DNA from: Salinadaptatus halalkaliphilus
GTDB lineage: Archaea; Halobacteriota; Halobacteria; Halobacteriales; Natrialbaceae
Assembly (NCBI RefSeq): GCF_006543045.1
Contig: NZ_RBZW01000003.1
Span: 62,001-126,000 of the forward strand
Length of the DNA stretch: 64,000 nt
Direction: 5' to 3'
In this document: positions 1 through 64,000 of the stretch, piece by piece
How positions within the stretch are numbered: position 1 is the first letter of the stretch
Layout: each line of letters opens with the position of its first letter
Position numbers and translations under genes: made by a program
The notes under the pieces: generated by a model
Told to the model about the DNA's origin: nothing
What the model saw: only the letters and a program-made list of their open reading frames with translations
Databases searched by the model: none

Positions 1-127
1 ACAGCTCTTTACGAATCTCGTCGCTTCGATACCGTTTCACAGCCAGTTTCTCAGCCGTGTAGGCCGATGCGACCGATTTGCCGACGCCGGGAAGCCCGCA
101 GTAGACGAACAACGATGGACGGTCCAC
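1..127 (-). CDS. P-loop kinase/AAA-type ATPase, N-terminal fragment (cut by window edge)
   Basis: Reading leftward from a GTG at 127 gives 42 codons that run off the window. An in-frame TGA lies three codons before the GTG, so little could be missing upstream. Residues 11-18 are GLPGVGKS, a clean Walker A (P-loop), preceded by the hydrophobic strand LFVYC, and followed by a helix (VASAYTAEKLA) and RSDEIRKEL. This arrangement is usual in small predicted kinases of the zeta-toxin/gluconate-kinase/COG0645 type, where the sequence after the P-loop leads to a DxxR-type strand. Substrate cannot be told from the visible part. It ends just beside transposon-end DNA. The fragment is clearly coding in style, but the exact family is inferred. 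Confidence 0.6.
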   Translation of the reverse strand, partial: MDRPSLFVYCGLPGVGKSVASAYTAEKLAVKRYRSDEIRKEL

Positions 128-150
128 GGCTGGTCATTGCGGGGATTCCT

Positions 151-293
151 CTTAACTCTTACAGGCTAAGTCCCCGTCCTCAAGGGGCAACGCAACGAGC
201 GCAGCGAGTGAGTAGCGTTAACGAGAGCGGATCCCTCGTTCGCACATCAGAAATCAAATATTTCTGAGGACGCAGTAGGGCGGGGATACAGCC
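151..293. mobile_element. IS1341/IS605-type element end (solo end-like sequence)
   Basis: The stretch starts with a pyrimidine-rich CTTAACTCTTACAGGC, continues with AAGTCCCCGTCCTC and ends with GTAGGGCGGGGATACAGCC. Blocks of this kind flank tnpB genes of haloarchaeal IS1341-type elements; in that setting the G-rich end is the transposon end and the 3' scaffold of the guide (omega) RNA. Inside is a perfect 8-bp stem, TCAGAAAT (247-254) and ATTTCTGA (260-267), with a 5-nt loop. The orientation looks opposite to the tnpB remnant at 513, so this may be a leftover end of another copy. The family assignment is from memory of such ends, not from alignment. Confidence 0.45.
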
Positions 294-352
294 GTACGCT
301 ATCGCCACTCTCCACCGAAAAGACCAAATATATACTGAATATATAGTCGTGT

Positions 353-508
353 ATGGGCACGTTCGAATTAGAAGGCGAAGAAATCCTCGACCGCGAAGCG
401 AAAGAGTTCGGTGGGAGTGCCCACGTCACCGTTCCCAAAGACTGGCGTGGTGCGGACGTGAAAGTCATCCGCGTCAGCGACCCCGACGAAACCGACGACG
501 AAGAGTGA
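353..508 (+). CDS. DUF2080 family transposase-associated protein
   Basis: A 51-residue acidic protein beginning MGTFELEGEEILDREAKEF and containing AHVTVPKDWRGADVKVIRV. This is the SpoVT/AbrB-like small protein (DUF2080) that usually sits directly in front of tnpB in haloarchaeal IS1341-type elements. It ends 4 nt before the tnpB start at 513, the usual arrangement. An AT-rich TATA-like region (about 325-347) lies just upstream of the ATG. The role in the element is unknown; an AbrB-type fold suggests DNA binding (inference). The gene looks intact although its tnpB partner is broken. Confidence 0.85.
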   Translation: MGTFELEGEEILDREAKEFGGSAHVTVPKDWRGADVKVIRVSDPDETDDEE

Positions 509-512
509 CACG

Positions 513-1563
513 GTGAACTACAACTACAGGTATCGCATCGAGCCGAGCGAAGCCGTCGAAGCCGCGTTAGAACGGCATAGCGATACCTGTAGACAACTCT
601 ACAACCACTTCCTGTACGAACTCAGCAACACCGACGAGTACCTCTCGTACACGGCGATCCAGAATATGGTCCCCGACCTGAAAGACTGGTGGGACGAATT
701 GAACGACGTGTACTCGAAGGTGTTGCAGATGGTTGCCCGCCGCGTCAGCGATAACCTCGACCGTCTCATACGGATTGTTGTAGCGTTTTACCGGTGATCA
801 CCCGGACGGGGTCGATGATCACCGGTAAAGAACTACAACGGTCCGTATCAAAGAAAAGAAGGAGAACGGGCGCAAGGTCGGGATGCTCAAGTGGAAGCCA
901 CCGCGAGAGTATCGGAGCCTCACCTACAACCAGTCTGGTTTCGAACTCAAGAACACGAGTGACCAGACCATCCTTGAACTTTCCAAGATAGGCGAGATGC
1001 CGATACACTTCCACCGCGACATCCCTGACGATGTTCATGTGAAACAGGTCACGGTCAAGCAAGAGGAAACGGGCGAGTGGTACGCCACCTTCGGCATCGA
1101 AACCGAAGACGACGCACCCGAGAAACCCGCACTGGATGCGGTTGACCGCGAGGATATGGTCGGCATTGACGTGGGCATCATCAAGTACGCCCACGACACC
1201 GACAGCACGATGGTCGGCAGTCTCGACCTCGAAGACGAGTACGAGCGGCTTGAACGCGAGCAACGGGCGTTGAGCCGCAAAGAGGAAGGATCGCAGAATT
1301 GGCACGAGCAACGCCGTCGCGCGGCTCGAATCCACGCTCGCATCGTACGGAAGCGCCGAGACTTCTTGCACAAACTTTCGGCGTACTACGCTCGGGAGTA
1401 CGACCTTGTAGCCGTGGAAGACCTCAACGTTCACATTTGCACGGAACGTCGTCCTCGGCGGTTGTGGACGGACCAGCGACTCTGTCGGTCTGTTGAACCG
1501 ACGGACGGACCCGACCGCCGTGTCCAAACGATTCGTGTGGGGGTATCTCCGAGACGTATGTAG
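513..1563 (+). pseudogene. tnpB: TnpB (IS1341/IS605 family RNA-guided nuclease), disrupted
   Basis: Codons from 513 give the TnpB N-terminus (MNYNYRYRIEPSEAVEAAL) up to NLDRL at about 765. There an 85-bp palindromic insert (766-850) breaks the frame. Family sequence resumes in another frame with VGMLKWKPPREYRSLTYNQ. The RuvC-I motif (GIDVGIIKYAHD) and the RuvC-II glutamate (AVEDLNV, about 1420-1437) are present. After VEDLNV the normal Cys4 zinc finger and RuvC-III aspartate are missing, replaced by HICTERRPRR and a low-quality tail to 1563, as if an internal deletion joined the C-terminal tail to RuvC-II. So the gene carries two lesions and cannot encode an active nuclease. Confidence 0.85.
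766..850. repeat. Palindromic element A (85 bp, MITE-like) inserted in tnpB
   Basis: Two arms, 769-800 and 816-847, are inverted copies matching at about 27 of 32 positions. The inner 14 bp (TTTACCGGTGATCA) are perfect, with a 15-bp spacer. The outer ends read TCATACGGA on the left and, inverted, TGATACGGA on the right. Removing the block brings the two pieces of tnpB together at the point expected from the protein family, so this is an insertion. There is no room for a transposase gene. The ends resemble those of elements B and E. Confidence 0.75.
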
Positions 1564-1636
1564 CTGTATATTGTGATTTAGTGCCCAATTGACCTGCTAT
1601 CAGTGAATTTATAATGAATCAATTATGGTTGTACGT

Positions 1637-2683
1637 ATGGTCCGACAGTCAGACTGTGGGGACAGTTCGCGACGAACGTTTTTGAAAGCATCCGGCGGGG
1701 TCGCAGTCACAACCGCCATCGCCGGTTGTCTCGGTGGTACTGGGAACGGCAACGGCAACGGCAACGGTACCAGCAGCGACGATGGGAACGGCGGAAACGG
1801 AGACGGTGACCAGACCGTCGAGTTCATTCTGAATCCGGCCGAAGCCGACGTCGCGATCGAAGAACAGTACTCGCCCATCTTCGACTATCTCGAGGAAGAG
1901 ACGGGTGCGACAATCGAGTCGACGCGGACCGAATCGTACACCGAGACGCTGACGGCCATGCGGGACGGACACGGTGAAATCGCGGACATCTCGCCGTCGG
2001 CCGTCCTCGCCGGCACCGACATCGTCGACATCATCGGCATGCGACTGGCCTTCGGAGCGGCCCAGTACTTCACGACGGTCGTCACGACGCCGGACAGTGG
2101 TATCGAGGAGCTCTCCGATCTCGGTGGCGAAACGGTCGCTTTCAGCGATATTCTGTCGGTATCTGGCTCACTCGTGCCGCTGACGATGCTCGCGGAGGCC
2201 GGCCTCGATACTGGCACCGCACCCGACGGCGACCCGGTCGATTTCGAGGCCGAGTGGTCCGATCACACGACGGCCGTCAACCAGATGTACAACCGCGACG
2301 ATGTCGCTGCCGCGGGCGTCGGTGCCTTCGCTGGCGCGCCGCATCTTCCGGAGTCGGCGTTCGACGACTACGAGGAGTTTCGCGACATCTCCGCGGAGTA
2401 CCCCGACAACGTCGGCGCCGACCTCGACGAGATGGAGTTCGAACTCGTCGATGTCTCGAATCCACTTCCGCGCGCACCACTTGTCTCGCGAAGCGACTGG
2501 AACGATCCGATCCGAGAGGACATCGAGGAAGCGCTACTCGACGCCCCCGAAGATGTCTTCCAGGCACCCGACGGGGTCGAGGAACTGTGGTTCAGCGGCG
2601 TCGAACCCGCGACGGTCGACGACTACGACCCGATCCAAGACGTCATGGACGAACTCGGACTCGAATTCGAAGACCTTGAATAA
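1637..2683 (+). CDS. phnD: Phosphonate/phosphate ABC transporter substrate-binding lipoprotein (PhnD family)
   Basis: Periplasm-facing (outer face of the membrane) binding protein of a phosphonate/phosphate-type importer, 348 aa. The N-terminus has a Tat signal (SSRRTFLKASGG) and a lipobox (AIAGC), followed by a Gly/Asn-rich linker, as usual for haloarchaeal lipoproteins. The body has PhnD-family hallmarks: YSPIFDYLEEETGA near the start, ISPSAVLAGTD, and DLGGETVAFSD before the hinge. A TATA-like TTTATAAT (1608-1615) lies about 26 nt before the ATG at 1637, which favours a leaderless start there over the in-frame ATG at 1625. The ATPase gene follows after 42 nt and the permease overlaps that, so the three form one operon. 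The natural ligand (phosphonate, phosphite or phosphate) cannot be read from sequence. Confidence 0.9.
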   Translation: MVRQSDCGDSSRRTFLKASGGVAVTTAIAGCLGGTGNGNGNGNGTSSDDGNGGNGDGDQTVEFILNPAEADVAIEEQYSPIFDYLEEETGATIESTRTESYTETLTAMRDGHGEIADISPSAVLAGTDIVDIIGMRLAFGAAQYFTTVVTTPDSGIEELSDLGGETVAFSDILSVSGSLVPLTMLAEAGLDTGTAPDGDPVDFEAEWSDHTTAVNQMYNRDDVAAAGVGAFAGAPHLPESAFDDYEEFRDISAEYPDNVGADLDEMEFELVDVSNPLPRAPLVSRSDWNDPIREDIEEALLDAPEDVFQAPDGVEELWFSGVEPATVDDYDPIQDVMDELGLEFEDLE

Positions 2684-2725
2684 AGTCCGGCCACGAGTCG
2701 AAACCGTCTCAAATCATATCCACAG

Positions 2726-3532
2726 ATGAGCAGAATAGCTGTAACCAATCTAACGAAAGTCTACGGGGATGACACCATCGCCCTCGACGACGTTTCGTTC
2801 GAGATCGACGAGGGTGAGTTCGTGATCGTACTCGGCGTCTCCGGCTCGGGGAAATCGACGCTCCTGCGGTGTCTCAGTTCGCTTACGTCGCCGACCGAGG
2901 GAACGATCGAGATCGATGGCGACGAAGTAACACAGACCCACGACGACATCGCGATGATCTTCCAGCAGCACAACATCATCGGGCAGATGACCGCCTACTC
3001 GAATGCGCTCTCCGGGTCCCTCTCTCGATCCGACTTCGTCGAAAGCGTGTTCCAGCTACAGGATTCGGCGGAGAAATACCGTGCGCTGGAAGCACTCGAG
3101 ACGGTTGGGTTGCTCGAGGAGGCACAGTCGAAGGCCCGAAACATGTCCGGCGGCCAGCAACAGCGCGTCGGCATTGCCCGCGCGCTCGTCCAGGAGCCCC
3201 GGGTCATGTTAGCCGACGAGCCGGTTGCGAGTCTCGATCCGGGAAGCTCCCAGCAGGTCATGCAGTACCTGCTCGAGGCGTCGGTCGATCGCGACCTGAC
3301 GACGATGATCAGCCTCCACGAAGTGAATCTCGCCCGAAAGTTCGGGGAACGGTTCATCGGTCTGCGCGACGGCAAGAAAGTCTTCGACGGCTACAGCGAG
3401 GACTTTACGATCGACATCATCGACGAGATTTACGGTGACATCGACATCGACGGTATCGTCGCGGAGGATGGTGCCGACACGAACGAGACCGAGACCGGAA
3501 AGCGAGCGACGAAGGGAGGGTCCGCCGTATGA
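2726..3532 (+). CDS. phnC: Phosphonate-type ABC transporter ATP-binding protein
   Basis: Cytoplasmic ATPase subunit of the phn importer, 268 aa. Walker A is GVSGSGKS (37-44), the Q-loop is IFQQHN (about 78-83), the ABC signature is MSGGQQQR (about 140-147), and Walker B is VMLADEPVASLD, followed by the switch histidine in SLHEVNLA. The order and the PhnC-like HNIIGQMTAYSNAL stretch after the Q-loop place it with PhnC rather than other importer ATPases. The last four bases overlap the start of the permease gene (ATGA), indicating translational coupling. The C-terminal tail is acidic and rich in Asp, Glu and Thr. Confidence 0.92.
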   Translation: MSRIAVTNLTKVYGDDTIALDDVSFEIDEGEFVIVLGVSGSGKSTLLRCLSSLTSPTEGTIEIDGDEVTQTHDDIAMIFQQHNIIGQMTAYSNALSGSLSRSDFVESVFQLQDSAEKYRALEALETVGLLEEAQSKARNMSGGQQQRVGIARALVQEPRVMLADEPVASLDPGSSQQVMQYLLEASVDRDLTTMISLHEVNLARKFGERFIGLRDGKKVFDGYSEDFTIDIIDEIYGDIDIDGIVAEDGADTNETETGKRATKGGSAV

Positions 3533-4647
3533 GCGAGGGGGCTGGGACGGCGGATCGATCCGACGACCGAACGCGCACCGATGGGGGAACGGCTGACACC
3601 GCCCCGCGATCGGAGACCGTCTCCGACGATGTCCAGACCCGATTCGATCGGATCGCGAAAAGCCGCCGACGGCGCTGGATCGGCATCTCCGCGGTCGTCG
3701 CGGTCGTCGGCTACATGTTCATCAACGCGCTCCAAGCGGTCGAGTGGTTCGATGCGAACCTCACGCAGTATCTCCCGACGTTCGCGGAGGCACTACGGGA
3801 TTTCTTCCCGTTTCTCGTCATCCTGGACGGATTTCCCTTTATCTGGATCGACTGGTCGGGCTTCGGCCAGTACTGGGCGTTCATCACCGAACAAAACCTC
3901 ATCTACGACGACGAGTTCTTCGCGGACGCGACCAGTCTGGTCGATTACCCGATTACCCTCCTGACCGGCCCCGGGGGTCCACTCGGTGTTCTGGGCGTTG
4001 CCGGAGAAACCCTGGCGATGGGTATCGCGGGGACGCTCATGGGCCTGCCGTTTGCGTTGCTGTTCGGCGTGCTCGGCTCCGGCCGCGTGACGCGGTTCCC
4101 CTTTAACTTCATCTTCCGGGGCACGATGTCCGCGATCCGCGCCATCCCCGCACTCATCTGGGCACTCATCTTCGTCCCACTCGGCGGCATCGGCGCGACG
4201 ACCGCCACCCTCGCGATCGCGACGGACACGATCGGGAACCTCGGTCGCCTCTACACCGACGAACTCGAGGAGATCGAGGACGGCCCGATCGAGGCGATCG
4301 AGACCGCTGGTGGGGACAAACGACAGGTCGTTACGTTCGGGATGCTCTCACAGGTCTCGACGCCGTTTATCGCCTGGACGCTATACGTCTTCGAGATCAA
4401 CGTCCGGATCGCCGTCACGCTGGGGATCATCGGTGGGGGCGGACTCGGACAGGTACTCGTCGTCCAGGAGGGGCTGTTCGCGTACACGAACATGATGGCG
4501 ACCATCCTCGTCATCCTCGTTCTCATCATCTCCGTGGAGCTGTTCTCCCAGCGGCTCCGCGCCCGGATCCGGGGCGACGAGCCAACAGGGTTCATCGAAC
4601 TCTTGAAAGGGTTCCCACGGCGGATGGCCGAGTCGGCGCTCAAATAG
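3529..4647 (+). CDS. phnE: Phosphonate-type ABC transporter permease
   Basis: Membrane subunit of the phn importer, 372 aa. After a charged cytoplasmic N-terminus of about 45 residues there is a first membrane helix (IGISAVVAVVGYMFINAL), then a long outside loop and the core permease domain with about five more helices. The cytoplasmic EAA loop that contacts the ATPase is visible as GPIEAIETAGGDKRQVVTFG (about residues 252-271). The start overlaps phnC by 4 nt. The gene is on the same strand and convergent with the phosphatase gene at 4673. Confidence 0.9.
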   Translation: MSEGAGTADRSDDRTRTDGGTADTAPRSETVSDDVQTRFDRIAKSRRRRWIGISAVVAVVGYMFINALQAVEWFDANLTQYLPTFAEALRDFFPFLVILDGFPFIWIDWSGFGQYWAFITEQNLIYDDEFFADATSLVDYPITLLTGPGGPLGVLGVAGETLAMGIAGTLMGLPFALLFGVLGSGRVTRFPFNFIFRGTMSAIRAIPALIWALIFVPLGGIGATTATLAIATDTIGNLGRLYTDELEEIEDGPIEAIETAGGDKRQVVTFGMLSQVSTPFIAWTLYVFEINVRIAVTLGIIGGGGLGQVLVVQEGLFAYTNMMATILVILVLIISVELFSQRLRARIRGDEPTGFIELLKGFPRRMAESALK

Positions 4648-4672
4648 TCGGTATCACGTACCGACTTCGCTC

Positions 4673-5470
4673 TCACGACTCGGTGTTTGCAACTGCACGC
4701 GCGGCGGCGAGTAGCTCGTCGTGGGCCCCACCGTTGGACGCGACGAGACCGGTGCTGTCGTGGCTCCAGCGCTCGCCCTCGAGGTCGGTCACGACGCCGC
4801 CGGCCCGGCGTACGAGATAGACGCCGGCGATGGTGTCCCACGGGTTCGTCTCGACGTTGGTAATCGCCCCGTCGATCGAGCCCGAGGCGATGAGCGAGAG
4901 CGTCCCCTGGGCCGAGCCATACCGGCCGAGATCGCCGAATCGGGTGACGATCTCACGACAGGCCGCGGCGTACTCGTTGCGCCGGTCGCGCCCCCACCAG
5001 ATCGTCGGCGCGACCGTAAACGTCTCGGGATCCGTGCGGTCGCTCACCGTCACCGGTTCACCGTTTCGTCTGACGCCGTCGGCGTCCGCGACGAAGACGT
5101 CACCCAGCGCCGGGAGGACGTTCGCCGCCGCCACCGGCTCGCCGTCGGCCACTGCAGCGACACTCGTCGCCCAAAACCGAACGTCGCGCACGAAGTTGTT
5201 CGTCCCGTCGATCGGATCGATCACCCAGGCCGGCCCGCTCGAGGGGACGGATTTGAGCGCGTCTTCCTCCTCGCCGACGATCGGGTCGTCGGGAAACGCC
5301 TCGCGGATCGTGGCCGTCGCGCGACGCTGAGCGTCGTAATCCGCCTGCGTGACCACGTCTGTCTTCCCGTCTTTCGTCTCGACGTCGATCGCGGATCGAA
5401 ACCCCTCGAGGGCGACATCGGCACCGCGTTTCGCTGCGTCTACTGCGACGGCGACTCGGTCAGTTGTCAT
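4673..5470 (-). CDS. Inositol monophosphatase family protein
   Basis: A 265-residue Mg2+-dependent, Li+-sensitive type phosphatase. The three metal-binding segments are in order: GEEEDAL, then DPIDGTNNFVRD, and the second aspartate motif NPWDTIAGVYLVRRAGG. Family members in archaea hydrolyse inositol-1-phosphate, fructose-1,6-bisphosphate or both; the sequence does not decide. The ATG at 5470 is chosen because MTTDRVAVAVDAAKRGADVA aligns with the family N-terminus; the longer frame upstream has poor coding character. The gene converges on phnE and diverges from the gene at 5612. Confidence 0.88.
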   Translation of the reverse strand: MTTDRVAVAVDAAKRGADVALEGFRSAIDVETKDGKTDVVTQADYDAQRRATATIREAFPDDPIVGEEEDALKSVPSSGPAWVIDPIDGTNNFVRDVRFWATSVAAVADGEPVAAANVLPALGDVFVADADGVRRNGEPVTVSDRTDPETFTVAPTIWWGRDRRNEYAAACREIVTRFGDLGRYGSAQGTLSLIASGSIDGAITNVETNPWDTIAGVYLVRRAGGVVTDLEGERWSHDSTGLVASNGGAHDELLAAARAVANTES

Positions 5471-5611
5471 TACGCTTCCGTAGGAACGACGGCGGCATAT
5501 ACGCCGTGACTCGCCGATCCGCTCGAACCCGGATCGCATCGCCGATCGAGTGCTGCGGCGAGCCGTCGACTTCGCCGCGGATTTAAATACTAACACGCGG
5601 CCAACGGTGGC

Positions 5612-6388
5612 ATGATCGACGACGCGATTCGCGTCCTCGCGGGCGACTGTACCGTCATCGCCGAGGGCCAGGACCGATCGGAGTACCGCGGTCGGGTAAC
5701 GACGTTGGTCAAGCCCGACAACACCGTTCTCGTCCACGACATCGACGGCTACCAGCCCGTCGCGTGGCTCACCCGCGCCGACAGCGTCTCGAGCGACCGC
5801 GCCAACGACTTCACGCTCGTCGCGAAGAAAGACACCCAGACTGTACGGATCGCCGCCCACGACCAGGACGGCTTCGCCCACTATCCATCGTCCCAAGCGG
5901 GCGAGCCCATCGGCGACTGCCCGGACTGTGGCGGCGCGCTCGTGCGCGCTTCCGGCGTCCACTGTATCGACTGTGGGACACGATACGGCGTGCCGGCGGA
6001 CGCGACGGTTCACACGGATGGCAGTCACTGTGACTGCGGACTACCGCGGATACGCGTCGAACGCGGCCTCGCGTTCAACGTCTGTCTCGATCGCGCGTGT
6101 GAGTCGCTCGACGAGGCGGTCACCGAGGCGTTCGACCGCGAGTGGGACTGTCCCGCCGCCGACTGCGACGGCGAGTTGCAGATCCTACGACGTGGCGCGT
6201 TAATCGCCGGCTGCGAGCACTACCCCGACTGCGATACCGGCTTCGCGATTCCCGCCGGCGTCGTCGACGGCGAGTGTAGCTGCGGGCTGCCGACGTTCGA
6301 TACCCAGACCGGCACGCGGTGTCTCGACGCGACCTGTGAACAAGCCCATCACTCGGCGGCTACAGTCGAGACCGCGGGCGACAACTGA
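5612..6388 (+). CDS. NucS N-terminal-like domain with multiple C4 zinc fingers
   Basis: A 258-aa soluble protein, likely a nucleic-acid binder. Residues about 8-55 (AGDCTVIAEGQ, RVTTLVKPDNTVLVHD, YQPVAWL) resemble the N-terminal DNA-binding domain of the mismatch endonuclease NucS/EndoMS. The RecB-like nuclease domain that should follow is absent. Instead there are four Cys4-type units: CPDC...CIDC, CDC...CLDRAC, CPAADC...CEHYPDC and CSC...CLDATC, of the topoisomerase-I C-terminal zinc-finger kind. A TATA box TTTAAATA (about 5582-5589) lies 26 nt before the ATG, indicating a leaderless gene. It is divergent from the phosphatase. The function is inferred; no catalytic residues are visible. Confidence 0.75.
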   Translation: MIDDAIRVLAGDCTVIAEGQDRSEYRGRVTTLVKPDNTVLVHDIDGYQPVAWLTRADSVSSDRANDFTLVAKKDTQTVRIAAHDQDGFAHYPSSQAGEPIGDCPDCGGALVRASGVHCIDCGTRYGVPADATVHTDGSHCDCGLPRIRVERGLAFNVCLDRACESLDEAVTEAFDREWDCPAADCDGELQILRRGALIAGCEHYPDCDTGFAIPAGVVDGECSCGLPTFDTQTGTRCLDATCEQAHHSAATVETAGDN

Positions 6389-6480
6389 CGGGGATCGTCG
6401 AAAGGCCGACGCAGTCTCCAAGGTCGGCTTCACGTAGGTCCAACAGTATCAGATCGAAGACGACGCGTCGAAGCAGCTAG

Positions 6481-7623
6481 TCAGGCGCGAAGTCGGCGCT
6501 GTGACACGTCGGCCTCGAGCCACGACGCCGCCTCGAGTCGGTACTCCTTTGCCTCCCGTTTCGTCAGCCGCGAGTCAGGCAGCCGATTCGTGAGTGGGTC
6601 GTACGCCGACGGCTCGAAGCCGAGTCCCCGGAGGTAGCTGCGGACGCGGCCGTCCGAGCAGCCGTCGGTGATCGCGGCCGTCGTGATCTCCTCGACGGTG
6701 TCGAACGCGGGGAGGAAGACGGGATCCTCGGCGGCCGACTCGAGCGGGCGTCTCGAGGGAGCGGAGCCAGCGATGCGTTCGGTATCGCTCCCGATGGCCC
6801 CGCCGGTCGCGTCGCCGACGACCGTCCCGTTCGCGTCCGCTCGCATGACGGTCGATCGAACGGTCGCTGCGAGCTGGAGCACGTGACTCGGGAGCGCGGC
6901 GTCTGGCGAGCGCCACTCGACGGTCGGCATCGCCTGGCGGAGTCGGACGGGCGTCCAGACCGCATCGTAGGGATCGAACTCGTCGTCGAATTCGGCCGGA
7001 TCGACGCCGCGTTCGAGGGCGCGCTCGCGGAAGCAGTCGTAGGCGTCCTCGAGTCGTCGTTCCCACTCGGCGACGCTGTCGACGTAGGGCCAGAGCTGTC
7101 CCTGTTCGGGGCAGGCGCTGTAACAGGAACGCCGGTAAAGGTGTGACCGGGCACATTCGAGGATCGGTTCCCCGCGGTAGTGTGAGGAACTTGCGACGAG
7201 CGCGAAGGCTGGATCGAGCGCCGTCAGCGTGTTTAGCTGGTCGACGACGTTCGATTGTTCGAAGTGAATGTGGGTGCCGGCACAGACGCGGGCGTCGTCG
7301 AACGTCGGGCCGACGATCTGTCGCTGGAGCTCCGTGCCGCGCTTGTCGCGGTACGGTACGTCGGCCGGCGACGCGTACAGCGGCGTCGCCAGCGGGACGA
7401 GTCGTTTGTCGTGGTCGTGGGCAGCGCTGACGACCTCGCCGACGAGGTCGAGAAACTCCTCCCGGAGTTCGGTCAGCGACGAACACGGTGTCGTCTTGAG
7501 TTCGAGCATGGGCTCGACGAACTCGGGATCGATCTGTTCGGAAACGTCGAGCAGTGGTCCCGGTGAGACTAACTCACCGTCATCGTCGATAACCCAGTAC
7601 TCGACCTCGAGGCTCGTATTCAT
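6481..7623 (-). CDS. gshA: Glutamate-cysteine ligase family protein
   Basis: A 380-aa ATP-dependent ligase of the GCS2/GshA family. In haloarchaea this family makes gamma-glutamylcysteine, the main low-molecular-weight thiol. Visible family features: EVEYWVIDDDGEL at the start, FVEPMLELKTTPC, the AGTHIHFEQ strand (about residue 115), and MPTVEWRSPDAALPS near residue 235. I start at the ATG at 7623 (MNTSLEVEYW) because the extra 16 codons to 7671 do not fit the family. It is divergent from the FAD oxidoreductase at 8036, which could belong to the same thiol chemistry (inference). The substrate is not proven, because some GCS2 members ligate other amines. Confidence 0.8.
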   Translation of the reverse strand: MNTSLEVEYWVIDDDGELVSPGPLLDVSEQIDPEFVEPMLELKTTPCSSLTELREEFLDLVGEVVSAAHDHDKRLVPLATPLYASPADVPYRDKRGTELQRQIVGPTFDDARVCAGTHIHFEQSNVVDQLNTLTALDPAFALVASSSHYRGEPILECARSHLYRRSCYSACPEQGQLWPYVDSVAEWERRLEDAYDCFRERALERGVDPAEFDDEFDPYDAVWTPVRLRQAMPTVEWRSPDAALPSHVLQLAATVRSTVMRADANGTVVGDATGGAIGSDTERIAGSAPSRRPLESAAEDPVFLPAFDTVEEITTAAITDGCSDGRVRSYLRGLGFEPSAYDPLTNRLPDSRLTKREAKEYRLEAASWLEADVSQRRLRA

Positions 7624-8035
7624 ATGGATTGGTCCGTGGATAGAGGGGGCGGCCCTCGAGCGAGTTGTCATAGGGCCATCTTCGTGCGGAGTAGTTGCCG
7701 GCGACCGAACTCGCGTCGGCCGGCGGCATCTCCCGCCGCTTTGCTATCGATCGTATCGTAGGGTGGTGCTATCTGAAGCCATTGAGCCTGCGTACGCAGG
7801 GGATAGATTCCGTGTTTGTGACCAGCACACACAGTGAGAGCGCCGATTTTGGTCACGAGAGCGAATCACAGGCGATACGAACGGAACGGTAATCGCACCT
7901 TACGGGCGCTGTTGGGGCGTCCGGCCGCCGTAGCTCTCGCTGGCGGTGTAGGACCGGCCACTAACACTAGTGTCACGTGGTGGCTCCGGGGTTTCTGCTG
8001 GGTTCATACGGCTATGGTAACATAGTGTAACTACG
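7624..8035. promoter_or_regulatory. Divergent intergenic region with two palindromes
   Basis: This 412-bp region lies between the ligase gene and the FAD oxidoreductase gene. It holds no convincing gene. Visible structure: a perfect 14-bp palindrome CCTGCGTACGCAGG (7787-7800), a perfect ACACTAGTGT (about 7966-7975), and CTATGGTAACATAG (about 8012-8025) immediately in front of the start at 8036. The last two are placed where a regulator could act on the rightward gene. Confidence 0.4.
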
Positions 8036-8656
8036 ATGAGCGACCAACCGACTGCGGACGAGTCCGAGCAAAGCCCATCGATTATTGTCGTCGGGGGCGG
8101 CCCCGCCGGCCTGAGCGCGGCGCTGTTCGCCGCGAAAAACGGCCTCGAGACGACGGTGTTCGACACCGACGAGACGTGGATGCACAAGGCCCATCTGTTC
8201 AACTACCTCGGTATCGGCTCGGTCGGGGGTACCGAGTTCATGGCGACGGCGCGCCAGCAGGTCGACGACCTCGGTGCCGACCGGCGCCAGGGCGAGGCCG
8301 TGACCGGCGTCAGCGAGTCGGACGACGGCTTCGCCGTCGAGACCGACGACGACACCTACGACGCGGACTACGTCGTGCTGGCGACGGGCGCGAACCGCGA
8401 CCTGGCCTCGGAACTCGGCTGTGCGTTCACCGACGAGGAGGTCGTCGATGTCGACGTCGATATGGAGACCAGCGTCGCCGGCGTCTACGCCACTGGCGCG
8501 ATGGTCCGACCCGAGGAGTGGCAGGCCGCCATCGCCGTCGGCGACGGGGCCGCCGCCACACTCAACATCCTCTCGAGCGTAAAGGGAGAGTACTACCACG
8601 ACTTCGACGTCCCCGAGGACGCGACGCAGGTCTTCGGGGAGGCAGTCGCGGAGTAA
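8036..8656 (+). CDS. Short FAD-dependent oxidoreductase (thioredoxin-reductase-like, no CxxC)
   Basis: A 206-aa flavoprotein. The dinucleotide-binding motif is GGGPAGLSAA (about residues 20-29). A second family motif, VLATGANRDL, occurs near residue 117, and the C-terminal FAD motif is VYATGAM (about 150) followed by WQAAIAVGDGAAATLNIL. It is close to thioredoxin reductase but much shorter than the usual 300-320 aa. It lacks both the redox CxxC and the separate NADPH domain, so it cannot act as a classical thioredoxin reductase. The VOC protein follows after 10 nt and the esterase overlaps that, forming a likely three-gene operon. It may be a ferredoxin- or quinone-linked reductase (inference). 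Confidence 0.8.
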   Translation: MSDQPTADESEQSPSIIVVGGGPAGLSAALFAAKNGLETTVFDTDETWMHKAHLFNYLGIGSVGGTEFMATARQQVDDLGADRRQGEAVTGVSESDDGFAVETDDDTYDADYVVLATGANRDLASELGCAFTDEEVVDVDVDMETSVAGVYATGAMVRPEEWQAAIAVGDGAAATLNILSSVKGEYYHDFDVPEDATQVFGEAVAE

Positions 8657-8666
8657 CGTCACCACC

Positions 8667-9284
8667 ATGTCCGACGAATCCACTCACCCGGTTACGCCCG
8701 AATTGCCCGACAGCCCCGTCCACATGACGGGTACCGACCACATCACCATCTGGGGGAGCAATGCCGCAGACACGATCGAGTTCTACCGCGATCTGCTCGG
8801 CATGCCGCTGGTGCTTCGCCAGCCAAACCTCGACGATCCGTCCCAGACCCACCTGTTTTTCGATACGGGTGACGGACGGATCCTAACCTTTTTCGTCAGC
8901 GACGATCGCCCCTCCGCGAAGGGACAACGCGGCGGCGTCGGTGCCGTTCATCACCTCTGTTTCAGCGTCGATCCCGACGAGTACGAGGAGACGATGCAGG
9001 CTCTCGAGGACGCGGGCTACCAGTACAACATCTTCGATCGGGGAATCTTCCACTCGATCTACACGCGGGACAACAACGGGCTGGTGATCGAACTCTCGGC
9101 CGACAAGTACGAGATTCCCAACGACCGACGCGGTGAGATCCTCGCGAAAGCCCAGCAACTGCGCGAGGACGACGGCGCCGACTACGCCAAGGACGAGCAC
9201 CTCCGGGGTGCAATCGAGGCGCTCGGCCTCGAGGTCGTCGAACACGATCTGCCGGAGGCGAGTTCGGGGACCGGTGGCCTCTGA
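8667..9284 (+). CDS. VOC (glyoxalase/ring-cleaving dioxygenase) family protein
   Basis: A 205-aa metal-binding VOC protein. The first beta-alpha-beta unit begins GTDHITIWGSN, with FYRDLLGMPLVLRQPN. The second has GAVHHLCFSVDPDEYEE and ends LVIELSADKYE. The metal ligands expected for the family (His, His, Glu) are present. The C-terminal 50 residues form an extra helical tail (GEILAKAQQLREDDG). Its stop overlaps the esterase start (TGATG). A VOC dioxygenase next to a small alpha/beta hydrolase resembles bacterial MhqO/MhqD-type quinone or electrophile detoxification pairs; that role is inferred from context. A two-unit relative is at 45053. Confidence 0.85.
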   Translation: MSDESTHPVTPELPDSPVHMTGTDHITIWGSNAADTIEFYRDLLGMPLVLRQPNLDDPSQTHLFFDTGDGRILTFFVSDDRPSAKGQRGGVGAVHHLCFSVDPDEYEETMQALEDAGYQYNIFDRGIFHSIYTRDNNGLVIELSADKYEIPNDRRGEILAKAQQLREDDGADYAKDEHLRGAIEALGLEVVEHDLPEASSGTGGL

Positions 9285-9937
9285 TGAGCGGGGCCGATCC
9301 GATCGACGGACCGCACCAGGACCAGCCCCTCGTCACTGACGGGACACCACTTCCCGAGGCCGAGGCGGCGATGATCCTCACCCACGGCCGCGGTGCGACG
9401 GCTCGCAGCATCGTCCAGATGGGCAGTGAGGTCCACCAGGAAGGACTCGCCCTCCTTGCCCCGCAGGCCGCGCGAAACACCTGGTACCCGAACTCGTTTC
9501 TCGCACCCGTCGAGCGCAACGAGCCAGGCCGGTCGTCGGGACTGCAAGCCATCACGGACGCCATCGACGAGGCGGCAGCCGCTGGCATCCCGACGGATCG
9601 CACGATGCTTGTTGGCTTTTCGCAAGGAGGCTGTCTCGCCAGCGAGTACGTCGCTCGCAATCCGCAGCGTTACGGCGGACTCGCGGCCTTGAGCGGCGGT
9701 CTTATCGGCGAGGACCTCGACGATACGTATCCGGGCGACCTCGAGGGAACACCAGTCTTCTTGGGCTGTAGCGACGTCGATCCACACATCCCCGAAACGC
9801 GCGTCCACGACACCGCCGACGCCCTCGAGGCGATGAACGCCGACGTCACGAAACGCCTCTACGAGGGGATGGGCCACGGCGTCAACGAGGACGAACTCGA
9901 AGTCGTCGGCGAGATGGTCGCGGACCTCCTCGAGTAG
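9284..9937 (+). CDS. Alpha/beta hydrolase (phospholipase/carboxylesterase family)
   Basis: A 217-aa serine esterase of the small carboxylesterase/lysophospholipase fold. The oxyanion segment is MILTHGRGATARS, the nucleophile elbow is GFSQGG (about residue 109), the acid lies in GCSDVDPHIP, and the histidine in GMGHGVNEDE. It overlaps the VOC gene by 1 nt, so the two are co-translated. It is a paralogue of the esterase at 44385, which also pairs with a VOC gene. The substrate is unknown; MhqD-like hydrolases are induced by quinones in bacteria. Confidence 0.85.
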   Translation: MSGADPIDGPHQDQPLVTDGTPLPEAEAAMILTHGRGATARSIVQMGSEVHQEGLALLAPQAARNTWYPNSFLAPVERNEPGRSSGLQAITDAIDEAAAAGIPTDRTMLVGFSQGGCLASEYVARNPQRYGGLAALSGGLIGEDLDDTYPGDLEGTPVFLGCSDVDPHIPETRVHDTADALEAMNADVTKRLYEGMGHGVNEDELEVVGEMVADLLE

Positions 9938-10073
9938 CGCGCTTCGGAGGGCCGTTGTGGGACCGGTGAAACCCCAAATCGGTCCGACTGCCCGCCTCAC
10001 TTGTTGGACCGTCTCGCTCGTTTCATTATCCGGGAGCGGAGGGTTCAATGTGTCCCGGTTCGTACGGGCGAGC

Positions 10074-10238
10074 ATGAACTGCCACTACTGCGACCGCGAG
10101 GCCGCCTTTGCAGCCGAGTCTGAGGGCCTCAAAGTCGGTCTCTGTGAGGAACACTTCCGCGAGCGTCTGCAGGAACTCGCCGAAGCCGACGGTCTCGAGA
10201 CCTTGAAAGAGAAGGTAGATGTCGACCGCGCGGAGTAA
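10074..10238 (+). CDS. Small Cys/His zinc-finger-like protein
   Basis: A 54-residue protein starting MNCHYCDREA and continuing VGLCEEHFRERLQELAE. The CxxC plus CxxH pattern (residues 3, 6, 24 and 27) would bind one zinc ion; the C-terminal half is a charged helix. I chose the ATG at 10074 because everything in frame before it (back to 9957) is uncharacteristic. Small proteins of this form are conserved in haloarchaea with no known function. It converges on the ferredoxin gene. Confidence 0.75.
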   Translation: MNCHYCDREAAFAAESEGLKVGLCEEHFRERLQELAEADGLETLKEKVDVDRAE

Positions 10239-10247
10239 GCGTCGTTT

Positions 10248-10601
<354 letters not shown>

Positions 10602-10788
10602 TTAAAAGTACGGACTCGGTACACCGATCGTCGCGGGTGGACAACCGTGAGGTGAGACGGTCTCTGGTCCCGATGTGACATCGAAAGCGCGGGCAATCGT
10701 CGGTTCCACCGGGGCCGAGTTACGCGGTCGTAGGAGGGGGCGACTTTTCAGGGTGGATATCCTACCGTCACCCGAATGAGGCTCCAGT

Positions 10789-11187
10789 ATGCGTAAGGAC
10801 GCGTCAGGGCCGGGACAGTCGTATCCGCCGCGGTTGGTCTTCGACGACGTCTGTGGGTTCTGTACCTGGTGTGCCGTCTTCGCGGCCAAACGCGGCGAGT
10901 TCGAACTCGTCGGCTTTTCGGATCTCTCGCCCGATCAGTTGGCTAGACTACCCGACGACTACGAGGAGTGTACCCACCTGCTGACCGACGAGGCGGTCTA
11001 CTCCTGTGGCGAAGCCGTCGAGGAGACGCTGGCTCGCGTCGAAACGCCCTCCCGGCTGCTGGCACAGGCGTTTCGACAGCTCCCGAACCGCGAGACGACT
11101 CGAGAGTCGCTCTATCGGGAGGTTGCCGACCGTCGAGACGTGTTCGGTCGCCTCGTCAGCTGTACGCCGCCGGCACGGCAAGAGTGA
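10789..11187 (+). CDS. Thiol-disulfide oxidoreductase DCC family protein (DUF393)
   Basis: A 132-aa protein with the signature LVFDDVCGFCTWCAVF at residues 16-31, in which the DxxCGFC motif gives the family its name. The predicted thioredoxin-like fold has a redox pair in CGFC. Near the end, SLYREVADRRDVFGR is the usual family C-terminus. Partners are unknown. It converges with the MFS gene at 11206. Confidence 0.85.
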   Translation: MRKDASGPGQSYPPRLVFDDVCGFCTWCAVFAAKRGEFELVGFSDLSPDQLARLPDDYEECTHLLTDEAVYSCGEAVEETLARVETPSRLLAQAFRQLPNRETTRESLYREVADRRDVFGRLVSCTPPARQE

Positions 11188-11205
11188 CGCACTCGAGCGA
11201 AGCCG

Positions 11206-12432
11206 TCAATATCCCAGCGAGAGCGCCCAGTTGACGACGATTGCGACGAACACGCCTGCGAGTATGGCGCCGAGAATGGCGAAGGCGACGCCCCAGCCGA
11301 ACAGATCCGCGAGCAGACCCGTCCCGACCGATCCCAGCGCGCCGATAAAGCCATACACCGTCCTAACGAGCCCGAAGCCGGCCCCGCGTTCGGCGTCCGT
11401 GAGGACATCCATGAATCGGGGTAACAGCGCGGCGCCCCAGCCGAGGCCGGTGCCGACGAGGAGGACCGCAACGACGAGCGAGACGGGGCCGGGAACGGCG
11501 ATTAGGAGGGCGATTCCGATGACCGACAACACCATACAGCCCGCCGTCGCGAAGTCACGCCCGATCCGATCCGATACCGCGCCGACGCCGACTTGAGTGA
11601 TCGCCTGCACGACGAAATAGCTCGCGAAGACGACGCCGGCGAGTTCGGTCGAGTGGCCGCGGTGTTCGACCAGAAACGTCGGGAAGAACGACGAGGTTGC
11701 CTGCCAGACGAACGCAGCGCCGATCGACAGGCAGACGGGAAAGGCGATCTCCGGTCGCGAAAGCAGTTCGACGAGCGGCTCGAGTTCGAACCGTTCGGCC
11801 ATCGCCTGGTCCGGTCGGCGCGGCTCCGTCGGCCGGACGCGCCAGACAAAGAGGACGAAGATGGGAACGGCCATCGCGGCACCGATCGCGACGGCCGGTC
11901 GCCAGCCATAGCGGACGCCGATCCAAGCGGCGATCGGCGGCGCGACGAGTCCGGCGAGCGGGCCACCGCTGTTGTGAACGCCGATCGCGGTGCCGATGTC
12001 GTCGTAGGTCCGGCTCAAAAGCGTCGTCGCGACGCTGTAGTGCAGTCCCGCGACGCCGCCGAGGACGAGCGTCCCGAACAGAAAGAGGGCAAATACCGGC
12101 GCAATCGCGAGAAAAACGCTCGCGATGGCCGTCCCGCCGACGGCGATCAGAATGATCGGGCGCTCGCCGAACCGATCCGCGAGGATCCCGCTCGGGAACT
12201 GTGCGGCGAAGTACGCCATCCACATGCCCGTCAGCGCGATGCCGACGACCGTATTCGAGACGGTAAACTCATCGATGATCAGCGGCACGACGGGACTGAT
12301 CGCCAGTCGGCCGACCATCGTCGCGAAGAAGGCGAGCGTACACAGCGTCAACACCGTTTCTCGGTAGCGCCAGCGCATCGTATTCCCGACCTGTACCAGC
12401 TCACCAGCCACCGACGACTCGCGAGCCGACAC
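11206..12432 (-). CDS. MFS transporter
   Basis: A 408-aa major facilitator with about 12 hydrophobic helices. The loop 2-3 motif is FPSGILADRFGERP (about residues 80-93), the family's GxxxDRxGRR-type element. The equivalent in the second half is VGAVSDRIGRD. The GTG at 12432 is used as start; the ATG at 12378 (MRWRYRETVLTL), right before the first helix, is the alternative. The substrate is not predictable. It shares the 160-bp upstream space with the divergent hemB gene. Confidence 0.85.
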   Translation of the reverse strand: MSARESSVAGELVQVGNTMRWRYRETVLTLCTLAFFATMVGRLAISPVVPLIIDEFTVSNTVVGIALTGMWMAYFAAQFPSGILADRFGERPIILIAVGGTAIASVFLAIAPVFALFLFGTLVLGGVAGLHYSVATTLLSRTYDDIGTAIGVHNSGGPLAGLVAPPIAAWIGVRYGWRPAVAIGAAMAVPIFVLFVWRVRPTEPRRPDQAMAERFELEPLVELLSRPEIAFPVCLSIGAAFVWQATSSFFPTFLVEHRGHSTELAGVVFASYFVVQAITQVGVGAVSDRIGRDFATAGCMVLSVIGIALLIAVPGPVSLVVAVLLVGTGLGWGAALLPRFMDVLTDAERGAGFGLVRTVYGFIGALGSVGTGLLADLFGWGVAFAILGAILAGVFVAIVVNWALSLGY

Positions 12433-12594
12433 GACAGTTAGCTATCCGTCACTGTCCGGGACAAATGAGGGTGTTGCTCCCGGCAGTCGCCGCCTCGAGG
12501 GACGCGTTAGCAGCTATCACTGCGGTTGTCTCGAGCGGGCGCCTCGCCAGGGCTCGAGCGCATCGTTTTTGCGCCTCCCCCCGAATGCCCGCGT

Positions 12595-13614
12595 ATGGAT
12601 CTTACACATCGCCCACGCCGGCTTCGCCAGGATGGCGTTCGCGGGCTCGTCAGCGAAACGAGCCTCGAGGCGTCGGATCTCATCGCGCCGGTGTTCGTCG
12701 ATGCGACGACCGAGGAGCGCGTGCCGATCGAGTCGATGCCCGGTCACGAACGCGTGCCGATCGACGAAGCCGTCGCTCGCGTCGACACAATCCTCGAGAC
12801 CGGCGTCGAGGCCGTCATGCTCTTTGGGATTCCCGAATCCAAGGATCCCGAGGGGACCCGCGCGTGGGCCGACGACGGCGTCGTCCAGGAAGCGACGCGG
12901 CGGATCACCGCCGAAACCGACGCCTACGTCATCACTGACGTCTGTCTCTGCGAGTACACGGACCACGGTCACTGCGGGCCACTCGAGGCGAGACTCCGTG
13001 GCGAGAACGGTCACGGACACGGGCCGATCTGCGACCACGATCCCACGACGACGGTGGACAACGACGCGACGCTCGAGGCGCTCGACCGTATCGTCGTCTC
13101 TCACGCCGCGGCAGGGGCGGACATGGTCGCGCCAAGCGGAATGATGGACGGGATGGTCGATGCGATTCGCCAGGCGCTCGATCGCGAGGGCTACGAGCAC
13201 GTGCCGATCATGAGCTACGCGGCGAAGTACGAGAGCGCGTTCTACGGGCCGTTTCGGGACGCTGCCGACGGTGCACCCTCCTTTGGCAACCGGCGACACT
13301 ACCAGATGGACCCCGCGAACGCACGCGAGGCGTTGCGAGAAGTCAGGCTGGACGCCCAGCAGGGTGCCGACGTAATGATGATCAAACCGGCACTGCCGTA
13401 CCTCGATATTGTCAGCGCCGTTCGTCGGGAGTTCGACCACCCCGTCGCCGCCTACAACGTCTCCGGCGAGTACGCCATGCTCCACGCCGCCGCGGAGAAG
13501 GGCTGGCTCGACCTCGAGGCCGTCGCACACGAGTCACTGCTATCGATCAAACGGGCCGGTGCGGATCTCATTTTGACGTATTTCGCCGAAGATGTCGCAC
13601 GTCGACTGGACTGA
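12595..13614 (+). CDS. hemB: Delta-aminolevulinic acid dehydratase (porphobilinogen synthase)
   Basis: Condenses two 5-aminolevulinate molecules into porphobilinogen; 339 aa, a normal length. The two active-site lysines are K211 (SYAAKYES) and K264 (MMIKPALPYLD). The zinc site Cys117, Cys119 and Cys127 lies in DVCLCEYTDHGHCG. After it comes a short insert rich in His (RGENGHGHGPICDHD). I start at the ATG at 12595 (MDLTHRPRRLRQDG), where the family begins; the frame is open further upstream but non-conserved. The other tetrapyrrole genes lie at 16016-21051, so the pathway is spread over 8.5 kb with the ammonium channel in between. Confidence 0.95.
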   Translation: MDLTHRPRRLRQDGVRGLVSETSLEASDLIAPVFVDATTEERVPIESMPGHERVPIDEAVARVDTILETGVEAVMLFGIPESKDPEGTRAWADDGVVQEATRRITAETDAYVITDVCLCEYTDHGHCGPLEARLRGENGHGHGPICDHDPTTTVDNDATLEALDRIVVSHAAAGADMVAPSGMMDGMVDAIRQALDREGYEHVPIMSYAAKYESAFYGPFRDAADGAPSFGNRRHYQMDPANAREALREVRLDAQQGADVMMIKPALPYLDIVSAVRREFDHPVAAYNVSGEYAMLHAAAEKGWLDLEAVAHESLLSIKRAGADLILTYFAEDVARRLD

Positions 13615-13956
13615 TTGTTGACGACCGTTCATTCGCGTTCGTGACCGCTCACCAGACCGGCAATACCTGCCGCGCGCGAGCCGAACCGCGTGGGTTTCGC
13701 TCGCGTGCGACTGATTACCATCAGTTAGCTAACTGATTGTGGGTTGACGATCGTCCAGTATATTACTATCGAAGGAAACGACCACAGATTTCAATACCAT
13801 TATACACATTACATTCCCTTTAGATCTGTAGCTTCTTTCCTATTACGGGCGCATTTTGAACGATTGGGAACGCTAACCCTTATATTAGGCAAGTCCATGC
13901 CAGTTACACGTGACTCAGAACACAAACGAAACGGTTTGCAGTAGTAGTATGGACGT
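13615..13956. promoter_or_regulatory. Upstream region of amt-PII with an 18-bp perfect palindrome
   Basis: A 342-bp AT-richer stretch with no gene. ATCAGTTAGCTAACTGAT (13720-13737) is a perfect palindrome and a good operator candidate. A TATA-like CTTATATTA lies near 13879-13887. Together these would leave a leader of roughly 45 nt before the amt ATG at 13957 (inference). Confidence 0.45.
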
Positions 13957-15855
13957 ATGTCTACCGATATGTGGTGGATCGATAGGATCCACGGAGGGAT
14001 GGGAATGATCGACCCGGTCGTCCTCGAGGCCACCGCCGCGGACCTAGAACAGCTCGCGACGGGAATGAACCTGATGTGGGCGCTGACGGTCACGTTCCTC
14101 ATCTTCTTCATGCACGCCGGCTTCGCGATGCTCGAGGCGGGGCAGGTCCGCTCGAAGAACGTCGCGAACCAGTTGACGAAGAACATGCTGACCTGGGCGG
14201 TTGGTATTTTCGTGTTCTTCATTATCGGGATGGGGATCTCGAACAACGTCGGGGCGGCGCTTGGCGGCGGCGAATCGTCGCCGCTGACGATGTTCGGTGA
14301 AGGATCGTTCGACTGGGTGATGTGGCTGTTCAGCGCGGTGTTCGCGATGACCGCGGCCACGATCGTCTCCGGTGCTGTCGCTGGCCGCGCGAAACTCCGC
14401 GCGTACGTGCTCTACACGTTCTTGCTCGCGGCGGTCATCTACCCGGTCGTCGCGGCGATGGTCTGGTACGCACCTGGTGGTGAGCCAATCCTCGCGGCGT
14501 TTGGCTTCGCTGACTTCGCGGGCGGGATGGTCGTCCACGGCGTCGGCGGCGTCGCCGGGCTGACCGCCGCCTGGATTCTGGGCTCCCGGATGGACAAGTA
14601 CAACGACGACGGCAGCGTCAACATCATTCCCGGTCACTCGCTGACTTTCGCCGTACTGGGGACGCTGATCCTCTGTTTCGGCTGGTTCGGATTCAACGTC
14701 GGAACGGCCGCGACGGTCATCGATCCGGGGACGTTCGAGCTCGCCGACTTCGATTACGTCGGTAGCGTCGCGATGGTCACCGCCCTGGGGATGGGACTCG
14801 GTGCGATCGGCGCGTCGACCCTTTCGATCGTCCTCAACGGGAAGGTCGACACGCTGTACGTTGCCAACGGGATGCTTGCAGGTCTTGTCGGTGTCACGGG
14901 TCCGACGGACCTCATCACCCCGATGGGTGCGATCGCGATCGGCTTCCTCGCCGGCGCACAGCTCCCACTCGTGTTCCGATTCGTCGAACAGACGCTCAAA
15001 ATCGACGATGTCTGTGCGGTCTTCCCCGTTCACGGCAGTGCGGGGATGCTCGGTCTGATCCTCTACCCGCTCTGGTCGATCGAGGGAACGGCGATCGGCG
15101 GCGGCGTCATCGCTGGCGGCATCCTCTCGATCGAACCGGCCGCGTTCGGACCGCAGATCCTCGGCGTCGCCGTAATCACGGTCTGGACGGTGCTCGCGAC
15201 CGCAGCCGTCTGGGGCGGCCTCAAGGCGGCCGGCCAGGCACGTGTCACCCCCGACCACGAGCGTGACGGTCTGGACCTCGCCGAGCACGGCGTCGACACC
15301 TACCCAGAGTTCGGCGGCCCAGACGTCGCGACCGACGGTGGCCAGATAGACGGCGATCAGTCCGAGGAGCGAATTATTCGTACTGACGGCGGCGAACCAG
15401 TCGACGAGACGCGTCCCGTCTCGGAGCTTCGTACCGACGGCGGTGAGCGGTTCGAAGAATCACGATCCTCGTCGGAGCTTCGCGCTGACGGCGGCGAGGA
15501 ACCAAACGACGGCGAGATCAAGATGGTCACGGCGATCATCCGTCCGGACCGCCTCGGCGCAGTCAAGAAGGCACTCGCCGAAACCGGTGCCCCGTCGCTG
15601 ACCGTCACTAACGTCTCCGGACGCGGCTCTCAGCCCGCGAAGAAGGGACAGTGGCGTGGCGAGGAGTACACCGTCGACCTCCACCAGAAGGTCAAAATCG
15701 AGTGTGTCGTCGCCGACATCCCCGCTCAAGATGTCGTCGACGCGATCGCCGATGGCGCCAACACCGGCGAACCCGGCGACGGCAAGATCTTCGTCCTGCC
15801 CGTCGAAAGCGCCTACCAGATTCGAACCGGCAAAAGCGGAGAGGACGCGGTTTAA
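13957..15855 (+). CDS. amt: Ammonium channel (Amt) fused to a PII (GlnK) regulator domain
   Basis: A 632-aa fusion. Residues about 28-435 form the Amt channel with 11 membrane helices; family segments include [32 protein letters not shown] (conserved His) and [13 protein letters not shown] (second conserved His). After an acidic cytoplasmic linker of about 80 residues, M523 starts a complete PII domain ([18 protein letters not shown]). Its T-loop [14 protein letters not shown] keeps Tyr571, the position corresponding to Tyr51 of GlnK, and [13 protein letters not shown] closes the domain. The linker holds a 17-residue repeat (51 bp), residues 475-491 and 492-508, plus a partial third, of the form R-T-D-G-G-E...S-E-L. 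PII normally docks on Amt as a separate trimer to block ammonium entry; here docking would be intramolecular. No separate glnK gene is in the window. Confidence 0.93.
15379..15500 (+). repeat. 51-bp in-frame tandem repeat in the Amt-PII linker
   Basis: Copies at 15379-15429 and 15430-15480 begin CGTACTGACGGCGG and CGTACCGACGGCGG and both end TCGGAGCTT. A third partial copy starts at 15481 (CGCGCTGACGGCGG). Each full copy encodes 17 residues. The repeat probably sets the length of the tether between channel and PII domain. Confidence 0.8.
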
Positions 15856-16015
15856 CGCCGCTCGAGCGAACCACCACTTCTTGTCTGGCGGTCTCGCCGA
15901 TATTGGTCTCCGGGCGAGCTATCGGGGCTCATTTTGTGTACTGACGATCACCGAGTCGGTTGGTCGTGAGTCGACCTCGGTACTACTTTGCCGTCCCAAC
16001 GCGAACGCTTCGCGC

Positions 16016-17362
16016 ATGACCGACGACAACTCCCGTGCTCTTTACGATCGGGCGCTGTCCGTGATGCCAGGTGGCGTCAACTCCGCCGTTCGCGCGGCGA
16101 TCGAACCGTATCCGTTCTTCGTCCAGAAAGGCGACGGCGGGCACGTCATCGACGCGGACGGCAATCGCTACATCGACTGGGTGATGGGGCTCGGTCCCCT
16201 GTTGCTCGGGCACGATCTCCCCGAACCCGTTCAGGCGGGCATCCAGCAGAAAGCAAGCGAGGGGCCGATGTACGGCACTCCAACCGAGATCGAAGTCGAC
16301 CTCGCGGAGTTCGTCGTGCGCCACGTGCCAAGCGTCGAGAAGATCCGCTTCGTAAACTCCGGCACCGAAGCGACGACCTCCGCGGTCAGGCTCGCGCGTG
16401 GCTACACCGGCCGGAACAAGATCGTCGTCAACCAGGGCGGCTACCACGGCGCCCAAGAGTCGACGCTAGTCGAGGGCGACGCCGAGAATCCGAAACCGTC
16501 CTCGGCGGGCATTCCGCAATCCTTTGCCGAACACACGATCCCGGTACCGTTCAACGACGAGGACGCTGTGCGAGACGTCTTCGAGAAACACGGTGACGAC
16601 ATCGCGGCCATCCTCACCGAGCCGATTCTTGGCAACTACGGCATCGTCTACCCCGAAGACGGTTACCACGAGTTCCTTCGCGAGATCACCGACGACCACG
16701 GCTCGCTGCTGATCTTCGACGAAGTCATCACCGGCTTCCGCGTCGGCGGCCTCGGCTGTGCACAAAGCGAGTTCGGCGTCACCCCCGATCTCACCACGTT
16801 CGGCAAGATCATCGGCGGCGGCTTCCCCGTCGGCGCCATCGGCGGTCGCGCCGAAATCATCGAGCAGTTTGCGCCGTCCGGACCCGTCTTCCAGGCCGGT
16901 ACCTTCTCCGGCCACCCCGTCACGATGGCCGCCGGCCTCGAGACGCTGCAATTTGCCGCCGAAAACGACGTCTACGACCACGTCAATTCCCTCGGCGACG
17001 ACCTTCGCAGCGGCCTGACAGACATCGTCGCCGATCAAGCCCCCAGCTATACCGTCACCGGCACCGATAGCATGTTCAAGGTGATCTTCACGCGTGACGG
17101 CCCAGGCCCGGAATCGCTCGAGGAACAGTGTTCGTCCGGCTGCCGACAGAACCCGACCTGTCCGCGGTACGATAGCTGTCCGAAACACGCCGGCGACGTC
17201 AAAAACGCCGAAACCGACCGCTGGCGGCGCATCTTCTGGGGGAAAATGAAAGACCAAGATATCTTCCTCTCCCAGAATCAGTTCGAGTGTCAGTTCGTCA
17301 GTTACGGCCACACCGACGCCGATGTCGAGGAGACGCTCGAGGCGTACAAACACGCACTGTGA
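16016..17362 (+). CDS. hemL: Glutamate-1-semialdehyde 2,1-aminomutase
   Basis: PLP enzyme that makes 5-aminolevulinate from glutamate-1-semialdehyde; 448 aa. The substrate-gate region is [12 protein letters not shown], the PLP-binding segment is [13 protein letters not shown], and the Schiff-base lysine is K264 in [15 protein letters not shown]. Unlike bacterial HemL it carries a Cys-rich insert after residue 370: C372, C376, C382 and C388 ([18 protein letters not shown]), followed by a charged stretch. The ATG at 16016 fits the family N-terminus ([18 protein letters not shown]). It lies 160 nt after amt-PII and in front of a small membrane-protein gene. Confidence 0.95.
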
Positions 17363-17407
17363 GGAGCGTACACGACGACCGACGGCGTCGCCGACGCTGA
17401 CCGCAAC

Positions 17408-18097
17408 ATGGCTCGAGTCCTGACTGTCGTTGGTGGACTCGAGTGGGCGCGGCTCGTCGAGCGGCTGCTGTACTGTGTCCCGCCGGTCGTCGGTGTCGGG
17501 ATCGTCGGTGTCCTTCAGGAGGCCGATCCCGACGTGGTCGCGCTCGAGGTGGGGTTGGTTGTGATCGGTACCTTCGGCTACACGCTGTTGACGGTCGGAC
17601 TCGCGGTCGCGCTCTTTGCCGATGCGAGACGCGTTCGCCGACGGACTGGGGCGAGTGGGAATTGGCGCCCGAACCCCTGGCTCAACGGCCTGTTCGCACT
17701 GCTTTGGGCGCCGCTTGCGGGCGTGTTCTACCTGTACCGTCGACACAAACGGTTCGGGACGCCGCCCGGCTGGTCGGGCTGGTGGCTCGTCGTTGCCGTC
17801 TCGCTGTCGACGAGCGTGATCGGACTCCTCGCCGCGATTGTCGCCGTCGTCTTTGCGGTCCCTGGCCTGTTCGGTACGGCACTCGGGCTCGCCGGCGCGA
17901 TCGCGTTCGGCGCGTTCCCGATCGCAATCCATCAGGATGCCGCCTACGTCAGCACCTACAGCGACTCCTGGCGCCCCAATCCGGGGCTCTACCTCGGGCT
18001 CGCCTTCGCAAGCCTCTCGCTGGCCCCGTTACAGCCATTACTTGCGGGGTACTATCTCTGGCGGCGTCGACAGATCGTGCTCTCGCGGCGGAGTTGA
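17408..18097 (+). CDS. Membrane protein with duplicated WRPNP motif
   Basis: A 229-aa protein with about six hydrophobic segments. The cytoplasmic-side motif WRPNP occurs twice: GNWRPNPWLNGLFALLW (about residue 85) and DSWRPNPGLYLGLAF (about residue 188). Each is followed by a hydrophobic helix and a Tyr/Arg-rich end (FYLYRRHKRF, YYLWRRRQ). This suggests an internal duplication. I do not recognise a characterised family. It sits between hemL and hemC on the same strand but without tight coupling. Confidence 0.7.
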   Translation: MARVLTVVGGLEWARLVERLLYCVPPVVGVGIVGVLQEADPDVVALEVGLVVIGTFGYTLLTVGLAVALFADARRVRRRTGASGNWRPNPWLNGLFALLWAPLAGVFYLYRRHKRFGTPPGWSGWWLVVAVSLSTSVIGLLAAIVAVVFAVPGLFGTALGLAGAIAFGAFPIAIHQDAAYVSTYSDSWRPNPGLYLGLAFASLSLAPLQPLLAGYYLWRRRQIVLSRRS

Positions 18098-18345
18098 TCC
18101 ACGCCGCACAATCTCGAGTTCGGCGGACAACGGCAGCCGCCTCAATCTGCAGCCGTGACGATCATCTCCTCGTACCCCCCGAACTCGGACAGGACAGCTT
18201 CCCGATCCGCGTCGTCGACGCCGAGGGCCCCGAATTCGTGGCGCCCAGTCCAATCGTCGCCGAGTGACAGTCACGCACAAGCGAATCGCTGCGGTTCCGT
18301 CCGACAAGCGTGCGGTTTTCATACCCCAGGCGACGACTGCTTCCT

Positions 18346-19485
18346 ATGAGAACGCGCGGGACGCTGCGGCTGGCGACACGGGGGTCGACGCTCGCTCGGC
18401 GACAGGCCGGGCTGGTCAAATCGGCACTCGAGGACAGACGCTACGAGGTCGAACTCGTCACCGTCGAGACGACGGGCGATCAGATCACCGACGAGTTGAT
18501 CCACCGACTCGGCAAGACGGGTGCGTTCGTCCGCGAACTGGACGAACGCGTCCTCGAGGGCGATCTCGACGGTGCGATCCACTCGATGAAGGATATGCCC
18601 ACCGAACAGCCCGACGACCTCGTCACCGCCGCCGTTCCCGAGCGCGGGCGACCGGGCGACGTCCTCGTGACACCCGAGGGATCGACGCTCTCGGAGTTGC
18701 CCGATGGCGCGACCGTCGGCACCTCGAGTCTGCGCCGTGGGGCCCAACTGCAGGCCGAGCGGTCGGACCTGTCGGTCGAGCCGTTGCGGGGCAACGTCGA
18801 TACGCGCCTCGAGAAGTTGCTCGCGCCCGCGTTGCAGGCCGAACATCAGGAGCGGTCGGAGGCCGACAAGGAGCGGAAAGGAAACACCGGCAACGAGAAC
18901 TTCGAACCCGAGTACGACCGCACCGTCGAGGAGTGGTTCGACCAACTCTCAGAGCTCGAGCGCCAGGCGCTGGGCCGCGAGGTCGCAACCGAGTACGACG
19001 CGATCGTGCTGGCCGAGGCCGGCCTCGAGCGAAGCGGACTCACCCACCACGTCGACTACGAGCAACTTCCAACCGGGACGTTCGTCCCCGCGCCGGGACA
19101 GGGAGCACTCGCGGTGACGGCGACCGACGGCGAGACCGCGCGCGAGATCCAGTCGGCGATCGACCACCCCCGGAGTCGCGTCGAGACGACGGTCGAGCGG
19201 ACGATTCTCGCGACGCTCGGGGGCGGCTGTATCGCACCGATCGGCGTCTACGCCGTGATTCAGGGGGAGTACGTTCACACCGCGGTCAGCGTCTTCGATC
19301 GCGACGGCGAGGAGTCGGTGACTGCGACGCGGGATCTGCCAGTCGAGACTCACGCCGACGCAGCACGCGCATTCGCCGACGACCTGGCCGATCGGGGCGC
19401 AGCAACGCTGATCGAACGTGCGCGCGAGGCGGCCGACGACGAAAATGGTGCCGTCGCCGAGGAAGATAAACCACAGGGGACATAG
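18346..19485 (+). CDS. hemC: Hydroxymethylbilane synthase (porphobilinogen deaminase)
   Basis: Polymerises four porphobilinogen units into hydroxymethylbilane; 379 aa, longer than the usual 310. Catalytic Asp83 is in HSMKDMPTE, the cofactor-contacting arginines in GTSSLRRGAQL, and Cys295 (LGGGCIAPIG) carries the dipyrromethane cofactor. The extra length is a charged insert at about residues 163-212 (AEHQERSEADKERKG...FEPEYDRTVEEWF), a haloarchaeal feature. The ATG at 18346 (MRTRGTLRLATRGSTLARRQ) starts at the family N-terminus. It is the first gene of hemC-cobA-hemD, with a 14-nt gap to cobA. Confidence 0.95.
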   Translation: MRTRGTLRLATRGSTLARRQAGLVKSALEDRRYEVELVTVETTGDQITDELIHRLGKTGAFVRELDERVLEGDLDGAIHSMKDMPTEQPDDLVTAAVPERGRPGDVLVTPEGSTLSELPDGATVGTSSLRRGAQLQAERSDLSVEPLRGNVDTRLEKLLAPALQAEHQERSEADKERKGNTGNENFEPEYDRTVEEWFDQLSELERQALGREVATEYDAIVLAEAGLERSGLTHHVDYEQLPTGTFVPAPGQGALAVTATDGETAREIQSAIDHPRSRVETTVERTILATLGGGCIAPIGVYAVIQGEYVHTAVSVFDRDGEESVTATRDLPVETHADAARAFADDLADRGAATLIERAREAADDENGAVAEEDKPQGT

Positions 19486-19499
19486 GTAGCAGGTAGGAG

Positions 19500-20315
19500 A
19501 TGGCCACAGACGACACCCAGCCGGCCGACGGAACCGTCTATCTCGTCGGCAGCGGGCCCGGCGATCCCGAACTACTCACACTCAAAGCGAAGCGATTGCT
19601 CGAGGACGCGGACATCGTCCTTCACGACAAGCTTCCGGGACCGAAAATTATCGACATGCTCCCCGACGACGGCTGTATCGATGTCGGGAAACGCGCCCAC
19701 GGCGATCGGACCCCCCAGTGGGAGATCAACGAACGACTCGTCGAACTTGCCCGCGAAGGCAAAAGCGTCGTCCGACTGAAAGGCGGGGACTCGTTCGTCT
19801 TCGGCCGCGGCGGCGAGGAGGCGACGTATCTCGCCGAGCACGGCGTCCCGTTCGAGGTCGTCCCAGCAGTAACGTCGGCGGTCGCCGCCCCAGCCGTCGC
19901 CGGCATCCCCGTCACTCACCGCGATCACGCCTCCTCGGTCTCGTTCGTGACCGGCCACGAGGATCCGACCAAACCCGAGTCGGCGGTCGACTGGGGGGCC
20001 CTGGCTGCCACCGGTGGCACCATCGTCGTGCTGATGGGCGTGACGCGGCTGCCGCTCTATACCGAGGCGCTTCGCGAGGCCGGGATGGATCCCGACACGC
20101 CGGTCGCGCTCGTCGAACGGGCCACCTGGCCCGGCCAGCAGGTCGCGACGGGCACCCTCGAGACGATCGTCGAGGCCAGAGACGAGGTCGACATCTCGCC
20201 GCCGGCCGTGACGGTCATCGGCGGCGTCGCTGGTACGCGCGAGTCCGTCGTCGAGTTCCTTCGCAACGATTACACGCCGTCGGACCAACACTCCGACGAG
20301 AATACCGATGACTGA
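19500..20315 (+). CDS. cobA: Uroporphyrinogen-III C-methyltransferase
   Basis: SAM-dependent enzyme that methylates uroporphyrinogen III at C2 and C7 to give precorrin-2, the entry to siroheme, cobalamin and the archaeal siroheme-dependent heme route; 271 aa. Family motifs: VYLVGSGPGDPELLTLKA at the start, VVRLKGGDSFVFGRGGEEA, and GIPVTHRDHASSVSFVTGHE. It has no fused dehydrogenase/chelatase domain. Its end overlaps the hemD start by 8 nt, so the two are translationally coupled. It is sometimes named sumT. Confidence 0.94.
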   Translation: MATDDTQPADGTVYLVGSGPGDPELLTLKAKRLLEDADIVLHDKLPGPKIIDMLPDDGCIDVGKRAHGDRTPQWEINERLVELAREGKSVVRLKGGDSFVFGRGGEEATYLAEHGVPFEVVPAVTSAVAAPAVAGIPVTHRDHASSVSFVTGHEDPTKPESAVDWGALAATGGTIVVLMGVTRLPLYTEALREAGMDPDTPVALVERATWPGQQVATGTLETIVEARDEVDISPPAVTVIGGVAGTRESVVEFLRNDYTPSDQHSDENTDD

Positions 20316-21051
20316 CTCCCCCGCAGTCGCCGTGTTTCGGCCCGACGACGACCGTCTCACGGCTGCCATCTCGCTGCTCGAGTCGCTCGAGGCCGAGCCC
20401 GTCCCCGATCCGATGCTCGCCGTCGAACCGACCGACGCGACGCCCCGTACCGACGCCGACGCCGTCGTCCTGACGAGCAAAACCGGTGTGGAACTCGTCG
20501 CCGCGGCCGGCTGGGAACCCGGCGAGGCGACCGTCTGTGCGATCGGCCCCGCGACGGCCGAGGCCCTCCGCGACGAAGGATACGCGGTCGATGTCGTCCC
20601 CGAGGAGTACACCTCGAGCGGGCTCGTCGAGGCTCTCGCGGACGATATCGACGGCCAGCGCGTCGAAGTCGCCCGCAGCGATCACGGCAGTCCGGTGTTG
20701 CTCGAGGGGTTCGAAGGCGCGGGCGCGTACGTCCACGAGACGATCCTCTACCGTCTCGTCCGACCGGAGGGAAGCGGTCGATCGGTCGAGCGGGCCGCCG
20801 ACGGCGAGCTCGCGGCCGCCTGTTTCACCTCGTCGCTGACCGTCGAACACTTCCTCGACGCCGCTGACGAGCGCGGTGTTCGCGAGGACGCCCTCGCCGG
20901 ACTGGCGGATGCGACGGTCGGCGTCATCGGGGAGCCAACGGCCGACACCGCCGCCGAACACGGGCTCGAGGTCGACGTCGTTCCGGCCGAAGCGACGTTC
21001 GAGGCGCTCGCTCGCGAGACGCTCGCGGCCGTGCGCGACGGCGAGGAGTAA
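20308..21051 (+). CDS. hemD: Uroporphyrinogen-III synthase
   Basis: Cyclises hydroxymethylbilane with inversion of ring D; 247 aa. HemD is poorly conserved, but the usual pattern is there: FRPDDDRLTAAISLLESLE, DAVVLTSKTGVELVAAA, CAIGPATAEALRDEGY, LVEAL, and near the end CFTSSLTVEHFLDAA and VGVIGEPTADTAAEHGLEVD. Position after cobA with 8-nt overlap supports the call. The order hemC-cobA-hemD makes one operon from porphobilinogen to precorrin-2. Confidence 0.92.
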   Translation: MTDSPAVAVFRPDDDRLTAAISLLESLEAEPVPDPMLAVEPTDATPRTDADAVVLTSKTGVELVAAAGWEPGEATVCAIGPATAEALRDEGYAVDVVPEEYTSSGLVEALADDIDGQRVEVARSDHGSPVLLEGFEGAGAYVHETILYRLVRPEGSGRSVERAADGELAAACFTSSLTVEHFLDAADERGVREDALAGLADATVGVIGEPTADTAAEHGLEVDVVPAEATFEALARETLAAVRDGEE

Positions 21052-21078
21052 CTCACTGAAACTGACGATACCGACCGT

Positions 21079-21513
21079 GTGAATCCGTTTCAACCCGAGA
21101 TCGCAAGGCCAATTCCTACTCTCGCGAGTCCCCTCTCTCCGGACACTGTGACAGTCGAAGCACCACTCGAACGACGAGTCGATCCACCCGATCCGGTGAC
21201 TCTTCGCGTCGCCTTCGCCATCCTCTGGGGAATCGACGCGATCGCCGCCACGCTGTTCTTTCTCGTCCCGTACGCGACCGAGCTGAATCCGGTCACCGTC
21301 CTCTTCTATCAGGTGTTTGGACTACCGGGCGTCGTGCTCGCGGCCGCAAGTTACGCCGCGGTCATCGTCGTCATCGGGCACGTCCTCTCGAAGCCGTTCG
21401 ACAGCCTCTTCGTGGCGATCATGGTGTTGCTGTATTTCCTCCTCGCTACGAACAACGTGTTGTTGTTACTCCTCGGCGAGACGCTTCCGGACCTGTTCGT
21501 ACCCGTGCTGTAA
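21079..21513 (+). CDS. Small membrane protein, three hydrophobic helices
   Basis: Up to 144 aa, with hydrophobic segments at about residues 44-66, 72-102 and 108-134 and little else. Two starts are possible: GTG at 21079 and GTG at 21148 (VTVEAPLERRVDPPDP). The second removes a non-acidic leader and may be the true one. No family recognised. It lies 27 nt after hemD and in front of the RecJ-like gene on the same strand. Confidence 0.6.
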   Translation: MNPFQPEIARPIPTLASPLSPDTVTVEAPLERRVDPPDPVTLRVAFAILWGIDAIAATLFFLVPYATELNPVTVLFYQVFGLPGVVLAAASYAAVIVVIGHVLSKPFDSLFVAIMVLLYFLLATNNVLLLLLGETLPDLFVPVL

Positions 21514-21571
21514 CGGTCGGCGCGCGTTCGTGACCGGAGGTTTATCCCCGATGCCGACTCATCATCGACCG

Positions 21572-23050
21572 ATGACAGGGCCGGTTCCCGAACTCGCGGA
21601 GCGAGCGACTGCGTGTGCCAACCGTCTGCTCGAGGCCGATCACGTCCTGCTTGCCTCCCACATCGACGCCGACGGGCTGACGAGCGCTGCGATCGCCGCA
21701 CAGGCTCTCGAGCGTGCGGACATTCCGTTCGAGACGGTCTTCAAGAAACAACTCGACGAAGACGCCATCGCGGCGATCGCCGACACCGCGTACGAGACCG
21801 TCCTCTTTACCGACTTCGGGAGCGGCCAGCTCGACGTTATCGGCGAGTACGAGGATGCGGGCAAGCTAACGCCGATCATCGCCGACCACCACCAGCCCGC
21901 CGATCGCGAGACCGAGTACCACCTCAACCCGCTCCTGTTTGGCATCGACGGCGCCTCGGAGCTGTCGGGTGCCGGCGCGAGCTACGTGCTTGCTCGAGCG
22001 CTCGCGGACGCCCAGGACGGCGGTGCTGCAGCCGCGGCCGACGGCGGCACTCTCGAGGCTGCCGACGAAACGACTGCCCGCGCGGACAATCGCGATCTGG
22101 CCGCGCTAGCCATCGTCGGTGCCGTCGGCGACATGCAAGCGTCCGGTGGCGAACTCCACGGTGCGAACGCGGGTATCGTCGAGGAAGGCGTCGAGGCCGG
22201 CGTCCTCGAGACCGGCACCGATCTCGCCCTCTATGGCAAACAGACGCGACCACTGCCGAAGCTACTCGAGTACGCGACCGACGTTCGCATTCCGGGTATC
22301 TCGAGCGACGAAGCCGGTGCCCTGTCCTTTCTCGAGGATCTGGACCTCGAGTTGCAACGCGACGGGGCGTGGCGCCGCTGGGCCGAACTGACGAGCGAAG
22401 AGAAACAGACCGTCGCCAGCGCGCTGGTCAAGCGGGCCGTCTCGCGGGGCGTCCCCGCGTCAAAGATCGACCAGCTCGTGGGGACGAGCTACGTCCTGTG
22501 CGAGGAACCCGTCGGCACCGAACTGCGCGACGCCAGCGAGTTCTCGACGCTGCTCAACGCGACCGCGCGCTACGAGCGTGCGGATGTCGGCCTCGGGGTC
22601 TGTCTCGGTGACCGAGGGGAGGCGCTCGAGCAGGCCCGGACGCTGCTTCGATCGCACCGTCGCAACCTCTCGGAGGGGATCGATCTCGTGACCCGGGAGG
22701 GCGTCACCACCGAGGAGCACGTCCAGTGGTTTCACGCCGGCGACCGCATCCGCGAGACCATCGTCGGCATCGTCGCCGGGATGGCAATGGGCAACGCGGG
22801 AATCAGCCGCTCGAAGCCGATCATCGCTTTCGCCGAGAAGAACGACGAGGAGTGCAAGGTCTCAGCGCGTGGCACCCACAGCCTCGTGGGACAGGGACTT
22901 GACCTTTCCCACGTGATGAGCGAGGCCTCGCAAGCGGTCGGCGGCGACGGCGGCGGCCACGATGTCGCGGCGGGGGCGACGGTTCCGAGCGGACACGAAG
23001 ACGAGTTCGTCGCCCGCGCCGACGACATCGTTGCCGATCAACTCTCCTGA
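21572..23050 (+). CDS. DHH family phosphoesterase (RecJ/GAN-like exonuclease)
   Basis: A 492-aa two-metal phosphoesterase of the archaeal RecJ-like group. Motifs: HIDADGLTS (about residue 30) for the DHH-family motif I, LFTDFGSGQ for motif II, ADHHQPAD for the DHH motif itself, and GAVGDMQASGG for motif IV. The C-terminal DHHA1 domain ends with GGDGGGHDVAAGATV. An Ala/Asp/Gly-rich insert follows the DHH motif. A TATA-like TTTATC near 21540 lies about 30 nt before the ATG at 21572, favouring that start over the ATG at 21551. Family members are 5'-3' ssDNA or RNA exonucleases working in repair and with GINS. It converges with ftsZ, with palindrome B right behind the stop. Confidence 0.85.
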   Translation: MTGPVPELAERATACANRLLEADHVLLASHIDADGLTSAAIAAQALERADIPFETVFKKQLDEDAIAAIADTAYETVLFTDFGSGQLDVIGEYEDAGKLTPIIADHHQPADRETEYHLNPLLFGIDGASELSGAGASYVLARALADAQDGGAAAAADGGTLEAADETTARADNRDLAALAIVGAVGDMQASGGELHGANAGIVEEGVEAGVLETGTDLALYGKQTRPLPKLLEYATDVRIPGISSDEAGALSFLEDLDLELQRDGAWRRWAELTSEEKQTVASALVKRAVSRGVPASKIDQLVGTSYVLCEEPVGTELRDASEFSTLLNATARYERADVGLGVCLGDRGEALEQARTLLRSHRRNLSEGIDLVTREGVTTEEHVQWFHAGDRIRETIVGIVAGMAMGNAGISRSKPIIAFAEKNDEECKVSARGTHSLVGQGLDLSHVMSEASQAVGGDGGGHDVAAGATVPSGHEDEFVARADDIVADQLS

Positions 23051-23051
23051 C

Positions 23052-23137
23052 TGATACGGTTTACTGTCCGTCAGTTCCGGCCCAGCCGCGACCCGGGCGG
23101 CGGCTGGGACGGTACATCGGTACAGTAATCCGTATGA
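23052..23137. repeat. Palindromic element B (86 bp), directly after a stop codon
   Basis: The element begins one base after the TGA of the RecJ-like gene. The left arm starts TGATACGGTTTACTGT; the right arm, inverted, starts TCATACGGATTACTGT. About 29 of 38 arm positions match, around a 10-bp centre with CCCGGG. The ends resemble those of elements A and E. Located between two convergent genes, it could end both transcripts (inference). The rest of the intergenic stretch to 23395 shows no gene; at 23384-23398 a solo copy of the same end, ATCCGTATCA, overlaps the ftsZ stop. Confidence 0.75.
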
Positions 23138-23395
23138 GCCGCTGGCCACGGGTTCGTGGTGGACTCTTCTTCCGAGTAGTCCCCAGATCACCCGTGGCGT
23201 CGGGTCGTGTTGTGGCGACTCGAGTCGCCAGCAGCCGCTTCTATGCCCGATGAGGGCTAGACGGTCGGCGGGAATGGTGACAGCACTCGAGGAGCAGCGA
23301 CGACGGCACGCTTGACTACGCGGGAAACGACCACGCAGGAATCGAACGAACCCCACACCGGCGCTGCGTCGCGATCGACGAGCGTGCAATCCGTA

Positions 23396-24541
23396 TCAGT
23401 CGACGAAGTCGATGTCGTCGCCCATCTCGGGCTGGACGGACTCGCCGTCTGGCTGACCGTAGATCTGTGGCGACTGGACGCCCGTGACGACGATCATCGT
23501 GCGCATGCTGCCCTCGAGCGTTTCGTCGATAGAGGTTCCCCAGATGATACGGGCGTCGGGGTCGATCCGGTCGTAGATTTCTTCGACGACGCCTTCGGCT
23601 TCCTCGATGGACATGTCGTTGCCGCCGGTGACGTTGACCAGCGCGGAGTTGGCCCCGGAGATGTCGACATCGAGCAGCGGGGAGCGCAAGGCGGTCTTGA
23701 CGGAGTCTTCGGCTTTCGCCTCGGAGTCGGCTTCGCCGAGGCCGATCATGGCGACGCCGCCACGTTCCATGACGGTTCGAACGTCGGCGAAGTCCAGGTT
23801 CACGAGACCGGGTTTCGTGATGAGTTCCGTGATGCCTTTCACCGAGCGCATCAGCACCTCGTCGCTCACCTTGAACGCCTGGCGGACGGGAAGCTTGCCG
23901 ACGGAATCGAGCAGGCGGTCGTTCGGGACGACGATGACGGTATCCGAGACATCGCGCAGGCGCTCTAAGCCGGCCTCGGCGTTCGTTCGCCGGACCTCGC
24001 CCTCGGCGGTAAAAGGCGTCGTGACGATCGAGATCGTCAGTGCGCCGGCCTCGCGGGCGGCCTTGGCGACGACGGGCGCGGAGCCGGTACCGGTGCCACC
24101 GCCAAGGCCGGCCGTGACGAAGACCATATCCGAGCCGTCGATGGCGTCGTAGATGTCCTGCTGGCTCTCGAGGGCGGCTTCCTCGCCGACTTGTGGGAGC
24201 GAGCCGGCACCGCGGCCGCCGGTTTTCTCCTCGCCCATCAGGATCTTGGTGTCGGCTTCGATCTCGACTAAGTGCTGGACATCGGTGTTGGCGGCGACGA
24301 GTTTCGCGCCGTGGATGCCCTCTTCGTCCATTCGGTCGATCGTGTTGCCGCCGGCACCGCCACAGCCGACGACGGTGATATCGGTCTGGAGGTCTTGGAG
24401 GACATCCTCGAGTTCTTCGTCCGTCATCGTTCCCGTCGTGGGGCTACTCGATGACCCCTCGGTTGACTGGCCGTCGGCGGGGGCTTCAGGGGGCTCCCCG
24501 TCTTCGGCCTCGTCGATGGCGTCGTCGATGAGTGAATCCAT
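23396..24541 (-). CDS. ftsZ1: Cell division protein FtsZ (FtsZ1 type)
   Basis: Tubulin-family GTPase that forms the division ring; 381 aa. After an acidic 45-residue N-terminal extension comes [15 protein letters not shown], then [10 protein letters not shown]. The tubulin signature [10 protein letters not shown] is at about residues 147-156. Nucleotide-contacting [13 protein letters not shown] and the T7 region [14 protein letters not shown] with its catalytic Asp follow. The N-terminal block ([32 protein letters not shown]) matches haloarchaeal FtsZ1 rather than FtsZ2. It is transcribed leftward, convergent with the RecJ-like gene; its own promoter is in the AT-rich 24542-24650 stretch. Confidence 0.95.
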
Positions 24542-24699
24542 TCTTGGGCCCTTCTATACGACGGAGCGTAATTACCTTTCCCCTGTTTGTCTGCCACGCG
24601 TCAGACATAGTAATGGATCAGTACATATCAGACAATATAGTCATGCGATAGCCCCGGATGCTGGTAGTATGGTCCCATTACCGTTGCCTTCCTGACCAC

Positions 24700-26034
24700 T
24701 CAGATAGGAAACCTGTGGGTTCGTCGGGTGTGAACGCGATCCGGATCGATCGTCTCGCCGTCGACGGTGACCGGGTCGCCGTCCGCGAGCGTGCCGAACT
24801 TTGGGCCGTCGGGAACGCCGGCATCTCGAGCCAGTGCCGGATCGAACGCCGTCTCCTCGGCGACGACGACACCCTCGGCGACGGTCACGCTGTCATACGA
24901 TTCCTCGAGCACGGTCGCCAGCGAGTCGACGATCGACCGCCGCGACGCCTCGAGGTCGTCCTCGGGAAAGGCCGCCCGTGTGCCGACTCGACTCCCGCCG
25001 TTGGTCGTCTCGAATGCGACGGTGTCGGTGGTGATAATTTTGCGAACGCGGTCGGGATCGACCCCCTGGGCGGTCTCGAGGAGGGCGTTCGGCAAGTCGC
25101 GGACGGTGATCGATCCGTCGGCGCGGTCGCCGAACCGAGTGCCGTCCGCGATCGGTCCAAGCGCTGACTCGACCACCTCGACGAGTTCGAGCGGGCGGTC
25201 GTCCGTCTCGCGAAGCCAAGTTTCGCTGACGACGCGGTACTCCATCTCGGCTAGCGTCTCCTCGAGGACCGGCCACTCGCCGTCGATAACGGCGACGTCG
25301 GCACCGCTCGCGTCGAACGCCCGCTCGAGGACGTCTCGATGGGGGTCCGGATGGCCCATCGCCTCGAGTGCCCAGTCGGCGGCGACGTGGCCGACCGACC
25401 AGGACGTGTCGCGGACGATACGCTCGAAGCGAGGCGCGTAGTGGTTGCCGCCGAACCCGACGACGGTTCGTTCGCGATCGGGAGAGACATCTCGAAGCTC
25501 GAGGATGGCGCGGGCGACGGCCTCGGCACCCGCCGGATCGTCCCACTGCTCGTCGTCGCTCCCCAGTTCCGCAAACAGCGACGGGCAGCCGACATCGGTG
25601 GGGCCGTGGTGGGTACACTCGAGGCCGACATCGTAGCCGTCGGGTGCGTACGCCTCGAAGGCTGCGAGCAATCGAGCGAGCGCGTTCGGTGCGGCCTCGG
25701 CGAGGGCGTAGTCCTCGCCGCCGAACTCGGCCGGGCCGAAATTTCCGGTGTGGTGGGCGGTCAACAGCGCCCCCGTCTCGCCCGAGTGTCGCGAGGCGAA
25801 GACAAGCAGCTCCGGATCGCAGTCGAAGGCCTCGGCGGGGTACTCGAGCTCGAGGTGGAGCTCCTCGAAGGTTCGAAGTTCAATCCCATCCGTTCGGTAG
25901 TACGTCCCACCCCCGTCGCCGTCGGCTCGATCGCTATCCTCCCGGATCGTCCACTCGAGCAGGCCCCGAAGCTGGTCGCAGATGTGGACCGACGCGCGGT
26001 CGGCGCGGCTCTCGACGATAGCCAGGTCGGTCAT
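24700..26034 (-). CDS. dtdA: D-aminoacyl-tRNA deacylase (archaeal DtdA/GEK1 type)
   Basis: Zinc-dependent enzyme that removes D-amino acids from mischarged tRNA; 444 aa. Family signatures in order: DLAIVESRADRASVHICDQL at the start, FASRHSGETGALLTAHHTGNF (about residue 85), GLECTHHGPTDVGCPSLFAELGS, and VVGFGGNHYAPRF with the metal-binding His. The C-terminal 170 residues are an extension common in haloarchaea. The ATG at 26034 is chosen; a longer frame extends to 26316 but lacks family similarity and is not acidic. Confidence 0.92.
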   Translation of the reverse strand: MTDLAIVESRADRASVHICDQLRGLLEWTIREDSDRADGDGGGTYYRTDGIELRTFEELHLELEYPAEAFDCDPELLVFASRHSGETGALLTAHHTGNFGPAEFGGEDYALAEAAPNALARLLAAFEAYAPDGYDVGLECTHHGPTDVGCPSLFAELGSDDEQWDDPAGAEAVARAILELRDVSPDRERTVVGFGGNHYAPRFERIVRDTSWSVGHVAADWALEAMGHPDPHRDVLERAFDASGADVAVIDGEWPVLEETLAEMEYRVVSETWLRETDDRPLELVEVVESALGPIADGTRFGDRADGSITVRDLPNALLETAQGVDPDRVRKIITTDTVAFETTNGGSRVGTRAAFPEDDLEASRRSIVDSLATVLEESYDSVTVAEGVVVAEETAFDPALARDAGVPDGPKFGTLADGDPVTVDGETIDPDRVHTRRTHRFPI

Positions 26035-26239
26035 ACTGGCTCTCGAACGGCCAAGACAGTTAACTCGCCGGATTCGTCTCCATCCGTTCTTTCGGCGCCA
26101 CCATCGCTTCGCAATCGGTTGTCGACGGCGGTAATCGGTCGGGCTCGATTGCGTCGGAAATTTGTGCCCCAAATGGTTTGTCTTGGGACATGGTAACAAC
26201 ACCCAGTACCGCGACAACAGACAGCGTTCGACCGTGTCA

Positions 26240-28294
26240 ATGGAAAACAACGATACAGAGCCGGTACCGAACGGCGCTGGGAGCGATGCAGGCCTCGGTT
26301 CGGTTTCCGATGTCACGCTCGAGATTGGCGAACTGACCGCCCTCGTTAGCGATCACGCCGTTGCACTGTTCGACGCCGATGGCCGCGTTGCGAGGTGGAA
26401 CGAGGGCGCAAGACAGGTGACCGGCTACGACGAGGAGTCGGCTATCGGCACGCACTACCGCGTTTTCTTTCGGGAGGCCGAACGCGAGGGGGGCCGGCCA
26501 GATCGATTCCTCGAGGCGGCACGCGCCGACGGTCGAGCCAGCGACGACAGGTGGCTCGTTCGTCGCGACGGGAGCCAGCTGTGGGTCCACGAGGTGCTCG
26601 CACCGATCTGGCAAAGCGGCGCGGTCGGCGCCGTCGATACCGACGGCATCGATCTCCTTGGATATGGCTGGTTCGTTCACGACCGGACCGCCGAACGCGA
26701 GCGCAGACAGCAACGCCGCGAGGAGACGGCGATCCTCGAGAGCATCATCGAGGCGCAACCGGACATCCTCTACGCCTACGATGCCGACGGCAATCTGACC
26801 CACTGGAACGATCGATTCGAGCAAGAGATCGGCTACGAGACCGACGAGCTCGCCGGGATGAGTCCGCTTTCGTTTATCGCGCCCGAGGACCGCGATCGTC
26901 TCGGCGACGCTATCGATCGGATCCTGACCGCCGGTGAACGAATCACCGCCGAAGGCCGGGTGCTCACCAAAGACGGGACGCGGATACCCTACGAGTTCAA
27001 CAGCGCTCGGATCATCGACGACGACGGTACCGTCCTCGGCTTTACCGGCATCGGTCGCGATATTAGCGACCGCAAAGCCCGCGAACGCGAACTCGAGCGC
27101 CTCGAGCGCCTCAACGCGGTCGTTCGAACGGTCGACGAGACGATGGTCGCGGCCGAGACGCGCGAGGCGATCGAACGCACCGTCGTCGAGACGTTCGCGG
27201 CGGCCGAACCGTACCGATTTGCCATCTTCGGCCGGGCGGCGGATGGGGGCTCGCCGGAGTCTCGCTGGGAGCCACGCGCCTGGGCGGAGATCGACGAGTC
27301 GACGGCCGACGACGTGCTCACTTCGTTCGTCGATCCACCGGCTGAAGCACCCGGTCAGTCGGTACTCGAAACCGACACCGTCTCTCGGTATCGGAATCTC
27401 GCGTCGAGCTCGGTCGAGCGCTGGCAGGCACACGCTGCCGAACTGGGACACGAGGCCGTCGCGGTCGTTCCGATCGTTGCGAGTGAGCGTCGGTTCGGCG
27501 TCCTCGTGATCGGTGCGGCCGAGTCGGCGGCGTTTAACGACCGCGAACGCGAAGTTCTCCAGGAGTTCGGCGGCACGATCGGCCACGCGATCAACGCGAT
27601 GGCCGTCAAACGACTGCTCTACGTCGACTCCGTCGTCGAACTCGAGTTCGAATCCACGGACCAACAAGACATCTGTACCGATCTCACGGCCCAGGCCGAC
27701 TGCCGACTGATACTCGAGCACGTTCTGCCGCTCACCGACGAGGAATTCGTCTACTACCTGACTATCGCCGGTGCCAGTCCCGAGCACATTCGTGATCTGG
27801 CGGCTGCCCATCCCCAAATCGACAACTGTCGCGCGCTCGAGGTCGACGGCGAGGAGACCCACTGGGAGCTCGTCGTCCAGGGGGCGTCCATACCGAGTCT
27901 GTTAGCCGACCACGGCGCTCGAGTCCGATCGAAGATCGCCGACAGTGGCTCGTCGAATACCATCGTCGAAGCCAGTCCCGATATCGATGTCCGCGAACTC
28001 GTCGACGCGGTGACGACGGCCTATCCCGAGACGTCGCTGCGATCGAAACGGACCACCGAACGGCCGGCGACAACCACACGGGACTTTCACCAGATGGTCG
28101 ACGCAAAACTCACCGACAAACAGCGTCTGGCTCTCGAGACGGCCTACTACGGCGGGTACTTCGATTGGCCGACCCGTACCATCGACGCCGGCGACATCGC
28201 CGATCGGCTGGGTATCGCCCGCCAGACGTTCCACCAGCACCTCCGGGTCGCACAGGAGAAGCTCTTTGCCGCCTACTTCGACTCGCAGTCGTAG
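26240..28294 (+). CDS. PAS-PAS-GAF regulator with bacterio-opsin activator-type HTH_10
   Basis: A 684-aa cytoplasmic sensor-regulator. The first PAS domain is at about residues 28-150 (ALFDADGRVARWNEGARQVTGY). The second is at about 165-285 (ILYAYDADGNLTHWNDRFEQ). A GAF domain follows (about 300-460), then the Bat-type linker (VVELEFESTDQQDICTDLTA). The C-terminal HTH_10 is LTDKQRLALETAYYGGYFDW followed by AGDIADRLGIARQTFHQHLR. No kinase or receiver is present, so the signal should pass straight from sensor to DNA. I use the ATG at 26240 (MENNDTEPVPNGAG); an in-frame ATG at 26162 is less likely. Target genes are unknown. A relative with a receiver domain is at 56927. Confidence 0.88.
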   Translation: MENNDTEPVPNGAGSDAGLGSVSDVTLEIGELTALVSDHAVALFDADGRVARWNEGARQVTGYDEESAIGTHYRVFFREAEREGGRPDRFLEAARADGRASDDRWLVRRDGSQLWVHEVLAPIWQSGAVGAVDTDGIDLLGYGWFVHDRTAERERRQQRREETAILESIIEAQPDILYAYDADGNLTHWNDRFEQEIGYETDELAGMSPLSFIAPEDRDRLGDAIDRILTAGERITAEGRVLTKDGTRIPYEFNSARIIDDDGTVLGFTGIGRDISDRKARERELERLERLNAVVRTVDETMVAAETREAIERTVVETFAAAEPYRFAIFGRAADGGSPESRWEPRAWAEIDESTADDVLTSFVDPPAEAPGQSVLETDTVSRYRNLASSSVERWQAHAAELGHEAVAVVPIVASERRFGVLVIGAAESAAFNDREREVLQEFGGTIGHAINAMAVKRLLYVDSVVELEFESTDQQDICTDLTAQADCRLILEHVLPLTDEEFVYYLTIAGASPEHIRDLAAAHPQIDNCRALEVDGEETHWELVVQGASIPSLLADHGARVRSKIADSGSSNTIVEASPDIDVRELVDAVTTAYPETSLRSKRTTERPATTTRDFHQMVDAKLTDKQRLALETAYYGGYFDWPTRTIDAGDIADRLGIARQTFHQHLRVAQEKLFAAYFDSQS

Positions 28295-28410
28295 CTCGGT
28301 AACCGGCTCCCAGTCGGTCGATCGGAGCCGATATACTCGGTGTCACGACTGAGGAATACCAGACTACGCTGGTACACCGCTTTCCCGTCTTCGGGCGCTT
28401 TCTCCCGATA

Positions 28411-29691
28411 ATGTCCCAGCCTTCCGCCGCCGAGGAATCACTCGACGTTGCAACTGCAGCCCTCGCCAAATCGGAGCGCCGACATCTTCTCGCCGTGCTC
28501 TCCGATGACGTCGAGCCAGTGACTTCACCGGCGTCGATGGACGGCCCAGTCCCCCTCGAGACGCTTGCGATCGCGGTCGCGAGCAGCGTTTACGCGCATC
28601 CGATCGTCACGGACGAGCAGTGGACCAACACACGAGACTCGCTCGAGCACGCCCATCTACCGCTCCTCGAGGACCACGGTCTCGTTCGACGCGTCGAGCG
28701 CGAGGAGACCACGATCGTCGTGCTGTGTTCGCACCCGCTACTCCAGGCCGGCTGGGTGCAATCGCTGCTGTCGGACCCGACCGGCGGCGCGATCGAAGAC
28801 GAAGACGTTCTCGACAGAACCCTCGAGGTGTTGCGATCATCGCGCAGGCGCCAGATCTGTCACCTCCTCGCGCGCCGGCGTGACACCGTCTCCCTCGAGG
28901 ATCTCGCCGTATCGGTCGCCGCTCGAGAGGGGAACACGGGACTGCTCGAGGTTGCCGAGACGACGGCCCGGACGGTTGCGACGGATCTGGCACACAGCCA
29001 TCTCCCGGCCCTTGCCGACGCCGGTCTCGTCGCGTACGACCGGCCGGAGCGAACGGCCGAACTCCGGACGGATGCGCCCCAGTGGCGGGCCGATTGGCTG
29101 CAAGCGAGCCCGCTTGGCGACATTCCAGAGCAGCTCGGTCTCTCGAGCGAGGCGCCGGCCGCCGCGGATGAGACGCCGTCCTCGCAGGCAGGTACCTGCC
29201 GGACGATCGAGGGAACCGAGAACATCGTCAACAGAGGCCACGAGATCGCCGACGGAACCGACGACGAACTCTTCGTCACCGTTTCGGACGACGGGTTCCT
29301 CCAGCAGCGTTGTCTCGAGCGCTGGAAGGCGGCTGCCGATCGTGGCGTCGACGTCTTCGTCGGCTCGCGCTCACCCGAAGTTCGTGAGATCGTGCGCGAG
29401 GCGGTTCCGAGCGCGACCGTCTGTGAACCCCAGCTCGACTGGCTCAACTTTCCCGCCGACTGTATCCACCACGGCCGAGTGATCTTCTCGGATCGGGACT
29501 GTGTCATGCTCGTAACGGCCGAGGAGACCGATCCGGACGATCGAACCTATGCGACCGCGATCACCGGCGAGGGAGAGACGAACGTGCTGGTGTCGCTCGT
29601 CCGCGAACAGGTCGGGCCACGACTGGATCGTCTCAAAAGCGACCACCTCGAGGCCGACGGGATCGACGGGACGCGATCGCTGCCGATGTAG
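28411..29691 (+). CDS. Regulator with tandem winged-helix domains and TrmB-like sensor region
   Basis: A 426-aa protein. Two similar N-terminal units each look like a DUF7344-type winged helix: ALAKSERRHLLAVL...HAHLPLLEDHGLVRRVE (about 17-110) and VLRSSRRRQICHLLA...HSHLPALADAGLVAYDR (about 138-215). In both, the phrase SHLP/AHLPxLxDxGLV marks the wing. The C-terminal part (about 265-420) has GTENIVNRGHEIADGTDDEL and CLERWKAAADRGVDVFVG, reminiscent of the sensor half of TrmB-like regulators. Ligand and targets are unknown. It follows the PAS regulator by 116 nt on the same strand. Confidence 0.75.
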   Translation: MSQPSAAEESLDVATAALAKSERRHLLAVLSDDVEPVTSPASMDGPVPLETLAIAVASSVYAHPIVTDEQWTNTRDSLEHAHLPLLEDHGLVRRVEREETTIVVLCSHPLLQAGWVQSLLSDPTGGAIEDEDVLDRTLEVLRSSRRRQICHLLARRRDTVSLEDLAVSVAAREGNTGLLEVAETTARTVATDLAHSHLPALADAGLVAYDRPERTAELRTDAPQWRADWLQASPLGDIPEQLGLSSEAPAAADETPSSQAGTCRTIEGTENIVNRGHEIADGTDDELFVTVSDDGFLQQRCLERWKAAADRGVDVFVGSRSPEVREIVREAVPSATVCEPQLDWLNFPADCIHHGRVIFSDRDCVMLVTAEETDPDDRTYATAITGEGETNVLVSLVREQVGPRLDRLKSDHLEADGIDGTRSLPM

Positions 29692-29734
29692 CCCCCGACC
29701 GGACGGGTGCAGCAGTCCGTATCACTCGTCGGTG

Positions 29735-29761
29735 GCGAAACCACGGATCGTCGGGTTTCGC
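29735..29761. terminator. Hairpin between convergent genes
   Basis: GCGAAACC (29735-29742) and GGTTTCGC (29754-29761) form a perfect 8-bp stem with an 11-nt loop, midway between the regulator ending at 29691 and the antiporter gene ending at 29792. No T-run follows. At 29708-29717, AGTCCGTATCA is a solo copy of the palindromic-element end. Confidence 0.4.
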
Positions 29762-29791
29762 TTCGCCAGTAGATCGGACCAGCAGGCCGTG

Positions 29792-30733
29792 TTAGGGGAC
29801 GAGCAGGTAGATGAACGCGCCGTAACCGATCACGAGTCCGGCACCGTCGAGCCGGGAAAGCCGCTGGTCGTACCCCATCATCGCGACGACGAGGACGGTA
29901 AACGTGACGAGAACCGGCAGTTCGAACAACAGCGTCTCCCGCGAAACCGAGATCGGCGTCACCAGCGCGACGATACCGAGGACCGCAAGCACGTTGTAGA
30001 TATTCGACCCGACGACGTTGCCGATCGCGAACCCCGTTTCGTTCCGAACCGCCCCGACGACCGACGCTGCTAGCTCCGGCAACGAGGTGCCAAGCGCCAG
30101 CACCGTCAGCCCGACGAACAGTTCCGAAAAGCCCAGCTCGAGCAACAGCGTCGAACCGCCGTCCACGAGCCAGCGCGAGCCAAGTACCAGCGCGAGGAGA
30201 CCGCCGAGTACCAGTGCGATGTCTCGCGCCTCGATACCCGAACGCGCAGCCGGTTCGTCGACATTTGATGAAGGATCGACGGCCGCGTTATACACCATAT
30301 AGGCAGAGAATCCGGCGAGTGTCAACAGAAAGATCCCGCCCTCGAGCCGACCGATGGTCCCGTCGAGGCTAGACACCACGAGCAAGAGTGCCGCAAAAAC
30401 CATGAACGGGACGTGGCGCTTCATCACGGCGTCGCCGACCGACAGCGGCCTGACGAGCGCCGTGAGGCCGAGGACGAGCCCGATGTTGGCGATGTTCGAT
30501 CCTAACACCGTCCCCAGCCCTGTATCGGTCGAGACGCCGAGCGAGCCGACGATCGCGACGAACAGCTCCGGTGCGGTCGTCGCGAACGCGATCACCGTCA
30601 CGCCGACGGTTGCCGCTCGGAGACCGACGCCAACGGCCAGCCGACCGGCGCCGGCCACGAGCAACTCCGCGCCGACGTATAGCGCGAGGACCCCCGCCAG
30701 CAAAACGAGTACGGGCCACGCGCCGGTGAGCAT
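29792..30733 (-). CDS. Calcium/sodium antiporter (CaCA family)
   Basis: A 313-aa membrane exchanger of the YrbG type with ten hydrophobic helices in two inverted halves. The two alpha-repeats are readable: VTVIAFATTAPELFVAIVG with GSNIANIGLVLG in the first, and LTVLALGTSLPELAASVVG with GSNIYNVLAVLG in the second. The acidic residues of TxPEL that bind cation are present in both. The ATG at 30733 is favoured over the GTG at 30739, because a TATA-like CATATACC lies about 27 nt upstream of it. It ends convergently with the regulator gene. Confidence 0.92.
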   Translation of the reverse strand: MLTGAWPVLVLLAGVLALYVGAELLVAGAGRLAVGVGLRAATVGVTVIAFATTAPELFVAIVGSLGVSTDTGLGTVLGSNIANIGLVLGLTALVRPLSVGDAVMKRHVPFMVFAALLLVVSSLDGTIGRLEGGIFLLTLAGFSAYMVYNAAVDPSSNVDEPAARSGIEARDIALVLGGLLALVLGSRWLVDGGSTLLLELGFSELFVGLTVLALGTSLPELAASVVGAVRNETGFAIGNVVGSNIYNVLAVLGIVALVTPISVSRETLLFELPVLVTFTVLVVAMMGYDQRLSRLDGAGLVIGYGAFIYLLVP

Positions 30734-30819
30734 AGTCACGACTATTCGAGACTGCGGTATATGTTGCTCGCTCTCTCCCCGATCGCCCCTGAATCTCGGC
30801 GTTCACCCCGACACGGCCG

Positions 30820-31302
30820 TCATTCCGTCCGTAGCTGACCGACGCCGTCCAGTGGCACCAGCGAGTATTCGACCGTTTCGACCCCGTCGATCGCTCGACA
30901 GCCACCGACGAACGTTGAGACCTCCTCGAGCAAACCCTCGAGGACGAACACGTCGAGACAGTACGCGTGTGCTGACTGATCCGAGCCGTCAGCGCTCGGG
31001 GCGACCGATGGACAGCAGTCGTCGTCCCCGACGTGGCTGTGATCGGTCGAGGCGACGATGTCGCCGTGATCGTGGCGCAGGGCAGTCAACTCCCGTTCGA
31101 TCCGCTGGTTGCCGTACGCGTAGAAGATACCGACGATACCGGTCAACGGTCGTCCCTCGAGTCGGTCGTCGTCGAACTCCGATAACAACGTCCGGGCGCC
31201 TTCGCGGACGACCTCGCTACGGCCGGTGTAGTCGTGATCGGTGACGACGGCGTCGAGTTGGTCGATCAATTCGGCGGGCATCGAGACGCTAACGACGGGC
31301 AT
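30820..31302 (-). CDS. NikR-like CopG-family metal regulator with Cys-bearing insert
   Basis: A 160-aa ribbon-helix-helix repressor with an ACT-type metal domain. Residues 1-45 are the DNA-binding part (VSVSMPAELIDQLDAVV...GRSEVVREGARTLL). The metal domain has RHDHGDIVASTDHSH (His77, His79, His88, His90) and HAYCLDVFVLEG (Cys115), matching the His/His/Cys nickel site of NikR. Between His90 and Cys115 there is an extra stretch of about 20 residues holding DDDCCPS, not present in NikR of E. coli. The ATG at 31302 sits about 30 nt behind an AT-rich TATA region. It is divergent from two COG0523 GTPases, the probable targets. Which metal it senses (Ni, Co or Zn) is open. Confidence 0.82.
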   Translation of the reverse strand: MPVVSVSMPAELIDQLDAVVTDHDYTGRSEVVREGARTLLSEFDDDRLEGRPLTGIVGIFYAYGNQRIERELTALRHDHGDIVASTDHSHVGDDDCCPSVAPSADGSDQSAHAYCLDVFVLEGLLEEVSTFVGGCRAIDGVETVEYSLVPLDGVGQLRTE

Positions 31303-31405
31303 ATATGAAGATAGTCCTCTCGGGTAATAGATATTATTATTCTTGCCGTCCCTCAAACGTAATAACTAACATTAACAAGGGCCCGAGTGGTATTCACAAC
31401 TCGTT

Positions 31406-32611
31406 ATGGTCAGCGATCGCATTCCAGTGACAGTCCTCAGTGGTCCCCTCGGTGCGGGAAAGACGACCGTGCTCAACCACGTCCTGACTGCCGACCACGG
31501 CCTCGAGGTCGCCGTCGTGGTCAACGACATGGGCGAGGTCAACGTCGACGCCGAACACGTCACCCAGCAGTCCGATCTGGGCGGCGACCAGGAGATCATC
31601 GAGATGTCAAACGGCTGTATCTGTTGTCGCCTGCGCGGCGACATGCTCGAAGAGGTTGGCCGCCTCGCCGACCGACGCGAGTTCGACTACCTGCTGGTCG
31701 AATCGTCGGGCATCTCCGAGCCGATTCCGGTCGCACAGACGTTTGCGATGGGGTTCGAAGACGCCGACTTCGATCCGACCGACACCTACGAACTGGATAC
31801 GATGGTGACGGTCGTCAACGCCCACAGCTTCTGGGAGTCCTTCGACTCCGGCTCGGCCCTGACCGAGCAGGAACTCGACGACGACTCCGGGCGTGTCCCC
31901 GAGGAAGTCCTGCTCGATCAGATCGAGTTCTGCGACGTGTTGCTGTTGAACAAGTGCGATCTCGTCCCCGACGACGACCTCGAGGAGATCGAAACCGTCC
32001 TCGAGCGCCTCCAGCCCCGCGCCGAGATCGTCCGAACCGAGTTCGGCGATGTCGCCCCCGACGACATTCTCGGGACCGACCGCTTCGACTTCGAACGCGC
32101 CCAGAGCTCCGCGGGCTGGAAACACGAACTCAAACACGATCACTACCACGATCCCCAGGAGGAACACGGCGTCACCTCTTTCGTCTACCAGCGCGACCGG
32201 CCGTTCCACCCCGAACGGATCGCCGCGTTGCTTGCGGACCTTCCGGACGAACTCATCCGCGCGAAGGGGTTCTTCTGGAGTGCGGGTCGGGAAGACGTCG
32301 CGATGGGCATCGACAAAGCTGGGACTTCCGTGCGCGCTGGCCCCTCGGGCCAGTGGCTCGCGAACCTCCCGAAAGCCCAGCGCGAACAGTACTTCGCCGC
32401 CCGACCCGGACTCAAAGACGACTGGGACGAGGAGTGGGGCGACCGAATGACCCGCCTCGTCTTCATCGGCCGCGAGTTCGACGACGAGCCGCTGATCGAG
32501 CGCCTCGACGACTGCGTGCTCTCCGATACCGAGATGGACGAGGACTGGGGCCGCTACGCCGATCCCTTCGAACCGGAAGACCGACGTGAACTCGCGCTCT
32601 CGAGTCGATAG
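31406..32611 (+). CDS. COG0523 (CobW/G3E) GTPase, putative metallochaperone, copy 1
   Basis: A 401-aa P-loop GTPase. Walker A is GPLGAGKT (13-20), the metal-binding CxCC motif is NGCICC (69-74), Walker B/switch is ESSGISEP, and the guanine-specificity motif is NKCDLV. The C-terminal CobW domain starts near YQRDRPFHPERIAALL. Only a modest His cluster (KHELKHDHYHDPQEEHG) precedes it. Members insert or deliver Zn, Co, Ni or Fe to target proteins. It ends at 32611 and the second copy starts at the very next base, so the two are one transcription unit. The divergent NikR-like gene suggests metal control. Confidence 0.9.
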   Translation: MVSDRIPVTVLSGPLGAGKTTVLNHVLTADHGLEVAVVVNDMGEVNVDAEHVTQQSDLGGDQEIIEMSNGCICCRLRGDMLEEVGRLADRREFDYLLVESSGISEPIPVAQTFAMGFEDADFDPTDTYELDTMVTVVNAHSFWESFDSGSALTEQELDDDSGRVPEEVLLDQIEFCDVLLLNKCDLVPDDDLEEIETVLERLQPRAEIVRTEFGDVAPDDILGTDRFDFERAQSSAGWKHELKHDHYHDPQEEHGVTSFVYQRDRPFHPERIAALLADLPDELIRAKGFFWSAGREDVAMGIDKAGTSVRAGPSGQWLANLPKAQREQYFAARPGLKDDWDEEWGDRMTRLVFIGREFDDEPLIERLDDCVLSDTEMDEDWGRYADPFEPEDRRELALSSR

Positions 32612-33958
32612 ATGCTGACTCCGGTTACCGTCCTCTGTGGCGAACTCGGCGCGGGAAAGACGACCCTGCTGTCGGGCCTGCTCGAATCGACCGATCGCGA
32701 TGTCGCCGTGCTCGTCAACGATGTCGGCGCGGTCAACGTCGACGCCGACCTCGTCGAAGCGCGTACCGACCTCGCGACCGGCGAGGAGGTCGTCGCCCTC
32801 GAGAACGGCTGTATCTGCTGTAGCCTCGGCGGCGAACTCTCCCGCTCGGTGGTTCGGCTCCACCGCGAACACGCCTTCGACCACCTCGTTATCGAGGCCT
32901 CCGGCGTCGGCGAACCCGAGCCGATCGCCCGCCAGTTCGTCCGCGGCCCCGCCGCGGGTCCCTACGACCTCTCGAGCGTCATCACAGTCGTCGACGCCCC
33001 CCGGTTCCACGATCGCTTCGCCGACGGTCCGAGCGCGGCTGCCGGCAGCTCCGGGCCGCCGTCCACGACACCACCAGCGGACGAAACCGACACCGCACCC
33101 AGCCGCCAGGGAGCCGACGAGACGGGGACGAAACCGCTCGCCGACCTCGTCCTCGAGCAGGTCGAGTTCTGTGACCTGCTGATCGTCAACAAGTGCGACC
33201 TCGTCACCGACGCCGAACGCGACCGCGTCGTGGCGATCCTCGAGACGCTCCAGCCCGCCGCAGATATCGTGGCGACCGAGCACGGCGTACTCGAGCCCGA
33301 AACGATCCTCGAGGTCCAGCGGTTCGACCTCGAGGAAGCGACCGACGCAGCAGGGTGGAAACGAGCGCTCGAGGGCGAGGAGTCGGCGGACGAGCACGAC
33401 CACAGCCACGGTGATCACGACGGTCACGAGCACAGTCAGGACGACGTTGACAGTCACGATCACGCACACGACGGTGATCACAACCACGCACACCCACCCG
33501 AGCAGTACGGCATCGTCGTCGACAGCTACCACCGACGACGGCCGCTCCACCCCGAGCGATTCGCCGCCCTGCTTGAGGACTTGCCGGCCGAACTGATCCG
33601 AGCGAAGGGGCTGTGCTGGATTGGCGGCCGGGAGCGCCAGGCGATCACGATGAGCTACGCCGGGACCGAGACGACCCTCGAGGTGACGGGCCGCTGGATC
33701 GCCAGCTTCTCCGAGCAGCGCCAGGAGACGTACCGGCAGGGCCAGCCCGATCTCGAGTGGGACCAGCGGTGGGGCGACCGTGAGACGCGACTCGCACTGA
33801 TCGGTCGCGATCTGGATCTCGAGGCCCTAACCGCGCGCCTGGACGACTGTCTCTGTACCGACGCCGAACTCGAGGGCGACTGGTCGTCGGTCGACAACCC
33901 CGCACCGACGTCGTCGGGTGAGAGTACCGTCGTTTCGACAGGCACCGATTCGAGCTAG
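32612..33958 (+). CDS. COG0523 (CobW/G3E) GTPase with His-rich loop, copy 2
   Basis: A 448-aa paralogue of the preceding gene. Walker A is GELGAGKT (10-17), the CxCC motif is NGCICC (65-70), and NKCDLV gives guanine specificity. It differs by two inserts: a Ser/Pro/Thr-rich loop at about residues 142-172, and a metal-storage-like loop at about 258-295 containing 12 His in 34 residues (DHSHGDHDGHEH...HDHAHDGDHNHAH). The C-terminal CobW domain follows (YHRRRPLHPERFAALLED). The His-rich loop is typical of zinc or nickel chaperones of this family. The ATG directly follows the TAG of copy 1. Confidence 0.9.
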   Translation: MLTPVTVLCGELGAGKTTLLSGLLESTDRDVAVLVNDVGAVNVDADLVEARTDLATGEEVVALENGCICCSLGGELSRSVVRLHREHAFDHLVIEASGVGEPEPIARQFVRGPAAGPYDLSSVITVVDAPRFHDRFADGPSAAAGSSGPPSTTPPADETDTAPSRQGADETGTKPLADLVLEQVEFCDLLIVNKCDLVTDAERDRVVAILETLQPAADIVATEHGVLEPETILEVQRFDLEEATDAAGWKRALEGEESADEHDHSHGDHDGHEHSQDDVDSHDHAHDGDHNHAHPPEQYGIVVDSYHRRRPLHPERFAALLEDLPAELIRAKGLCWIGGRERQAITMSYAGTETTLEVTGRWIASFSEQRQETYRQGQPDLEWDQRWGDRETRLALIGRDLDLEALTARLDDCLCTDAELEGDWSSVDNPAPTSSGESTVVSTGTDSS

Positions 33959-34028
33959 GGTGGGGTCGTCGCTCTCCCGTGGTGACGCGGTTGCGCCGTT
34001 CGGCCGTGAACCGACTGGTGGACGTCGC

Positions 34029-34411
34029 TCAGTACGTTTGTTCGCCCGGGATGACCCCGCGAATCCCACCGGTCGGATCGTCTACGTCCCCTTCGTATCG
34101 CGGGATAATGTGCCAGTGGAGGTCGGTATCGTCTGCCCAGCGTCCGTGCCGTTGTTGACCCCGATAGTGGTCGCATCCGGTTCGTAGATAGCGTTTACCT
34201 TCGCGAGCGCTTTCTGCAGGAACTCGAACATCTGTGTATCGCAGACGTCTTCGAGATAGCGCACGTGAGTCTTCGGGATCACGAGTGCGTGGCCCTCGTT
34301 GACGGGGTATGCATCGAGGATACAGAGATACGACTCCGATTCGAGAAGCGTCTCCACCCCGTCTCTGTCGTCGATAATCGAACAAAACGTGCATCCGTCT
34401 GCCGAGCTCAT
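34029..34411 (-). pseudogene. HIT family hydrolase, single frameshift
   Basis: From 34411 the frame gives a standard HIT start (DGCTFCSIIDDRDG, YLCILDAYPVNEGHALVIPK) up to DAGQTIP. The next frame then supplies the rest: LHWHIIPRYEGDVDDPTGGIRGV. One base seems to be missing around 34123-34124. Adding it (a G on the + strand) would give IPHLHWHIIPRY, the His-x-His-x-His-type nucleotide-binding motif. The uninterrupted length would be about 127 aa. Either the gene is a recent pseudogene or the base was lost in sequencing. The frame that continues past the shift ends at 34082 without the HIT motif. Confidence 0.85.
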
Positions 34412-34548
34412 ACGAGGAGATGAACCGCTGACATTATAAGTCGCCGGCGTTCGGAGGCGGCTGTTTCGGATCGGGCTGTACTCGCTCGAGTCTCCCCAAC
34501 ACTCCCAGTCGGTACGCTATTGTCGCCCTCGGGCGTTGGTCGACACAC

Positions 34549-35136
34549 ATGGCAACTGATCGCAACGACCGACGCAGCACCGACGACCACGGCCACGAGC
34601 TCATCGATCCGCTCTACGTTGGCATCGTGACCGTCTCGAGTTCTCGCGCAGCGCAATCTGACCCCGACGACCCGGGCGGGGATACCATCCAGGAGTGCTT
34701 CGAAGCCGAGGGCCACGAGATACGGGAGCGTCTGCTCGTCCGGGACGACTACTCGGCGATTCGGACGGCCGTCAGGGGTCTCGTCGCCCGTCGAGACATC
34801 GACGTCGTCCTCACGACGGGCGGCACCGGTGTCACCGCCGACGATGTCTCGCCCGAGGCCACCTCGTCGCTGTTCGAGCGTGACCTCCCCGGCTTCGGCG
34901 AGCGCTTTCGCGCGCTGTCGTGGGACGAAATCGGCACGCGGGCGATCGCCTCGAGGGCGACGGCAGGTATCGCCGTCGACACGCCGGTCTTCTGTATCCC
35001 GGGCAGCACCGGCGCCTGCCAGACGGCCTGCGAGCAACTCATCGTTCCCGAAGCGCCCCACCTTGCGGGACTGGCGACGCGCCACCGCACCGACGTGACC
35101 GACCAATCGCTGTCGGCCTACGAGAACGACGAGTAA
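34549..35136 (+). CDS. moaB: Molybdenum cofactor biosynthesis protein MoaB/MogA family
   Basis: A 195-aa protein of the MoaB/MogA fold, which adenylates molybdopterin before molybdenum insertion. Family motifs: YVGIVTVSSSRAA near residue 23, DIDVVLTTGGTGVTADDVSP (about 83-102), and FCIPGSTGACQTACEQLI for the C-terminal substrate pocket. Length is slightly more than bacterial MoaB because of an N-terminal charged tail. It stands alone; no other Mo-cofactor genes are in the window. MoaB against MogA cannot be separated by eye. Confidence 0.88.
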   Translation: MATDRNDRRSTDDHGHELIDPLYVGIVTVSSSRAAQSDPDDPGGDTIQECFEAEGHEIRERLLVRDDYSAIRTAVRGLVARRDIDVVLTTGGTGVTADDVSPEATSSLFERDLPGFGERFRALSWDEIGTRAIASRATAGIAVDTPVFCIPGSTGACQTACEQLIVPEAPHLAGLATRHRTDVTDQSLSAYENDE

Positions 35137-35329
35137 CTTCTTTTGTAAACACCGCGGCCTGCTCCGCCGGTAGCGCCCGACGGTTCGCGATCGAATGCGT
35201 CCGACGCGCTGTCCGCGAAGCCACAGCCCCCACTCGGTGCGCGTTGGCGCCCACTCGAGTCCGCTGTCTACCGTCGAAACCGATCGCCGGGGGACGTAGC
35301 TTTTTCTCGCCGGACACGGAGATGCTACC

Positions 35330-36766
35330 ATGACCCAACCGCTGACGCGCTTGACCGCCGCCGCTCTCGCGCGACGGATCCGGGACGGGGAGCACTCGCC
35401 GACGGCCGTTACCGAAACGTTTCTCGAGCGGATCCACGAGCGAAACGACCGGACGAACGCCTTCGTTACCGTCACCGAGGAGTACGCTCGCGAGCGGGCC
35501 GAGGCGGCCGAACGTGCGCTCGCGGACGGCGAGGTACTCGGCCCGCTACACGGCGTTCCCGTCGCGATCAAAGATCTGGACGACGTCGCGGGCTGTCGGA
35601 CGACGTCCGGATCGCTGCTGTTCGAGGACCGAATCGCCGACGACCACTCGCCGTTCGTCGCCCGACTCGAGGCGGCTGGTGCGATCGTGGTCGGCAAGAC
35701 CAACACGCCCGAGTTCGGCCTGGGGACGACGACGGACAACCGCGTCGCCGGACCGACGGGAACGCCGTTCGATCCCGACCGCGTCTCGGGGGGCTCCTCG
35801 GGGGGTGCCGCGGCGGCGCTCGGCGACATGCTGGTGCCGCTGGCGCCAGGATCGGACGCCGGCGGCTCGATTCGCATTCCGGCGAGTCTCTGTGGCGTGT
35901 ACGGGTTGAAACCGACCTACGGACTGATTCCGAACGTGAGCCGGCCCAACGGGTTCGCCAGCCATACGCCGTTTTCGCACAAGGGACCGATGGCCCGGTC
36001 AGTCGAAGACGCGGCGCTCGCGCTGGACGTGATGGCTGGTCCCCACCCGCGCGATCCGTTCTCGGTGCCGGCACAGGAGTCCTACCGCGAGGCCGTCTCC
36101 CGGCCGATCGACGAGCTAAAAATCGCCTACAGTCCGGACATGGGTATCTATCCCGTCGAGCCCGCGGTTCGCGACGTGCTCGACGACGCGATTGCGGCGT
36201 TCGAACGGGCCGGCGCGACCGTCGACACGGTCGACCCCGAACTCGGTCACGACCAGACCGAGATCATGGATGCCTTCTACACGATGGCGACCGTCCGCTG
36301 GCAGTCGCTGTTCGACGAACTGGAGGATCAGGGATTCGACCCGCGCGGAAGCGACCGCGACCGGCTCCGGCCGTATCTCGTCGACCTCATCCTCGAGGCC
36401 GAGACGCCGACGACGCCGGAGGCCAAGCGCGCAGACGTGGTTCGAACGAACGTCTTCGACGGCTTGCAGGACCTCTTTGCGGAGTACGATCTTCTGGCGA
36501 CCGCGACACTGGCCACGACGGCGTTTCCCCACGGCGAAGAACCCGAAACGATCGACGGCACCGAGATCGAACCGCTGCGAGGCTGGGTGCTCACCCAGCC
36601 CTATAACCTCACCGGCCATCCCGCGGCCTCGATTCCGGCCGGACTCAGCGACGGACTGCCCGTCGGGCTTCAGCTCGCCGGACAGCGACACGCCGACGAT
36701 GCCGTCATCGCCGCCAGTGGGGCCTTCGAGCGCCAGCGGCCGTGGGACGACGACTACCCCACCTAA
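35330..36766 (+). CDS. Amidase (amidase-signature family)
   Basis: A 478-aa amide hydrolase with the Ser-cisSer-Lys triad: Lys81 in VAIKDLDDVAG, the Ser pair in GGSSGG (about 154-159), and nucleophile Ser179 in PGSDAGGSIRIPASLCG. It resembles GatA, but a GatB/GatC neighbour is absent and the C-terminal half (FYTMATVRWQSLFDELEDQG) is that of general amidases. The ligand amide is unknown. It is followed after about 60 nt by the rpa3 promoter. Confidence 0.9.
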   Translation: MTQPLTRLTAAALARRIRDGEHSPTAVTETFLERIHERNDRTNAFVTVTEEYARERAEAAERALADGEVLGPLHGVPVAIKDLDDVAGCRTTSGSLLFEDRIADDHSPFVARLEAAGAIVVGKTNTPEFGLGTTTDNRVAGPTGTPFDPDRVSGGSSGGAAAALGDMLVPLAPGSDAGGSIRIPASLCGVYGLKPTYGLIPNVSRPNGFASHTPFSHKGPMARSVEDAALALDVMAGPHPRDPFSVPAQESYREAVSRPIDELKIAYSPDMGIYPVEPAVRDVLDDAIAAFERAGATVDTVDPELGHDQTEIMDAFYTMATVRWQSLFDELEDQGFDPRGSDRDRLRPYLVDLILEAETPTTPEAKRADVVRTNVFDGLQDLFAEYDLLATATLATTAFPHGEEPETIDGTEIEPLRGWVLTQPYNLTGHPAASIPAGLSDGLPVGLQLAGQRHADDAVIAASGAFERQRPWDDDYPT

Positions 36767-36827
36767 CTCACTGATCACTTTCACTCCGGTGGCGGTATTT
36801 TAAATACTATCGGGCGCGAACAGGCGT

Positions 36828-36860
36828 ATGCCTCCCACTGAAAGCAAAGAGGAGGCGTGA
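36828..36860 (+). CDS. Putative leaderless 10-codon upstream ORF in the rpa3 leader
   Basis: A TATA box TTTAAATA (36798-36805) is centred about 26 nt before an ATG at 36828, the distance at which haloarchaeal transcripts start. That ATG opens a 10-codon frame (MPPTESKEEA) ending with TGA at 36858-36860. The rpa3 ATG follows at 36865, 4 nt later. The sequence GGAGG (36851-36855) inside the small frame lies 9 nt before the rpa3 ATG and would be its Shine-Dalgarno site. Ribosomes finishing the small frame could therefore affect rpa3 initiation (inference). Nothing shows that the peptide itself has a function. Confidence 0.45.
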   Translation: MPPTESKEEA

Positions 36861-36864
36861 GACA

Positions 36865-37794
36865 ATGAGCGACGTACGACAGCACGCAGACGACATTCAC
36901 GAGCAGTTTTCGGACCACCTCGAGCTCTCGCTCGAGGACGTCGAGGAGCGCCTGACGACGCTCGTCGACGAGTATAAAGTACCCATCGACGAAGCCAGAC
37001 GAAGCGTTACCAACCACTACCTGGAGGAGGCTGGCTTGGAGCGCGACGACATCTCCCAGGGCGGCAGCGAGGCCGCCAATATCGAGGACGTCGACGAACC
37101 CGAGCAGTGGATCGACATCACCGCGAAGGTCATCGAACTCTGGGACCCCCGTAGCGACTCCGTCGCCCAGGTCGGCCTGCTGGGCGATCCGACGGGGACG
37201 ATCAAGTTCACCAAGTGGGCCAAATCCGACCTCCCCGCACTCGAGGAAGGCGGCGTCTACGATCTTCGTAACGTCGTCACCGACGAGTATCAGGGCCGGT
37301 ACTCGGTCAAACTCAACTCGACCACGGTCGTCGAGGAACGCGACGAAGAGCTCGAAGTCGGCGACGACACCAGCGAGGTCGAAGGCGCACTCGTCGACAT
37401 GCAACGGGGCAGCGGACTCATCAAGCGCTGTCCGAAGGAAGACTGTACGCGCGTCCTCCAGAACGGCCGCTGTAACGAACACGGCGAGGTCGAAGGCGAG
37501 TTCGACCTCCGGATCAAGGCCGTCGTCGACGACGGTATCGACGCCCACGAGGTCATCTTCGACAAGGACGCCACCGAGGATCTGACCGGACTCAGCCTCG
37601 AGGAGGCAAAGGAGATGGCGATGGACGCACTCGATACGACCATCGTCGCCGACGAGATCATGGACGATATCGTCGGCACCTACTACCGCATCGAAGGACC
37701 GACCTTCGGCCGCTACGTGCTGGCCGACGAGGTCGCCGAACTCGACGGGCCGGCCGATGCAGAACAACTGCTGATCAGAGCGAGGTCGATGTGA
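36865..37794 (+). CDS. rpa3: Replication protein A, single-strand DNA-binding subunit (Rpa3 type)
   Basis: A 309-aa archaeal RPA that coats single-stranded DNA in replication and repair. The N-terminal helical region (about 1-65) is followed by an OB fold (about 75-155: ITAKVIELWDPRSDSVAQVG, TIKFTKWAKSDLPALEEGGVY). A zinc-finger-containing OB fold comes next, with CPKEDCTRVLQNGRCNEHG near residue 191. The C-terminus (YYRIEGPTFGRYVLADEV) is the Rpa3-specific end. Pairing with the RPA-associated protein gene one nucleotide later is the arrangement known for haloarchaeal rpa3-rpap3. Unusually for this window it has a plausible Shine-Dalgarno site and a leader with a small upstream frame. Confidence 0.9.
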   Translation: MSDVRQHADDIHEQFSDHLELSLEDVEERLTTLVDEYKVPIDEARRSVTNHYLEEAGLERDDISQGGSEAANIEDVDEPEQWIDITAKVIELWDPRSDSVAQVGLLGDPTGTIKFTKWAKSDLPALEEGGVYDLRNVVTDEYQGRYSVKLNSTTVVEERDEELEVGDDTSEVEGALVDMQRGSGLIKRCPKEDCTRVLQNGRCNEHGEVEGEFDLRIKAVVDDGIDAHEVIFDKDATEDLTGLSLEEAKEMAMDALDTTIVADEIMDDIVGTYYRIEGPTFGRYVLADEVAELDGPADAEQLLIRARSM

Positions 37795-37795
37795 G

Positions 37796-38431
37796 ATGAG
37801 TCAGACAGAACTCACCCGCGAAGTCGCCCGTCGCGTCTTCGCCTCGGAATTCAACGATTCGACGTACACGTTCAAAGAGAGCGACGACGAGCGCGCGCCA
37901 AACTACGCCCTCCTGCCGACGGGCGACCGCGCCAACCGTGTCTTCATCGCCGGCACCCTCACCGAGACCGAGGACGTCGGCGACGACAGCGAGTACTGGC
38001 GTGGCCGCGTCGTCGATCCGACCGGCACGTTCTTCGTCTACGCCGGCCAGTACCAGCCCGAAGCTGCTGCCGTACTTCGCGATACGGAGCCACCTGCGTA
38101 CGTCGCAATCGTCGGGAAACCCCGTACCTACGAGACCGACGACGGCACCGTCAACGTCTCCGTCCGACCCGAATCGATCGCGGTCGTCGACGCCGCCACC
38201 CGCGACCGCTGGGTCGTCGAGTGTGCCGAACGAACCCTCGATCGCATCGAGGCATTCGAAGAGTGGGAAGCCGAGCAAGAGGCGCCCGAAAGCGGTTCGA
38301 CTGCACCCACCAACGAGTACGCTCAGATGGCCCACGAGCGCTACGACTCACCCGTCATCAACTACCGCAACGACGTAATCGCTGCCCTCGAGCAACTCGA
38401 AGAGACGGACGACGTCGAAGCGACGGCGTAA
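37796..38431 (+). CDS. rpap3: RPA-associated protein (Rpap3 type, COG3390)
   Basis: A 211-aa OB-fold protein that works with Rpa3. It begins MSQTELTREVARRVFASEFN, followed by the OB core (RVFIAGTLTETEDVG, WRGRVVDPTGTFFVYAGQYQ, YVAIVGKPRTYETDDGTVNV). The C-terminal helical tail is acidic. Only one base separates it from the rpa3 stop, so the pair is co-transcribed and coupled. In Haloferax the equivalent proteins interact specifically with their own RPA partner; the same is expected here. Confidence 0.88.
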   Translation: MSQTELTREVARRVFASEFNDSTYTFKESDDERAPNYALLPTGDRANRVFIAGTLTETEDVGDDSEYWRGRVVDPTGTFFVYAGQYQPEAAAVLRDTEPPAYVAIVGKPRTYETDDGTVNVSVRPESIAVVDAATRDRWVVECAERTLDRIEAFEEWEAEQEAPESGSTAPTNEYAQMAHERYDSPVINYRNDVIAALEQLEETDDVEATA

Positions 38432-38987
38432 TCGCCCCTCGACACACCACCGAACCATTTTTGCCGGCGTCTCCAGTGTTCCGTCGAACCTCATCCGGGA
38501 AGGCTATCGTTCTAGCGGTGGTCCGATGTAAGTATCAAAACGATATTGAGACAGGATATGATACCCATCCATCATATGATTAAAAATAAATAATTGTGTA
38601 TCGGAGGGTATACATATGTTGACGATTTAGGTATATAATGTCACTTCGCGGAGCCGACGATAGTCGACCGAGCTATCGACGTGTACTACGGACCAACTGC
38701 AACGATTTGCGGATCCAACACACTGACGGCTACGTCACGGTAGCTCTTGGGGGTCACTCTGAGATACGCATGCCGACTGTGTATTTTGTATATCGAGTCA
38801 GTGGGAGACACAGATGGTCGCTGGACGATGTTCGTACTCGTCAGTGGGATTTCAGGTTCTGGAGAAGCCATACGTCGTTCTCACTGTCGCTTTCGGTTCG
38901 TCCGACCGTTGCCGATACCGGCCCGAAAGAAATAGTAATATATCACATACACAATATTATCAAATAGTGTAATAGATATATTTACTA
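38432..38987. other. AT-rich intergenic region (556 bp)
   Basis: Between rpap3 and the convergent IclR gene. GC drops sharply, especially 38515-38640 and 38930-38987. A T-run (CCATTTTTGCC, about 38456) could end the rpa3 operon transcript. A 109-codon open frame (38638-38967) is not acidic, has no recognisable family and no clear promoter, so I do not call it. The low GC could mark foreign DNA or simply long UTRs. Confidence 0.4.
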
Positions 38988-39752
38988 TCAGTATTTATAA
39001 GTGAGTTCGATCCGGTTTACCGTTTCGAACAGCGAGTCGAGCAACGATGCTTGCACGTCGGGTTTCGACAGTCGATAGGCCGGTCCAGAGATACAGACAG
39101 CGCCGAAGACTCGTTCGTCGAGGACGATCGGGACGCTGAGTGCGTAAATACCATCGGCCGTCTCCTCGTCGTTTGTCGCGTACCCCTGCTCGCGGATCGT
39201 CACCAGTTCTCGCTCGAGTTCTGCCCTCGAGGTGATCGTATTGTCCGTTTCTGCGGGGAGTCCGTGTCGCGCGATAATTTCGTCGACGGTCTCGTCGGGG
39301 AGATGAGCGAGGATCGTCTTTCCGGAGGACGTACAGTGCAGATACGTCCGCCAGCCGACGCGAGCGACCTTATAATCGTCGCCACCGTCGAGGTTTGCTG
39401 CATCGACGACGACGGCCCTGCCGTGGTCCTCAGTGTACAGCCAGACCGGCTCGTCGATTGTTTCCGCGAGCGCTCGAATTTCTTTGGTGGCGACATCGAA
39501 CACCGTCCGTTCGTTTCGCGCGCGAATCCCGTGATCGAACCACTTGAGGCTGAGACGGTACCGGCCCTCGTCGTTGATCAGGTAGCCGAGCGACTCGAGC
39601 GTCGAAAGGTGGCTGTGGATCGTACTCTTCGACCGATCCAGTTCCTCGGCCAGCTCGAGTACGCCGACGGTTCCGCGGTCTGCCACGACATCGACGATCT
39701 CGAACGTCGTCTTCGTTGCTTTGATCGGCCGATTCGGCGTGTGATCGCTCAT
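38988..39752 (-). CDS. IclR family transcriptional regulator
   Basis: A 254-aa repressor/activator. The N-terminal winged helix (TFEIVDVVADRGTVGVLELA, DRSKSTIHSHLSTLESLGYL) is followed by the effector domain with TYLHCTSSGKTILAHLPDE and YATNDEETADGIYALSVPI, both classic IclR segments. An AT-rich TATA (about 39781-39788) lies just before the longest possible start (39779). Leaderless spacing therefore favours the ATG at 39752 (MSDHTPNRPIKATKT). It is divergent from the acyl-CoA dehydrogenase/CoA-ligase pair, which it probably controls in answer to a carboxylic acid (inference). Confidence 0.88.
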   Translation of the reverse strand: MSDHTPNRPIKATKTTFEIVDVVADRGTVGVLELAEELDRSKSTIHSHLSTLESLGYLINDEGRYRLSLKWFDHGIRARNERTVFDVATKEIRALAETIDEPVWLYTEDHGRAVVVDAANLDGGDDYKVARVGWRTYLHCTSSGKTILAHLPDETVDEIIARHGLPAETDNTITSRAELERELVTIREQGYATNDEETADGIYALSVPIVLDERVFGAVCISGPAYRLSKPDVQASLLDSLFETVNRIELTYKY

Positions 39753-39779
39753 CACACCCATCGTTTCGCACTCGTCCAT

Positions 39780-40358
39780 TTAATTATTCCCACCACCGGT
39801 GTGGGACCACTCGATCACATTCGACAACGACGAATGGCAGCGACCGTGCGACGGGCCGTACGCTTGCGTATACAGGCATACATACGTAAACGCCCGCGGA
39901 GTACCCGAGTGGTGGTCGCACGCAGCCACGCTTCTCGTATCGGTTCGTTGGAGCCGCGAGTTGACCTACTGATACTGTTGGACAGAACTATTCAACGATC
40001 GGTCGCAGTACTGCGGCCGCCACCGTAAGGACGGCCGCGAATTCGCGACCGACGTTTCACTGACTTCTGTCCGACAGTATGAGACACGACGCCGAGTATC
40101 TGACGTTTGGCGGGCGTTCGGCGGGTTGTGGGACCGATCGTCCACGTTTGGTATCATCGAACGGCTCGCGAGATCCCGCATCTCGCAGTCGCCGGCTCGA
40201 TGGCGACGACTCGTGACCGTCACGACGAAGCGACTACGCCCGGACGGCCGTCGTGATCATGTCGTGAAGCCGGGGGAATACGTTCGCGACTATCGAATCT
40301 CGCTAGTGGGTGGCCGAACCAAACGTATACGGTCGTTCCGCATGACAGGTACGTAGCC
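39780..40358. promoter_or_regulatory. Divergent intergenic region, 579 bp
   Basis: The region lies between the IclR gene and the acyl-CoA dehydrogenase gene. Apart from palindrome C (39970-40082) I see no gene. CCACCGGTGTGG (about 39791-39802) is an imperfect inverted repeat (only the central ACCGGT is a perfect palindrome) next to the IclR promoter and could be its own operator. Confidence 0.35.
39970..40082. repeat. Palindromic element C (113 bp)
   Basis: The left end is TGATACTGTTGGACAGAA; the right end, inverted, is TCATACTGTCGGACAGAA. Inner arms match again around CGGTCGC and GCGGCCG near the centre. The ends keep the TGATAC/TCATAC asymmetry of elements A and B but continue with CTGTYGGACAG. 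A second, interrupted copy is at 47221-47377. No coding content. Confidence 0.7.
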
Positions 40359-41504
40359 ATGTCAACACCGACGCTTACCGACGAGCAGCAAATGATCGTC
40401 GACGCCGTCACGGAACTCGCCGAAACCGAGTTCGCCGATACCGCGTTTACCTGGGAGGGTGACTTTCCGTGGGAGAACCTGCAACTACTCGCCGACCGCG
40501 GATTTTTAGGGATCAACTTTCCGACGGCGTACGGCGGCGGTGGGTTGTCCGAGTTCGAGGCGATGTTGCTCGTCGAGTCGATCGGCCGCGTCTGTCCCGA
40601 TACGGCGATGGCGGTGATGTCGACGCACTTCGTCGCCCCGCGGGCGATCTACATGTTCGGCAGCGAGGCGGCCAAGTCCCGGTACCTCCCGCCGGTGATC
40701 GAGGGCGACGAACAGATCGCGATCGCCATCTCGGAACCGCAGGCGGGATCGGACGTCGCCGCGATGACCACCACGGCTGAGGCAGAGGGCGACGGCTACG
40801 TGCTCGACGGCGAGAAGACCTGGGTGACTGATGTCCCTTACTGTACGGCGGCGGTCACCTGGGTCCAGTTCGAGGACGGACTCGGCACGGTCGTCGTCGA
40901 TTTCGACGATCCGGGCGTCGAAATCGCCGAGCACCACACCAACATGGCCGGGAAGACACAGACCCAGTACTACCTGAACGACGTTCGGATCGACGAAGAC
41001 GATGTCCTCGTCCGCGGTCGATCGGCGTTCAAAGAGCAACTCAACGCGCTCAACTGGGAACGCGTCGGCGGTGCCGTCCTCGCAAATTCGACGGCCCTGT
41101 GTGCCTTCGAACGCACGCTCGAGTACGCCCAAGACCGAACCCAGTTCGACCAGCCGATCGGCGAGTTCCAGGGAATCCAGTGGAAACTCGCCGATATGGC
41201 CACGCAGATCGAGGCCTCGAGGGCGCTCACCTATCGGACAGCACAGCGAGCGCTGGCGAACGATCGGGTGCCGGATCGACTCGACACCTCCCTGGCGAAG
41301 CTGTTCGCCGCAGAGATGGTCGACGACATCGTCGACGAGGCCCTCCAGATCCACGGTGCGAACGGGTTTCAGCAAGGCCATCCGATCGAGTACCTGTACC
41401 GGCGGGCGCGTGCGCGCCGGATCGCCGGTGGCACAGCCGAAATCCAGCGAAACACTATTGCCGAGACGATCACGGACGATCGATTCGACGGACTCGCCCA
41501 GTGA
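40359..41504 (+). CDS. Acyl-CoA dehydrogenase
   Basis: A 381-aa flavoenzyme oxidising an acyl-CoA at C2-C3. FAD and substrate segments: ISEPQAGSDVAAM (about residue 126), TWVTDVPYC, and DRTQFDQPIGEFQGIQWKLA. The C-terminal flavin motif is QIHGANGFQQGHPIEYLYRRARARRI, followed by GGTAEIQRNTIAETI. Lengths and motifs are those of short/branched-chain ACADs; the acyl group is not determined. The CoA-ligase gene follows 170 nt later on the same strand, pointing to activation and first oxidation of one carboxylic acid. Confidence 0.92.
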   Translation: MSTPTLTDEQQMIVDAVTELAETEFADTAFTWEGDFPWENLQLLADRGFLGINFPTAYGGGGLSEFEAMLLVESIGRVCPDTAMAVMSTHFVAPRAIYMFGSEAAKSRYLPPVIEGDEQIAIAISEPQAGSDVAAMTTTAEAEGDGYVLDGEKTWVTDVPYCTAAVTWVQFEDGLGTVVVDFDDPGVEIAEHHTNMAGKTQTQYYLNDVRIDEDDVLVRGRSAFKEQLNALNWERVGGAVLANSTALCAFERTLEYAQDRTQFDQPIGEFQGIQWKLADMATQIEASRALTYRTAQRALANDRVPDRLDTSLAKLFAAEMVDDIVDEALQIHGANGFQQGHPIEYLYRRARARRIAGGTAEIQRNTIAETITDDRFDGLAQ

Positions 41505-41676
41505 CGCCCGGCAGGCCGATGACGCCCGCACCGAGCCCCGTATAACACGGCTCCACACTGCTGTCCGGGAACGATCTCCCGTTCCGATGCGAGCCTCTTT
41601 CGCCGCGAAAGAGTGTTTCGACACCTGTACTGACACGACGGCAAACACTAAGTGACGGTATCGCCCATCAGTCTCT

Positions 41677-43320
41677 ATGGGTTCAAAAGCGATTGCTACC
41701 GCCCTCGAGCGCTATGAAGCGCTGTACGGCGACCGCCGCGAGGAGTGGATCGATGCGGATTACTGGCCGAACACCACGTTTCCGGAACGGGCGTTCGAGA
41801 CGATCGCGGATTACCCCGAGAAACGAGCGATCGGGCCCAATCGAACGGAAACGTTCGCGTCGCTCGGTGACGAGGCCAGACGCGTCGCGGCAGGACTCGA
41901 GGCGCGCGGGTTCGGGCCGGGCGACATCATCGCGTACTCGCTTCCCAACTGGGTGACCACGAGCGCCGTCTACCTCGCTATCGCCTCGATCGGTGCGATC
42001 GCGGCGCCGATCGTTCCGATCTATCGCCACCGCGAGTTCGAATTCATCCTGAACGACGTCGAGGCGTCGGCGATCGTCGTGCCGGACGTGTACGACGGCT
42101 TCGCCTATCCACAGATGATCGACGACATCGCCGACGACGTGCCGTCGCTCGAGGAGACGATCGTGGTCGGCGACGCGCCCGCGAACTGCGTCGCCTACGA
42201 CGACCTCGCCGCCAGCGAGCCGACGGAAATCGACCCCGATATCTCGCCCGACGATCCCTACGTGATCATGTACACCAGCGGGACGACCGGCGATCCGAAG
42301 GGCGTCGTCCACACCCACAACACGCTCGGCGCCGACGAGATTTTGATGATCGATCGGCTCGAGTACACCCCGGAGACGAAACCGTTCCACGCGTCGCCGG
42401 TCACGCACAACACTGGCGTCGTCAACGCACTGGAGATGCCGTTTCTGGTCGGTATGGAGTTCGTCTTGATGGACGAGTGGGATCCCGGGGAGGCTATCGA
42501 GATCATTCGCGAGGAGGAATGTACTCGAACGGCCGGCGCGACGCCGTTCCTACAGGGACTGATGAAGGAAGCACCCGAGGACTGGGATAGCCCGCTCGAG
42601 GTCGTCGCCTGTGGCGGTGCCTACGTCTCGCCGGAACTCGTCCGCGAAGCGCGGTCGAAACTCGACTGTCGCGTCTATCGGGTCTACGGACTGACGGAGT
42701 ATCCGGGAATGACCAAGACGCCGCTCACTGCACCCCCTGCAAAGTGCGCCGAGACGGACGGCAAGCTCCAACGCGGAACGACGGTGAAGATTACGGACGT
42801 GCACACGGACGAGGAACGGCCGATCGGTGAGGAGGGAGAAATCCTCGTTTCCGGCCCGAACCTGATGGTCGGCTACCTAAACGAGGACCACAACGAGGCG
42901 GCGTTCGACGGCAAGTGGTTCGAGACGGGCGATATCGGTCGTCTCGACGAGGACGGTTACCTGACGATAACCGGGCGTAAAAAGGACGTCATCGTCCGTG
43001 GCGGCGAGAACATTCCGGTCAAAGAAGTCGAGGATGTCCTCTACGAGCATTCGGCCGTCGACGAGGTCGCTATCGTCGCGATGCCCGACGAGGCGATGCA
43101 GGAGAAGGGTTGTGCGTACGTTCGTCCCCATCCCGACGATTCCTTTTCGTTCGACGAGATGATTGCCCACCTCGAGTCCTACGACATGGCGACACAGAAG
43201 TATCCCGAGCGACTCGAGCTCGTCGAGACGTTCCCGCGGACGGGAAGCGGAAAGATTCAAAAAACGGATCTTCGGGAACGAATTGCTGACGAACTCGGTA
43301 TGGATCCGGTAACGCGTTGA
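41677..43320 (+). CDS. Acyl-CoA synthetase (AMP-binding, ANL family)
   Basis: A 547-aa enzyme that activates a carboxylic acid through an acyl-adenylate. The P-loop-like signature is YTSGTTGDPKGVVHTHN (about residues 199-215). Others are YRVYGLTEYPGMT (acyl-adenylate motif), TGDIGRLDEDGYLTITGRKK (hinge), GGENIPVKEVEDVLYEH, and catalytic lysine in RTGSGKIQKTDLR near the C-terminus. It resembles cyclohexanecarboxylate- and medium-chain-type CoA ligases rather than acetyl-CoA synthetase. It works with the dehydrogenase gene upstream under probable IclR control. Confidence 0.9.
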   Translation: MGSKAIATALERYEALYGDRREEWIDADYWPNTTFPERAFETIADYPEKRAIGPNRTETFASLGDEARRVAAGLEARGFGPGDIIAYSLPNWVTTSAVYLAIASIGAIAAPIVPIYRHREFEFILNDVEASAIVVPDVYDGFAYPQMIDDIADDVPSLEETIVVGDAPANCVAYDDLAASEPTEIDPDISPDDPYVIMYTSGTTGDPKGVVHTHNTLGADEILMIDRLEYTPETKPFHASPVTHNTGVVNALEMPFLVGMEFVLMDEWDPGEAIEIIREEECTRTAGATPFLQGLMKEAPEDWDSPLEVVACGGAYVSPELVREARSKLDCRVYRVYGLTEYPGMTKTPLTAPPAKCAETDGKLQRGTTVKITDVHTDEERPIGEEGEILVSGPNLMVGYLNEDHNEAAFDGKWFETGDIGRLDEDGYLTITGRKKDVIVRGGENIPVKEVEDVLYEHSAVDEVAIVAMPDEAMQEKGCAYVRPHPDDSFSFDEMIAHLESYDMATQKYPERLELVETFPRTGSGKIQKTDLRERIADELGMDPVTR

Positions 43321-43446
43321 CCACCACATCGCTACAGCGACTGAGTTTTTACCTCGCTACCGACCTACTGCTGCAAGTGGCACAGTCGTCAATCGCCATT
43401 CTCGAACAACGCGTTATAGGATTGATTACCACTATTCCACACAGAC

Positions 43447-43528
43447 ACATACGCTGGTCCATACACACACGCTGGTCCCACCGTTGTCGTGCGATCAGGT
43501 GTGCAGTGACATACAGCGATCACTATAG
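43447..43528. repeat. Half of a CTATAG-type palindrome plus 18-bp tandem repeat
   Basis: The block 43491-43528 (from GCGATCAGGTGTGCA to CACTATAG) closely matches one arm of element D at 47277-47362; the partner arm is missing. Just before it, ACGCTGGTCC occurs at 43451-43460 and 43469-43478, an 18-bp period. The rest of the 43321-43593 gap holds no gene. Confidence 0.5.
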
Positions 43529-43593
43529 TCGATGGCGATAACTATCTAATGCCAGCAGACTTATGAACCCGTTCGTGGACGAATCGTCCAACA

Positions 43594-43830
43594 ATGAGTG
43601 ACGGTGTCACAATTGAAATCATTACGACGATCGCGGCCCGCGAGGGTGTTGATCCAACCGAATTGCCACCGCTGTGGGATGCTGTCGACACCGAAGCGCT
43701 CAATCGCCTCTCTCAGTCGGCGGCCAGCAATTCCTCGCTTCACGTCCGGTTTTCGTATCAGGGCTACGATATCGTCGTGGACGGAACGGATTCAGTCGCG
43801 ATTACCCAATCCACACAACAAGTACAGTAG
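43594..43830 (+). CDS. HalOD1 output domain protein
   Basis: A 78-residue protein made of one HalOD1 domain: VTIEIITTIAAREGVDPTELPPLWDAVD at the start and HVRFSYQGYDIVVDGTDSVAI at the end. These domains are common in haloarchaea as single small proteins or as output modules of response regulators; what they bind is unknown. A TATA-like ACTTATGAA lies about 30 nt before the ATG, consistent with a leaderless transcript. Confidence 0.85.
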   Translation: MSDGVTIEIITTIAAREGVDPTELPPLWDAVDTEALNRLSQSAASNSSLHVRFSYQGYDIVVDGTDSVAITQSTQQVQ

Positions 43831-44384
43831 GGGCCGAGATTGGACGCCGACTCCTCGTTTTGCGTCTGTTCTCGAGCGGATGTAGCGACCGTGTGGAGCT
43901 CGCGGACGTACGTTACGGTTATAAAACATGTCTGATTCACATAGTAGTACGTTAACCAGATTATCCATAGTATCGTAAATTTATATTGGATATACTATAA
44001 TGTGTCTACGAAGACTATTGGAATCAGCAAATCTTGGCCGTTCCAGAGATTAGACGAATTCCGGGAGCAGGCCGAATATACTCGGTCCAACGATCAGATA
44101 CAAGTAGCTGACAGTATATCTAGTACCGTGTCGTCATTCTGGTCAAAGCCAGCATTTTGATTCGTACGGGGTAGATCTATTTTATTAATGCTGTATACAA
44201 TCCCAAATATAAACGTTTTTGAAGAGTTCCATCTGAAAAGTAGTCTGGCTACAGAAATATACATTTACTGGTAAAAATTAGATAGTGCTAACTAACTGGT
44301 ACTACCTCAAAACAGTTTTCGCCGAGCACTCCCGTTCGTCTCGACGTACAAGCGGTACGATAGCTATCGGATACGGATCCCGAG
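43831..44384. other. Low-GC intergenic region (554 bp)
   Basis: GC falls far below the window average between about 43915 and 44320. Several TATA-like runs are visible (GTTATAAAAC near 43918, TTTATATTGG near 43980, TTTTATTAATG near 44182). Only tiny frames occur (for example 16 codons from 43927 and 17 from 44000), without support. I see no RNA gene by eye. Confidence 0.35.
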
Positions 44385-45056
44385 TCAGTCCTCGAGCAGA
44401 TCCATACACATCGTTCGTATCGCGTCGAACTCGTCGTCGGTCACCTCGTGACCGACATCAGGATAGGAACGCTCGTCGACGACGGCTCCTGCCTGCTCGA
44501 ACGCCCGCGCCGTCTCGGTAACGCGAGCCGAATCGAGTTGCGCGTCGGCGTCGCCGTATCCGACGAGTACGGGCGTTCGCTCGAGCTGCCCGTCGATCGA
44601 TCGGTCGTCGTCGCTCCCGCCGGGAAGATGGCCGGAGAGGAGACAGACGCCGCCGTAGCGCGCCGGCTTCCGGCGACAGTATTCTGCGACGACGCTGGCC
44701 CCCTGGGAAAATCCGGCGAGAAGCGTTCGTTCCGGCGGGATGGCTATCGCCCGTGCAGCTTCGAGTGTGGCCCCGACGGCGTCGACGCTCGAGGTGAGCC
44801 AGGGCTCGTTGTCCCCACGGGGAGCGCTCGCGGGTCGAGGGTACCAGCTACTGCCCGCTGCCTGCGGGGCGAGGAAGGCGATGCCGTGGCGGTAGACGGG
44901 ATCGAACAGGTTGATGACTCCCTGGGCGGTCGCGCCGCGACCGTGACAGGCGACGACCGCGACATCGGCCCCTCGAGCCGGTGCGCCGGCGGTTATCAGC
45001 GGCTGGTCGCCGTGGGGGCCGGAGACGTCGGGCAGCCGTCTGTCGGTGGCCGTCAC
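44385..45056 (-). CDS. Alpha/beta hydrolase (phospholipase/carboxylesterase family), second copy
   Basis: A 223-aa esterase homologous to the one at 9284. Motifs: VVACHGRGATAQG, nucleophile elbow GFSQGA, acid in GYGDADAQL, histidine in DVGHEVTDDE. The start is taken as GTG at 45056 because GTGA overlaps the TGA of the upstream VOC gene (45053-45055), a standard coupling. A longer frame to 45341 lies within the VOC gene and is not plausible. It is the second VOC-esterase pair in this window. Confidence 0.85.
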   Translation of the reverse strand: MTATDRRLPDVSGPHGDQPLITAGAPARGADVAVVACHGRGATAQGVINLFDPVYRHGIAFLAPQAAGSSWYPRPASAPRGDNEPWLTSSVDAVGATLEAARAIAIPPERTLLAGFSQGASVVAEYCRRKPARYGGVCLLSGHLPGGSDDDRSIDGQLERTPVLVGYGDADAQLDSARVTETARAFEQAGAVVDERSYPDVGHEVTDDEFDAIRTMCMDLLED

Positions 45057-46042
45057 GGGTCGGCGCCACCCCGACTCGACGCTGGTGATTCGTGTCGGTC
45101 CGTCGGTCGTCTGAGCGCCGGCAACTGGCTCTCGATCAGCTCGCGGTCCGGCTCGAACCAGTCGGGCAGATAGATCGACGGATCCTCGGTCGATTCGGGA
45201 TCGCGGACGGCGACGCCGTCCGTCTCGGTCGCCAACTCCAAGAGGATTCCCCCCGGTTCGCGGACGTACAGCGAGTGAAAGAAGTGTCGATCCTTGACTC
45301 GAGAGACATCGTACCCGCGGTCGTCCAACCGCTCGCGCCACTCGACGAGTGCGGCTTCGTCCGAGACTCGTAGTGCGACGTGGTGGATCGTCCCCGGTCC
45401 TTCCCGACCGAACTCGGCCTCGAGATCGAGAACGTCGACGATCGTCGCTTGCGTTCCCGGCGTCCGGTAGCGAACTCGGCCCACGCGTTCGTCGTCGTAC
45501 TCGAGTCCGAACAGCTCGAGCGTTCTCGCGGTCGCGTACGGATCGACGGGGAGTATCGAGACGCCGTCGAGACCGCGGATGGCGTGTTCGATCGGAACCG
45601 GTCCCGAAGATGGGGGTTCGATCGCGGAGTCGATCGTGTCGGGCGATCTGGCCACGAGTTCGAGGCGGGTCCCGACGGGATCTTCGAACCGCAACAGCCG
45701 ATCGTCGAATCGCGTGACCGGCCCCTCGACGGCGATATCGTGCTCCTCGAGTCGGTCACGCCAGTACTCGAGCGATCGGTCGGGGACGGCGAAGGCGACC
45801 GCGGCCGGCTGTGGACTCCCGATTCGGCCCGGTTGTGCATGCGGATCGGGAAAGGCCGTGAAGACGCTGCCGGGCGTCCCCCTCGTGTCGCCGACGTAGA
45901 GGTGATACTGAAGGATGTCCTCGAAGTTCACGGTGACCGTTCCGAGATGCAGTCCGAGGATCCCGGCGTAGACGTCGACGGTCTGTTGGGGGTCGCCGAC
46001 GAGTCCCGTTACGTGGTGGATTCCCCGTGGGTCCGTGGGCAT
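45053..46042 (-). CDS. Ring-cleaving dioxygenase-like VOC protein (two-unit)
   Basis: A 329-aa protein with two VOC modules. The first starts GIHHVTGLVGDPQQTVDVYA and the second GLDGVSILPVDPYATARTLE. Metal ligands are expected in GIHHVT, GTIHHVALRV and GGILLELATE. It resembles MhqO/LinE-like extradiol (hydroquinone) dioxygenases in length. The ATG at 46042 (MPTDPRGIHHV) is preferred over the longer frame to 46132. It overlaps the esterase gene by 4 nt. The role in quinone or electrophile detoxification is inferred from the MhqO-MhqD analogy. Confidence 0.85.
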   Translation of the reverse strand: MPTDPRGIHHVTGLVGDPQQTVDVYAGILGLHLGTVTVNFEDILQYHLYVGDTRGTPGSVFTAFPDPHAQPGRIGSPQPAAVAFAVPDRSLEYWRDRLEEHDIAVEGPVTRFDDRLLRFEDPVGTRLELVARSPDTIDSAIEPPSSGPVPIEHAIRGLDGVSILPVDPYATARTLELFGLEYDDERVGRVRYRTPGTQATIVDVLDLEAEFGREGPGTIHHVALRVSDEAALVEWRERLDDRGYDVSRVKDRHFFHSLYVREPGGILLELATETDGVAVRDPESTEDPSIYLPDWFEPDRELIESQLPALRRPTDRHESPASSRGGADP

Positions 46043-46242
46043 GGCAGTGCTTACGGTATTGCGACGGATAGCCCGTCCGGTCACGCGGTCCGTTGTCGTT
46101 CGGTACCGGTGATCGTTCGAACAGGGCAGCACTCACCCGTAAAACGCTACGACGATCCGTATCAGTTGACTTCTCGCCCCACCGACGATTTGTGCCCGTC
46201 TGACGAACTGTTAAGTGCGACCAACGGTAAGTACAGTGACGA

Positions 46243-46656
46243 ATGGGCAACAAGAACAAGACGATCTCGTTTCGCGTCAACGAGGACGCCTTCGCGGCCC
46301 TACAGGATATCGCCGAGGAGCGCGACATCTCGCTGTCGGCGGTCTTTCGGGATTACGTCGACCAGCTCGTCGAACACGACGGCCAGATTTCGGTCGTTCC
46401 CGATGCCGACTTAGAACACGAGCAGCCGGCAGCCGACGACGAAGCGGATCTCGCCTTCCCGCCGACCGTCGAGGTGCCAAAGAGCTTCATTCGCGAGCAC
46501 GAACGCCTCGAGCTCGAGGCCGACCACCTTCGCGAGCAACTCGACGAATACAAATCCTACGTCAACGAGCTTCAGGACCGTCTCGAGGACGAACAGGACG
46601 AAGTGCTGTTGCTCGACGAGTTAGACGACGACGAGGAATCCTATCAGCTACGATAG
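46243..46656 (+). CDS. Ribbon-helix-helix protein with C-terminal coiled coil
   Basis: A 137-aa protein. Residues 1-45 (NKTISFRVNEDAFAALQDIA, DISLSAVFRDYVDQLVEHDG) look like an RHH/CopG DNA-binding unit. After an acidic linker, residues about 84-125 (FIREHERLELEADHLREQL, KSYVNELQDRLEDEQDEV) have heptad-like spacing typical of a coiled coil. Such proteins are usually dimeric regulators. Targets are unknown; the next gene is convergent. Confidence 0.75.
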   Translation: MGNKNKTISFRVNEDAFAALQDIAEERDISLSAVFRDYVDQLVEHDGQISVVPDADLEHEQPAADDEADLAFPPTVEVPKSFIREHERLELEADHLREQLDEYKSYVNELQDRLEDEQDEVLLLDELDDDEESYQLR

Positions 46657-46689
46657 TCGGCGCTCCCGGCGGCTGTGGTGGCGGCCCCG

Positions 46690-47145
46690 TTACTTCGCGA
46701 GATCGCGTTTTGCGTCCCGAATCGCGTCCTGCTGATCGGGTTCGCCGTCGACGCGAGCGAGCCCTTCGGCTGCCTCGAGCGTGCGCACGCCGTTGTCCAG
46801 AAACGAGAGCACGTCGCCCGGATAGGCATACACCATGTAATCGTCGCTCATCACGTCGACGATGGCGTCGGGGCCGAGTCCCTGGGCGCGCAACTCGAGG
46901 AGGTAGCGCATGAACTTCCGTTCCGGACAGCCACAGTAGGGATTGTCGTCACAGTCACAGTCCAGAAAGTCCTCCGTGAAATCGAGAACGCGATCGCGGG
47001 TGGCGTCGTCGAGTTTCTCGAGCCCCTCGCCCTGAAAGAGCACGTCGAGTGTCGCCCCCTTGAACGCACCCTTTGGGATGTTCGTCTCGAGCTGGGAGCT
47101 CAACTGCCGGTGGTTCTTGACGTAGATCTTGTCGGTGATAGCCAC
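46690..47145 (-). CDS. Conserved haloarchaeal Cys-containing protein, function unknown
   Basis: A 151-aa protein starting at GTG 47145 (VAITDKIYVKNHRQLSSQLE). The centre has FLDCDCDDNPYCGCPERKF with five Cys over about 15 residues, suitable for binding zinc or an Fe-S cluster, followed by RYLLELRAQGLGPDAIVDVM and DDYMVYAYPGDVLSFLD. It looks like a domain found in haloarchaea both alone and with helicases, but I cannot name it with certainty. The longer frame to 47304 runs into palindrome D and is rejected. Confidence 0.7.
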   Translation of the reverse strand: MAITDKIYVKNHRQLSSQLETNIPKGAFKGATLDVLFQGEGLEKLDDATRDRVLDFTEDFLDCDCDDNPYCGCPERKFMRYLLELRAQGLGPDAIVDVMSDDYMVYAYPGDVLSFLDNGVRTLEAAEGLARVDGEPDQQDAIRDAKRDLAK

Positions 47146-47220
47146 GCGTTGGGCGTGTCTTTGAGACTGCGAGCGAAAAGTCTCCCGGTCCCGACCCGTG
47201 AGGAACCGCCGCGTTGTATC

Positions 47221-47377
47221 TACTGTCGGACAGCAGCCGCTGAAGCGAATTCGCTGGATGGGCGCGGCGAAGCTCACTATAGTAGCCACTGCAATGCAAT
47301 GCACACCTGATCGCGCGACAGCTGCGCGATCAGTGTGTAAATCGTTGCAGGTGTTACTATAGTTCCGTCCGGCAGTA
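47221..47377. repeat. Interrupted C-type palindrome holding element D
   Basis: The outer arms TACTGTCGGACAG (47221-47233) and CCGTCCGGCAGTA (47365-47377) are inverted copies (11 of 13) and match the ends of element C. Between them sits element D. The right outer arm lies only 2 nt from D, the left one 43 nt, as expected if D landed in, or partly replaced, the right half. Confidence 0.55.
47277..47362. repeat. Palindromic element D (86 bp, MITE-like)
   Basis: Begins CTATAGTAGCCACTGCAATG and, inverted from the other end, CTATAGTAACACCTGCAACG. The arms meet around GATCGCGCGACAGCTGCGCGATC. Ends CTATAG...CTATAG are fully inverted. Size and lack of coding capacity fit a miniature inverted-repeat element. 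A half copy is at 43491-43528. Confidence 0.75.
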
Positions 47378-47476
47378 TCGGTACCGATAGCAAATCTCGC
47401 GGGAGAAGATCACACGGCGCGTACTCGAGTCGTAACGTATTTCAGGTCGACCCGGCCTACTATTGGTTGCAAGCGT

Positions 47477-47549
47477 GTCCGGGTTGGGGTAGTGGTTATC
47501 CTTCAGCCTTGTGGAGGCTGAGACGCGGGTTCGATTCTCGCACCCGGAC
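47477..47549 (+). tRNA. tRNA-His (GTG)
   Basis: A 73-nt cloverleaf. The acceptor stem is GTCCGGG/CCCGGAC, the anticodon stem CAGCC/GGCTG with loop TTGTGGA (anticodon GTG), and the T arm contains GGTTCGATTC. The extra 5' G pairing with the 3' C is the encoded G-1 typical of tRNA-His. CCA is not encoded. A T-run follows at 47550-47554. No intron. Confidence 0.93.
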
Positions 47550-47554
47550 TTTTT
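47550..47554 (+). terminator. T-run after tRNA-His
   Basis: Five T residues directly follow the tRNA 3' end; oligo-T is the usual archaeal termination signal. Confidence 0.55.
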
Positions 47555-47639
47555 CCATAGCGCCGTTCCTGCATCGGGTGCTCAAGGTCGTCGGTCGTCG
47601 CAGTCGTTTTTATCGTCGGCGACGGAGGTCCACTCACAC

Positions 47640-48011
47640 ATGAGCGACGCAGAACCCATCGTCCGTCAGGCGGCGGCTATCGAGTACGAGTCAGTCGACG
47701 CTGCGGACGGGATGTCGAAGGGCGTCTTGATCGGTGACGACCACGGTGCGCCGAACGTCGCGATTCGGCGGTTCGTCCTCGAGGCCGGCGGCGCGGTCCC
47801 CGAGCACACGAACGCAGTCGAACACGAACAGTACGTCCTCGAGGGCGAGTACACGGTCGGTATCGGTGACGAGGCGTACGATGTCGAGGCCGGCGACTCG
47901 CTGTTGATCCCCGCCGGGGCCGTCCACTGGTATCGTAACGAGAGCGACGAGGACGGTGCCTTCCTCTGTGCAGTACCCAACGGCGACGACGAGATCGAAC
48001 TCCTCGAGTGA
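47640..48011 (+). CDS. Cupin domain protein
   Basis: A 123-aa single-domain cupin. Motif 1 is EHTNAVEHEQYVLEGEYTVG (metal-binding His/His/Glu) and motif 2 is SLLIPAGAVHWYRNES (His). The beta-barrel binds a metal ion; the reaction is unknown. The ATG at 47640 fits; the frame is open upstream into the tRNA. It is followed by the iron-regulated transporter but separated by its operators. Confidence 0.85.
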   Translation: MSDAEPIVRQAAAIEYESVDAADGMSKGVLIGDDHGAPNVAIRRFVLEAGGAVPEHTNAVEHEQYVLEGEYTVGIGDEAYDVEAGDSLLIPAGAVHWYRNESDEDGAFLCAVPNGDDEIELLE

Positions 48012-48042
48012 GTGGGTTGTCATCCGCGGGTTCCCTCGCCAT

Positions 48043-48056
48043 TTAGGTCCACCTAA
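48043..48056. promoter_or_regulatory. DtxR/IdeR-type iron box 1
   Basis: TTAGGTCCACCTAA is an inverted repeat (TTAGGT/ACCTAA) of the kind bound by DtxR/SirR/Idr-family iron repressors. It lies just upstream of the promoter of the permease gene at 48099, with an extra half-site ACCTAA at about 48067. Confidence 0.75.
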
Positions 48057-48077
48057 TATCGCAACACCTAACTATTA

Positions 48078-48093
48078 TTTAGGTGGACCTAAA
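48078..48093. promoter_or_regulatory. DtxR/IdeR-type iron box 2 overlapping the promoter
   Basis: TTTAGGTGGACCTAAA is symmetric except for the central GG. It overlaps the TATA-like TATTATTTA (about 48074-48082) and ends 5 nt before the ATG at 48099, so a bound repressor would block initiation. Distance to box 1 is 35 bp. Confidence 0.78.
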
Positions 48094-48098
48094 CGCAT

Positions 48099-49208
48099 AT
48101 GTCGAGATCGCGGGCAGTCGACGTGGATACGAGTCGGTCGGGGCGAGACGGCTGGCTCACCGGAACGCTCGCGGCGTTCTGTCTGGTGAGTGTCCTGGTC
48201 ACCGTCGTCGCCGGTTTCGTGCAAGTACGGTTTGGCGCGTACTCGATGACACGTTCCGAGGCCTGGGCAGGGGTGACCGACCCGGCAGTCGTACTCGAGC
48301 CCGCGGTCTGGCTGGCCTTCGTATTGGGTGGTGAGCTCCCCGAACTGAGCCAACACACGATCGTCGTCTGGGATATGCGACTGCCGCGGGTGCTCGTCGC
48401 CGCTATCGCTGGTGCGACTCTCGCAGTCTCCGGGGCGATCTTTCAGGCGGTAACGCGAAACGAGTTGGCCAGTCCCTTCGTCCTCGGGGTCAGTTCCGGC
48501 GCCGGGTTCGCCGTGCTGGCGACGCTGGTCGTCTTCGGCGGCCTCGCTCCGTTCCTGCCGCTGTTTGCAGCCCTCGGCGGGACGCTCGCGTTCGTAATCG
48601 TCTACGTAATCGCCTGGAAAGGCGGGACGAGCCCGGTTCGACTCGTACTGGCCGGCGTCATCGTCAACATGGTCTTTCAGTCCCTCCAGCAGGGACTGTT
48701 CTTTTTCGTCGACGACATCGGCGTCGCCCAGACGGCCATCTCGTGGCTGACGGGGTCGCTCACCGGCACCGGCTGGGACGAGGTTCGCATCGCGTCCCTG
48801 CCGGCCGTCGTCGCGATCACCATCGCGATCGCCGGCGCGCGCCAACTCAACGTCCTGTTGCTCGGCGAGGACACCGCCAGAGCGCTCGGGATGCGCGTCG
48901 AGCGCACGCGATTGCTCCTCTCTAGCGTCGCGATTCTGGCCGCCAGCGCCGCCATCGCCGTTGCCGGCATCGTCAGCTTCTTCGGGCTCGTTGTCCCCCA
49001 CATCGTCCGGACCGTCGTCGGCAGCGACTACCGGCAGTTGATCGTCGGCTGTCTGTTCGCCGGCCCCGCGTTGCTCGTCACCGCCGACGTCGGCGCGCGG
49101 CTGGCGCTCAGTGGTACCCAGCTTCCCGTCGGCGTCGTGACGGGGCTGATCGGCGGCCCCTACTTTCTCTATCTGATGCGCACGCGCCAATCGATGGGTG
49201 AAATCTGA
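48099..49208 (+). CDS. Iron-siderophore (FecCD/BtuC family) ABC permease
   Basis: A 369-aa membrane subunit with nine to ten helices. FecCD segments: VVWDMRLPRVLVAAIAGATL, AVSGAIFQAVTRNELASPFV, LGVSSGAGFAV, and near the end VAGIVSFFGLVVPHIVRTVV with GSDYRQLIVG, the coupling region for the ATPase. The two iron boxes in front and the binding protein downstream support ferric-siderophore (or heme) uptake. Its stop overlaps the ATPase start (TGATG). Confidence 0.92.
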   Translation: MSRSRAVDVDTSRSGRDGWLTGTLAAFCLVSVLVTVVAGFVQVRFGAYSMTRSEAWAGVTDPAVVLEPAVWLAFVLGGELPELSQHTIVVWDMRLPRVLVAAIAGATLAVSGAIFQAVTRNELASPFVLGVSSGAGFAVLATLVVFGGLAPFLPLFAALGGTLAFVIVYVIAWKGGTSPVRLVLAGVIVNMVFQSLQQGLFFFVDDIGVAQTAISWLTGSLTGTGWDEVRIASLPAVVAITIAIAGARQLNVLLLGEDTARALGMRVERTRLLLSSVAILAASAAIAVAGIVSFFGLVVPHIVRTVVGSDYRQLIVGCLFAGPALLVTADVGARLALSGTQLPVGVVTGLIGGPYFLYLMRTRQSMGEI

Positions 49209-50095
49209 TGACAGGAACCGATGTCGACCCAACCCCCGACCGACCCGAATCGGACGACGAATCACGCAACCAGCTCACCGACGACGACGCCCTCACCGTC
49301 GAGAGCGCACTCGTCGGCGACGACCTCGAGATCGGCTACCCGACCAGCGAGAAACCGGTCGTCGAGTGCTCCCGAATCGACATCCCCGCAGGCGAGGTAA
49401 CCGCGCTCGTCGGTCCGAACGGCAGCGGCAAGAGCACCCTCCTGAAGTCGCTCTCGAATCACCTCCAGCCCGAAACCGGGACGATCCGGCTCGATGGCGA
49501 CGCACTCCAGTCGTTCGACCGGAAGACGCTCGCGCGCGAGCTCGGCGTTCTCCTCCAGGAGACCGACTCGCTTGGCACTATCACGGTCGAAGACCTCGCC
49601 TATCACGGTCGCTATCCCCATCGAGGGTTCTTCGACAGCATCACGCGCGAGGATCGACGGGCGGTCGACCGTGCGCTCGAGCTTACGGGCATCGAGCATC
49701 TCCGGGACGCCGAACTCGGACAATTGAGTGGCGGACAGAAGCAACTGGCCTGGATCGCGATGGTGTTCGCCCAGGAGACCGATGTCCTCCTGCTCGACGA
49801 GCCGACGACGTTTCTGGACGTTTACCACCAGTTTCGGGTGCTCGAGACGATACGCGAGCGAAACGCCCGCGAAGGCGTCACCGTGGCCGTCGTGTTACAC
49901 GACATCTCCCAGGCCGCCCGCTTCGCGGACTACCTGATCGCCATGCGCGACGGGGTGCTGTACGACTGGGGGCCGCCCGACGAGGTCGTCACCGAACAGC
50001 TGCTCGCCGATGTCTTCAACGTCGAGGCGACCGTCCAGTACGAGCCCGAACTGCAGGTACTACCGAAGCGAGCCCTCCCGGACGACTCGCGGTGA
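49208..50095 (+). CDS. Iron-siderophore ABC transporter ATP-binding protein
   Basis: A 295-aa ATPase of the FecE/BtuD type. Walker A is GPNGSGKS (about residues 76-83), the Q-loop VLLQETDS, the signature LSGGQKQLA, Walker B DVLLLDEPTTFLD, and the switch His in VLHDISQAARFAD. An acidic 30-residue N-terminal tail precedes the domain. It is coupled to the permease by a 1-nt overlap. The binding-protein gene follows after 90 nt with its own operator. Confidence 0.92.
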   Translation: MTGTDVDPTPDRPESDDESRNQLTDDDALTVESALVGDDLEIGYPTSEKPVVECSRIDIPAGEVTALVGPNGSGKSTLLKSLSNHLQPETGTIRLDGDALQSFDRKTLARELGVLLQETDSLGTITVEDLAYHGRYPHRGFFDSITREDRRAVDRALELTGIEHLRDAELGQLSGGQKQLAWIAMVFAQETDVLLLDEPTTFLDVYHQFRVLETIRERNAREGVTVAVVLHDISQAARFADYLIAMRDGVLYDWGPPDEVVTEQLLADVFNVEATVQYEPELQVLPKRALPDDSR

Positions 50096-50164
50096 GCCGC
50101 ACCCTCCACCAGGGCGTGTCTCGAGGTCGGCCACCGACTCCGATACTTTCGGAAGACTTTTGAA

Positions 50165-50184
50165 TTTTTAGGTCGGCCTAAAAA
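50165..50184. promoter_or_regulatory. Iron box 3 in front of the siderophore-binding protein
   Basis: TTTTTAGG and CCTAAAAA flank TCGG, a perfect 8-bp inverted repeat ending 1 nt before the ATG at 50186. It shares the TTAGG/CCTAA core with boxes 1 and 2 but has a different centre. It gives the binding-protein gene separate control from the permease-ATPase pair. Confidence 0.72.
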
Positions 50185-50185
50185 T

Positions 50186-51322
50186 ATGGTCGCCCGATCG
50201 ACGTGGACGAGACGACAGATTCTTGCAACGAGCGCTGCAGTCACCAGCGTCGGCACGCTCGCTGGCTGCATGTCAGACGATGGGATCAGCATCGATGACG
50301 GGGCCAACGACGGTACCTCAAGCGACGGCTACTCGGTAACGATGGAGCCTGTCGGAACCCTCGAGTTCGACGCGGTTCCGGAGCGATGGGCCGCGAACAA
50401 CGGCAGTTGGGCGGATATGGGCATCGCACTCGGACAGGAGCCACCCGAGGCAGTCTACCTCACCGACCGATACCACACCCAGTACTACGACGAGATTCCC
50501 GGCCTGAGCGTCGACAAGAGTGACATGGACGCACTCTGGGGCGGCGAACTCTCACAGGAAGAGTTCATGTCGCTGTCGGAAGACGTGGACGTGTTCGTCA
50601 TGGATCCGAACTTCATCGTCGGCCGCACCGACCACTGGGACCACGACGACATCGCGACCATCGAGGCGACGGGGACGCCGTTCTTCGGCAACAGTAGCTT
50701 CTCGCGGGGCTACGAGTGGCACGATTACGATTACCTCACGCTGTACGAGGCCTTCGAGAGCCTCGCGGAACTGTTTCAGGAACGCGAGCGCTACGAGGCG
50801 TTCGAAGCGCTTCACGCGGAGTTCCAGAACGATCTCGAGGAGATCGTTCCGCCGGAAGCCGATCGGCCATCGGTGGCCATCATGTGGCCGCAGCCGACCA
50901 ACGAACCCGAGGAGTTCTCGCCGTACCTCATCGACGAGGGAACGAGCTTCAAGCAGTGGCGGGATCTGGGCGTCGAGGACGCCTTCGCGACGACGGATCT
51001 CGAGGACTTCCACGCTGGTCGTAATCGGGTCGACTACGAACTGTTGTTGGAGATCGATCCCGACGTGTTGTTGCTCCGGGCCAACGAGGACAAGAGTGTC
51101 GACGACTTCCGCGACACCGTCGTCTCGCACATGCAGTCACACAACGTCGCCAGTCAGTTGACGGCCGTTCAGAACGACGATGTCTACCGCGGCGGGCCGT
51201 TGTACCAGGGGCCGATCGCAAACCTCGTCCTGACCGAGCGCGGGGCCCAGCAACTCTACGACGCCGACGAGGCGCTGTTCGATCGCGAGCGCGTCGCCGA
51301 TATCGTCGCCGGCGACCTGTAG
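50186..51322 (+). CDS. Iron-siderophore ABC transporter substrate-binding lipoprotein
   Basis: A 378-aa secreted lipoprotein. The N-terminus has a Tat-type signal (TRRQILATSAAV) and lipobox (TLAGC), then an acidic linker. The body is a class III (FecB/TroA-like) binding protein: WADMGIALGQEPPEAVYLTD, VDVFVMDPNFIVG, and near the end RGGPLYQGPIANLVLTERG. Position directly after permease and ATPase and behind an iron box supports Fe3+-siderophore capture at the cell surface. The exact ligand is unknown. Confidence 0.9.
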   Translation: MVARSTWTRRQILATSAAVTSVGTLAGCMSDDGISIDDGANDGTSSDGYSVTMEPVGTLEFDAVPERWAANNGSWADMGIALGQEPPEAVYLTDRYHTQYYDEIPGLSVDKSDMDALWGGELSQEEFMSLSEDVDVFVMDPNFIVGRTDHWDHDDIATIEATGTPFFGNSSFSRGYEWHDYDYLTLYEAFESLAELFQERERYEAFEALHAEFQNDLEEIVPPEADRPSVAIMWPQPTNEPEEFSPYLIDEGTSFKQWRDLGVEDAFATTDLEDFHAGRNRVDYELLLEIDPDVLLLRANEDKSVDDFRDTVVSHMQSHNVASQLTAVQNDDVYRGGPLYQGPIANLVLTERGAQQLYDADEALFDRERVADIVAGDL

Positions 51323-51345
51323 CGATATCGATCGGTCCAAAACCG

Positions 51346-51864
51346 TCAACCGGATTCCGAGTCCGAATCCAGCGTCGTCTCGGCGATCTCCTCGAGTGTC
51401 TCGTCGATCGTTTCCGCGACGGCAGTCGACTGGTATCGTCTCGCGAACCGGTAGACGACGACGTAGCTCAGGATCGTCGCGAGTACCGCCAGAATCAGGT
51501 TTCCGACGAGCAACCGGACGACGATGTCGGGGCCGGCGCTGAACGAGACGCCGGCCGCCGAGACGCCCTCGACGGGACCGAGCAGGATCGTTCCCAGGGC
51601 GAAACTCGCCGCGTAGACGCCCCATTTCACCGCGGGATTGAACACGAGCACCGACGCAAACAGCGCGAGTTTGCTTACCCACCCGAAGACGTACCCGATC
51701 GCCACGAACGCGACCAGGCCGATCCCGAACGTCGGCAACATCGTGATGAACGCCCCGATCGCGAAGCTGCCGGAGAGCTCCCGCGGCGTGAAATCCTCGC
51801 GGAAGGCGTCGTGAAGCTCCCCGCGAACTCGCTCTGTGTACCGACCGATCCGACCTCGTCCCAT
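51346..51864 (-). CDS. DUF2062 domain membrane protein
   Basis: A 172-aa protein with an amphipathic N-terminus (RYTERVRGELHDAFREDFTP) followed by the DUF2062 hallmark PRELSGSFAIGAFITMLPTFG and three to four hydrophobic helices. FNPAVKWGVY is the second conserved segment of the family. The C-terminal tail is acidic. The function is unknown. It converges with the iron-binding-protein gene. Confidence 0.85.
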   Translation of the reverse strand: MGRGRIGRYTERVRGELHDAFREDFTPRELSGSFAIGAFITMLPTFGIGLVAFVAIGYVFGWVSKLALFASVLVFNPAVKWGVYAASFALGTILLGPVEGVSAAGVSFSAGPDIVVRLLVGNLILAVLATILSYVVVYRFARRYQSTAVAETIDETLEEIAETTLDSDSESG

Positions 51865-52030
51865 CTCGACTACCTACATTCTGCTTCGGGTAATTAAACG
51901 TATCCAGCGAACCCTTCACACGATCCCCGAGCACAGCGACGACCGATTACCGTCGGTTCACCGCCGTTGGTACGTCGCCGGAAAACTCGAGTCCGAATCG
52001 CTCAAGTAGGCCAGCCGAGTACCGCATATC

Positions 52031-54097
52031 GTGTCGAAGCAGGTTCAGGAGGTCGAGACGATCTTCTGTCACGAGACCGGCGGGGACTACCTCGTCGTCG
52101 TCGAGCGTGATGGCAAGCGGCTGTTCCGTGCGAAGGTCGGTCTCTCCGAGACGTCGGCCGGCCCCCGTCCGGCGAAGTTCCGGCTGAAAGACGGCTCGAG
52201 CGAGGAGCCACGCCAGCCAGACGAGTTCGTCGAGCTCGCCCGACGAGCCAAGCGGATCCGCATCTCGGAACAGACCTCTCCCGCCGGTCGTCGCGAGGTT
52301 ATGGACATGCTCGCCGGCTACCAGCTCGAGGACAAGGCGAAGGCCGTCCGGACCTGTCGCTACTGCGCCTCCGCGGGGCGGTACTCGCCGATCACGACCG
52401 AGACCGCGGTCAAGGACGACGAAGACTGGATCTGTCGGGACTGTGCGCGCCAGGAACTCGAGCGTCAGCTCTCCTACTCGGGCGGCGGACAGGTGACGGG
52501 CGCGGCCAAAGAGCGTCTCGAGGAGCTCATGATGGAGGTCCAGGATCTGGACCGGATCGTCAACCTGCTCAAGGGCCGACTCGATCCCGATCTGACGAAG
52601 TTCGATACGATCTCGGCGACGACCGACGAGGTCGACCCCGTCCGTACCGACTCGCTGGATCTGCATCCCGATCTGCAGGACCTGCTCGAGGATCGCTTCG
52701 AGACCCTGCTGCCGGTTCAGAGCCTCGCGGTGGAAAACGGCCTCTTTGGTGACGAGGATCAAATGGTCGTCTCGGCGACGGCGACCGGGAAGACCCTCGT
52801 CGGCGAGATGACGGGACTCGATCGCGTGTTGAACGGGAAGGGGACGATGCTCTTTCTCGTCCCCCTCGTCGCACTCGCGAACCAGAAGTACGAGGACTTT
52901 CAGGACGAGTACGGCCACCTCGTCGACGTCTCCATCCGCGTGGGCGCGAGTCGGATCAACGACGACGGCAACCAGTTCGATCCCAACGCCGACGTCATCG
53001 TCGGCACCTACGAGGGGATCGACCACGCCCTGCGGACGAACAAGGAGATGGGCGATATCGGGACCGTGGTCATCGACGAGGTCCACACCCTGAAAGAGGA
53101 AGATCGAGGCCACCGACTGGACGGGCTCATTTCTCGGCTCAAATACACGTGTGAACAACGGGCCAAGCGTCGGGACGAGTACTCCGGCGCGCAGTGGGTC
53201 TACCTCTCCGCGACCGTCGGCAACCCCGAGCATCTGGCAGCGTCGCTCGAGTCGACGCTCATCGAGTTCGAGGAACGGCCGGTCCCCATCGAGCGCCACG
53301 TCACCTTCGCCGACGGCCAGGAGAAGGTAAACGTCGAGAACAAGCTCGTCAGACGCGAGTTCGACACCGAATCCTCGAAGGGGTATCGCGGACAGACGAT
53401 CATCTTCACGAACTCCCGTCGCCGGTGTCACGAAATCAGCCGGAAACTCGAGTACTCCTCGGCGCCGTATCACGCCGGGCTGGATTACAAACGCCGCAAG
53501 CGCGTCGAGCGCCAGTTCGGCGACCAGGATCTCGCGGCGGTCGTGACGACCGCGGCGCTGGCGGCGGGGGTCGACTTCCCGGCCTCGCAGGTCGTCTTCG
53601 ACTCGCTGGCGATGGGCATCGAGTGGCTCTCGGTCCAGGAGTTCCACCAAATGCTCGGCCGCGCAGGCCGACCGGACTACCACGACGAAGGCAAGGTGTA
53701 CGTCCTCGTCGAGCCCGACTGCTCGTATCACAACTCGATGGAGATGACCGAAGACGAGGTCGCGTTCAAACTCCTGAAAGGCGAGATGGAGTCGGTAATG
53801 ACCCACTACGACGAGGCCGCCGCCATCGAGGAGACCCTGGCGAATGTCACCGTCGGCGGCAAGGCCGCCAAGGCGCTCAACGACCGCATGCTCGGCGACG
53901 TCCCCACGAAACACGCCATCGGGAAACTGCTCGAGTACGAGTTCATCGACGGCTTCGAACCGACGCCGCTGGGACAGGTCGTCACCGAGCACTTCCTCGA
54001 TCCCGGTGCGGCCTTCACGCTGCTGGATGGCATCCGAAAAGATGCTCATCCGTACGATCTGATCGTGGACATAGAGCAACGGGATTCGGAGCTGTAA
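52031..54097 (+). CDS. Superfamily 2 DEAD/DEAH helicase with N-terminal zinc ribbon
   Basis: A 688-aa ATP-dependent helicase. Residues about 110-140 hold a zinc ribbon (CRYCASAGRYSP...WICRDC). The helicase core has motif I SATATGKTLVGE (about residue 246), motif Ia FLVPLVALANQKY, motif II IDEVHTL, motif III YLSATVGN, motif IV TIIFTNSRRRCHEI, motif V TTAALAAGVDFPAS and motif VI HQMLGRAGRPDYH. The arrangement is like archaeal Hel308/Ski2-type enzymes, but with the unusual N-terminal ribbon and a short C-terminus. It starts at GTG 52031. Likely in repair or RNA turnover; the substrate is inferred, not visible. Confidence 0.85.
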   Translation: MSKQVQEVETIFCHETGGDYLVVVERDGKRLFRAKVGLSETSAGPRPAKFRLKDGSSEEPRQPDEFVELARRAKRIRISEQTSPAGRREVMDMLAGYQLEDKAKAVRTCRYCASAGRYSPITTETAVKDDEDWICRDCARQELERQLSYSGGGQVTGAAKERLEELMMEVQDLDRIVNLLKGRLDPDLTKFDTISATTDEVDPVRTDSLDLHPDLQDLLEDRFETLLPVQSLAVENGLFGDEDQMVVSATATGKTLVGEMTGLDRVLNGKGTMLFLVPLVALANQKYEDFQDEYGHLVDVSIRVGASRINDDGNQFDPNADVIVGTYEGIDHALRTNKEMGDIGTVVIDEVHTLKEEDRGHRLDGLISRLKYTCEQRAKRRDEYSGAQWVYLSATVGNPEHLAASLESTLIEFEERPVPIERHVTFADGQEKVNVENKLVRREFDTESSKGYRGQTIIFTNSRRRCHEISRKLEYSSAPYHAGLDYKRRKRVERQFGDQDLAAVVTTAALAAGVDFPASQVVFDSLAMGIEWLSVQEFHQMLGRAGRPDYHDEGKVYVLVEPDCSYHNSMEMTEDEVAFKLLKGEMESVMTHYDEAAAIEETLANVTVGGKAAKALNDRMLGDVPTKHAIGKLLEYEFIDGFEPTPLGQVVTEHFLDPGAAFTLLDGIRKDAHPYDLIVDIEQRDSEL

Positions 54098-54200
54098 GCA
54101 GGAGCTAGCACGTAGTCGAACGACCTGATTCTGCATACGTGTACGCTGCCTCCCGAAGCGCGAACGAAGGGCTTTCCCTCGCGGCCGGCGACGCTCGAGT

Positions 54201-55847
54201 ATGGACGATTCAACGCGCGTCGAGTGGCGCGAGTGGGGACAGGCGGCCTTCGACGAGGCGGCGGCGGCAGAGTGCCCGGTCTTGCTCTCGCTGACCGCGA
54301 CGTGGTGTGATCACTGTCACGAGATGGACGCGGAGACGTATTCCGAGCCCCGGATCGCGGCGAACGTCAACGATAGCTTCGTCCCGGTTCGCGTCGACGT
54401 CGACCGCCACCCGCGGGTTCGGGATCGGTACAACATGGGCGGCTTCCCCTCGACGGTCTTTCTCGCCCCCAACGGCGAGTTGCTGACCGGCTCTGGCTAT
54501 CTCGGCCCCGACGGGATGCGCCAGGTGCTCGACAGCGTCCGGACGATGTGGCAGACCAAAGGTAGCGGCGCCGGCCGGGTGCCGCGTCCGCTACGCGAGG
54601 ATAACCCGCCAGCCGGCGAGCTGACCGACGACGTCGAGGCCGCGATGCTCGGCCAGCTAACCGAGAGCTACGACGAGGTCGCCGGCGGCTGGGGGACCGA
54701 GCCGAAGTTTCCCCTCCCCGACGCCCTCGAGTTCGCGCTGAAACGCGACCGGGAGATGGCGCTGCGATCGTTCGACGCGGTGAGTGCGAACTTGCTGGAC
54801 GAGTACGACGGTGGGTTCTACCGGTTCGCGACCGATCAGGACTGGTCGGGACTGCAGTACGAGAAACTGTTAGATTCGAACGCCGCGCTCGTCCGGGCGT
54901 TTGCCAACGCCTACCTGCATACGGGTAGCGACGAGTATCGCGAGCCAGCCGCAAAGACGATCGAATTCCTGACGACGACGCTGTGGAACGACGACGCCGA
55001 CGCCTTCGCCAACAGTCAGGCCCCGGGCGAGCTCGAGGCCCACGGGATCGACGCGACCGATCGCGAACTCGCGGACGAACCGCCCGTCGACGACGGCGTT
55101 TTCGCCGGGCCGAACGCACTCGCCATCGACGGGCTCCTGACCTATTACGGCTACACCGACGACGAGCGCGCCCGCCGGTACGCCGAGCGTGCCCTCGAGA
55201 CGCTTCGAACCGACTTTCTCGTCGACGGCGTCGTCGCCCATAGCCAGGAGACCACGCTCGGTCCCGAGAGCGAACCGATTCCGCTGCTCTCTACCCAGGC
55301 CCGGACGCTCGAGGCGCTGACGACGGCTGCGAGCACGCTCGAGCCCGGCCTACTCGCGGACGCGCGAGCGGTTGCGGACGCGACGGTCGACCGCCTGCGT
55401 GACGAGCGGTCGTTCCTCGATGGGCCGGCGGCGGGCGTCGGCCTGGTAGCACAACCGCTGCGACCGCTCGATTCGAACGTCGCCGCTGCCGAGGCGCTGG
55501 CCGACCTTGCGGTTCTTACCGGCGACGACGAGTACAGAACGTACGCTCGTGAGACGCTCGAGTCCTTCGCCGGCGCGAGCGATCGGTTTGGCCCCCAGGT
55601 CGCTCGCTACGCGACCGCGACCTCGCGGCTGCTCGAAGGGCCGCTCGTGATTCGGGTCGGTGACGGGGCGGGAAGTGACCTCCACCGCGCGGCGCTCCGG
55701 ATGGCCGATCACGAGAAGGTAGTCGTTCCGGGGGCGACCGATGTACTGTCGGCCGAGCAAGCGCGGGTCGAACGCGGCGAGTTCGCCTCCGACGTAGCCG
55801 AAACTCCCGAACAGTTGAGCCAGCGTGTTCAGGCTGCCCTCGAGTAG
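54201..55847 (+). CDS. DUF255 thioredoxin-fold protein (SSP411/YyaL-like)
   Basis: A 548-aa protein. The N-terminal thioredoxin-like domain has the motif ATWCDHCHEMDAETYSEP (CDHC at about residues 32-35), NMGGFPSTVFLAPNGE and the family's VPVRVDVDRHP. Residues from about 140 form the long helical glycoside-hydrolase-like barrel (GGWGTEPKFPLPDALEFAL, YDGGFYRFATDQDWS, YEKLLDSNAALVRAF). It is shorter than typical members (650-700 aa) but the key segments are there. The function is unsettled. Confidence 0.85.
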   Translation: MDDSTRVEWREWGQAAFDEAAAAECPVLLSLTATWCDHCHEMDAETYSEPRIAANVNDSFVPVRVDVDRHPRVRDRYNMGGFPSTVFLAPNGELLTGSGYLGPDGMRQVLDSVRTMWQTKGSGAGRVPRPLREDNPPAGELTDDVEAAMLGQLTESYDEVAGGWGTEPKFPLPDALEFALKRDREMALRSFDAVSANLLDEYDGGFYRFATDQDWSGLQYEKLLDSNAALVRAFANAYLHTGSDEYREPAAKTIEFLTTTLWNDDADAFANSQAPGELEAHGIDATDRELADEPPVDDGVFAGPNALAIDGLLTYYGYTDDERARRYAERALETLRTDFLVDGVVAHSQETTLGPESEPIPLLSTQARTLEALTTAASTLEPGLLADARAVADATVDRLRDERSFLDGPAAGVGLVAQPLRPLDSNVAAAEALADLAVLTGDDEYRTYARETLESFAGASDRFGPQVARYATATSRLLEGPLVIRVGDGAGSDLHRAALRMADHEKVVVPGATDVLSAEQARVERGEFASDVAETPEQLSQRVQAALE

Positions 55848-55928
55848 CGTTGGGCGGGAACGGTCGTGATTTCGGCCTGGTGAGCAACTACCACAGTGTT
55901 TATGTTTCTTCGGTTGCCAGACACGTAC

Positions 55929-56747
55929 ATGGCCAGTCTCAGGGATCTCGGGCTCTCGGAGTACGAAGCAAGAGCCTATCGCGCGCTGCTGAATACGGGC
56001 CCCACAACCGCCAAGGAGTTGTCTCGAGCGAGCGACGTTCCGATGGGACGGATCTACGACGTGCTAAACAGCATCGAACAGTACAATCTCGTGCGGAGCC
56101 AGACGGCGAGTCGGCCGAAAAAGTACGTCGCCGTCGAGCCCTCGACTGCGCTGGATCGGTTGCTCGACGACAAGAAACGGGAACTCGAGGAGAAGGCCGA
56201 ACAGTACGAGTCGATCGTCGACGACCTGGCGAACGAACTCGACGCTGCCGAGCCGGTCGAAGAACAGTTTTGGACCGCCGCCGTCGGTCCGGACGAGACA
56301 CTGGACCTCCTGTTAGAACGATTAGCAGCCGCCGACGACCACATCGTGATGGTGACGGCCGATCCGATCCCCCAGCGGGACATGCAGGCCGTCAGCGAGG
56401 AGGTCAACGCCCAACTCGAGGATGCACTCGACCGGGGTGTCTCGATCGACGTGTTGATGACGCGCAAGATGGTGTCGTCGCTTTCGGAGAAGGTCGGCAA
56501 ACGCTATCGGACGACCCTCCAATCCCGGGAGAATTACAACGTCCGAACCTACGAGGACGAAGCCGATTCGTTCAACACCGGCTCGTTCAACATCATCGAC
56601 GGCGTCGAGGTTTGTATCCAGGTTCCGAACCCTCTCTCTTCGGACGATGCCTTCGGTATGATCGATCTCAAGGATCCCGAATTCGCCGCGAGCGTCCACG
56701 AGGAGTTCGCCCCGAAGTGGGACGAGGCCGAGCCACTCGAGTTCTGA
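55929..56747 (+). CDS. TrmB family transcriptional regulator
   Basis: A 272-aa regulator. The N-terminal winged helix is LRDLGLSEYEARAYRALLNT with TAKELSRASDVPMGRIYDVL, followed by an amphipathic helix (LLDDKKRELEEKAEQYESIV) and the TrmB sensor domain (PLD-like fold; VMVTADPIPQRDM). TrmB proteins often sense sugars, but this type is widespread in haloarchaea with diverse roles. A TATA-like GTTTATG (about 55895) lies about 30 nt before the ATG at 55929, so that start is chosen over 55896. Its stop codon TGA forms the first bases of palindrome E. Confidence 0.87.
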   Translation: MASLRDLGLSEYEARAYRALLNTGPTTAKELSRASDVPMGRIYDVLNSIEQYNLVRSQTASRPKKYVAVEPSTALDRLLDDKKRELEEKAEQYESIVDDLANELDAAEPVEEQFWTAAVGPDETLDLLLERLAAADDHIVMVTADPIPQRDMQAVSEEVNAQLEDALDRGVSIDVLMTRKMVSSLSEKVGKRYRTTLQSRENYNVRTYEDEADSFNTGSFNIIDGVEVCIQVPNPLSSDDAFGMIDLKDPEFAASVHEEFAPKWDEAEPLEF

Positions 56748-56826
56748 TCCGTCTGCTGGAACCGTATACCGGGAAACCGGAGAGGTGTCGTGGTTTCCCG
56801 GTATTGACTGACAGCGGTCCGTATGA
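56745..56826. repeat. Palindromic element E (82 bp) starting at a stop codon
   Basis: The inner arms ATACCGGGAAACC (56766-56778) and GGTTTCCCGGTAT (56792-56804) are a perfect 13-bp inverted repeat around a 13-nt loop. The outer ends read TGATCCG on the left, where the TGA is the TrmB stop codon, and TCATACGGACCGCTGT inverted from the right. Size and ends match elements A and B. It could act as a transcription terminator for the TrmB gene. Confidence 0.65.
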
Positions 56827-56926
56827 ATGCTAATCGTTTAGTACATTCGAGCAGGACTGCGGACACGCGTCGCAGTAGCTGACCGTCGCTGCTGTCAGAC
56901 TATCTCGATCCACAACGAGTCGATCC

Positions 56927-59023
56927 ATGTCTCAACCGATTTCCGTTCTCGTCGTCGACAACGAACCCGGGTTCGCCGACCTCGCGGCCGAGATGCTCGA
57001 GCGCGAACGCGAGGACATCGCCGCCGAGTCGGCGACCAGCGGTCCCGACGCACTTGCCCGTCTCGACGAACAGCCGATCGATTGTATCGTCAGCGACTAC
57101 GAAATGCCCGATCTCTCCGGACTCGAGTTGCTCGAGCGCGTTCGTGAGCGCGATCCGGAGCTACCGTTTATTCTCTTCACCGGTCGCGGGTCCGAGGACG
57201 TCGCCAGCGAGGCGATCGCTGCCGGCGTGACCCAGTATCTCCAGAAAGAATCCGGCAGCGAACAGTACGCGTTGCTAGCGAACCAGATCACGAACGCCGT
57301 CTCACGATACCGAACCGAGACGGCGCTGCGAGAGAGCGAGCGCCGCTACGAACGAACCGTCGCGACCCTCCACGAAGCGACGCGACGGCTGATGCGAGCC
57401 GAGACGAAAACCGATATCTACCAGCAGGCGGTCGACGTCGCCAGCGACATCCTCGAGGCGACGGTCGCCGTCGCCTACGCCTTTGATCCCGGTCGTGGCG
57501 TTCTCGAGCACGCGGCGTCGGCGCGAACGTCTCGCGAGCCGGTCGATCCGGTCGAATCGTTCGAACGCGGCGACGGACGGATCTGGGACGTGTTTTCGGC
57601 TGGCGAACGCGAGTCTGTCTCCCACGATGCCGATGACGGCGTGACGATCAACGAGACGGTCAGCCGACGTGAACTGCTCGTCCCACTCGGCGCACACGGC
57701 GTCATCGCGGCGGGGACCTCGTCGACCGACGGGTTCGACGAGACGACGACGGAGCTGTTTCAGGTACTTGCAGCCAACACGGAAGCGGCACTCGACCGCG
57801 CCGAGCGCGAGCAGCTGCTCCGGGAACACGACCGCACGCTGACCGATCAAAACGAGGAACTGACGCGGCTCAACCACATCAACGAGATCGTCCGCGAGAT
57901 CAATCACGGTATTGCGCAGGCTTCGACCCGCGAGGAGATCGAAACGACGGTCTGTAACCGACTGGCCGACACCGACCGCTATCGGTTCGCCTGGATCGCC
58001 ACGACTGACGACGACGCGAGCGGTCCGGACACCTGGGACGGCATCGATGCGAGCTACGTCGATCGCATCCGCAACGACGACCGGGCGCCCGAAACGACAC
58101 TGGCCGAGCGAACACTCGAGCGCGGCTGCGTCCAGATCGTCGAGAACGTCCTCGAGGCCGATGGCTGGGATCGTCGACGAACCGAGGCGTTGACCTACGG
58201 CTTTCAGACGATCGTCGCCGTCCCACTGTCGGCCCAGGACCACCAGTTCGGCGTCTTGTTCGTCCACGTCGACGGCGTCGACGCGATCGGCGATAGCGGA
58301 CGAGACGTCTTCGCGGAACTCGGCGAGACGATCGGTTACGCGATCCGATCGGTCGAGCGGACGCAGGCGATGCTCACCGACAGCCACCTCGAGCTCGAAC
58401 TCGTCTGTCGAGACGAGCGGCTGCTGCTCAACCGGCTCGCCGAATTCGTCGACGGTGAGATCACGGTCGAGGGGGTCGTCGACCGCGATGGCGACCCCAG
58501 CGTCTTCGTCAGTACGCCGGTGACGGCCGATCTCTCCGCTCTCGCCGACGAACGCGCGACTGTCGAGGCGACGACCCTTGTTTCGTCGGGCGAGGACGAA
58601 CGCCTGTTCGAACTGACCCTGACGTCGATGCCGCTCTGGTCGGTACTTCGGAGCCACAACGTCCGATTGCGAACAGCGACCGCAGTCGACGGCGCCGCGA
58701 CGCTCGTCCTCGACGTGCCCCAGCCGACCGAAACTCGCTCGCTCGTCGAAGCCATCAAAGCGGAGTTTCCGGCGACGGAACTGGTCGCACGTCGCGAAAC
58801 GGAACGGACGCGGTCGGCCCACCAACTCGATACCTACCTCGAGGAGCGATTGACCGATAAGCAGTTTGCCGCCCTGCAGGCGGCCCACTACGGCGGCTTC
58901 TTCGAGTGGCCACGCGAGAGCACCGGCGAGGATCTCGCCGACGCCCTCGATATCTCTGCGCCGACGTATCACTACCACCTGCGAGCGGCCGAACGCAAGC
59001 TCGTTTCCCTCGTCTTCGAGTGA
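56927..59023 (+). CDS. Receiver-GAF-GAF response regulator with HTH_10
   Basis: A 698-aa cytoplasmic regulator. The receiver domain is at about residues 1-120: VLVVDNEPGFADLA (acidic pocket), phospho-acceptor Asp53 in CIVSDYEMPDLSG, and YLQKES (conserved Lys). Two GAF domains follow at about 140-285 and 310-465. A Bat-type linker and the C-terminal HTH_10 complete it (LTDKQFAALQAAHYGGFFEW, EDLADALDISAPTYHYHLR). A partner histidine kinase is not nearby. It relates to the PAS-GAF regulator at 26240 by its C-terminal half. Confidence 0.9.
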   Translation: MSQPISVLVVDNEPGFADLAAEMLEREREDIAAESATSGPDALARLDEQPIDCIVSDYEMPDLSGLELLERVRERDPELPFILFTGRGSEDVASEAIAAGVTQYLQKESGSEQYALLANQITNAVSRYRTETALRESERRYERTVATLHEATRRLMRAETKTDIYQQAVDVASDILEATVAVAYAFDPGRGVLEHAASARTSREPVDPVESFERGDGRIWDVFSAGERESVSHDADDGVTINETVSRRELLVPLGAHGVIAAGTSSTDGFDETTTELFQVLAANTEAALDRAEREQLLREHDRTLTDQNEELTRLNHINEIVREINHGIAQASTREEIETTVCNRLADTDRYRFAWIATTDDDASGPDTWDGIDASYVDRIRNDDRAPETTLAERTLERGCVQIVENVLEADGWDRRRTEALTYGFQTIVAVPLSAQDHQFGVLFVHVDGVDAIGDSGRDVFAELGETIGYAIRSVERTQAMLTDSHLELELVCRDERLLLNRLAEFVDGEITVEGVVDRDGDPSVFVSTPVTADLSALADERATVEATTLVSSGEDERLFELTLTSMPLWSVLRSHNVRLRTATAVDGAATLVLDVPQPTETRSLVEAIKAEFPATELVARRETERTRSAHQLDTYLEERLTDKQFAALQAAHYGGFFEWPRESTGEDLADALDISAPTYHYHLRAAERKLVSLVFE

Positions 59024-59409
59024 CCGCGCCCCTGTTTCTCGAGTGGATCGCCACCACTCCCGAGAACCATCTAAACAATTAGAACTCTCTCAAAACCATC
59101 ACTAAACAGTTAGAGGACATATTTATTCACATCCCAGCCATACGCTGAAATGGCGATCTTCGATAGACTGTCGCCACCCCCAATCCCCCACCCCCACTTT
59201 CGTGACGACCGATTATGTCTCGGGAGGTGCTACCTCGTCGAACGCGCAGTACCGATACACACAGCCCGTCGAACGCGCAGTACCGATACACCACGGCCGA
59301 TCCGTGACCGGCACGCGTCGTCGCCACTCGAGAGCACAGCGACGGGCTGCTATACAGCGTCCCGTCCACCCGACGGATTCGACCCAGCAGTGCAGGGATG
59401 GGACGCCAC
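59024..59409 (+). promoter_or_regulatory. Orphan promoter-like region with operator-like and direct repeats
   Basis: This 386-bp stretch lies between two genes that converge on it, so no promoter is needed for them. It contains TCTAAACAATTAGA (59070-59083) and ACTAAACAGTTAGA (59101-59114), two similar short inverted repeats 31 bp apart. A TATA-like CATATTTATT (about 59118-59127) follows, then an ATG at 59150 at leaderless distance. A 25-bp direct repeat at 59236-59260 and 59267-59291 (CGTCGAACGCGCAG...) also has a 31-bp period. The frame from 59150 (to 59662) has Arg/Ser-rich, non-haloarchaeal composition and runs antisense into the methyltransferase gene. A regulated non-coding or antisense transcript is possible. 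Confidence 0.45.
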
Positions 59410-60177
59410 TCAGGAACGTGGATATCGCGACGGCGCTTCCCTGGCGTCGTCCCACTCGATCCACTCCTGTTCCCAACCACGACGGCTCTGGGCACGTCGA
59501 CGCGCGTGTTCCCGATCTTCGCGAGTCATCCGGTTTCGTTCGACTGCGCCGGGCTGTTCACCCTCGACGAGCAACGGATCGAGCGCCACGCTATCGAACT
59601 GGACGCGGTCGCCCCCGGCCGAGATCGCCTCGAGTTGCTGGATCTGGCTCCCACGAGGGTAGACGAGTCGCCCATCCTCGTGTAACTGCTCGAGGAGGGC
59701 TTGTGGCGGCTCGACGACTGCAGCCTCGAGCAGGATGCGATCAAAGGGTGCGTACTCCGGCAGCCCGTCGGCACCGTCGCGACAATCGACGAGGATGCCG
59801 TCGTACCCCGCCGCCTCGAGGTTCGTTCGCGCTTCGAAGACGAGCGGCCGTGCGATGTCGATGGCGTGGACGTTCATCTCGTCGACGAGTTCGGCCGCGA
59901 CGGCCGCCGTGTAGCCGATTCCGACACCGACGACGAGCACCGTCTCGTCGTCCTCGAGTGCCAACGCCTCGAGCAACTGGGCTGCCGTACTCGGAGCGAG
60001 CGCGCGCGTCCCGAGTACCTCGTGATCGCGGTCGGCGTAGGCTCCACGCTCGTCAGGTAGAAACTCGTGACGGGGTACCTCCCGCATCGCGACGGCGACG
60101 CCCTCGTCGCTTACCACCTCCTTCGGTGGGGACTCGAGGCCGTCGACCATATCCTCTCGGAGTACCGCGGGATCCAT
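59410..60177 (-). CDS. pcm: Protein-L-isoaspartate O-methyltransferase
   Basis: A 255-aa SAM-dependent repair enzyme for isoaspartyl residues. Family segments: VAVAMREVPRHEFLPDERG at about residue 28, APSTAAQLLEALAL, the SAM-binding loop VLVVGVGIGYTAAVAAEL (about 81-98), and the C-terminal RLVYPRGSQIQQLEAIS. The C-terminal 40 residues are an Arg-rich extra tail. In the usual motif GxGxGY the first Gly context is kept as GVGIGY. The ATG at 60177 (MDPAVLREDMVDGL) is chosen over the longer frame to 60333. Confidence 0.85.
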   Translation of the reverse strand: MDPAVLREDMVDGLESPPKEVVSDEGVAVAMREVPRHEFLPDERGAYADRDHEVLGTRALAPSTAAQLLEALALEDDETVLVVGVGIGYTAAVAAELVDEMNVHAIDIARPLVFEARTNLEAAGYDGILVDCRDGADGLPEYAPFDRILLEAAVVEPPQALLEQLHEDGRLVYPRGSQIQQLEAISAGGDRVQFDSVALDPLLVEGEQPGAVERNRMTREDREHARRRAQSRRGWEQEWIEWDDAREAPSRYPRS

Positions 60178-60340
60178 ACTCGAGCTATCGCGCCGGCGAT
60201 TATGAAAGGCGCGCTTGCTCGCTCGGTGGTGGGAATCGGGTTGCTGGAACACGGTGGTCCACAGCAACGAGCCCGCTCCGATCGAGGACACTCGAACGAA
60301 CCGATATGTGCGGCTCGTGCCGTTGTGCGCCACAAAAGTA

Positions 60341-60413
60341 TGGGATCGCCCGGATTTGAACCGGGGTCACGGGCACCCAAGGCCCGAAGTATACCAAGCT
60401 AACCCACGATCCC
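60341..60413 (-). tRNA. tRNA-Pro (TGG)
   Basis: On the minus strand a 73-nt cloverleaf: acceptor GGGATCG/CGATCCC with discriminator A, anticodon stem CGGGC/GCCCG with loop CTTGGGT (anticodon TGG), and T arm GGTTCAAATC. CCA is not encoded and there is no intron. Confidence 0.9.
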
Positions 60414-60495
60414 GTACCTACTCCTTTCGGGTGGATTAGTTAAAGGGTTTCGTTCCGTGCCGAAGGGTTTTGTCTCTCGCAAGCGTCTCTCAACT

Positions 60496-60750
60496 ATGGG
60501 TACAGGACTCGAGATCCTGCTGTTGATTCTGGTCCTCGCCGCCGTATTGGGCGCGTCGACGCTCATCGAGACGGTCAGGCCGTTTCTCGTCAACGCCGTC
60601 GTCGGTCTGGTCGTGTTGTTTCTCGCTAATGCGGTCTTCGGACTCTCGGTAACCGTCACGCCGATCGCGCTCGCGGTCGTCGCTATCGGCGGCATCCCCG
60701 GCGCGCTGTTAGTTATTCTGCTGGCGCTGTTCGGCGTCGCGTTCGTTTGA
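60496..60750 (+). CDS. BofA-like small membrane protein
   Basis: An 84-aa protein of two hydrophobic hairpins with the BofA-family phrase FLVNAVVGLVVLFLANAVFG and the C-terminal AIGGIPGALLVILLALFGVAF. In bacilli BofA restrains sigma-K processing; archaeal members have no such target, so their function is unknown. The ATG at 60496 (MGTGLEILLLIL) matches the family start. It lies 114 nt before the FxsA gene on the same strand. Confidence 0.8.
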   Translation: MGTGLEILLLILVLAAVLGASTLIETVRPFLVNAVVGLVVLFLANAVFGLSVTVTPIALAVVAIGGIPGALLVILLALFGVAFV

Positions 60751-60863
60751 GGCGGTCCCGTCCCTGTCACCGTGGCTCGTCTACGAACGGTCCGTGAACC
60801 GTCTGCGTCGCCGACGTGCGACGAGAGTAAAGCGTTTTCACCCTCCACCGGCTATATCGGGGT

Positions 60864-61490
60864 ATGCTCCGGTGGATCTTCGCGCTGTTGCTCATTCCGT
60901 TTCTCGACGCCGTCTTGCTCGCGGTCGTCGTCAGCCAGACCGGTGCCATCGGCTGGGTCGGGATGGTGCTGTTGGTCGTCCTCACTGGACTGGTCGGCAT
61001 GCTCCTCGTTCGCGCAGAGGGACGGCGCACCTTGCGGAAGATGCAACGCTCGTTAGCCCAGGGTGAGCCCCCGACCAACGAGTTACTCGATGGCGGCCTG
61101 TTGATCGCCTCGGGCGCGTTCCTGCTGACGCCGGGGCTCGTGACCGACGCCATCGGCTTTCTGTTGGTCGTCCCGCTGAGTCGCATCCCGATCCGGGCCG
61201 CGCTCAAACGCTGGGTCATCGTCCCCTACGCCGACAAGAAAACCGACGGCTTCGCAAGCGGCGCCGTCTGGACCTACGGTTTCCCCGACGAGGCCGGTGC
61301 CGGCGGGTCGTCCAACGCCGGTCGCAGCGATGCTGCCTCGAGTGGGGACGGCACGTACGACCTCGGCGAGGACGCCTACACCGTCGATACCGGCGATAGC
61401 TCGAGTGCGGATAGCTACACGATCGACTTCGGCGAGGACGACCCACAATCGTCCGACGATCCCGACGACGGCGATCGGTTCCCGCGGTAG
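60864..61490 (+). CDS. FxsA family membrane protein
   Basis: A 208-aa protein. The FxsA domain spans about residues 1-125: LRWIFALLLIPFLDAVLLAVV, GWVGMVLLVVLTGLVGMLLV, QRSLAQGEPPTNELLDGGLL and LTPGLVTDAIGFLLVVPLSR. It is followed by a long acidic Ser/Asp/Gly-rich cytoplasmic tail. In E. coli FxsA suppresses phage exclusion when overexpressed; the normal role is unknown. Confidence 0.85.
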   Translation: MLRWIFALLLIPFLDAVLLAVVVSQTGAIGWVGMVLLVVLTGLVGMLLVRAEGRRTLRKMQRSLAQGEPPTNELLDGGLLIASGAFLLTPGLVTDAIGFLLVVPLSRIPIRAALKRWVIVPYADKKTDGFASGAVWTYGFPDEAGAGGSSNAGRSDAASSGDGTYDLGEDAYTVDTGDSSSADSYTIDFGEDDPQSSDDPDDGDRFPR

Positions 61491-61518
61491 CAGTTCCCAC
61501 GCCATTCTCGGAAAGAAA

Positions 61519-61527
61519 CGTTTAAAC
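61519..61527 (+). promoter_or_regulatory. TATA box of tRNA-Ile
   Basis: CGTTTAAAC-type sequence about 33-40 nt before the tRNA 5' end at 61559, consistent with an archaeal box A. Confidence 0.5.
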
Positions 61528-61558
61528 ATACCACCCGGCAACTATCGAGTGCAGACGC

Positions 61559-61632
61559 GGGCCGATAGCTCAATTAGGTTGAGCGCCACTCTGATAAGGT
61601 GGAGGCTCTCGGTTCAAATCCGAGTCGGCCCA
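61559..61632 (+). tRNA. tRNA-Ile (GAT)
   Basis: A 74-nt cloverleaf: acceptor GGGCCGA/TCGGCCC with discriminator A, D arm AGCTCAATTAGGTTGAGC, anticodon stem CCACT/GGTGG with loop CTGATAA (anticodon GAT), T arm GGTTCAAATC. No intron and no encoded CCA. Confidence 0.93.
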
Positions 61633-61749
61633 TCCTTCTCGCCGCAGCGTCGTCTGGGTTCGAGTGTTGCTGTCTCGTCGCACTCGAGGGAACTCACGAG
61701 AACACTCACAAACACTTTTTATCGGCGTTGTGGTCACACGGATCGGAGG

Positions 61750-62304
61750 ATGACGTCACAGCGCTACCTACGAACGGACCGTCGGACGATGCTCGCTGGG
61801 CTTTCGACTGGCCTCGGTCTCACGGCAGTGGCTGGCTGTACCGGAATCTCTGACGGTGACGAAGCGACGATAGCGGATTCGGATGCCGACGACGCCGAGC
61901 CACCGGCCCACGCGGAGTACGAATCGACCGACGTTCGCGTGACAGATCCCGATGGCGACGAGTTGGGCGAAGTGACGGCGGCGATCGCCGATACGTCGGA
62001 GTTACAACGAACCGGGTTGAGCGACACCGAAACGCTCCCCGAGAACCGAGGAATGCTGTTCGTCTACGACTCGGTCGAGGAACTGACGTTTTCGATGCCG
62101 GAGATGGCGTTTCCGATCGACATTCTCTTCGCCGACGACGCGGGCGTCATCACGAGCATCTACCGCGCTCGAGCGCCTGCGCCACGCGAAGACGGCACCG
62201 AGCAGATCTACTACGGCGAGGGACAGTACGTGTTGGAAGTCGTCTACGAGTGGACCGCCGATCGCGATGTCCAGGTGGGTGACAGTCTCGAGTTCGAACT
62301 GTGA
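61750..62304 (+). CDS. DUF192 family lipoprotein
   Basis: A 184-aa secreted protein. The start has a Tat-like signal (DRRTMLAGLSTGLGLTAV) and lipobox (VAGC), then an acidic linker. The DUF192 domain follows: VTAAIADTSELQRTGLSDTE, NRGMLFVYD, LTFSMPEMAFPIDILFADDA and YVLEVVYEWTADRDVQVGD. Structures of the family show a small beta-rich fold; the function is unknown. The ATG at 61750 begins right at the signal. Confidence 0.87.
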   Translation: MTSQRYLRTDRRTMLAGLSTGLGLTAVAGCTGISDGDEATIADSDADDAEPPAHAEYESTDVRVTDPDGDELGEVTAAIADTSELQRTGLSDTETLPENRGMLFVYDSVEELTFSMPEMAFPIDILFADDAGVITSIYRARAPAPREDGTEQIYYGEGQYVLEVVYEWTADRDVQVGDSLEFEL

Positions 62305-62515
62305 GGGCGGAGCGCGATACTGGTTCCCGTCGCTCACCGTTTCTCGGCCGGGGACTTGCTACGTGCCCAACCGCCACCACCTCTGTCTCTCGCGCTGGCA
62401 AATCCAGTTGTTCGCCGTCGAATCCCCGCCGATAATTACACCCTCCTATCTTCATGCGATATGAACACATGGCTCATCCAACATTTATGCGCCCATCCGT
62501 TGGCGATGTTGGTGG

Positions 62516-62734
62516 TTGTTGTCAACACCCGAACACCAAGTCACGGTACCGGATACTATCGACTCACCCGCAACCAAGCTCGTGTACGTGGCGATTACCG
62601 TGATCGAGACGGCGACAGTCTCGAGACTCCACCGCCTGCTCGATCTCTCGAAACTGACGTTGCTTCCGATACTCTGGTCGCTCGTCGACGCCGGTTTCAT
62701 CCAGCGACAGGAGGGACGCTATGTCCGCCGATAA
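62516..62734 (+). CDS. Small HTH protein (72 aa)
   Basis: A 72-aa protein consisting of one MarR-like winged-helix unit: TKLVYVAITVIETATVSRLH, LDLSKLTLLPILWSLVDAGF and the wing IQRQEGRYVRR. The start is uncertain: TTG at 62516 or 62519; a TATA-like CATTTATG (about 62482-62489) sits at leaderless distance before them. It overlaps the next gene by 14 nt, so the two are translated together. The 62305-62515 gap before it holds only this promoter. Confidence 0.65.
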   Translation: MLSTPEHQVTVPDTIDSPATKLVYVAITVIETATVSRLHRLLDLSKLTLLPILWSLVDAGFIQRQEGRYVRR

Positions 62735-63266
62735 CGGTCGTGCGAGGCTGCCGATGGCCCTCGAGGCACGGGAGTCGGTCCACGTCGAGTGCTACGTTCG
62801 CTCGCAACTCCCCGGACCGGTCGCCGAGCGGGCCAACACGATCGTCGGGCGGCTCAGGCGACTTCGCGACCACGACCGCCTCGACTCGTTTCGGGTGGTC
62901 GACTGGCCGCCAGTACATCGCCACCTTGAGTACTCGGTCAGCGAGCCGACGCGAGACGAACTGGTGCGGACGTTCGAACGGTGGGCCGACCGCAGCGAGG
63001 TCACGCTCGAGCCGGCGTTTCGCCGACGGGAGTCGCTCTCCTCGCCACTCGAGGGCGACGAGCTCCACGGTCGCCTCCGGGTGCCGGTCGTGGCACTCGC
63101 GGTGTACGACGACGTGGGGCCGTCGGAGACGCTCTGTGGCGTCGTTCCGTATACGGAGCCACGCGAGCAGGGTCAGGACCGAACGGTCACGGTCGCCGAC
63201 TGGCTCGCTGCTGTCGAGCCGCCGGAGCTGACCGGGCAGGTACAGGTCCCGAAACCGACGACCTGA
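62721..63266 (+). CDS. HTH-linked haloarchaeal protein of unknown function
   Basis: A 181-aa acidic protein (ESVHVECYVRSQLPGPVAER near the start, RLRRLRDHDRLDSFRVVDWP, LRVPVVALAVYDDVGPSETL, VTVADWLAAVEP at the end). The N-terminal 17 residues are upstream of the conserved core. I recognise it only as a haloarchaeal protein often placed with a small HTH gene. The 14-nt overlap with the preceding gene suggests that they act as a pair, the HTH binding DNA and this one sensing. Confidence 0.65.
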   Translation: MSADNGRARLPMALEARESVHVECYVRSQLPGPVAERANTIVGRLRRLRDHDRLDSFRVVDWPPVHRHLEYSVSEPTRDELVRTFERWADRSEVTLEPAFRRRESLSSPLEGDELHGRLRVPVVALAVYDDVGPSETLCGVVPYTEPREQGQDRTVTVADWLAAVEPPELTGQVQVPKPTT

Positions 63267-63360
63267 GGAGTGACGTAGCCGTTCTGCGAGGGATGATCTC
63301 AGTAGGCTGCAAGCGAAACGAGCGCTTATATGTGTTCACTGGATATACTCGAACGGTTAC

Positions 63361-64000
63361 ATGCCCTCCAGGCAGTCTGCACTGCTCGTCGGTGCAGTCA
63401 TCGTGGCCCTCCTCGTGGTCGGTGGTTTCGCCGCTATGCCGAGCGGGAACGCCAATGGGGTCGCCGTCTCGGATGACGACATCGACGATACCACACCCGC
63501 TGACGACCCTCGACCGACCGGTGACAGCATCACCGTCGCCGTCGTCGATACCGGCATCGACGACAGCCACGCGGCGCTCGAGGGGCAGGTCGTCGACCGC
63601 ATCGATCTGACGGACGACGGCGCCGACGCTGAGGGTGGCGTCGACAAGCACGGCCACGGCACCCACGTTGCAGGCGTCGTGGCCGGACAGGACGTGGACG
63701 GAGCACAACCGGGCGTCGCTCCCGGTGCCGATCTCGTCGATGTCCGGGTTCTGAGCGAGGAAGGCGAAGGCGACGCCGAACGGATCGCGGAGGGAATCAC
63801 TTACGCCGTCGAGGAGGCCGACGCCGATATCGTGCTGTTGAGTCTCAACGTCGCGGGCGTCGACGACGAACCGATCGACGAAAGCGTCGCTCGAGCGACC
63901 GACCAGGGCGCCGTCGTCGTCGCCTCGGCGGGCAACACGGGCGCGACGCGCTCGATTACGACACCCGGGCGCACGCCAGAGATGATTACCGTCGGCGCGA
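63361..64000 (+). CDS. S8 family serine peptidase (subtilase), 5' part only
   Basis: The frame from ATG 63361 stays open to the window edge (213 codons). Residues 7-25 (ALLVGAVIVALLVVGGFAA) are a signal or anchor helix. Catalytic Asp63 lies in VAVVDTGIDDSH and catalytic His99 in KHGHGTHVAGVVAG; AGNTGATRSITTPGRTPEMI holds the oxyanion Asn region. The nucleophile Ser would lie beyond the window. Only about 30 residues separate the signal from the catalytic domain, so the usual I9 propeptide is missing, unlike halolysins. A TATA-like CTTATATG (63325-63332) precedes the start. Confidence 0.88.
   Translation, partial: MPSRQSALLVGAVIVALLVVGGFAAMPSGNANGVAVSDDDIDDTTPADDPRPTGDSITVAVVDTGIDDSHAALEGQVVDRIDLTDDGADAEGGVDKHGHGTHVAGVVAGQDVDGAQPGVAPGADLVDVRVLSEEGEGDAERIAEGITYAVEEADADIVLLSLNVAGVDDEPIDESVARATDQGAVVVASAGNTGATRSITTPGRTPEMITVGA

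Follow-up and report, generated by a model that had tools for sequence, protein, structure and literature searches.

Within the window analysed here, i.e., a 64,000-nucleotide stretch of the Salinadaptatus halalkaliphilus genome, we found a single uninterrupted frame of 632 codons (13957-15855, forward strand) that encodes both an ammonium channel (Amt) and a PII (GlnK) domain. Pfam matches to this frame comprise Ammonium_transp (PF00909) at residues 41-449 (3.4e-94), complete at model positions 2-399 of 399, and P-II (PF00543) at residues 522-626 (8.4e-27), complete at positions 2-102 of 102. With one open frame and both domains full, this is a true Amt-PII fusion, as a sequence-only reading of the same DNA had proposed, and channel and regulator are held at the fixed 1:1 stoichiometry of a single polypeptide frame. 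A sequencing error hiding a stop codon, which that reading had named as a possible refutation, is very unlikely because dozens of relatives share the same single frame. Translation probably starts at Met17 of the 632-residue frame, since the frames of close relatives (loci L004 and L015) begin exactly at its equivalent, GGAGG lies directly 5' of its codon, and the 16 residues preceding it show no conservation in relatives. The features of the locus are listed in Table 1, with residues numbered in the 632-residue frame.

Table 1. Features of the fused amt-glnK gene and its tether; positions are those of the window.
Feature	Position	Strand	Details and basis
Amt-PII fusion gene, likeliest true frame	14005..15855	+	616 aa; start = Met17 of the 632-aa ORF
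Amt channel domain and C-terminal region, residues 31-452	14047..15312	+	PF00909; alignment to 6eu6
Tether, residues 453-520, predicted disordered	15313..15516	+	68 aa; length count and pLDDT
Decayed palindromic element: 8-bp GACGGCGG and 51-bp unit 15393-15443	15385..15443	+	20.2 bits, E 0.011 in the window
Intact palindromic element: GACGGCGG and 51-bp unit 15444-15494 ending in GACGGCGG	15436..15494	+	77.8 bits; two stem-loops
PII (GlnK) domain, residues 521-632	15517..15852	+	Collinear with E. coli GlnK 1-112

In an alignment of 62 fused proteins, the pore-type histidines H194 and H359 of the channel are invariant, and both align with those of 6eu6. The pore motif ends in FNVGT here, and its Thr at residue 250 (nt 14704-14706) is likewise invariant in 62/62 fused proteins, at the position where E. 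coli AmtB has Ser219. The PII residues Q559, R567, Y571, K578, and K610 are also invariant, and in a collinear alignment correspond to Q39, R47, Y51, K58, and K90 in E. coli GlnK numbering; the T-loop tyrosine noted in the sequence-only reading is thus kept (Y571, Tyr51 of PII). These conserved residues support a predicted capacity of the PII domain for nucleotide and 2-oxoglutarate binding and for blocking of Amt. Among solved structures, the PII domain best matches Haloferax mediterranei GlnK2 (4ozj, 4.9e-58), which, unlike the fused domain, is a free protein with its own start.

The whole genome (4.52 Mb, 77 contigs) was searched and contains one PII gene and one Amt gene, in both cases the fused one, together with two glutamine synthetases; the search for a separate glnK elsewhere therefore returned none, and the fused PII is the sole copy. 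The fusion gene lies inside a heme biosynthesis cluster, flanked by hemB and hemL (12526-13614 and 16016-17362), with hemC next. Across the loci, hemL is found in the flank of 72 of 104 fused loci vs. 4 of 24 separate-gene loci.

To place the fusion among haloarchaea, we surveyed 61 genomes (60 relatives in addition to S. halalkaliphilus, with most genera represented once). Matches were present in 50, of which 39 carry Amt and PII in the same frame and 11 as separate genes only, and a further PII match is absent from 36 of the 39 fused-frame genomes. Among loci examined closely, 104 pairs are fused vs. 34 that are adjacent but separate. The earlier statement that Amt-PII fusions are rare is therefore false for haloarchaea. 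In the members of other Halobacteriota families that were inspected, Amt and PII genes are separate. Amt frames of 538-578 aa in another Halobacteriota family were considered as candidate fusions outside Halobacteria and rejected, because the additional residues lie at the N terminus and glnK is a gene of its own. No account of an Amt-GlnK fusion was found in the literature searched, and domain databases may well list it; overall, the fusion is ordinary for haloarchaea and little described.

Parsimony on a tree of haloarchaeal pairs (96 fused, 29 separate) requires 10 state changes, and the well-supported branches of this tree force at least five, which indicates that fusion or fission has happened repeatedly in haloarchaea. 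Where the two genes are separate, the Amt sequence runs to ...YPEFGKPETAADGGSVRTDGGEVDE and a stop codon, and glnK follows, often less than 30 bases on, carrying a leader like MSDELPNDGEIRLV. The fused linker consists of the old Amt tail (ending ...RTDGG) joined to the old GlnK leader (PNDGEI), so the simplest origin of the fusion would be loss of the ancestral amt stop codon, which would have brought two genes a few to about 30 bases apart into one frame.

Measured from F452, where the conserved Amt C-terminal region ends, to the first PII residue (I521), the tether has 68 residues rather than the roughly 80 first estimated. It is the longest among 103 fused proteins, in which tethers span 21-68 residues with a median of 29. 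The tether is partly made of a 17-residue unit, as had been recognized from the sequence, with two full copies in register (residues 475-491, nt 15379-15429, and residues 492-508, nt 15430-15480) and a partial third from 15481; without the two full units it would measure 34 residues, an ordinary length. The two full 51-bp units are identical at 36 of 51 positions (71%) without an indel, and share the motif TCGGAGCTTCGNNCYGACGGCGG (2 occurrences vs. 0.07 expected). The units are divergent, since Tandem Repeats Finder (TRF) does not report them; the one tandem repeat TRF reports in the whole window lies at 21667-21718 (period 28 bp, 1.9 copies). A protein search of the same genome with the 40-residue repeat returned just a weak second match.

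Faint matches to the linker in unrelated genes revealed a unit, CTGACGGCGGTGAGCGACTCGACGAGTCGCGATCCTCGTCAGAGCTTCGCTCTGACGGCGG, that is present in an AtoE-type transporter, in the E1 alpha subunit of a dehydrogenase, and in another enzyme. When the 61 genomes of the family were searched, about 60 near-full-length matches to the element were obtained at E<1e-3, and 59 copies were extracted with their flanks. The unit is 51 bp in 51 of these 59 copies and a multiple of three in all 59. Covariation analysis resolves the element into two stem-loops with 89% of cells paired, a value that drops to 27-41% in slid-partner controls, and with 97 compensatory cells vs. 28.8 +/- 3.8 after shuffling (0 of 500 shuffles as high). 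With a covariance model, 81 of 145 haloarchaeal genomes were found to carry the element, as against 0 of 53 other Halobacteriota, the latter being a partial control given their different base composition. No Rfam family matches the element, and no earlier description of it was found in the literature search. Within the window, no copies beyond the two in Table 1 rise above noise. Because the first of these is decayed, it may have arisen by tandem duplication instead of by its own insertion.

The genes hosting the element are unrelated and include those for SRAP, a short-chain fatty acid transporter, SdhA, phosphoglycerate mutase, proline dehydrogenase (ProDH), MutS, a DHH-type RecJ, PDH E1, CarB, P-type ATPases, TrpS, argininosuccinate lyase, and a GNAT acetyltransferase. 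Pfam matches flanking the element share the frame that reads DGG...SRSSSE..SDGG, in which GACGGCGG encodes Asp-Gly-Gly; other frames are also open within the unit itself. Of 42 class-wide copies examined, about 8 are not read in the DGG-coding frame of any long ORF and are possibly intergenic. An intergenic form of the element probably exists, as three near-identical copies in one genome (L269, L270, and L271 in G060) are located outside such a frame. In the S. halalkaliphilus genome itself, an FrhB-type F420 hydrogenase/dehydrogenase gene contains a nested double element in frame (L230, G000:C41:25948-26062), and a decayed or shortened element is found in the N-terminal leader of trpS (L231, G000:C21:121477-121535), where close relatives have intact copies; beyond these two, element candidates in the rest of this genome were unconvincing. 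A longer kin of the element, of about 57 bp and the EREHGERDPRRSAERSDGG type, also occurs in tandem and nested in the 51-bp element (L283, L284, and L052).

Filled and empty sites can be compared directly in several hosts. In ProDH, the empty site CAC-GACGGCGG-CGTC is seen in many species, and the filled copy is longer by exactly 51 bp. In SRAP, empty sites read YEWVET, a short PDGKR or ESGTQ, and PYRV, and the filled site reads YEWVETDGGERVGESRSSSDLRSNGGKQPYRV. The fusion tethers themselves differ among congeners, with 0, 0, 1, and 2 copies in one genus and 0 or 1 in another. In one genus, a tether without copies (L048) and a tether with two copies at two different GACGGCGG sites (L053) are otherwise nearly the same in DNA, and in the tether of L052 a related element is nested in the first hairpin. 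Repeat number does vary among congeners, but the variation takes the form of clean insertions at separate GACGGCGG sites. In addition, unfused pairs can carry the element in the Amt tail (L127 and L137), so it is not tied to tethering.

As to the consequence of tether length, an AlphaFold monomer model gives pLDDT below 50 over residues 439-513, with the channel and PII folded, an uncertain T-loop, and a relative placement of channel and PII that is not reliable. In a simple Gaussian-chain estimate (assumed persistence length 4 A, assumed span 30 A), the effective concentration of PII declines from 4.5 mM at 34 residues to only 3.0 mM at 68, which suggests that the added length is probably near-neutral and has little effect on docking.

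It was initially proposed that the repeat is a local 51-bp tandem array, in which slipped-strand mispairing alters copy number and thereby tunes the reach of PII. The two tether copies are indeed tandem and in register, tandem copies with a 51-bp period also occur in the AtoE-type transporter, and congeners do differ in copy number. However, the copies are only 71% identical and are not reported by TRF, and the unit recurs in frame across unrelated genes, where sites with and without it can be cleanly told apart. The difference among congeners comes from separate insertions, at two distinct GACGGCGG sites, and the element extends to Amt tails where there is no fusion. We consider it improbable that slippage is the main source of the repeat, and the tuning proposal is itself weakened, given that tethers of 21-68 residues are all natural, that the chain estimate shifts little, and that the element is not confined to fusions. 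A DNA element would be unnecessary if the unit were a protein-level acidic, low-complexity linker module whose copies are alike by convergent composition; in all confirmed hosts the same frame is used and yields an acidic linker rich in Ser and Gly, of a type characteristic of halophile proteins, and DGG motifs are frequent in haloarchaeal tails. Such convergence is very hard to credit in view of the nucleotide-level compensatory changes in two stems, filled and empty sites that differ by exactly 51 bp, the nesting of one copy in another, and the copies outside the DGG-coding frame of a long ORF.

A separate question is whether the fusion yields two proteins, with internal initiation in the linker or proteolysis freeing GlnK for soluble targets such as glutamine synthetase. 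This PII is the only one in a genome with two glutamine synthetases, and an in-frame ATG is present at the PII start (Met523). Yet in 20 of the 103 fused proteins the stretch from the Amt C-terminal region up to PII residue 4 lacks any Met; a conserved internal ATG for free GlnK is thus ruled out, and we regard the release of GlnK as unlikely.

Instead, we think it quite probable that an amt-glnK pair has become one gene in which PII plugs the channel in cis, that the tether repeat is a dispersed 51-bp two-hairpin element, and that the added length is near-neutral. PII would trimerise beneath the Amt trimer, and its T-loops would plug the pores in cis when ammonium is ample; at high 2-oxoglutarate it would release the channel, with no freely diffusing sensor involved. 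The element would insert, or be retained, in frame beside GACGGCGG in disordered stretches of many proteins, and in this gene two copies, one of them decayed, would have added 34 residues to an ordinary 34-residue tether.

Cis-regulation by a tethered PII is inferred by analogy with amtB-glnK pairs and the AmtB-GlnK complex (E. coli 2nuu and 2ns1; H. mediterranei AmtB1-GlnK, PMC3831643), with which the fusion shares the protein families, their order, the Amt C-terminal region, and the T-loop residues. In contrast to that complex, channel and PII form one polypeptide here, in a genome without free PII. In H. mediterranei, where the genes are separate, GlnK binds AmtB after ammonium shock, and in Haloferax it is reported to activate soluble glutamine synthetase (PMC3831643). 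A sole PII that is membrane-bound is hard to square with the latter role, unless some PII is released.

Other Amt proteins with a covalently attached C-terminal part are represented in the PDB by 6eu6 (Ks-Amt5, a sensor-kinase fusion) and by the 644-661 aa entries 8qj3, 8qj4, and 8qpf among the matches to the fusion. To our knowledge, the attached part in none of these is PII; in the haloarchaeal fusion, by contrast, the channel is joined to the protein that normally inhibits it.

With respect to the element, the closest parallels are the Rickettsia palindromic elements (RPEs) and intragenic REPs (PMC3733652; PMC10969869), likewise dispersed short palindromes in frame in unrelated genes, DNA repair genes included. 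The haloarchaeal element fits this intragenic palindromic kind in being a palindrome that is dispersed and in frame within conserved genes unrelated to one another, and that is missing at the corresponding site of orthologues. The likeness drawn here is one of kind, and the haloarchaeal element differs in occurring in Archaea, as a two-hairpin 51-bp unit beside GACGGCGG. Compared with the GTAG/CGTC tag of REPs, TCGTC precedes its second stem, and some copies end in GACGTAGG and others do not. Compared with MITEs, it has two internal stems without terminal inverted repeats and is flanked by direct GACGGCGG repeats, which suggests either target-site duplication or targeting of Asp-Gly-Gly codons. 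The text of the REP paper names no archaeal case, and a MITE review has no archaeal in-frame case.

The sole PII fused to the sole ammonium channel raises the questions of how soluble glutamine synthetase is regulated and whether PII is merely a channel plug. The element is the more surprising subject, as an archaeal counterpart of in-frame palindromic elements. It seems fairly likely that it is a mobile palindrome comparable to RPEs, which inserts in frame at GACGGCGG within conserved genes (mutS, sdhA, trpS, and carB among them) and has also lengthened the tether between the sole PII and the sole Amt of this genome. Accounts of selfish DNA that survives by inserting in frame into conserved genes come mainly from Rickettsia and certain other bacteria. 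In haloarchaea, the covarying stems, the clean empty sites, and the differences in copy number among congeners would make both the movement of such an element and the keeping of its frame testable.
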